Of a stretch of DNA of 20,245 bases, positions 1-20,245 are shown in pieces. The stretch's first letter is position 1; each line of letters opens with the position of its first letter. Origin of the DNA: a virus. The notes beneath the pieces were generated by a model. The model was not told the DNA's origin. It made no database searches and saw only the letters and a list, made by a program, of their open reading frames with translations. Position numbers and translations under genes: made by a program. The DNA is taken from IMG/VR virus record IMGVR_UViG_3300021139_000202, positions 1-20,245 of that record. The stretch is one strand, 5' to 3'.

Positions 1-495
1 TTATCCCACATAGGCGACATCTACGAGCCGGGAGTATCAGAAAAATTAGTGGAACTTGTCAATAGAAACCAAGACTGGAAATTCTTTTTTTTAGGGCAAC
101 GTTTTGATTGGATAGAAATGCACCTAACGGGAAATAACTGTTATAGGCACGACGGGGCAACAACGATACAGTTTTACAAGCTAATGCACGAATATAACCC
201 TTGTATCTTCTTTTATCCGCTTAATAACAATTTATTCAACCAAAGCAAAAGTAATTGCAGTTGGCTTGAGTCAACGAATAGTGGCGCAGCATATTTTGGT
301 AACAAAGATTTGCCGGAATTTGATAAGGATTGTATTTTTGACTTAAAACTATTAAAGGAAGCGATTGAAGGGTCGCACCACGAGGGTTTGGCAAAAGCAA
401 ATAAGGAAAGTTGGGAACTGATATGTGATGAATATTTGCTAAGTAAAGTAAATAAATTAAGGCTAAAAAGGATAGAAAAGCTATTTGAGATATGA
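1..495 (+). CDS. Glycosyltransferase-like protein, C-terminal part (5' end outside window)
   Basis: The frame is open to base 1, giving at least 164 residues; a GTG at 49 is in frame but is probably internal. The visible part looks like the C-terminal Rossmann half of a GT-B glycosyltransferase. An opening GDIYEP segment is followed by a predicted strand ending FFFLG (residues 28-32). Then comes a region with YPLNNNLFNQSKSN and WLES (72-91), which resembles the nucleotide-sugar binding stretch (PL.DN.FN.SKSN.KWLE) of many phage and bacterial glycosyltransferases. A short helical tail rich in Lys, Leu and Glu closes it. The donor sugar and the acceptor cannot be told; phage enzymes of this type modify DNA, virion proteins or host glycans. 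Its TGA stop overlaps the next ATG (ATGA, 492-495), so it is translationally coupled to the GroES-like gene. The family call rests on motif resemblance only. Confidence 0.55.
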   Translation, partial: LSHIGDIYEPGVSEKLVELVNRNQDWKFFFLGQRFDWIEMHLTGNNCYRHDGATTIQFYKLMHEYNPCIFFYPLNNNLFNQSKSNCSWLESTNSGAAYFGNKDLPEFDKDCIFDLKLLKEAIEGSHHEGLAKANKESWELICDEYLLSKVNKLRLKRIEKLFEI

Positions 496-1349
496 AAGTA
501 CTGCATAATAGGATATTAGTAAGGTTTCACGAGGATATAGAGACTCCGTTAGGGCTTGTTATCCCCGAAAGGTATGCAGTACACGTACAACAAAACGAAG
601 ACGATAACGAGACCCGTAAGGGTGTTACAACAGACAGGCGGTTAATCAACCCACAAAAGGTAACTATACTAAGCGGTAAACATGAGGGTAGGGATGCATT
701 TGTGTATTACGGGGCTTATGAGATAGCCAAATGGGTAGACGACGAAAGGGCTATTATTGACGAAGCGTTGATATACTTTTTTATTGGCGGCACTATTGAA
801 ATGGCTGAAAATACCTATTTAGGTTATGAGGTGTTTGTAGAACCCGAAAAGACACCTGCGGGAATTATACTAAGCACAACCATTGAAGAAAAAGACAAAA
901 TAAGCATTAGAATATCACATATCCCTGAAAATAGCATAGCCAATATTGGCGACCTTGTAACAACGATTGACGGAAACCAATATTGGTTGATATATAATGG
1001 TCAACGGTATATTAAGCTAAGGGAAAGTGAAATAGCGGCAGTAAACGGAAATCCTGTTAATGAAAATCTTTTAGTGGAATATATCTACGGCAAGGATGAT
1101 GAGGAAAGGATGGAAAAGAATCAAGAGATATACAATCATATTGACTTTTGCCGTAAACATGGTTGGCATATAGAGGGTATGGAATTTAAACCCGTTCCCG
1201 AACCCAAGACAATAAAAGCTAAAGTTCTAAAAGGGGATATGGAGGGTGAAGAAATTATTGTTAACAGAAATTTTGGCGTAAAGGTAGGAGGTAATAAATG
1301 GATAATATCGAAAGAGTCTGTGACATTGATGACCCTAACTACACCATGA
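492..1349 (+). CDS. Tandem GroES-like (Cpn10-fold) protein, probable phage co-chaperonin
   Basis: The 285-residue protein is about three times the length of GroES. Residues 1-100 start like a Cpn10 chain (VLHNRILVRF) and are followed by a mobile-loop-like segment, ETPLGLVIPE (17-26), where LVI sits at the place of the GroES IVL tripeptide. Residues 110-185 repeat the plan: YEVFVEP, then EKTPAGIILS (119-128), close to the GroES KSAGGIVL loop, then IGDLVTTIDG and a closing IKLRESEIAAV like the GroES end. A third small beta segment (240-281) has a Lys-rich entry and ends in KESVTLM. In the cell it would bind a host or phage GroEL-type ring through the loops and help fold capsid or other virion proteins, as T4 gp31 does. 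That role is inferred. It sits just before the terminase genes and overlaps both neighbours. The GroES-like reading is fairly firm; the function is less so. Confidence 0.65.
   Translation: MKVLHNRILVRFHEDIETPLGLVIPERYAVHVQQNEDDNETRKGVTTDRRLINPQKVTILSGKHEGRDAFVYYGAYEIAKWVDDERAIIDEALIYFFIGGTIEMAENTYLGYEVFVEPEKTPAGIILSTTIEEKDKISIRISHIPENSIANIGDLVTTIDGNQYWLIYNGQRYIKLRESEIAAVNGNPVNENLLVEYIYGKDDEERMEKNQEIYNHIDFCRKHGWHIEGMEFKPVPEPKTIKAKVLKGDMEGEEIIVNRNFGVKVGGNKWIISKESVTLMTLTTP
1286..1291 (+). promoter_or_regulatory. Strong Shine-Dalgarno site for the winged-helix gene
   Basis: AGGAGG lies 6 nt before the ATG at 1298, a near-perfect spacing. Most other starts in this window have no such site. It lies inside the GroES-like coding sequence, so it favours the upstream start (1298) over the ATGA-overlap start at 1346. 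Confidence 0.55.
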
Positions 1350-2026
1350 ATGGTGTCCCTAAAAAGACAGTTAGAAACAATAAAGGACAGTTTGTAAAGG
1401 GGTACGCGCCGATAGGGTCAGTTCAACGGTACGTAGGTCACAAAACAAAAAGCACCAAAGAAAAAAAGGAACAGGTAGATATTGAAAGAATAGCTACCAT
1501 TAAGCGTTTAAGGACAAGGCTAAAGATACTTCGACAAAAGTACGATGAACTATCAGAATATAAATTATCCGGCAATAAAGAACTAATGCAACGTGTCAGG
1601 GTGCTACAAAAAGACCCTAAATACTATTGGACAGTTGTTGGACTCCCTGTTCTACAAATATGGAAAAGGGAACAAAAGCTAAACCTTCAGTTAGCAACGG
1701 TATTGATTATATGCTCTTACTATCAGATGATATTACGATCTGATTTTGCCTTGTTTAAAGTAAGGGTGTTTGAGGTAAAGATTAAGCAACTTATAGAAAT
1801 GGGGTTGATGCAATCCGTTGACTTGCCAAAAAAGACCCCTAAAGGAAGACCAAGAAAGGGGTATTTCCTCACACCAAACGGTCACGCAGCTATGGATAGG
1901 TTCAAGGTAATTTTTAACGAGAACACGCACTTGTTAAATTTAGATGATGAAATAGCATCTATGAAAAGATTTTCAGGTGCAAGGGCTAAAATAAAGCAGA
2001 AAAAGATTAAAAACGCATTGTTATGA
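1298..2026 (+). CDS. Winged-helix DNA-binding protein with AT-hook-like wing; small-terminase or regulator candidate
   Basis: This 242-residue basic protein has three parts. Residues 17-45 include RNNKGQFVKG, a short segment seen in many phage DNA-binding proteins. Residues 58-105 are predicted to form a long charged helix or coiled coil. Residues 126-206 look like a winged helix: helices around LATVLIICSYYQMI and VFEVKIKQLIEMGL, then a wing containing KGRPRKGYFLTPNG, which carries an AT-hook-like RPRK core and the Y.LT..G ending typical of MarR/PadR-type folds. Position just before the large terminase fits a small terminase subunit that recognises packaging DNA, but a transcription regulator is equally possible. 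Two starts exist: 1298, with AGGAGG in front and a 52-nt overlap, and 1346, in frame with an ATGA overlap. The first is used here. The stop overlaps the next ATG (2023-2026). Confidence 0.6.
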   Translation: MDNIERVCDIDDPNYTMNGVPKKTVRNNKGQFVKGYAPIGSVQRYVGHKTKSTKEKKEQVDIERIATIKRLRTRLKILRQKYDELSEYKLSGNKELMQRVRVLQKDPKYYWTVVGLPVLQIWKREQKLNLQLATVLIICSYYQMILRSDFALFKVRVFEVKIKQLIEMGLMQSVDLPKKTPKGRPRKGYFLTPNGHAAMDRFKVIFNENTHLLNLDDEIASMKRFSGARAKIKQKKIKNALL

Positions 2027-2436
2027 AAAAACCCGATTTAAAAGGATTAAGTAAAACGCAAATTGCGTATATTGAGTACCTTGAAGGATGTCTTAACGGG
2101 TCATCTGAACTTATTATGGCACTTAACACAGCAAGTAGGGTTTTTGCGGATGACTTAAACTTAATTTGCGATGGTGATGCTGTTGAATGGGTGTCAGAGG
2201 GGGATAGTGATGTAGCTAAATCGAGGCTTACACTTTTATCAGCAGATGCCAAAGATAAAACTTTTGAAAGAATTATGGTTTTATTTGATAAATTTGATAA
2301 AATAAAGGCGTTGAGTCAACATTTTAAAGGTGGGTTGGCTTCGCAACAAGAGCAATCAAAGGTTAGGTTAAAACCCGGTGGAAACATCTATGAACACGTA
2401 TTAGAGGAAAGAAAAAATGGCCGTTCAAGAGTTTGA
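2023..2436 (+). CDS. Small protein preceding large terminase; alternative small-terminase candidate
   Basis: This 137-residue protein is not recognised by family. The N-terminus (LSKTQIAYIEYLEGCLNG) could form a short helical pair. The middle is acidic, and residues 76-104 look like an amphipathic helix rich in Asp, Lys and Phe. The tail (RLKPGGNIYEHVLEERKNGR) is charged. It starts in an ATGA overlap with the winged-helix gene and its last 20 nt overlap the start of the large terminase. A helical oligomer next to TerL is the usual shape and place of a small terminase subunit, so this and the previous gene compete for that role. No clear helix-turn-helix is seen, which weakens the case. Confidence 0.6.
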   Translation: MKKPDLKGLSKTQIAYIEYLEGCLNGSSELIMALNTASRVFADDLNLICDGDAVEWVSEGDSDVAKSRLTLLSADAKDKTFERIMVLFDKFDKIKALSQHFKGGLASQQEQSKVRLKPGGNIYEHVLEERKNGRSRV

Positions 2437-4513
2437 AATTTATGAAGGTTTAATTTATAAAACGCCCGAAATACCTAAAAAGATTAGGGGTGACAAACTT
2501 AAAGTAAAAGACCAGTATTGGACAAGGCATACCGAATACGAACAATGGGATTGGAACGATGACCCCAAATTAGGGGCTGTTTGGTGGGATGACCCCGAAC
2601 CCGGACAGCTTGAGTGGTATTACGACGAAATAGACCGCATCCTTTATGGTGAATGGGTAATGATTGAAGGCCGCCCTACCTATCTTAATCACTTCGCATA
2701 TTTTTACCATCAGTGGTTCGTCCTCAAGGAAGGCGGTTATCCCGAATACCGTGACACTTCTTTATATTTCCTAAGATTTATTGAATTAGTATTTAATGAC
2801 CCTAAATGCAGGGGCGGGAATACCATGAAAGGCAGACGTAAGGGTGTATCCTCTATGTGTATGTCTGTTATGCTTCAGTTTGGTGTGGTATTAATGAAAA
2901 ATACCGAACAGGGTATCACTTCAAAGTCAAACAAGGACGCTGAAAAGATATTTCAATTAATGCTTGTAAACGGTTACGCTAACCTACCCAACTTTTTAAA
3001 ACCCCGTATTAGTGGTAATGACTTGCCTAAAACCACAATGAATATCATTAAAAAGGCGGGTGGTATCACAAAGGAAAAGGGTATAGGTGCATCAAAAGAA
3101 GGTTTAAATAACAAGATTGAATTTCGCGCGCCTGCAAGTAACGTGTTTGACGGTGATGGTTTATGGTTTTTACTACTTGATGAGGCTGCAAAATGGGAAG
3201 ATGTAAATATCTATGAATACATGGAAATAGCATCCCAAAGTATTGTAGCGGGTAAGAATATAGGGCGAATGATGCTTATTACAACGGTTAACAAAGGTGA
3301 TAAGGGTGGTGATAACTACAAATTAGTTTGGCGAGAGTCAAGCCAGCTTGTACGTGATGTATTAGGGCAGACACAAAACAAACTATACAGGCAGTTTATT
3401 CCCGGTTATATGGGTGGCAGGGATGGTGGATGGATTGATAAATACGGTAATTCTGTATGGGATACACCAACGGAAGAACAAATGGAATGGCTTAAAAACG
3501 ACCCAAACACCCTTGACCCGACAATGGGGTGTAAGGCTTATTGTGAGTTACAGCGAAAGATAAAAGCCAACGATCCTGAAAAATTACAGGAAGAAATACG
3601 GATGTTTCCGTTCAACCCCGAAGAAGTATTTAATACAGCCAACAACCAATGTCATTTTAACATTAAAGAATTAAATGACCAAGAAGAATGGGTAGAAAGC
3701 CAATTAAACGGTAAGAAAGAATACGGGCGACAAATGTCGTTTAAAATGGCTTCAAATGGCGAAAAATATCCCGTAGATGACCCGCAAGGGATGTGGTGGA
3801 TAGATAAACTTATTGATGACAATAATAAATCAGTATTTAAGGGTAGTATAAAATGCCCTGACAATGTGGCTTTCGGGGCTGCGGGTATGGACACTTATGC
3901 CAACTCAAGAACATCTGTAGAAAATGGTTCGGATGCTTGTATTATTATTATGTCAAGGTATAGTTATCTTGACCCTGAAAACTCATACGCACCAATAGCT
4001 ATGTTTTTAGGTCATCCAAAGACTAAAGAAGAATTTCATACACAAGTAGCGTATGGTTTGGAATATTACGGTGTAAAAATGCTTGCGGAACGTTCGCCTA
4101 CTGATTGGGAAGATTATTTCACAAGCCCATTAAGGCGTTTAGCGTCCCCTTTGGATGCTGAAAAAAAACATGGATATTTGATTGTTACAAAAAGGTACGA
4201 TGGTTCTGAGGTTTATGGTGCTACCACAACGGGAAAGGAAACGATGGAACAACATTTAACTGTTCAAGTAGAGTATGCTTTAAACAATATGAGGAAAATA
4301 AAATTTTTAAGGTTATTGAGGGATATGAAAAAGTTTAACATTCAAGATCGTACAGATTATGACGCTTGTATGGCTTTTGGATACGCTTTAATGGCTTTAC
4401 AAGCAACTGTAAAAACCACAAACGAAGTGAAACGAAACAATCTTTCTATTATACCTATTTGGAAACCAAGAGAAAAAACGCCACAAACTTCTTTTTATCG
4501 AAAAAGTTCTTAA
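2417..4513 (+). CDS. terL: Terminase large subunit (packaging ATPase-nuclease)
   Basis: The 698-residue protein has the parts of a phage packaging motor. The N-terminal region is rich in Trp and Asp and contains GEWVMIEGRPTYLNHFAYFY (78-97), the segment common before terminase ATPase domains. The ATPase has a Walker A-like loop GRRKGVSS (139-146), in which the usual GKS/T order is replaced by KGVSS. Walker B is WFLLLDEA (250-257), with Asp255-Glu256, and a coupling-type motif MLITT is at 286-290. The C-terminal RNase H-like nuclease begins at GMDTY (490-494, Asp492), with further acidic positions at Glu558 and in DRTDYD (644-649). It would dock on the portal below, pump DNA into the procapsid and cut the concatemer. 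GAGGAAA lies upstream of the ATG. The start overlaps the preceding gene by 20 nt. The assignment is firm. Confidence 0.93.
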   Translation: MAVQEFEIYEGLIYKTPEIPKKIRGDKLKVKDQYWTRHTEYEQWDWNDDPKLGAVWWDDPEPGQLEWYYDEIDRILYGEWVMIEGRPTYLNHFAYFYHQWFVLKEGGYPEYRDTSLYFLRFIELVFNDPKCRGGNTMKGRRKGVSSMCMSVMLQFGVVLMKNTEQGITSKSNKDAEKIFQLMLVNGYANLPNFLKPRISGNDLPKTTMNIIKKAGGITKEKGIGASKEGLNNKIEFRAPASNVFDGDGLWFLLLDEAAKWEDVNIYEYMEIASQSIVAGKNIGRMMLITTVNKGDKGGDNYKLVWRESSQLVRDVLGQTQNKLYRQFIPGYMGGRDGGWIDKYGNSVWDTPTEEQMEWLKNDPNTLDPTMGCKAYCELQRKIKANDPEKLQEEIRMFPFNPEEVFNTANNQCHFNIKELNDQEEWVESQLNGKKEYGRQMSFKMASNGEKYPVDDPQGMWWIDKLIDDNNKSVFKGSIKCPDNVAFGAAGMDTYANSRTSVENGSDACIIIMSRYSYLDPENSYAPIAMFLGHPKTKEEFHTQVAYGLEYYGVKMLAERSPTDWEDYFTSPLRRLASPLDAEKKHGYLIVTKRYDGSEVYGATTTGKETMEQHLTVQVEYALNNMRKIKFLRLLRDMKKFNIQDRTDYDACMAFGYALMALQATVKTTNEVKRNNLSIIPIWKPREKTPQTSFYRKSS

Positions 4514-4533
4514 TTTTATGAAATTTTTTTAGT

Positions 4534-6972
4534 ATGCAGCCACTTACGCAACTCACGGAAAACCCCCTTTCGCCCGATAAACAGAAAAATACCGAAGATT
4601 TTGGATTACGGGTAATACGCAGTTGTTACAATCGTTGGAAAAACGGATACGGTGGTGAAACATACGTTAACCGAATAGCACGTATGTCTAAGAATAGACT
4701 ATATGCTATGGGTAAACAACCAATGGAACAGTTTCGTGATATGGTTAAGATTGAGGGGATGCCTGTGGTTATAAACCTTGACTACTCACCGCTTGCTGTT
4801 GCTGTGCCTCTTTTAAATGCTAAAATAGACAGATACCTACAGCGTGAAGAACGCATAAAGTGTAAGGCTTTTGGCCCAATTAGCCAAAACAAAAAGAAAA
4901 AGGACAAGGACGAGGCAAAGTATAAAATGAATTATCGTGCCGCTATCCAAGACCTGCAATCAAAGTCAGGGCTACAGCTTGAACAATTTTCAGACGAAGA
5001 CCCAACATCGGAACTTGAACTCAATATAAAATTCAAGACAACTTACAAGCAGAAAGAAGAAATAATCATGGAACAGGCAATGAGGCTTGTTTTTGAGCAA
5101 AACGAATGGCAGGATGTTATTAAGCCCCGTTTGCTTATGGATGTTTTTTGTGCGGGTTACTCTATAACCAAAACAGAACTTGATGGCAATGGATGGATAA
5201 AAACCCCGTGGGTGTCACCTGAAAGTTTTATCACTTCTTATTCAGAATATGACGATTTTAGGGATTGGCAATGGCAGGGACAGCGATTGAGCGTATCTAT
5301 TACCGAAATCAGGTTAAGATACCCCGGCAAATTTTCAGAACAAGAACTTTGGTCGTTAGCTAACAGATTTAAGGGAAAATACGGAAACGCTACGGAATGG
5401 TATTGCGAATGGTCTGATTACTTCAATACAGCCGCAGCACGACCTTATGACGCTGTGAACGTAGAAATAGTTGACTTGTATTACAAAACACTGTATAACC
5501 TTGAATACACCGAAGTAACGAATAAATACGGTAAGACAAACTTAATAGCCCCCGATAAGGTTAAACCCAATAATCCGCAGGTAACTGGAAAAGAAAAATC
5601 ACCACCGTACTATGTGGCATATCATGGTGTTTGGATTATTGATACCGACCATGTTCTTGAATGGGGTTTAGCAAAAGATATGCTTAAACCCAATAGCAAT
5701 TTGGTTGAAATAAGAAGCCCATATACTGTACACATGTACGCCAACAATAAGTGTCGTAACACCCCACTCGTGGAAACAATGATACCACTTATTGATATAA
5801 TGCAAAATATTCACTTACAAGCATTAAGGATTATAGCGGTAACAGCACCAGATGGTTTTAATATTGACCTTTTGGGATTATCCAATATTGATATGGGGGA
5901 GGGTGTTGGTATTATCAGCCCCATGCAGGCTTGGGGTATCTATCTGCAAACAGGTAACCAATACTTCATGTCAAAAACAGAAGGTGGCGAAGACGTTAAA
6001 CCCCCTATACAACCGCAAAATAATCAGTTCTCAAATAAATTAGAACAGCTTGACGGTCAATGGTGGTCAGCTTATAAAAAGCTACAAATCATTACGGGGG
6101 ACAATAACTTAGCACAGGGAAATATCACCAATCAGGACGTAGCTAATAAAACATTAGAAACAGCCACCGAACTTGCTGAAAGCCCATCAAACTACGCATA
6201 CAGGTCGTATTTAATGAATTACAAGGGTACGGCTAAGAATGTAGAACTATTACTACTTGATAAATTCTTTTTAAAAGATGATAGTTTTGACGGCTACACT
6301 AAGGCATTGGGCGAGGAAGATGTTAAATACATGAGAAATATGGCAAGCGAAGGCTTGGAAATGCTCATGTTTGATACAGATATTAAGGTAACCAATGATG
6401 ACGCTGAAAAAGCAAGGCTTGATAAATTCATTGAAATAGCACTTCAAAAAGAGCAAATAACCCCTGCGGATGTGGCAAGGCTTGATATGGTTGAAGACCA
6501 AACGTATAGGGCGTTCTTGCTTGCGCAGGCGGTACAGGAAAAACGTGACGCTGATGCTAAAATAGCCCAACAGAACAGCCAAAATAACGTTATGCAGAAT
6601 AAGGCCGCTGCTGATGCAAAAGGTCAACACGACATTGCTTTAGAGCAGTTGGCGCATAAGAACAAAATGGAGTTACAGCAAAGCGAGTTAGAGGCTAAGA
6701 CAACCATGAAGGCGATGGAGGGTAATACAGCCTTAGAAGGTAAAATAATTGACTCTATACTTTCTAACCCCGAAGCAAAACTAAGCGATATACCTGAATT
6801 TATATGGAAGAAATTAGGTATTACCGATGCTAATACACAACAGTTGATATTGTCATCTATGCAAAAACAAGCACAAATACAACAACAACAGGCTATGGCT
6901 CAACAACAAGCACAACAGCAACAAAGGCAACAACAAGGTCAAGGACAGCCACAACAACAAGTAGCGGCATAG
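4534..6972 (+). CDS. Portal protein with glutamine-rich C-terminal tail
   Basis: The 812-residue protein follows the terminase after 20 nt and has portal features. They include an N-terminal helical region with GMPVVINLDYSPLAVAVPLLNAKID (75-99), a central section VSPESFITSYSEYDDFRDWQW (227-247) typical of the portal stem/wing, then helices around residues 410-440 (LVETMIPLIDIMQNIHLQAL) and 530-575. It would form the dodecameric ring at one capsid vertex, bind terminase during packaging and later the tail rings. Residues 665-725 are Gln/Lys/Glu-rich and probably coiled coil; 779-810 are almost pure Gln with some Ala and Arg, which could be a disordered or barrel-like extension into the capsid. 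The length fits long podovirus and crAss-like portals. It stops at TAG. No Shine-Dalgarno site is seen before the ATG. Confidence 0.87.
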   Translation: MQPLTQLTENPLSPDKQKNTEDFGLRVIRSCYNRWKNGYGGETYVNRIARMSKNRLYAMGKQPMEQFRDMVKIEGMPVVINLDYSPLAVAVPLLNAKIDRYLQREERIKCKAFGPISQNKKKKDKDEAKYKMNYRAAIQDLQSKSGLQLEQFSDEDPTSELELNIKFKTTYKQKEEIIMEQAMRLVFEQNEWQDVIKPRLLMDVFCAGYSITKTELDGNGWIKTPWVSPESFITSYSEYDDFRDWQWQGQRLSVSITEIRLRYPGKFSEQELWSLANRFKGKYGNATEWYCEWSDYFNTAAARPYDAVNVEIVDLYYKTLYNLEYTEVTNKYGKTNLIAPDKVKPNNPQVTGKEKSPPYYVAYHGVWIIDTDHVLEWGLAKDMLKPNSNLVEIRSPYTVHMYANNKCRNTPLVETMIPLIDIMQNIHLQALRIIAVTAPDGFNIDLLGLSNIDMGEGVGIISPMQAWGIYLQTGNQYFMSKTEGGEDVKPPIQPQNNQFSNKLEQLDGQWWSAYKKLQIITGDNNLAQGNITNQDVANKTLETATELAESPSNYAYRSYLMNYKGTAKNVELLLLDKFFLKDDSFDGYTKALGEEDVKYMRNMASEGLEMLMFDTDIKVTNDDAEKARLDKFIEIALQKEQITPADVARLDMVEDQTYRAFLLAQAVQEKRDADAKIAQQNSQNNVMQNKAAADAKGQHDIALEQLAHKNKMELQQSELEAKTTMKAMEGNTALEGKIIDSILSNPEAKLSDIPEFIWKKLGITDANTQQLILSSMQKQAQIQQQQAMAQQQAQQQQRQQQGQGQPQQQVAA
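6868..6969 (+). repeat. CAA/CAG-rich tract encoding the portal polyglutamine tail
   Basis: Imperfect CAA/CAG codon runs encode portal residues 779-812, mostly Gln with Ala, Arg and Gly between. Such low-complexity DNA can change length by slippage, so copy number may vary between related phages. Confidence 0.75.
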
Positions 6973-6998
6973 TCATTATAACTTTTTGTATGAAAAAA

Positions 6999-7030
6999 TT
7001 TGTTTAGTATAACTAAAAGTAATAACTTTA
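6999..7030 (+). promoter_or_regulatory. Bacteroidota-type promoter candidate before scaffold and capsid genes
   Basis: TTTG (6999-7002) is followed after 20 nt by TAACTTTA (7023-7030). The Bacteroidota vegetative promoter pattern is TTTG at -33 and TAnnTTTG at -7; only the last base of the -7 element differs. It lies in the A+T-rich 79-nt gap after the portal gene, with the next ATG at 7052, which suits separate high-level expression of scaffold and capsid. Low-complexity A+T DNA can give such matches by chance. Confidence 0.4.
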
Positions 7031-7051
7031 AACAAAAATTAACATTTTTTT

Positions 7052-8209
7052 ATGTCAGATACACTTGAAGACGCAGGATTAGCCGCAGCTTTTGAGGCTG
7101 CAATGAACGGAACATCAACAGTAGATACCACTACAGTAGAAGCCCCCGTAGCTGAACCGACAACAGTAGAAGCACCAATTACCGAAACACAGTCAGAAGC
7201 AAAACAGCAAGATACTTTCAATTACGCTGAATGGCTTTCTGAAAAGACAGAGGGATTTATAAAAGACGAGGAATCACTAAAAACGATACTTCCAAAGGCA
7301 AAAGGCTACGATGACCTTGAAACAAAGTTAAAAGATCTTGAAACAAAAGTTCCAAAGTTTAACAACCCTGAAAGCGAAGCCCTTTATAAAGCATGGGCAA
7401 ACGGTGATAAGGATGCAGTTGTAAACTACATAAAAGAAACAACAAAGGACTACAAAACAATGTCAGACCTTGACGTTGTACGTGAAGCGTTATCCAAGAA
7501 AAATCCGGGATGGTCGCCACAGGAAGTAGAACTTGAAATACGTGCCGAATACGGCAAACAATTACAGGCTATTGACCTTGACTCTATTGAAAAAGAGGAT
7601 GAATTAGGTAGAATAAGCCAAGAATACAAGGACGCAGTTGCTCATAACGAAAGGGTTGAGGAAAACCAACTACGCCTTTCGAGGGCAGCAAGGGACAATA
7701 GGTCATTCCTGCTTGAACAACAAAGTAAAATAGAACTACCCAAAATATCACAGGCAGAAGCACCACAAGCTACGAGTCAGCAACCAACCGCAGAGGAACT
7801 TGCTGAAAGACAAAGTGCGTGGGAAAAGAACGTTTTAGATAATTTGCCAAAACTTTCTAATTTGAAAATGAACATAGACGACAAGGAGGTTGAGTATGTT
7901 CGTTCCGATGCAGAGAAAAAAGAATTGACAGATTACATGAAATCGTTTAACATTTTCACTTTCGCCAAAGAACAAGGTTGGACGAATGAAGACGGTACAC
8001 CAAATCCTTTAAAAATAGCCGAGGATGTGCAAAAGTTAAAGAAGTTTGATACTATCGTTAAATCATTTTCTTCACAGGTAAAAACAGATGTAACAAAGGA
8101 AACGTTAAAGAAAATTAAAAACGTGGATAATTCGTTACGTTCTACAACACCCGATGGGGAACCGCAATCTTTGGAGGAGGCTTACGCTCGTGCAAGAGGA
8201 TGGGAGTAA
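7052..8209 (+). CDS. Probable scaffolding protein
   Basis: This 385-residue acidic, mostly helical protein sits between portal and capsid genes, the usual place of a scaffolding protein. Residues 25-55 are a low-complexity Thr/Val/Glu/Ala/Pro stretch holding TTVEAP twice. Charged helices follow at about 80-100 and 175-225. There is a second Gln/Ala/Pro-rich linker (231-250) and a C-terminal helical region (320-360) with many Lys, a common capsid-binding feature of scaffolds. It would guide assembly of the capsid shell and leave before or during packaging. No protease triad is seen, so a fused head protease is not supported. The ATG follows a run of seven T without a Shine-Dalgarno site. The call rests on composition and position. 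Confidence 0.6.
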   Translation: MSDTLEDAGLAAAFEAAMNGTSTVDTTTVEAPVAEPTTVEAPITETQSEAKQQDTFNYAEWLSEKTEGFIKDEESLKTILPKAKGYDDLETKLKDLETKVPKFNNPESEALYKAWANGDKDAVVNYIKETTKDYKTMSDLDVVREALSKKNPGWSPQEVELEIRAEYGKQLQAIDLDSIEKEDELGRISQEYKDAVAHNERVEENQLRLSRAARDNRSFLLEQQSKIELPKISQAEAPQATSQQPTAEELAERQSAWEKNVLDNLPKLSNLKMNIDDKEVEYVRSDAEKKELTDYMKSFNIFTFAKEQGWTNEDGTPNPLKIAEDVQKLKKFDTIVKSFSSQVKTDVTKETLKKIKNVDNSLRSTTPDGEPQSLEEAYARARGWE

Positions 8210-8241
8210 AATCAACAACAATTTAAAAGAAACAAAAAACA

Positions 8242-9594
8242 ATGGCACAGTCAACACCCGTTAGTACACCTAACGCATACGCAACCTCCGGTGTCAGCAG
8301 ACAAGGTACGCTGATTTCCCAACTTAATATAGTTGTTCCAAGAACACTATTCGAGTTATTCAAAAAATATCGCTTTACTTCGTATATGCTACTTACTCAA
8401 TTAGAGGGTGGTATTTTGAAAATCAATTCAAACGAAAGCGAAAACAAGCAATTTTATCACTACGAAGATTACGGTCGTGATTTAGGCTTTGTTACCGCAG
8501 CAGCAAACGTTACTTCAGCAGGCGCAGGTACAGCAATCACCTTTACAGAGGGTTCGGGTTCTTACTCTAACTCCGGCACAACTTCATTACCTGATGTTGG
8601 TATGATTTTGTACAATTCACGTACAGGTGTTGAAAGTTATGTTAACGTTGTAAACAAGACAGTAGCTAACGCACACACCGTTCAAATCACCCCTGTAGTA
8701 TCAACACAGGACGCATCTTTGCAAGCAGGTGACATTCTGCAATCAAGGGGCTACAAATACGTTGGTGAATCGTCAGGTTACACCACTACTATTGTTAAGC
8801 AAATCGCTAAGTTCATCAACTATTGCACCCAACACCGTTTGGATTGCGTGTTGTCGGATTTGTCAACAATGGAACGTATCGACTTCCCTTACAATGGTCA
8901 GAACTTCTACACCTACAAGCAAATGGATGACGATGATAACAGGTTTTTGCAAGAAGCAGAATTTTTACTGTTAACATCAAACTTGACCAATAACTTGGGT
9001 TACAGCGAAAGCGGTACTTTGGGTCTTATCCAATGGATACAGGCAAACGGTATCAATACCAACTATTCTTCATTTAACGTTCAATCAACTTTCGCAGCTT
9101 TGGAACGTCTTATAGACGCTGAAGGTGGCCCGATGTCTTATGACTGGTTACAGGACACCAACCAAAACATTGAAGTACAGAACGCTTTGGGTAACGAGTT
9201 TAACAACGGTGCTATCCTGTACGATCCGGCAGATTTGCGCAGAGGATTTAAGAAATATTCACCTTATGGTCGTGAGTACACTTTCATCCGTTATACGCCA
9301 TTTACTGACCCACGTGTATATGGTTCAAGCGCAAACAACTCATTGTTTAACAACTATGGTATCGGTGTTCCAACAGGAAAACGTGACCTGAACGGTGACT
9401 CAAGCAAGAACGATATGCCACAGCTTATCAAGAGGTATCAGCAGGTAAAAGGTCAGCAAGTTTACGCTTGGGAAACAGGCGGTCTTTCTGATAGCGGTAA
9501 AACTCTTACTGCAAACTTAACCTATTCAATGATAGAGTATCCGGGTTTGACCGTACAAGGTTCAAATCAGTTCTTTATCCTGAATAAAGCATAA
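8242..9594 (+). CDS. Major capsid protein (HK97-fold inferred)
   Basis: The 450-residue protein has the place, length and composition of a major capsid protein. The N-terminal arm is rich in Ser, Thr and Gly; a helical stretch LFELFKKYRF (37-46) leads to NKQFYHYEDYGRD (68-80), plausibly near the E-loop. A beta-rich insert (85-170) full of Gly, Thr and Val ends in LQAGDIL. Helices at 181-205 and 225-250 fit the spine and P domain, and a beta-rich end (405-450) fits the A domain. It would form the icosahedral shell around the portal. Arginine is often coded by CGT and Asn/Phe often by AAC/TTC, while neighbours lean to AGG/AGA and A/T-ending codons, as expected of a very highly expressed gene. 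It starts 32 nt after the scaffold gene and is followed by a strong hairpin. Confidence 0.8.
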   Translation: MAQSTPVSTPNAYATSGVSRQGTLISQLNIVVPRTLFELFKKYRFTSYMLLTQLEGGILKINSNESENKQFYHYEDYGRDLGFVTAAANVTSAGAGTAITFTEGSGSYSNSGTTSLPDVGMILYNSRTGVESYVNVVNKTVANAHTVQITPVVSTQDASLQAGDILQSRGYKYVGESSGYTTTIVKQIAKFINYCTQHRLDCVLSDLSTMERIDFPYNGQNFYTYKQMDDDDNRFLQEAEFLLLTSNLTNNLGYSESGTLGLIQWIQANGINTNYSSFNVQSTFAALERLIDAEGGPMSYDWLQDTNQNIEVQNALGNEFNNGAILYDPADLRRGFKKYSPYGREYTFIRYTPFTDPRVYGSSANNSLFNNYGIGVPTGKRDLNGDSSKNDMPQLIKRYQQVKGQQVYAWETGGLSDSGKTLTANLTYSMIEYPGLTVQGSNQFFILNKA

Positions 9595-9606
9595 TTTTTA
9601 AAAAAA

Positions 9607-9630
9607 GGGGGAGGTAATTTCGCCTCCCCT
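9607..9630. terminator. GC-rich hairpin after the capsid gene (terminator-like)
   Basis: GGGGAGG (9608-9614) pairs with CCTCCCC (9623-9629) around an 8-nt loop, with one G-T pair added at the base. A run of seven A (9600-9606) comes just before it. On the minus strand this reads as stem plus seven T, a classical intrinsic terminator. On the plus strand no T run follows, so it may only attenuate transcription or protect the capsid mRNA 3' end. Confidence 0.6.
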
Positions 9631-9643
9631 CTATTAATAGTTT

Positions 9644-10612
9644 ATGTCAGCAGCAACAGAAGCAATGAGAAAAGCAAGGGAAGCCAAAAAAGCCCCTGCT
9701 ACATTTAACACAAGAGAGGTTACCCAACGACAGCCCAAAGTTTCGGAAGAAGACAAGGTGTATGTATATCAGCTTGTTCAAGAATATCCGAATGAATGGA
9801 AACCTGTAGATAAAAAGAACGGTAAGCCTCTGTATCCACCATATCCAAAGCATTTCACTTTACCAAACGAGGGAATGGCTTTTGATGAAGAAACAAAAAG
9901 GGCAAGGAATTGGCGTTTTATTGAGGGTCAGCCGTCAATATGGGTCGATGAGCAACCCGAACTTGCCAATGTGGACAAGGATGAAATCCATACCATGTTA
10001 GGGCAGGAAGAAAATCAGCTTCACTTTGAATTTGGCACACTTCATGTAAGGGGTGTTGAAAAGATGAAAAGGCAAGCATTGGAAATACAAGATTGCTTTG
10101 AGGGTAAAAAGAAACAATATCGTCCTAAATTGCGTACATTTAGATTAGTTAACCCTGAAGTGGCGGTAGATAACGCTATGTCGCATTTAGATAAACAGTT
10201 CAACGCTGAAAAGATGGCGAGAGAACTTACAGACGAACAAATGATTGAGTGCGCTTATATCATGGGTATAAACACCGATGACCTGAGTGATGCGGGTATC
10301 AAAAAAATAAGGTTGGAATTTTTAACAAGGTCTAAATATGACCCTAAAAATCCTAAAGCCCTTGATTGGTTTACGGGAATAATCGGTAGTCCTGTTACGC
10401 ATATAACCTATGTATTCAGAAAAGCTATTGAGGATGGCGAACTATCAGTTACACAAATCCCCGGAAAGCTAACATGGTCACAAGCGGGATTAGCTATCAT
10501 GGATATACCGGGAGAGTCAACAGCAGTTGATTATCTGTCAAGCCTTTATATTGAGGGTGATGAAAAGGTAATACGATTGGTAGAAGAACTTGAGGGGAAA
10601 ATGGTTTCATAA
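9644..10612 (+). CDS. Unrecognised head-region protein
   Basis: This 322-residue protein is not recognised. The N-terminus (1-35) is basic and Ala/Lys-rich. Residues 36-105 contain a Pro/Tyr/Trp-rich part (KPLYPPYPKHFTLP, NWRFIEGQPSIWVDE) that looks like a compact beta domain. Residues 133-190 follow with HVRGVEKMKRQALEIQDCF and FRLVNPEVAVDNAMSHLDKQF. Residues 191-240 form paired helices including MIECAYIMGIN and KKIRLEFLTRSKYDPKNPKALDWF. The end (250-322) has further helices and an acidic tail. It lies between the capsid hairpin and a firm terminator, so it closes the head transcription unit. A virion accessory, capsid-completion or packaging factor is likely from position alone. No catalytic motif is seen. 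Confidence 0.75.
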   Translation: MSAATEAMRKAREAKKAPATFNTREVTQRQPKVSEEDKVYVYQLVQEYPNEWKPVDKKNGKPLYPPYPKHFTLPNEGMAFDEETKRARNWRFIEGQPSIWVDEQPELANVDKDEIHTMLGQEENQLHFEFGTLHVRGVEKMKRQALEIQDCFEGKKKQYRPKLRTFRLVNPEVAVDNAMSHLDKQFNAEKMARELTDEQMIECAYIMGINTDDLSDAGIKKIRLEFLTRSKYDPKNPKALDWFTGIIGSPVTHITYVFRKAIEDGELSVTQIPGKLTWSQAGLAIMDIPGESTAVDYLSSLYIEGDEKVIRLVEELEGKMVS

Positions 10613-10642
10613 TTGGGTTTTTCATATATAATTGGTTTAGGT

Positions 10643-10679
10643 AAAAAGTCCCGATTGTTCTCAGCTTTCGGGCTTTTTT
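10643..10679 (+). terminator. Rho-independent terminator ending the head unit
   Basis: AAAAAG(T)CCCGA (10643-10654) pairs with TCGGGC plus T run (10668-10679): five G-C-rich closing pairs, one bulged T, a sixth G-C pair, then A-T pairs, with a 13-nt loop. Six T follow the stem on the plus strand. It lies 30 nt after the stop of the 322-residue gene and should end transcription of the packaging/head genes. Confidence 0.8.
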
Positions 10680-10706
10680 ATATTTAAGAATAATAGTATA
10701 TATTTG
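10675..10706 (+). promoter_or_regulatory. Bacteroidota-type promoter candidate for the tail unit
   Basis: TATATTTG (10699-10706) is an exact match to the TAnnTTTG -7 element. The -33 position, 20 nt upstream, holds TTTT (10675-10678), which overlaps the T run of the terminator, so the TTTG match is partial. The next start codon (GTG, 10723) is only 16 nt after the element, implying a very short leader. Confidence 0.5.
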
Positions 10707-10722
10707 GTAAACGAATTACGAC

Positions 10723-11886
10723 GTGGCATACAGCAATGACCCCATAAATTTAGCCTACCAATTACTCAAAAAAAGAGCTAATTCACGAGGTGCTTCGAGT
10801 AATATTACCCCTAATCAATTCAATCAATTTTGGAATAGGGCTGAATTAAAGTTTTTTAATAACGAATATAAATCATACGCACAAACACAAATAGTATCGG
10901 ATGCTGTTAGTAAATGGCTATCTGACCCACAGTACATCCCTATTGATGCCACAGGACGCTTTAATTTCTACACAGGGATGAGTATGATACACGTTGATAG
11001 TATGGACTCGTTCTTACCCGCAACTACGGCTACGGGGCAGATAAACGGCTATACGGTAACGGGTGGTTCGGGATACACATCAGGAACATATACAGTTAAT
11101 TTAACGGGGGGTACAGGTTCGCTTGCAACAGCAACGGCAACGGTTGTGGGTGGGGTTGTTACAACAGTTATACTAACCAATCCCGGCATAGGATATACGG
11201 TAAATGACAACTTAACCGCAACAATACCCGGAGGTTCGGGATGGAAAATAGTAATAACAGGGATAGGTCAAACAATCCCCGGACAAGTAAGACGTGTTGA
11301 AAAAGAATTTCTTTCAGCATCACTTAGTTCTACCTATGATTCACCAACACCCGATTTCCCTGTATATACACAATTCTCTACTTGGTTTCAATTTTATCCA
11401 GTAACAACAGGACTTGCAAAATTGGTTTATTTAAAGCAGCCTGTTTACTCTTATTGGAATTACCTGATGCAGGGGTATATCAGTACTCTATCGGGTCTTA
11501 CGGGAGGTACAGGATACACTAATGGCACTTATAACAATGTTCCTTTAACTGGAGGGTTAGGTAATTCTGCTTTAGCCACGATAGTAGTAGCGGGCGGTGC
11601 GGTTACGAGTGTTACGGTAACAAATCCGGGTAAGTTATATGCAATAAATGATATACTATCAGCAAGTAATACCTTTTTAGGGGGCGCAGGTTCGGGCTTT
11701 CAAATAATAGTGACAAGTATTATAAATGCAAGACCTTACTATACATCTACAGGGTCGATACAGCCACTTTGGAATGATAATGATATTTCTTATATTGTTG
11801 ACTTAGCCCTTGAAGATATCGCAATAGCAGCGAGGGACGAACAATTACAAGCATTTGCGCAATCAACTGAAAGGAGTACACAATAA
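10723..11886 (+). CDS. Portal-proximal adaptor/ring-like protein carrying two beta modules
   Basis: The start is GTG, 16 nt after a promoter-like element. The 387-residue protein begins with a helical part (PINLAYQLLKKRANSRG and NQFNQFWNRAELKFF, 8-45), continues into a segment IPIDATGRFNFYTGMSMIHVDSM (72-94), and ends in helices (355-380). This helix plus beta plan resembles head-tail adaptor or ring proteins that sit under the portal in podoviruses. Two Gly/Thr-rich beta modules are inserted, at residues 108-181 and 253-333, related to each other and to one in the muzzle-like protein. Without them the core is about 230 residues, the size of its two downstream neighbours. The stop and next start overlap as TAATG. 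The adaptor role is inferred from place and plan. Confidence 0.6.
   Translation: MAYSNDPINLAYQLLKKRANSRGASSNITPNQFNQFWNRAELKFFNNEYKSYAQTQIVSDAVSKWLSDPQYIPIDATGRFNFYTGMSMIHVDSMDSFLPATTATGQINGYTVTGGSGYTSGTYTVNLTGGTGSLATATATVVGGVVTTVILTNPGIGYTVNDNLTATIPGGSGWKIVITGIGQTIPGQVRRVEKEFLSASLSSTYDSPTPDFPVYTQFSTWFQFYPVTTGLAKLVYLKQPVYSYWNYLMQGYISTLSGLTGGTGYTNGTYNNVPLTGGLGNSALATIVVAGGAVTSVTVTNPGKLYAINDILSASNTFLGGAGSGFQIIVTSIINARPYYTSTGSIQPLWNDNDISYIVDLALEDIAIAARDEQLQAFAQSTERSTQ
11044..11265 (+). repeat. Beta module copy A (adaptor-like gene)
   Basis: It encodes residues 108-181 with the marks GGSGYTSGTY, VNLTGGTG, VVGGVVTTVILTNPGIGY and NDNL. The same order of marks occurs in copies B and C, so the three are homologous at protein level. 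This copy is the most diverged in DNA sequence. Confidence 0.75.
11479..11721 (+). repeat. Beta module copy B (adaptor-like gene)
   Basis: It encodes residues 253-333 with GGTGYTNGTYNNVPLTGG, AGGAVTSVTVTNPG and GGAGSGFQI. A 14-nt stretch at 11521-11534 is identical to 15445-15458 in copy C, and the flanking codons are nearly so, suggesting more recent shared origin with copy C than with copy A. Confidence 0.75.
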
Positions 11887-12518
11887 TGGCAAATGTAAGC
11901 ACGTACCGACAGTTAAGTGAAATCATACAAAATCAGCACTATAATGGATATGCACCACCAAACGCTGATATATCACAACCGCACATAGCGCAATTAATAG
12001 CTACCAAAATAGCCAAGTATGCTACTATATCTGCCTTTAAAAACGGAAATGCAGGAGATACGGCTTATGCGGATGACCAATTTGTTTCAGTTTACAACGG
12101 ATTAGCATTACAAACAAATACAAACGGTGAAAAATATGTGGTTTTACCTGCTACACCTGCGGGGCTACCTAAAAATACCGAAATAGTACAAGTTAGCTTT
12201 ACTCCATCATACAATATGCACGTTATCCCCTTGCAGCAAAAGGACGACTTTGTAGAAAGTTTATTACCCCCTTTGCCACAAAAGATGATAATGTACAAAA
12301 TAGAGAACGGCAATATTGTTTTCAGGCTATTACCCGCTATTATAAACGCTACGGTGAATGTTAAAATGATTGGCGTAATAAGTGGGACAAATATTATGAA
12401 CGCCACGTTGAATATACCCAAAGATTTGGAAGATATTATACGAACAGAGATATTAGAAGAACTGCAAATCCACTATAAAGTTAAATCACCTAAAATAGAA
12501 GCGGAGGGCGAACAATGA
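11886..12518 (+). CDS. Adaptor/ring-like protein, second of three
   Basis: The 210-residue protein starts in a TAATG overlap with the previous gene and ends in an ATGA overlap with the next. It has an N-terminal helical part (YRQLSEIIQNQHY; HIAQLIATKIAKYATISAF, 33-51). A beta-rich middle contains YVVLPATPAGLPKNTEIVQVSF (84-105) and MHVIPLQQKDDFVESLLPP. A C-terminal beta hairpin and helix end in DLEDIIRTEILEELQIHY (180-197). The LP plus I.V strand element recurs in its neighbours. Such proteins form rings between portal and tail in crAss-like and other podoviruses. No specific family is claimed. Confidence 0.6.
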   Translation: MANVSTYRQLSEIIQNQHYNGYAPPNADISQPHIAQLIATKIAKYATISAFKNGNAGDTAYADDQFVSVYNGLALQTNTNGEKYVVLPATPAGLPKNTEIVQVSFTPSYNMHVIPLQQKDDFVESLLPPLPQKMIMYKIENGNIVFRLLPAIINATVNVKMIGVISGTNIMNATLNIPKDLEDIIRTEILEELQIHYKVKSPKIEAEGEQ

Positions 12519-13300
12519 GTTCAAAAATAAGTCTATCGCAGGTGGTTGCTGAACTTATCGACAGCATGGATAGGTCTGAACACTATTTCAGAAGACTATA
12601 TCGTATTGGTGTAAGGGGCGCAAGGAAGTTTAATATGGATATTTACGGCCAGTTTCGTAGTGTTCTATTAGATGTTCCCACGAGTGGTGTTGTTCCTTTC
12701 CCAAAAGACTACTTACAGTATTCCATGCTTGGCGTTATCAATAATCAGGGCGAGGCAGTACCTATTAAACATAATGAGCAACTTTCAAAGTTAAAGCAAC
12801 AATATTTAGCGTCACAAGAGCAAATAATTCCCGTTCCAAAAGTACCGACAGGTATTGTTGGGGGATTTGAGAACCCACAGGGTTTTCCTTTTTATTGGAT
12901 GAATTACGTTTGGGGGGATTGTGGTTATGTTCACCTATACGGACTTGGTGGCGGTTCACAAGAGTTTGGTTGGTTTACGATTGATGAGATTAACCAATGC
13001 TTTCTAATAGCCCCTAATTACCCATATACGACAATTATGCTCGAATACCTATCAGATGGGTTCGATATTAATTGCAACGATTATATGGTAGATATACGTG
13101 CCGTAGATGCTATGCAATGGTGGATACGTTGGATGGATAGAGTAGATACACCTAAACGTTGGGGTAGAGGGGACGTTCAATACGCACAACAGCAGTATGT
13201 ATTGCAGTCAAGGATGGCTAAGGCAAGGATAAACCACGCCAACATCAACGAAATGCAAACAGAGTTTAGAAAGAATATTAAATTAACAGCCAAAGCGTAA
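12515..13300 (+). CDS. Adaptor/ring-like protein, third of three
   Basis: The 261-residue protein has an N-terminal helical part (SLSQVVAELIDSMDRSEHYFRRLYRIGVRGARKF) and then LDVPTSGVVPFPKDYLQYSMLGVINNQGEAVPIKHNEQL, a beta pattern common in phage tail-adaptor proteins where a polar strand precedes PKDY. Trp, Tyr and Gly-rich loops follow, then YPYTTIMLEYLSDGFD and helices with AVDAMQWWIRWMDRV. The C-terminal helix is basic. It would form a ring next to the muzzle, whose gene follows in a TAATG overlap. GGAGGG lies 7 nt before the ATG and may serve as a weak ribosome site. The adaptor role is inferred from pattern and gene order. Confidence 0.62.
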   Translation: MSSKISLSQVVAELIDSMDRSEHYFRRLYRIGVRGARKFNMDIYGQFRSVLLDVPTSGVVPFPKDYLQYSMLGVINNQGEAVPIKHNEQLSKLKQQYLASQEQIIPVPKVPTGIVGGFENPQGFPFYWMNYVWGDCGYVHLYGLGGGSQEFGWFTIDEINQCFLIAPNYPYTTIMLEYLSDGFDINCNDYMVDIRAVDAMQWWIRWMDRVDTPKRWGRGDVQYAQQQYVLQSRMAKARINHANINEMQTEFRKNIKLTAKA

Positions 13301-16300
13301 TGGGTCTTAATGATGAAAACAAGTTATTTTATCAAGGCGGGTTAGACCAAGACTCCGCACCCGAAGCTGTTGACCCCAATGATTACATTAATGGCGTTAA
13401 TATCCGTAATACAGGAACGGCATTAGGGGAAGAAGGCTATATAACGAATATAGAGTCAAATATAGCCCTTTCAGGCTCTTTATTGCCGGGGGTGAATGAT
13501 GTTATAGGTGGCGGTAAATTCGACGATACAGGGCAGATAGTGGGCTTTAGATTCAATTCTGCGGGTAACTGTCAGATACTTTTATATTCAACATCCACAC
13601 AAACATACAAAGTAATATATACGGACGTAACGGATAGTGGCGGTGCTACACTTTTACCATTAAACCCCCAACAACCCGTAACAGCGATACTTGTCAATAA
13701 AACCTATTTGGTATGGTGGGCTAAAGGGCTTGAAGTAGGTTACACTAATTTAAATACCCTTGCATCGGGTGGCTACGGAACGGTTTTATGGGAAGATTTG
13801 TCGCTGTTAAAGCCACAATGTATGATTCCCCCAACGTGGCAATTCGGTAGCGATGCGGGAACACCGTCAAATTTCCTTTATTCTAACTTAGCGCAATTTT
13901 CAGTCCAGTACGTAAATACGGACTACAACTATTCAGCATGGAGTACATGGAGTAGCAGGGCAACGCCATATCAAGAAAACACGCCAACATTAGGTGCTAA
14001 TGTAAGCCAAAATAACTATCTGATAGTAACGGTAAATATCGGGTCGGCAAGGGCTAATATTGTCAATATAGCGTGCCGTTTTGGTAATAACATATTTTAC
14101 ACTATAAAATCGGTTACAAGGGCTTATATCCTTGCTTTGCCCAATTCAAGTGTGAATGTTGCTACGGAAGTGTATGAGGCGTATAATTCAGCCAATAATA
14201 CGTATTCCTTTGCTTTCTATAATAACACGATAAATATCCCTGTTGCAACAGAAGAAACAGCGTTAAACTACGATTATATATGGCCTGCAAATTCAGGTGC
14301 TTTAATCAACGGTAATATCATAGGGCTTGCTGATTGGCAGACACTATATCCAAGACCCGATACAAGCGTAACCATAAGTGCTGCGGGATATAATCCGAAT
14401 ATATCCATTCCTGTTGCTACAGCCCCGGCAAATCCGATTACAATGACCAATAAGTTTTTAGGGTCAAGTGGTAGTGGTGCAGGATCTCACCAAAGGATAA
14501 TGTATTTTACATTAAGTGGTAGCCCTAATACAAATGATAAAATAGTTATTGTAACGGCTGATATACGGGATTCTACAAACACAAGGGATTATAGTTATGT
14601 TGTTCCGGGTTCACAAACAGGGAACTTAGCTGCGGTTGTTGCTACTTTAGTAAGCTATTTGCCAAGTGCGTCATACGTAAATAATAGCGGTGTTTACACA
14701 GTAACATTTATAGGTATATCGTATCAAAGTGGGTTAAACTTTGGTGTGCAATTATACTTTTCAGGCGCAACAACAACAAATTCAATACCATCAATCCCCG
14801 ATAACTCACAAGGTCAATTAGCTTTGTCGTACAGGGATTATAAAGGGCGTTTTTTACCATTATCAACGGATAAAACATACCAATGGACATCACCAAGTTA
14901 TGCACAGGTAAACGGTAACGCTATTGAGATAAATTGGACGATAAATACCCCGGCAGCCCCGGCAGGTGCAGTAGACTACCAATGGCTTATTACAGCCCCA
15001 CAGGTGAATAAAATAGTAGACACTATTGCTACCTTACTTATTTTTAAAGGGACGTGGAACGCATTAACTAATACCCCGACATTAGCGGTAAATTCAGGTA
15101 ATGGAGGTGACACCTATCAAATAACAGAGGGTTGTGCGCCAATAAACACAGCGCACTATACCAATTTGGGAACAAATGACACGTATAATACAAGTGACTA
15201 TATTGTAGATAATTCACTTAGTTATGATGTTATTCCTAAAGACTTTGGTAATTTAACTAATAATAGCTTTCTTGCTTTCTCATTAAACGCATTGCGCCTT
15301 TATGATACAACCTACCAACAAGAGGGTGTTAATGCTTTGTTGGCGTATGATTATAGTCCGGGTGACAGGTGTACACTACATTATTGGATAGGTAACGTGG
15401 GGGCAATAGCGACCTATACTACCACGGGCGGGTCAAGCTACACAAATGGCACTTATAATAATGTTAACCTTACAGGTGGTACAGGAACAGGCGCACAGGC
15501 GACAATAACCATATCGGGCGGTGCAGTAACGGGGATAGTGATTACCAATCCGGGAACGGGATATGTTGTAGGGGATACATTAACTTGCGCTAATACTTTA
15601 ATTGGTGGTACAGGGTCAGGATGGAGTATTAGCGTTACCGCTTTGGTAACAAATGGCACTAATTACTTCAATAATCCTTGTATTGACCTTGCTGTATTGG
15701 GATATGATGCCGGAAATTACATTGTTAAGGTTGAAAATAGCGCAGCATTAAGCGTTTCGGGTGGTCACATTTATTACAATGGTAATCAAATAGATGTAAG
15801 GAACATATTTCTACGTCTTTACTCCCCTGCCCTGCAAAATCAGACAAGCCAAACATCAAGCCAAAGTACAACAGTTTGGTATGAGATAGGACAACGATTC
15901 CCAATAACCAACGGGCTACATACCGTATTAAACGGGATAATAACAGATGGTGGAGTATATTATAAGACAAGGCAATTCCCCGATGGTATCTTACCGTTCA
16001 CCAACCCGCCAATACAAACAATAGCAACGGACTTAAATTACTCCGATTTCTATCCATCAACGTATTGGTCACAAGGTAGGACAAGGACGTATTACGATGA
16101 ACTTGAACAGACAACACAAGCTGCAAGTATCATTACAAGCCAAAACTATATATTGGGGTCTAAGAACAATGGGTTAAACAGGTTTTATCCGTCTACAATA
16201 TATGGTGAGGGTAATGGTCAAACATCATCGGCACAAGGCGGTATTCAGATTATGTGGCAACGGGGTAATATCCTTGTTATAGTTCAAGAACTAAACGTAT

Positions 16301-17478
16301 TTTATTGCCCTGTAAACGTTGCGTACACCCAATTAAACAATACAGAAACCCAAGAGAGTATATCAGAGGCGTTATTGAATAACGGCAGGTATGCAAGTGA
16401 AAGCATTGGTATAGGGACGTTAAAGGCGTTCTGCACAAGGTTCGATCGGGCGTATTTTATTTCACCACAATATTCAGAACCTTTTGAAATAGATGTTGAG
16501 GCGGGGATACGAAGCATATCGGGTAAAATGTCTAAATACTTTAAGAGTATCATTCAATCAGCAGTACAGCAGGGATTGGGAATATTCTTATACTATAATG
16601 AGTTTTACGAAGAATTGACCTTATGTATTCAGTCGCAAAGCGGTGTTATCTTACAGTTCCCCTTTAGTTCAGCCAACTGGAACGCTTTTAATAGTTATAG
16701 TATTACCCCAAGCGAGGTAAATACCACAAATAACGGTGCGCATTGTACAGCAAGCTATAATTCATCTACAGGTATTGTAACTTATACACCAAGTACTAAT
16801 TATGTGGGTAGTGATTCAGCAACTTTTATTTTCAATCCGGGTACAGGCAATGTAACGGTAAACAACTGTTTAGCATGGACAGCAGGGGTAACAACGGTAA
16901 ATCCGTTCTCGTTCCTACCTATTACAAATGCTTTGCTTTCAACAGCGTATATTTCTAACTCTATTTTGGTAGCAGGGCCGACAATTCCCGTAGCAATAAG
17001 CATTACGGGGGGTACGTACTCAATAAACGGTGGTGCTTATACAAGTTCAGCCGGAACAACAAACGCAGGGGATGTAATTACTGTTAAGCAGACAAGTTCG
17101 GGCAGTAACAGCACCCTTACCAATGCGGTATTGACAATAGGAAGTACAAGCGGTACATTTTCTGTAACGACACAAGCAAGCACTCCGGCCTATAACGTGA
17201 ATATCTATAACAATAGCTCAAGCGTGTTGATGGTTGGCGGTAGTATAGGCGCAACGGTATTAGTTTGGGGTAATATAAATCCGGGTGGTTATCAATCATA
17301 TAGCGTAGCACCGGGAACATATACAGTACAGGTAAAAACAGGGTCAGGTGGCACAAGGTATGTGAACTGTACGGGCAAAACAGAGCAAAGTGGTGGTAGT
17401 GGCTTTACAGCAAACTTTACAGGGGTAGTAATTAGTTCAGGTTCAATAACTGTTATAGATTTACAAGATTTCGCTTAA
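13300..17478 (+). CDS. Muzzle/tail-stabilisation-like protein with added Ig-like domains
   Basis: This 1392-residue protein is the largest in the window. Its N-terminus NKLFYQGGLDQDSAPEAVDP then YINGVNIR (7-36) matches the GG(M/L)xxDxxxxxxPxxYxxxxNxR opening known in muzzle or tail-stabilisation proteins of crAss-like and other Bacteroidota phages. A long beta-rich body follows, with a Gly/Thr module at 706-782. Residues 1043-1125 (FCTRFDRAYFISPQYSEPFEIDVEAGIRS, then YYNEFYEELTLCI) fit the late part of that family. The last 255 residues are different: an Ig-like segment with VTYTPSTNYVGSDSATFIF (1160-1178), a second with ISITGGTYSINGGAY (1233-1247), and a final beta domain. These look adhesive. 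It would close the tail tip and perhaps touch the host surface. The usual family C-terminal end seems to be in the next gene. Confidence 0.68.
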   Translation: MGLNDENKLFYQGGLDQDSAPEAVDPNDYINGVNIRNTGTALGEEGYITNIESNIALSGSLLPGVNDVIGGGKFDDTGQIVGFRFNSAGNCQILLYSTSTQTYKVIYTDVTDSGGATLLPLNPQQPVTAILVNKTYLVWWAKGLEVGYTNLNTLASGGYGTVLWEDLSLLKPQCMIPPTWQFGSDAGTPSNFLYSNLAQFSVQYVNTDYNYSAWSTWSSRATPYQENTPTLGANVSQNNYLIVTVNIGSARANIVNIACRFGNNIFYTIKSVTRAYILALPNSSVNVATEVYEAYNSANNTYSFAFYNNTINIPVATEETALNYDYIWPANSGALINGNIIGLADWQTLYPRPDTSVTISAAGYNPNISIPVATAPANPITMTNKFLGSSGSGAGSHQRIMYFTLSGSPNTNDKIVIVTADIRDSTNTRDYSYVVPGSQTGNLAAVVATLVSYLPSASYVNNSGVYTVTFIGISYQSGLNFGVQLYFSGATTTNSIPSIPDNSQGQLALSYRDYKGRFLPLSTDKTYQWTSPSYAQVNGNAIEINWTINTPAAPAGAVDYQWLITAPQVNKIVDTIATLLIFKGTWNALTNTPTLAVNSGNGGDTYQITEGCAPINTAHYTNLGTNDTYNTSDYIVDNSLSYDVIPKDFGNLTNNSFLAFSLNALRLYDTTYQQEGVNALLAYDYSPGDRCTLHYWIGNVGAIATYTTTGGSSYTNGTYNNVNLTGGTGTGAQATITISGGAVTGIVITNPGTGYVVGDTLTCANTLIGGTGSGWSISVTALVTNGTNYFNNPCIDLAVLGYDAGNYIVKVENSAALSVSGGHIYYNGNQIDVRNIFLRLYSPALQNQTSQTSSQSTTVWYEIGQRFPITNGLHTVLNGIITDGGVYYKTRQFPDGILPFTNPPIQTIATDLNYSDFYPSTYWSQGRTRTYYDELEQTTQAASIITSQNYILGSKNNGLNRFYPSTIYGEGNGQTSSAQGGIQIMWQRGNILVIVQELNVFYCPVNVAYTQLNNTETQESISEALLNNGRYASESIGIGTLKAFCTRFDRAYFISPQYSEPFEIDVEAGIRSISGKMSKYFKSIIQSAVQQGLGIFLYYNEFYEELTLCIQSQSGVILQFPFSSANWNAFNSYSITPSEVNTTNNGAHCTASYNSSTGIVTYTPSTNYVGSDSATFIFNPGTGNVTVNNCLAWTAGVTTVNPFSFLPITNALLSTAYISNSILVAGPTIPVAISITGGTYSINGGAYTSSAGTTNAGDVITVKQTSSGSNSTLTNAVLTIGSTSGTFSVTTQASTPAYNVNIYNNSSSVLMVGGSIGATVLVWGNINPGGYQSYSVAPGTYTVQVKTGSGGTRYVNCTGKTEQSGGSGFTANFTGVVISSGSITVIDLQDFA
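15415..15645 (+). repeat. Beta module copy C (muzzle-like gene)
   Basis: It encodes residues 706-782 of the muzzle-like protein with GGSSYTNGTYNNVNLTGG, SGGAVTGIVITNPGTGY, VGDTL and GGTGSGWSI. It matches copies A and B of the adaptor-like gene 3.7-4.4 kb upstream. Confidence 0.75.
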
Positions 17479-17499
17479 CTAATTGATAATAAGTAAGAT

Positions 17500-18411
17500 A
17501 TGGCGCAATTTACCGCAGTCGAGAATACACCAATAACGGTTAATTTAGTTACACAAGCTAACTATACTGGATGGTCTGTGGATGGCTCGTTTGGAACACA
17601 CTCGTCTTGCCAAAGTGGGGCTATAACGCTTACTCAATACTCCTTAAAAGCAGGGCATACCTATCAAGTGGCATGGGTGGTTGTCTCTATTAGTTCGGGA
17701 TACGTACAGCTACAAGTTCCGGGCGCGACGGGCGTATCTCAAACGGGTACAGCTATTGTTGTTGACACGGTGACTCCAACATCAAATGGTAATCTTACAT
17801 TTTACTCAAACGGTAACTGTACGATAACAGGTTTTAGCGTTCAGGATATTACAAATGCGATAGGAACAACAATAGCTTATTCAGCAATAAATAAAAAGTG
17901 GTCAAGTTTTAGGACTTTTTATCCCGATTGGGGATGGTCACTTTATGAAAATACAATAACAGCATACAATGGGCAGTTATATTTCCATGAGAACGGTACT
18001 AACAGCACCAATAACTTTTATGGAACATCGTACCAAAGTATTATTGCGGCTGTCTTTAATAAAAATTCAGAGATAGTAAACTCTTTTGATGTGTTGTCGT
18101 ATCAAGCGAATATGCTACTTACCTCAACACAAGGTGGTATTGTGTCATCTACGGGTCAACAAACAACATTAATTGATACAGACTTTATAAAGGCTTGCTA
18201 CACGGACGGTGTAACAACTGTAACGGTTTATCAGAACGATAACGTATATTCAGCATCGTTACTTAATGACGAAAATGAAGATGTTATAAACGGGGCTAAT
18301 TTAAGGGGTAATTACATTATTGTTTCTATGCAAACAGTAGATGGGTCAACTATACTTAAACTATATAGTATGTCAATGAAACATTCTCGTAAATTTATTG
18401 GTAACAGGTAA
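17500..18411 (+). CDS. Split-off C-terminal end of muzzle-like protein behind a carbohydrate-binding-like domain
   Basis: The 303-residue protein has two parts. Residues 1-115 form a beta sandwich with ITLTQYSLKAGHTYQVAWVV and LTFYSNGNCTITGFSVQDI, the plan of carbohydrate-binding jelly rolls. Residues 122-303 begin IAYSAINKKWSSFRTFYPDW and include YNGQLYFHENG, NNFYG and SIIAAVFNKNSEIVNSFDVLSYQ. This is the pattern that, from memory, ends muzzle or stabilisation proteins in one chain. It is in the same reading phase as the preceding gene, with only 21 nt between the TAA and this ATG, including a second TAA at 17494. The two products probably assemble together. Its TAA overlaps the next ATG (TAATG). 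Confidence 0.6.
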   Translation: MAQFTAVENTPITVNLVTQANYTGWSVDGSFGTHSSCQSGAITLTQYSLKAGHTYQVAWVVVSISSGYVQLQVPGATGVSQTGTAIVVDTVTPTSNGNLTFYSNGNCTITGFSVQDITNAIGTTIAYSAINKKWSSFRTFYPDWGWSLYENTITAYNGQLYFHENGTNSTNNFYGTSYQSIIAAVFNKNSEIVNSFDVLSYQANMLLTSTQGGIVSSTGQQTTLIDTDFIKACYTDGVTTVTVYQNDNVYSASLLNDENEDVINGANLRGNYIIVSMQTVDGSTILKLYSMSMKHSRKFIGNR

Positions 18412-18914
18412 TGGGGGAACTTGAAAGGGTAATAAATAAAATAACAAAAAAGGGTGACAAAAGAACAAAGTGGCAGGCGGTAAATGAGTTAGAAAGTGTA
18501 ATTGCTACACTACCACAAATGTTTGGAGAGTTAACGGAAAGAGGCACACCCGGACTATATTCAAGGGAACTATTTATGCCTAAAGGGATGCTTTGCACAA
18601 GTAGAATACATAAGGTAGAACACCAATTTATAGTATCTGAAGGATGTGCTACGGTATATAATACATTGACAGATGAAACGGATTTGGTAACAGCACCACA
18701 TCACGGAATAACGTTACCGGGAACGCGTAGGGTATTATATATACATGAAGATTGCAGATGGACAACGTTCCATAGAACAGATAGAATAAAAGATGGATTT
18801 AATGATTTGGAAAAACCCGAACAACAACTTATATTTGACTTAGTTATGTCAGATATTATTGAAGAATACTATAATCCATTATTGTACAATTTTAACGAAG
18901 GAGTGTTTATATAA
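18411..18914 (+). CDS. Cupin-like small protein
   Basis: The 167-residue protein has an N-terminal helix with many Lys and Glu (1-35), a beta-barrel-like centre and a helical, acidic C-terminus (133-167). The centre reads PGLYSRELFMPKGMLCTSRIHKVEHQFIVSEGCATVY, then GITLPGTRRVLYIHED and TTFHRTD. Spacing of His67, Glu70 and His71 with G.A.VY, and of His112 and His121 in the second half, suits a cupin or jelly-roll barrel with a possible metal site. Cupin-like proteins with an HKxEHxF segment and PGTRRV have been annotated in tail regions of other phages, where their role is unknown. It is coupled to both neighbours by TAATG overlaps, so it probably serves the virion. No enzyme activity is claimed. 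Confidence 0.55.
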   Translation: MGELERVINKITKKGDKRTKWQAVNELESVIATLPQMFGELTERGTPGLYSRELFMPKGMLCTSRIHKVEHQFIVSEGCATVYNTLTDETDLVTAPHHGITLPGTRRVLYIHEDCRWTTFHRTDRIKDGFNDLEKPEQQLIFDLVMSDIIEEYYNPLLYNFNEGVFI

Positions 18915-19684
18915 TGTCAGCTTTAGCTATCGGGGCGGCAGCCGCAGTTGTCGGGACAGGTTTTAGTATTTATCAAGGGCTACATCAGGAGTCCGAGGCA
19001 AATAAAATTAAAAATAGTTTAAAAACACCACAGTATCAAATTCCCGATGAATTTATTCAGAATAAGAACATAGCAAGACAGATGGCTCAATTAGGGCTAC
19101 CTCAACAACAATATAACAATCAACTCAATCAAATAAATGCAGGTCAGGCGGGTGCTGTGGCGGCAGCATCACGTTCTGCTAATCCGGGTGCTGCAATAAG
19201 CGCAATACAGGGGCAAACAAATGCTGCTACAAATAACCTTGCAGCAGAGGACTCACAGGCGAGACAAACGAATGAAAGGTACTATCTTGACCAAAATGCA
19301 CAGTTAGGCGGTCAGAAATTAGCGCAACAACAAGCCAACGTGTTTGACCCTTATACGCAAAAATACAATGAGGCAGCGGCTTTACAGGGGGCAGGTATGC
19401 AAAATGTCAATACAGGAGTACAAGATTTAAGTCAATTAGGTGGATACGCTTTACAATATGGGTTACATCAGCCATCAGCAGGGCAAACTCAAACATTTGG
19501 GCAGGCTAATGCTATGCCGTTACTTGACAGTAAATCTGCGGGTGTAGGTAGTCCAACTATCCAAACAACGCTTCCGGGTGCTGCAACGTATCCTAATACA
19601 TATTTAAACTTGCCTGCTTATAACCCTAATCAGTTACAAGCGCAACCATTTAAAAACCCTTATTTTCCTAATGCAAATACATAA
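18914..19684 (+). CDS. Small ejection/internal virion-type protein
   Basis: The 256-residue protein opens with a short hydrophobic helix (ALAIGAAAAVVGTGFSIYQG, residues 3-22), long enough to enter a membrane. The rest is rich in Gln, Asn, Ala and Gly, with helix-prone stretches such as NIARQMAQLG and Gln-rich repeats, and a Pro/Asn-rich end (NLPAYNPNQLQAQPF). This combination and its place after the tail genes resemble small internal or ejection proteins of podoviruses (T7 gp14 and P22 gp7 types), which leave the capsid with the DNA and help it through the envelope. There is no sign of a cleaved signal peptide. Starts and stops overlap neighbours as TAATG on both sides. Confidence 0.58.
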   Translation: MSALAIGAAAAVVGTGFSIYQGLHQESEANKIKNSLKTPQYQIPDEFIQNKNIARQMAQLGLPQQQYNNQLNQINAGQAGAVAAASRSANPGAAISAIQGQTNAATNNLAAEDSQARQTNERYYLDQNAQLGGQKLAQQQANVFDPYTQKYNEAAALQGAGMQNVNTGVQDLSQLGGYALQYGLHQPSAGQTQTFGQANAMPLLDSKSAGVGSPTIQTTLPGAATYPNTYLNLPAYNPNQLQAQPFKNPYFPNANT

Positions 19685-20245
19685 TGGGCGTAGGTAATTT
19701 ACTCATAGGCGAAAATCAAGGTGCAGCCCAGTTATTTGGACACAATCCCGCTATTCAACAATTCGGGGAAATGCTTGCTCAAAGAAAAGCAAAGCAAGAA
19801 CAAGATAATAAGGTACTGAATGATTACTTATCCACAAGCTATGACCCCGGCTCGTTGCGTAATGAAGCTGATAAAACTGTATATCTAAAGAAATACCAAG
19901 ATATTAAGCAACAGGCTATTGACGCTGAAAATGAAAGGGATGAAACTAAGAAAGCATTAAAAATATCCGAAATAAGACAACAGATAGGCAATTTAAGTGC
20001 TTATGCCGAGGGTAGTAAAAAACAAGGTTTATTTGAAAGAGGTTCAGCAGCGGTTGAATTGGGTAAAAATCCAGACCATTACGAAGATGAAAGCGTTAAA
20101 AGGTTTAAGGATGGATTAGAAAAGAATTGGGACGACCCTAATATTATAAAAAACTTTTCAGATATTGAAAGACGTGTTGACCCTAACAAACTACAAGCAG
20201 AATACGAAAAGTATAAAAAAGATAATATAGAACCTACACAATGGG
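19684..20245 (+). CDS. Internal virion/cargo-type protein, N-terminal part (3' end outside window)
   Basis: The frame runs from an ATG in a TAATG overlap to the window end without a stop, giving 187 residues of a longer protein. It starts MGVGNLLIGENQGAAQLFG, then becomes strongly helical and charged (residues 27-110, many Lys, Glu, Gln), probably coiled coil, followed by helices around FKDGLEKNWDDPNIIKNF and KLQAEYEKYKKD. There is no membrane segment or enzyme motif. In crAss-like phages large helical cargo proteins follow the muzzle gene, and this place suits one. The true length and any C-terminal domain, such as a peptidoglycan hydrolase, cannot be judged here. Confidence 0.62.
   Translation, partial: MGVGNLLIGENQGAAQLFGHNPAIQQFGEMLAQRKAKQEQDNKVLNDYLSTSYDPGSLRNEADKTVYLKKYQDIKQQAIDAENERDETKKALKISEIRQQIGNLSAYAEGSKKQGLFERGSAAVELGKNPDHYEDESVKRFKDGLEKNWDDPNIIKNFSDIERRVDPNKLQAEYEKYKKDNIEPTQW

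Follow-up and report, generated by a model that had tools for sequence, protein, structure and literature searches.

A three-domain Cpn10-like protein encoded beside phage terminase genes, and its likely role as a lid for GroEL

Introduction

What kind of protein is encoded directly before the packaging genes in the viral record IMGVR_UViG_3300021139_000202, and could it act as a co-chaperonin? The stretch analysed (positions 1–20,245 of that record, 20,245 nt, hereafter the window) carries a gene of 285 codons that a preliminary description, made from the sequence alone, read as one protein with two GroES-like halves and a third small beta segment. Textbook co-chaperonins are seven-fold rings of identical single domains, and the preliminary description rightly noted that GroES and T4 gp31 are single-domain proteins. 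Tandem Cpn10 co-chaperonins are nonetheless known from chloroplasts (Cpn20/21), where they serve seven-fold chaperonins and the native form is most likely a mixed seven-domain ring (PMC5780408). T4 gp31, a single domain that forms a heptamer, is the precedent for a co-chaperonin lid serving phage head proteins (PMC6318259).

Results

Gene order

The gene overlaps the adjoining ORFs by a few to about 50 bases and belongs to a single gene run, the main members of which are as follows:

492–1349, + strand: predicted three-domain Cpn10-like co-chaperonin gene, 285 aa (open frame; family-profile match; AF2 model)
1298–2026, + strand: overlapping ORF 3′ of the co-chaperonin gene, 242 aa (neighbour conserved in relatives)
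2023–2436, + strand: probable small terminase subunit (TerS), 137 aa (position only)
2417–4513, + strand: large terminase subunit, TerL (PHROG_6681, E = 2.2e-69)
4534–6972, + strand: portal protein (PHROG_6547, E = 2e-53)

The location directly before the packaging genes had been correctly described, with two short ORFs (1298–2026 and 2023–2436) lying between the gene and TerL. The 242 aa ORF matched no family in Pfam and PHROG scans, and its C-terminus is winged-helix-like (YFLTPNGHAAMDRF). Similar ORFs adjoin the co-chaperonin gene of several freshwater relatives and, by inspection, the family gene in the related loci L007, L008, L015 and L116. The 137 aa ORF has no Pfam or PHROG match and, from its position, is probably TerS.

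At the left end of the window (1–495) is a truncated ORF that resembles the C-terminal portion of a 323 aa ORF in L008 (1957–2928) and has a weak PHROG glycosyltransferase match (E = 0.027). A Gly/Thr-rich repeat (GGTGYTNGTYNN...LTGG...) is found twice in a 387 aa ORF (10723–11886) and once in a 1392 aa ORF (13300–17478), where it overlaps a weak head-closure PHROG match (phrog_460, E = 4.8e-4).

Three Cpn10-like domains

Profile comparison and structure prediction divide the protein into three consecutive parts (D1–D3):

492–800, + strand: D1, aa 1–103, Cpn10-like (hhalign; AF2 of D1 alone)
555–563, + strand: D1 mobile-loop tripeptide LVI, aa 22–24 (conserved hydrophobic position; low-pLDDT loop)
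801–1052, + strand: D2, aa 104–187, Cpn10-like (hhalign; VIA)
864–872, + strand: D2 mobile-loop tripeptide IIL, aa 125–127 (GIIL/GIYL motif in relatives)
1053–1337, + strand: D3, aa 188–282, Cpn10-like, present only in some relatives (hhalign; VIA)
1092–1157, + strand: helical insertion in the loop region of D3, aa 201–222 (DSSP helix, AF2 model)
1176–1187, + strand: GMEF, aa 229–232, the D3 site matching the mobile loop (alignment position only)

When aligned to the GroES profile with hhalign, the family alignments of all three domains gave matches: D1 (19 sequences) at 90.0% (E = 1.6e-6), D2 at 96.8% (E = 2.9e-10) and D3 (10 sequences) at 91.4% (E = 9.1e-7), the last over nearly its full length. 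Reversed and shuffled control alignments reached at most 2.5%. The D3 sequences of the window sub-lineage alone (three sequences) gave no match (1.1%), so that D3 was assigned from the wider set of D3 sequences together with the structure. A seven-protein MAFFT alignment appeared unreliable in D2 and larger sets were used instead. The diversity of a broad GroES alignment made it unsuitable as a search query.

For the window protein, AF2 with 26 sequences gave a model with a mean pLDDT of 83.9 and a pTM of 0.76; its only PDB match below E = 1e-3 by Foldseek is 7ekq_R (E = 1.5e-4), named a Cpn20 co-chaperonin subunit in the sequence table. A Cpn10 beta-barrel is predicted in each of the three domains, clearly in D2 and moderately in D1 and D3 (Z 5–7). 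In VIA comparisons, the D2 model aligns with Thermus thermophilus Cpn10 (4v4o_P) at Z 9.4, with an rmsd of 2.9 over 84 residues, and the D3 model with T4 gp31 (1g31_A) at Z 6.0 over 79 residues. D1 folded alone has a pLDDT of 75.8; its best 14 chains by VIA are all Cpn10 (Z 7.2 to 5.3), with gp31 at 5.1, and its top Foldseek rows are also Cpn10 but with weak E-values (best 0.056). In a viral structure library, the best matches include a 304 aa unnamed protein and the chaperonin cpn10 of Cellulophaga phage phi18:3.

The proposal of two GroES-like halves with mobile-loop-like motifs is therefore supported by both profile comparison and predicted structure. The "third small beta segment" of the preliminary description (about 95 C-terminal residues) proved to be a third Cpn10-like domain by hhalign, AF2 and VIA, so the domain count is three and not two. 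Of the two halves, Pfam alone was weakly positive for Cpn10 in the first and negative in the second, but profile–profile comparison was positive in all parts.

Two structural details vary. The sequence of the helical insertion in D3 is also found in L095 and is absent from L015 and L007. The roof beta-hairpin of GroES was not found in D1 or D2, where the GroES roof residues fall in alignment gaps; it is present in the N-terminal domain of relatives of the L099 type.

Mobile-loop motifs

The motifs LVI (22–24), IIL (125–127), IGD (152–154) and SEIAAV (179–184) are exactly where the preliminary description had placed them. As evidence of Cpn10 the motifs by themselves were rejected, because they are near chance: the pattern G-hydrophobic-x-hydrophobic occurs four times against 1.8 expected in the shuffled window protein (P = 0.10), about one in ten shuffles equalling the count.

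LVI and IIL sit where GroES has IVL, and a contact with GroEL is predicted at these sites. Position 22 of D1 is L, I or F in every non-redundant family member (64/64), and in the AF2 model residues 19–33, which include this site, have a pLDDT below 50, as a mobile loop should show. The D2 motif (GIIL/GIYL) is kept across much of the freshwater clade and is degenerate in the marine two-domain members. In D3, the GMEF of the window aligns with LDL-type motifs of other D3-bearing relatives.

Membership of a phage co-chaperonin family

Pfam Cpn10 matches the window protein over residues 2–31 at E = 0.01, with 16.3 bits against a gathering cut-off of 21.1 bits. On sequence comparison it is a divergent Cpn10 homologue and, because its score is below the cut-off, not a formal member of PF00166. 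As a direct query it found no phage record, only near-identical contigs; among PDB sequences it found no GroES chain, the one weak match being Rrp40; and against the PHROG models, including PHROG_13932, it had no meaningful match. The protein is too divergent for direct searches, and the link to the family was therefore made through intermediates, with the neighbouring TerL as a guide to relatives.

Among isolates, the TerL relatives are Bacteroidota phages, namely Cellulophaga phage phi19:3, Flavobacterium elemo phages and Maribacter phage Panino. In all of these a gene that precedes TerL, immediately or nearly so, bears the annotation co-chaperonin GroES/cpn10, and the isolate proteins match PHROG_13932 ("co-chaperonin GroES"). 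Homologues of both GroEL and GroES have been reported for Panino (PMC11590407), and Cpn10 is listed among the core genes of the Pervagoviridae (PMC8776804). More than 100 related loci were obtained from metagenomic viral contigs in two scans guided by the terminase, and all 88 of the related TerL loci with 1500 bases or more of sequence before TerL have the family gene upstream of it on the same strand. A scan of genome contigs with the TerL of the window clade found no prophage. In some close relatives TerL contains an intein-like insert, in frame and about 350 aa long: the TerL frame of L008 (4660–7752) is of 1030 aa, and the TerL matches of L119, L120, L121, L122 and L123 span about 3.1 kb.

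With L001, L095 and the window left out, the family profile matched the window protein at E = 1.6e-33 when built from long members and at E = 4e-32 when built from all members. The seed with which the member set was first gathered had contained the window protein; L007, L008 and L015 had already been found (E = 1e-10 to 1e-4) with a profile made from just the four isolate proteins. The Pfam Cpn10 cut-off is passed by L099, L104 (6.2e-15), L107 (1.3e-5), L123 (1.3e-5) and the second domain of phi19:3 (1.6e-7), and 15 of 26 family members match at E = 0.1 or better. Judged by profile homology and gene order, the window protein descends from a two-domain Cpn10-like family that is fixed beside the terminase genes, and is a divergent member of it.

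Architecture in relatives

Most family members are of 180–208 aa and have two domains (D1D2). The arrangement D1D2 plus D3 is seen in the window, L095, L096, L097, L008, L015 and L123, and also in L113, L118 and L007. In L099, L104, L119 and others, a canonical Cpn10 with a roof hairpin is fused before D1D2. L116 has a separate 104 aa GroES gene that overlaps the end of the tandem gene, and L115 an 88 aa GroES gene about 0.9 kb upstream. As L113, L118 and L007 are on long branches, the tree does not separate repeated gain from loss, and D3 may have been gained several times or else lost; the five changes counted on the tree include one artefact, L102, which was coded as two-domain merely because its contig is cut.

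A separate single-domain GroES accompanies the tandem gene in 12 of 20 relatives. Nine of the 20 encode their own GroEL, and all nine of these also have a separate single-domain GroES besides the tandem gene, indicating that these phages invest in the chaperonin system. Marine relatives (e.g., L014, 1465–3278) carry a full GroEL and, nearby, a short single-domain GroES of about 85 aa in addition to the tandem gene. No GroEL was found in eight long freshwater relatives (58–76 kb), and neither GroEL nor a single-domain GroES was seen in the contigs overlapping the window, which are fragments of 10.6 and 29 kb. The preliminary description had suggested a ring of different symmetry or a divergent chaperonin as partner; since no GroEL gene was found in the near relatives of the window, the partner is more likely to be the host's own GroEL.

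Discussion

Relation to known co-chaperonins

The phage family is already known and annotated as GroES/cpn10 in many isolate genomes. Like the PHROG_13932 proteins (Cellulophaga phi19:3 gp101 and phi38:1, Flavobacterium elemo, Maribacter Panino), the window protein lies just upstream of TerL, has the D1–D2 arrangement and shares profile homology; it differs in its length (285 aa against 180–208 aa), in its third domain and in being beyond the reach of direct searches. With GroES/Cpn10 (PF00166) it has the fold and the position of the mobile loop in common, but it has three domains per chain and scores below the Pfam cut-off.

In the chloroplast proteins Cpn20, Cpn21 and Cpn23 (PDB 7ekq), too, a single chain carries Cpn10 domains head to tail, like D1 and D2 of the window protein before the additional D3, and Cpn20 is the best structural match to the full model. 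The Cpn20 type differs in having two domains, a chloroplast origin and clear sequence similarity to GroES, and the phage and chloroplast tandems are probably independent inventions. Cpn20 coexists with single-domain Cpn10, and the chains of 7ekq (one Cpn11, one Cpn23 and two Cpn20) add up to seven domains. T4 gp31 (1g31, 2cgt) is, like the window protein, a phage co-chaperonin highly diverged from GroES, and is matched by D3 (Z 6.0) and by D1 (Z 5.1); it is a single-domain heptamer, in contrast to the three-domain window protein. The roof hairpin is absent from gp31, as it is from D1 and D2.

Proposed function

It is likely that the protein is a three-domain Cpn10-like co-chaperonin that acts as a lid on the host GroEL for the folding of phage head proteins. 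Several chains, alone or mixed with a single-domain GroES of the host or phage, would form the lid, which would dock on the host GroEL through its mobile loops and close the folding chamber over phage proteins, the likeliest being the major capsid protein or other proteins of the head. In marine relatives the partner may instead be the phage GroEL. From the fold, the three domains, the synteny and the conserved D1 loop position, we infer that lid formation by oligomerisation and binding to GroEL are the most likely behaviour, and the substrate and ring stoichiometry are proposed on the same grounds. The lid is favoured by the invariably hydrophobic GroEL-contacting position of D1 (64/64) and by the occurrence of the gene in 88 of 88 related TerL loci. 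Points against it are the sub-threshold Pfam score, the roof hairpin missing from the D1 and D2 alignments, the degenerate D2 loop motif of marine members and the lack of a GroES match to D3 of the window sub-lineage taken alone. A plain substitute for GroES was considered and rejected, since a separate single-domain GroES is found as well in 12 of the 20 relatives, and a gene kept by phages with a normal GroES cannot be a simple replacement for it.

If the Cpn10 fold had been reused in head assembly, for instance in a scaffold, an adaptor for packaging or a component of the virion, and the link to chaperonins lost, then the invariant position beside the terminase genes, the persistence of the gene in many phages that have an ordinary GroES as well, the missing roof hairpin and the degenerate D2 loop of marine members would all be accommodated. 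Such a reuse is unlikely, however, given that the D1 mobile-loop position has stayed hydrophobic throughout the family and that several relatives fuse or overlap the gene with a canonical GroES; in the phi19:3 record, the label virion structural protein is given to other genes, and this gene is named by similarity only. A decoy or regulator that occupies the host GroEL, blocking host folding or a chaperonin-dependent defence, would need mobile loops only and no closed ring, and would tolerate odd domain numbers and the loss of the roof. The placement of the gene in a run of head and packaging genes, and its retention in phages that bring a GroEL and a GroES of their own, make this distinctly improbable.

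Chance resemblance, in which the domains are small beta-barrels unrelated to Cpn10, such as SH3-like barrels or dehydrogenase domains with a GroES-like fold, is strongly disfavoured and has hardly any probability left. Dehydrogenase domains do appear in the fold searches (Z about 5) and the motif counts alone are not significant, but true Cpn10s rank highest for D1, D2 and the tandem, scores above the curated Pfam cut-off are reached by several relatives, and the shuffled and reversed controls fail. A co-chaperonin lid remains the preferred reading.

The repeated pairing of single and tandem forms, by overlap or fusion, suggests by analogy a mixed seven-domain ring like that of chloroplasts, a hypothesis that is doubtful as it stands. 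In this reading, two- or three-domain chains might combine with one single-domain GroES in an asymmetric lid (2+2+2+1 or 3+3+1 = 7), and lineages might have solved the odd number separately, by an overlapping GroES gene, an N-terminal fusion, a C-terminal third domain or the GroES of the host. If true, the mixed lid would be the phage counterpart of the chloroplast Cpn20/Cpn10 hetero-ring, and the three-domain form a new architecture.

Significance

In the open-access literature searched, no description was found of the tandem structure of the phage protein, its triple form or the pairing of single and tandem genes in phages. What makes the family of interest is that nature has produced a lid of several domains; the fold itself is not new. 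Across a large clade of Bacteroidota phages, a co-chaperonin of more than one domain has become fixed beside the packaging genes, with a third domain at either end depending on the lineage, and the annotation of a widespread gene is refined, its tandem architecture having been hidden under plain "GroES" labels. As natural concatemers, these proteins allow one to ask how many lid positions GroEL needs, and which, how 2n or 3n lid domains can be fitted to a seven-fold ring, and for what reason the tandem gene persists in phages with an ordinary GroES.
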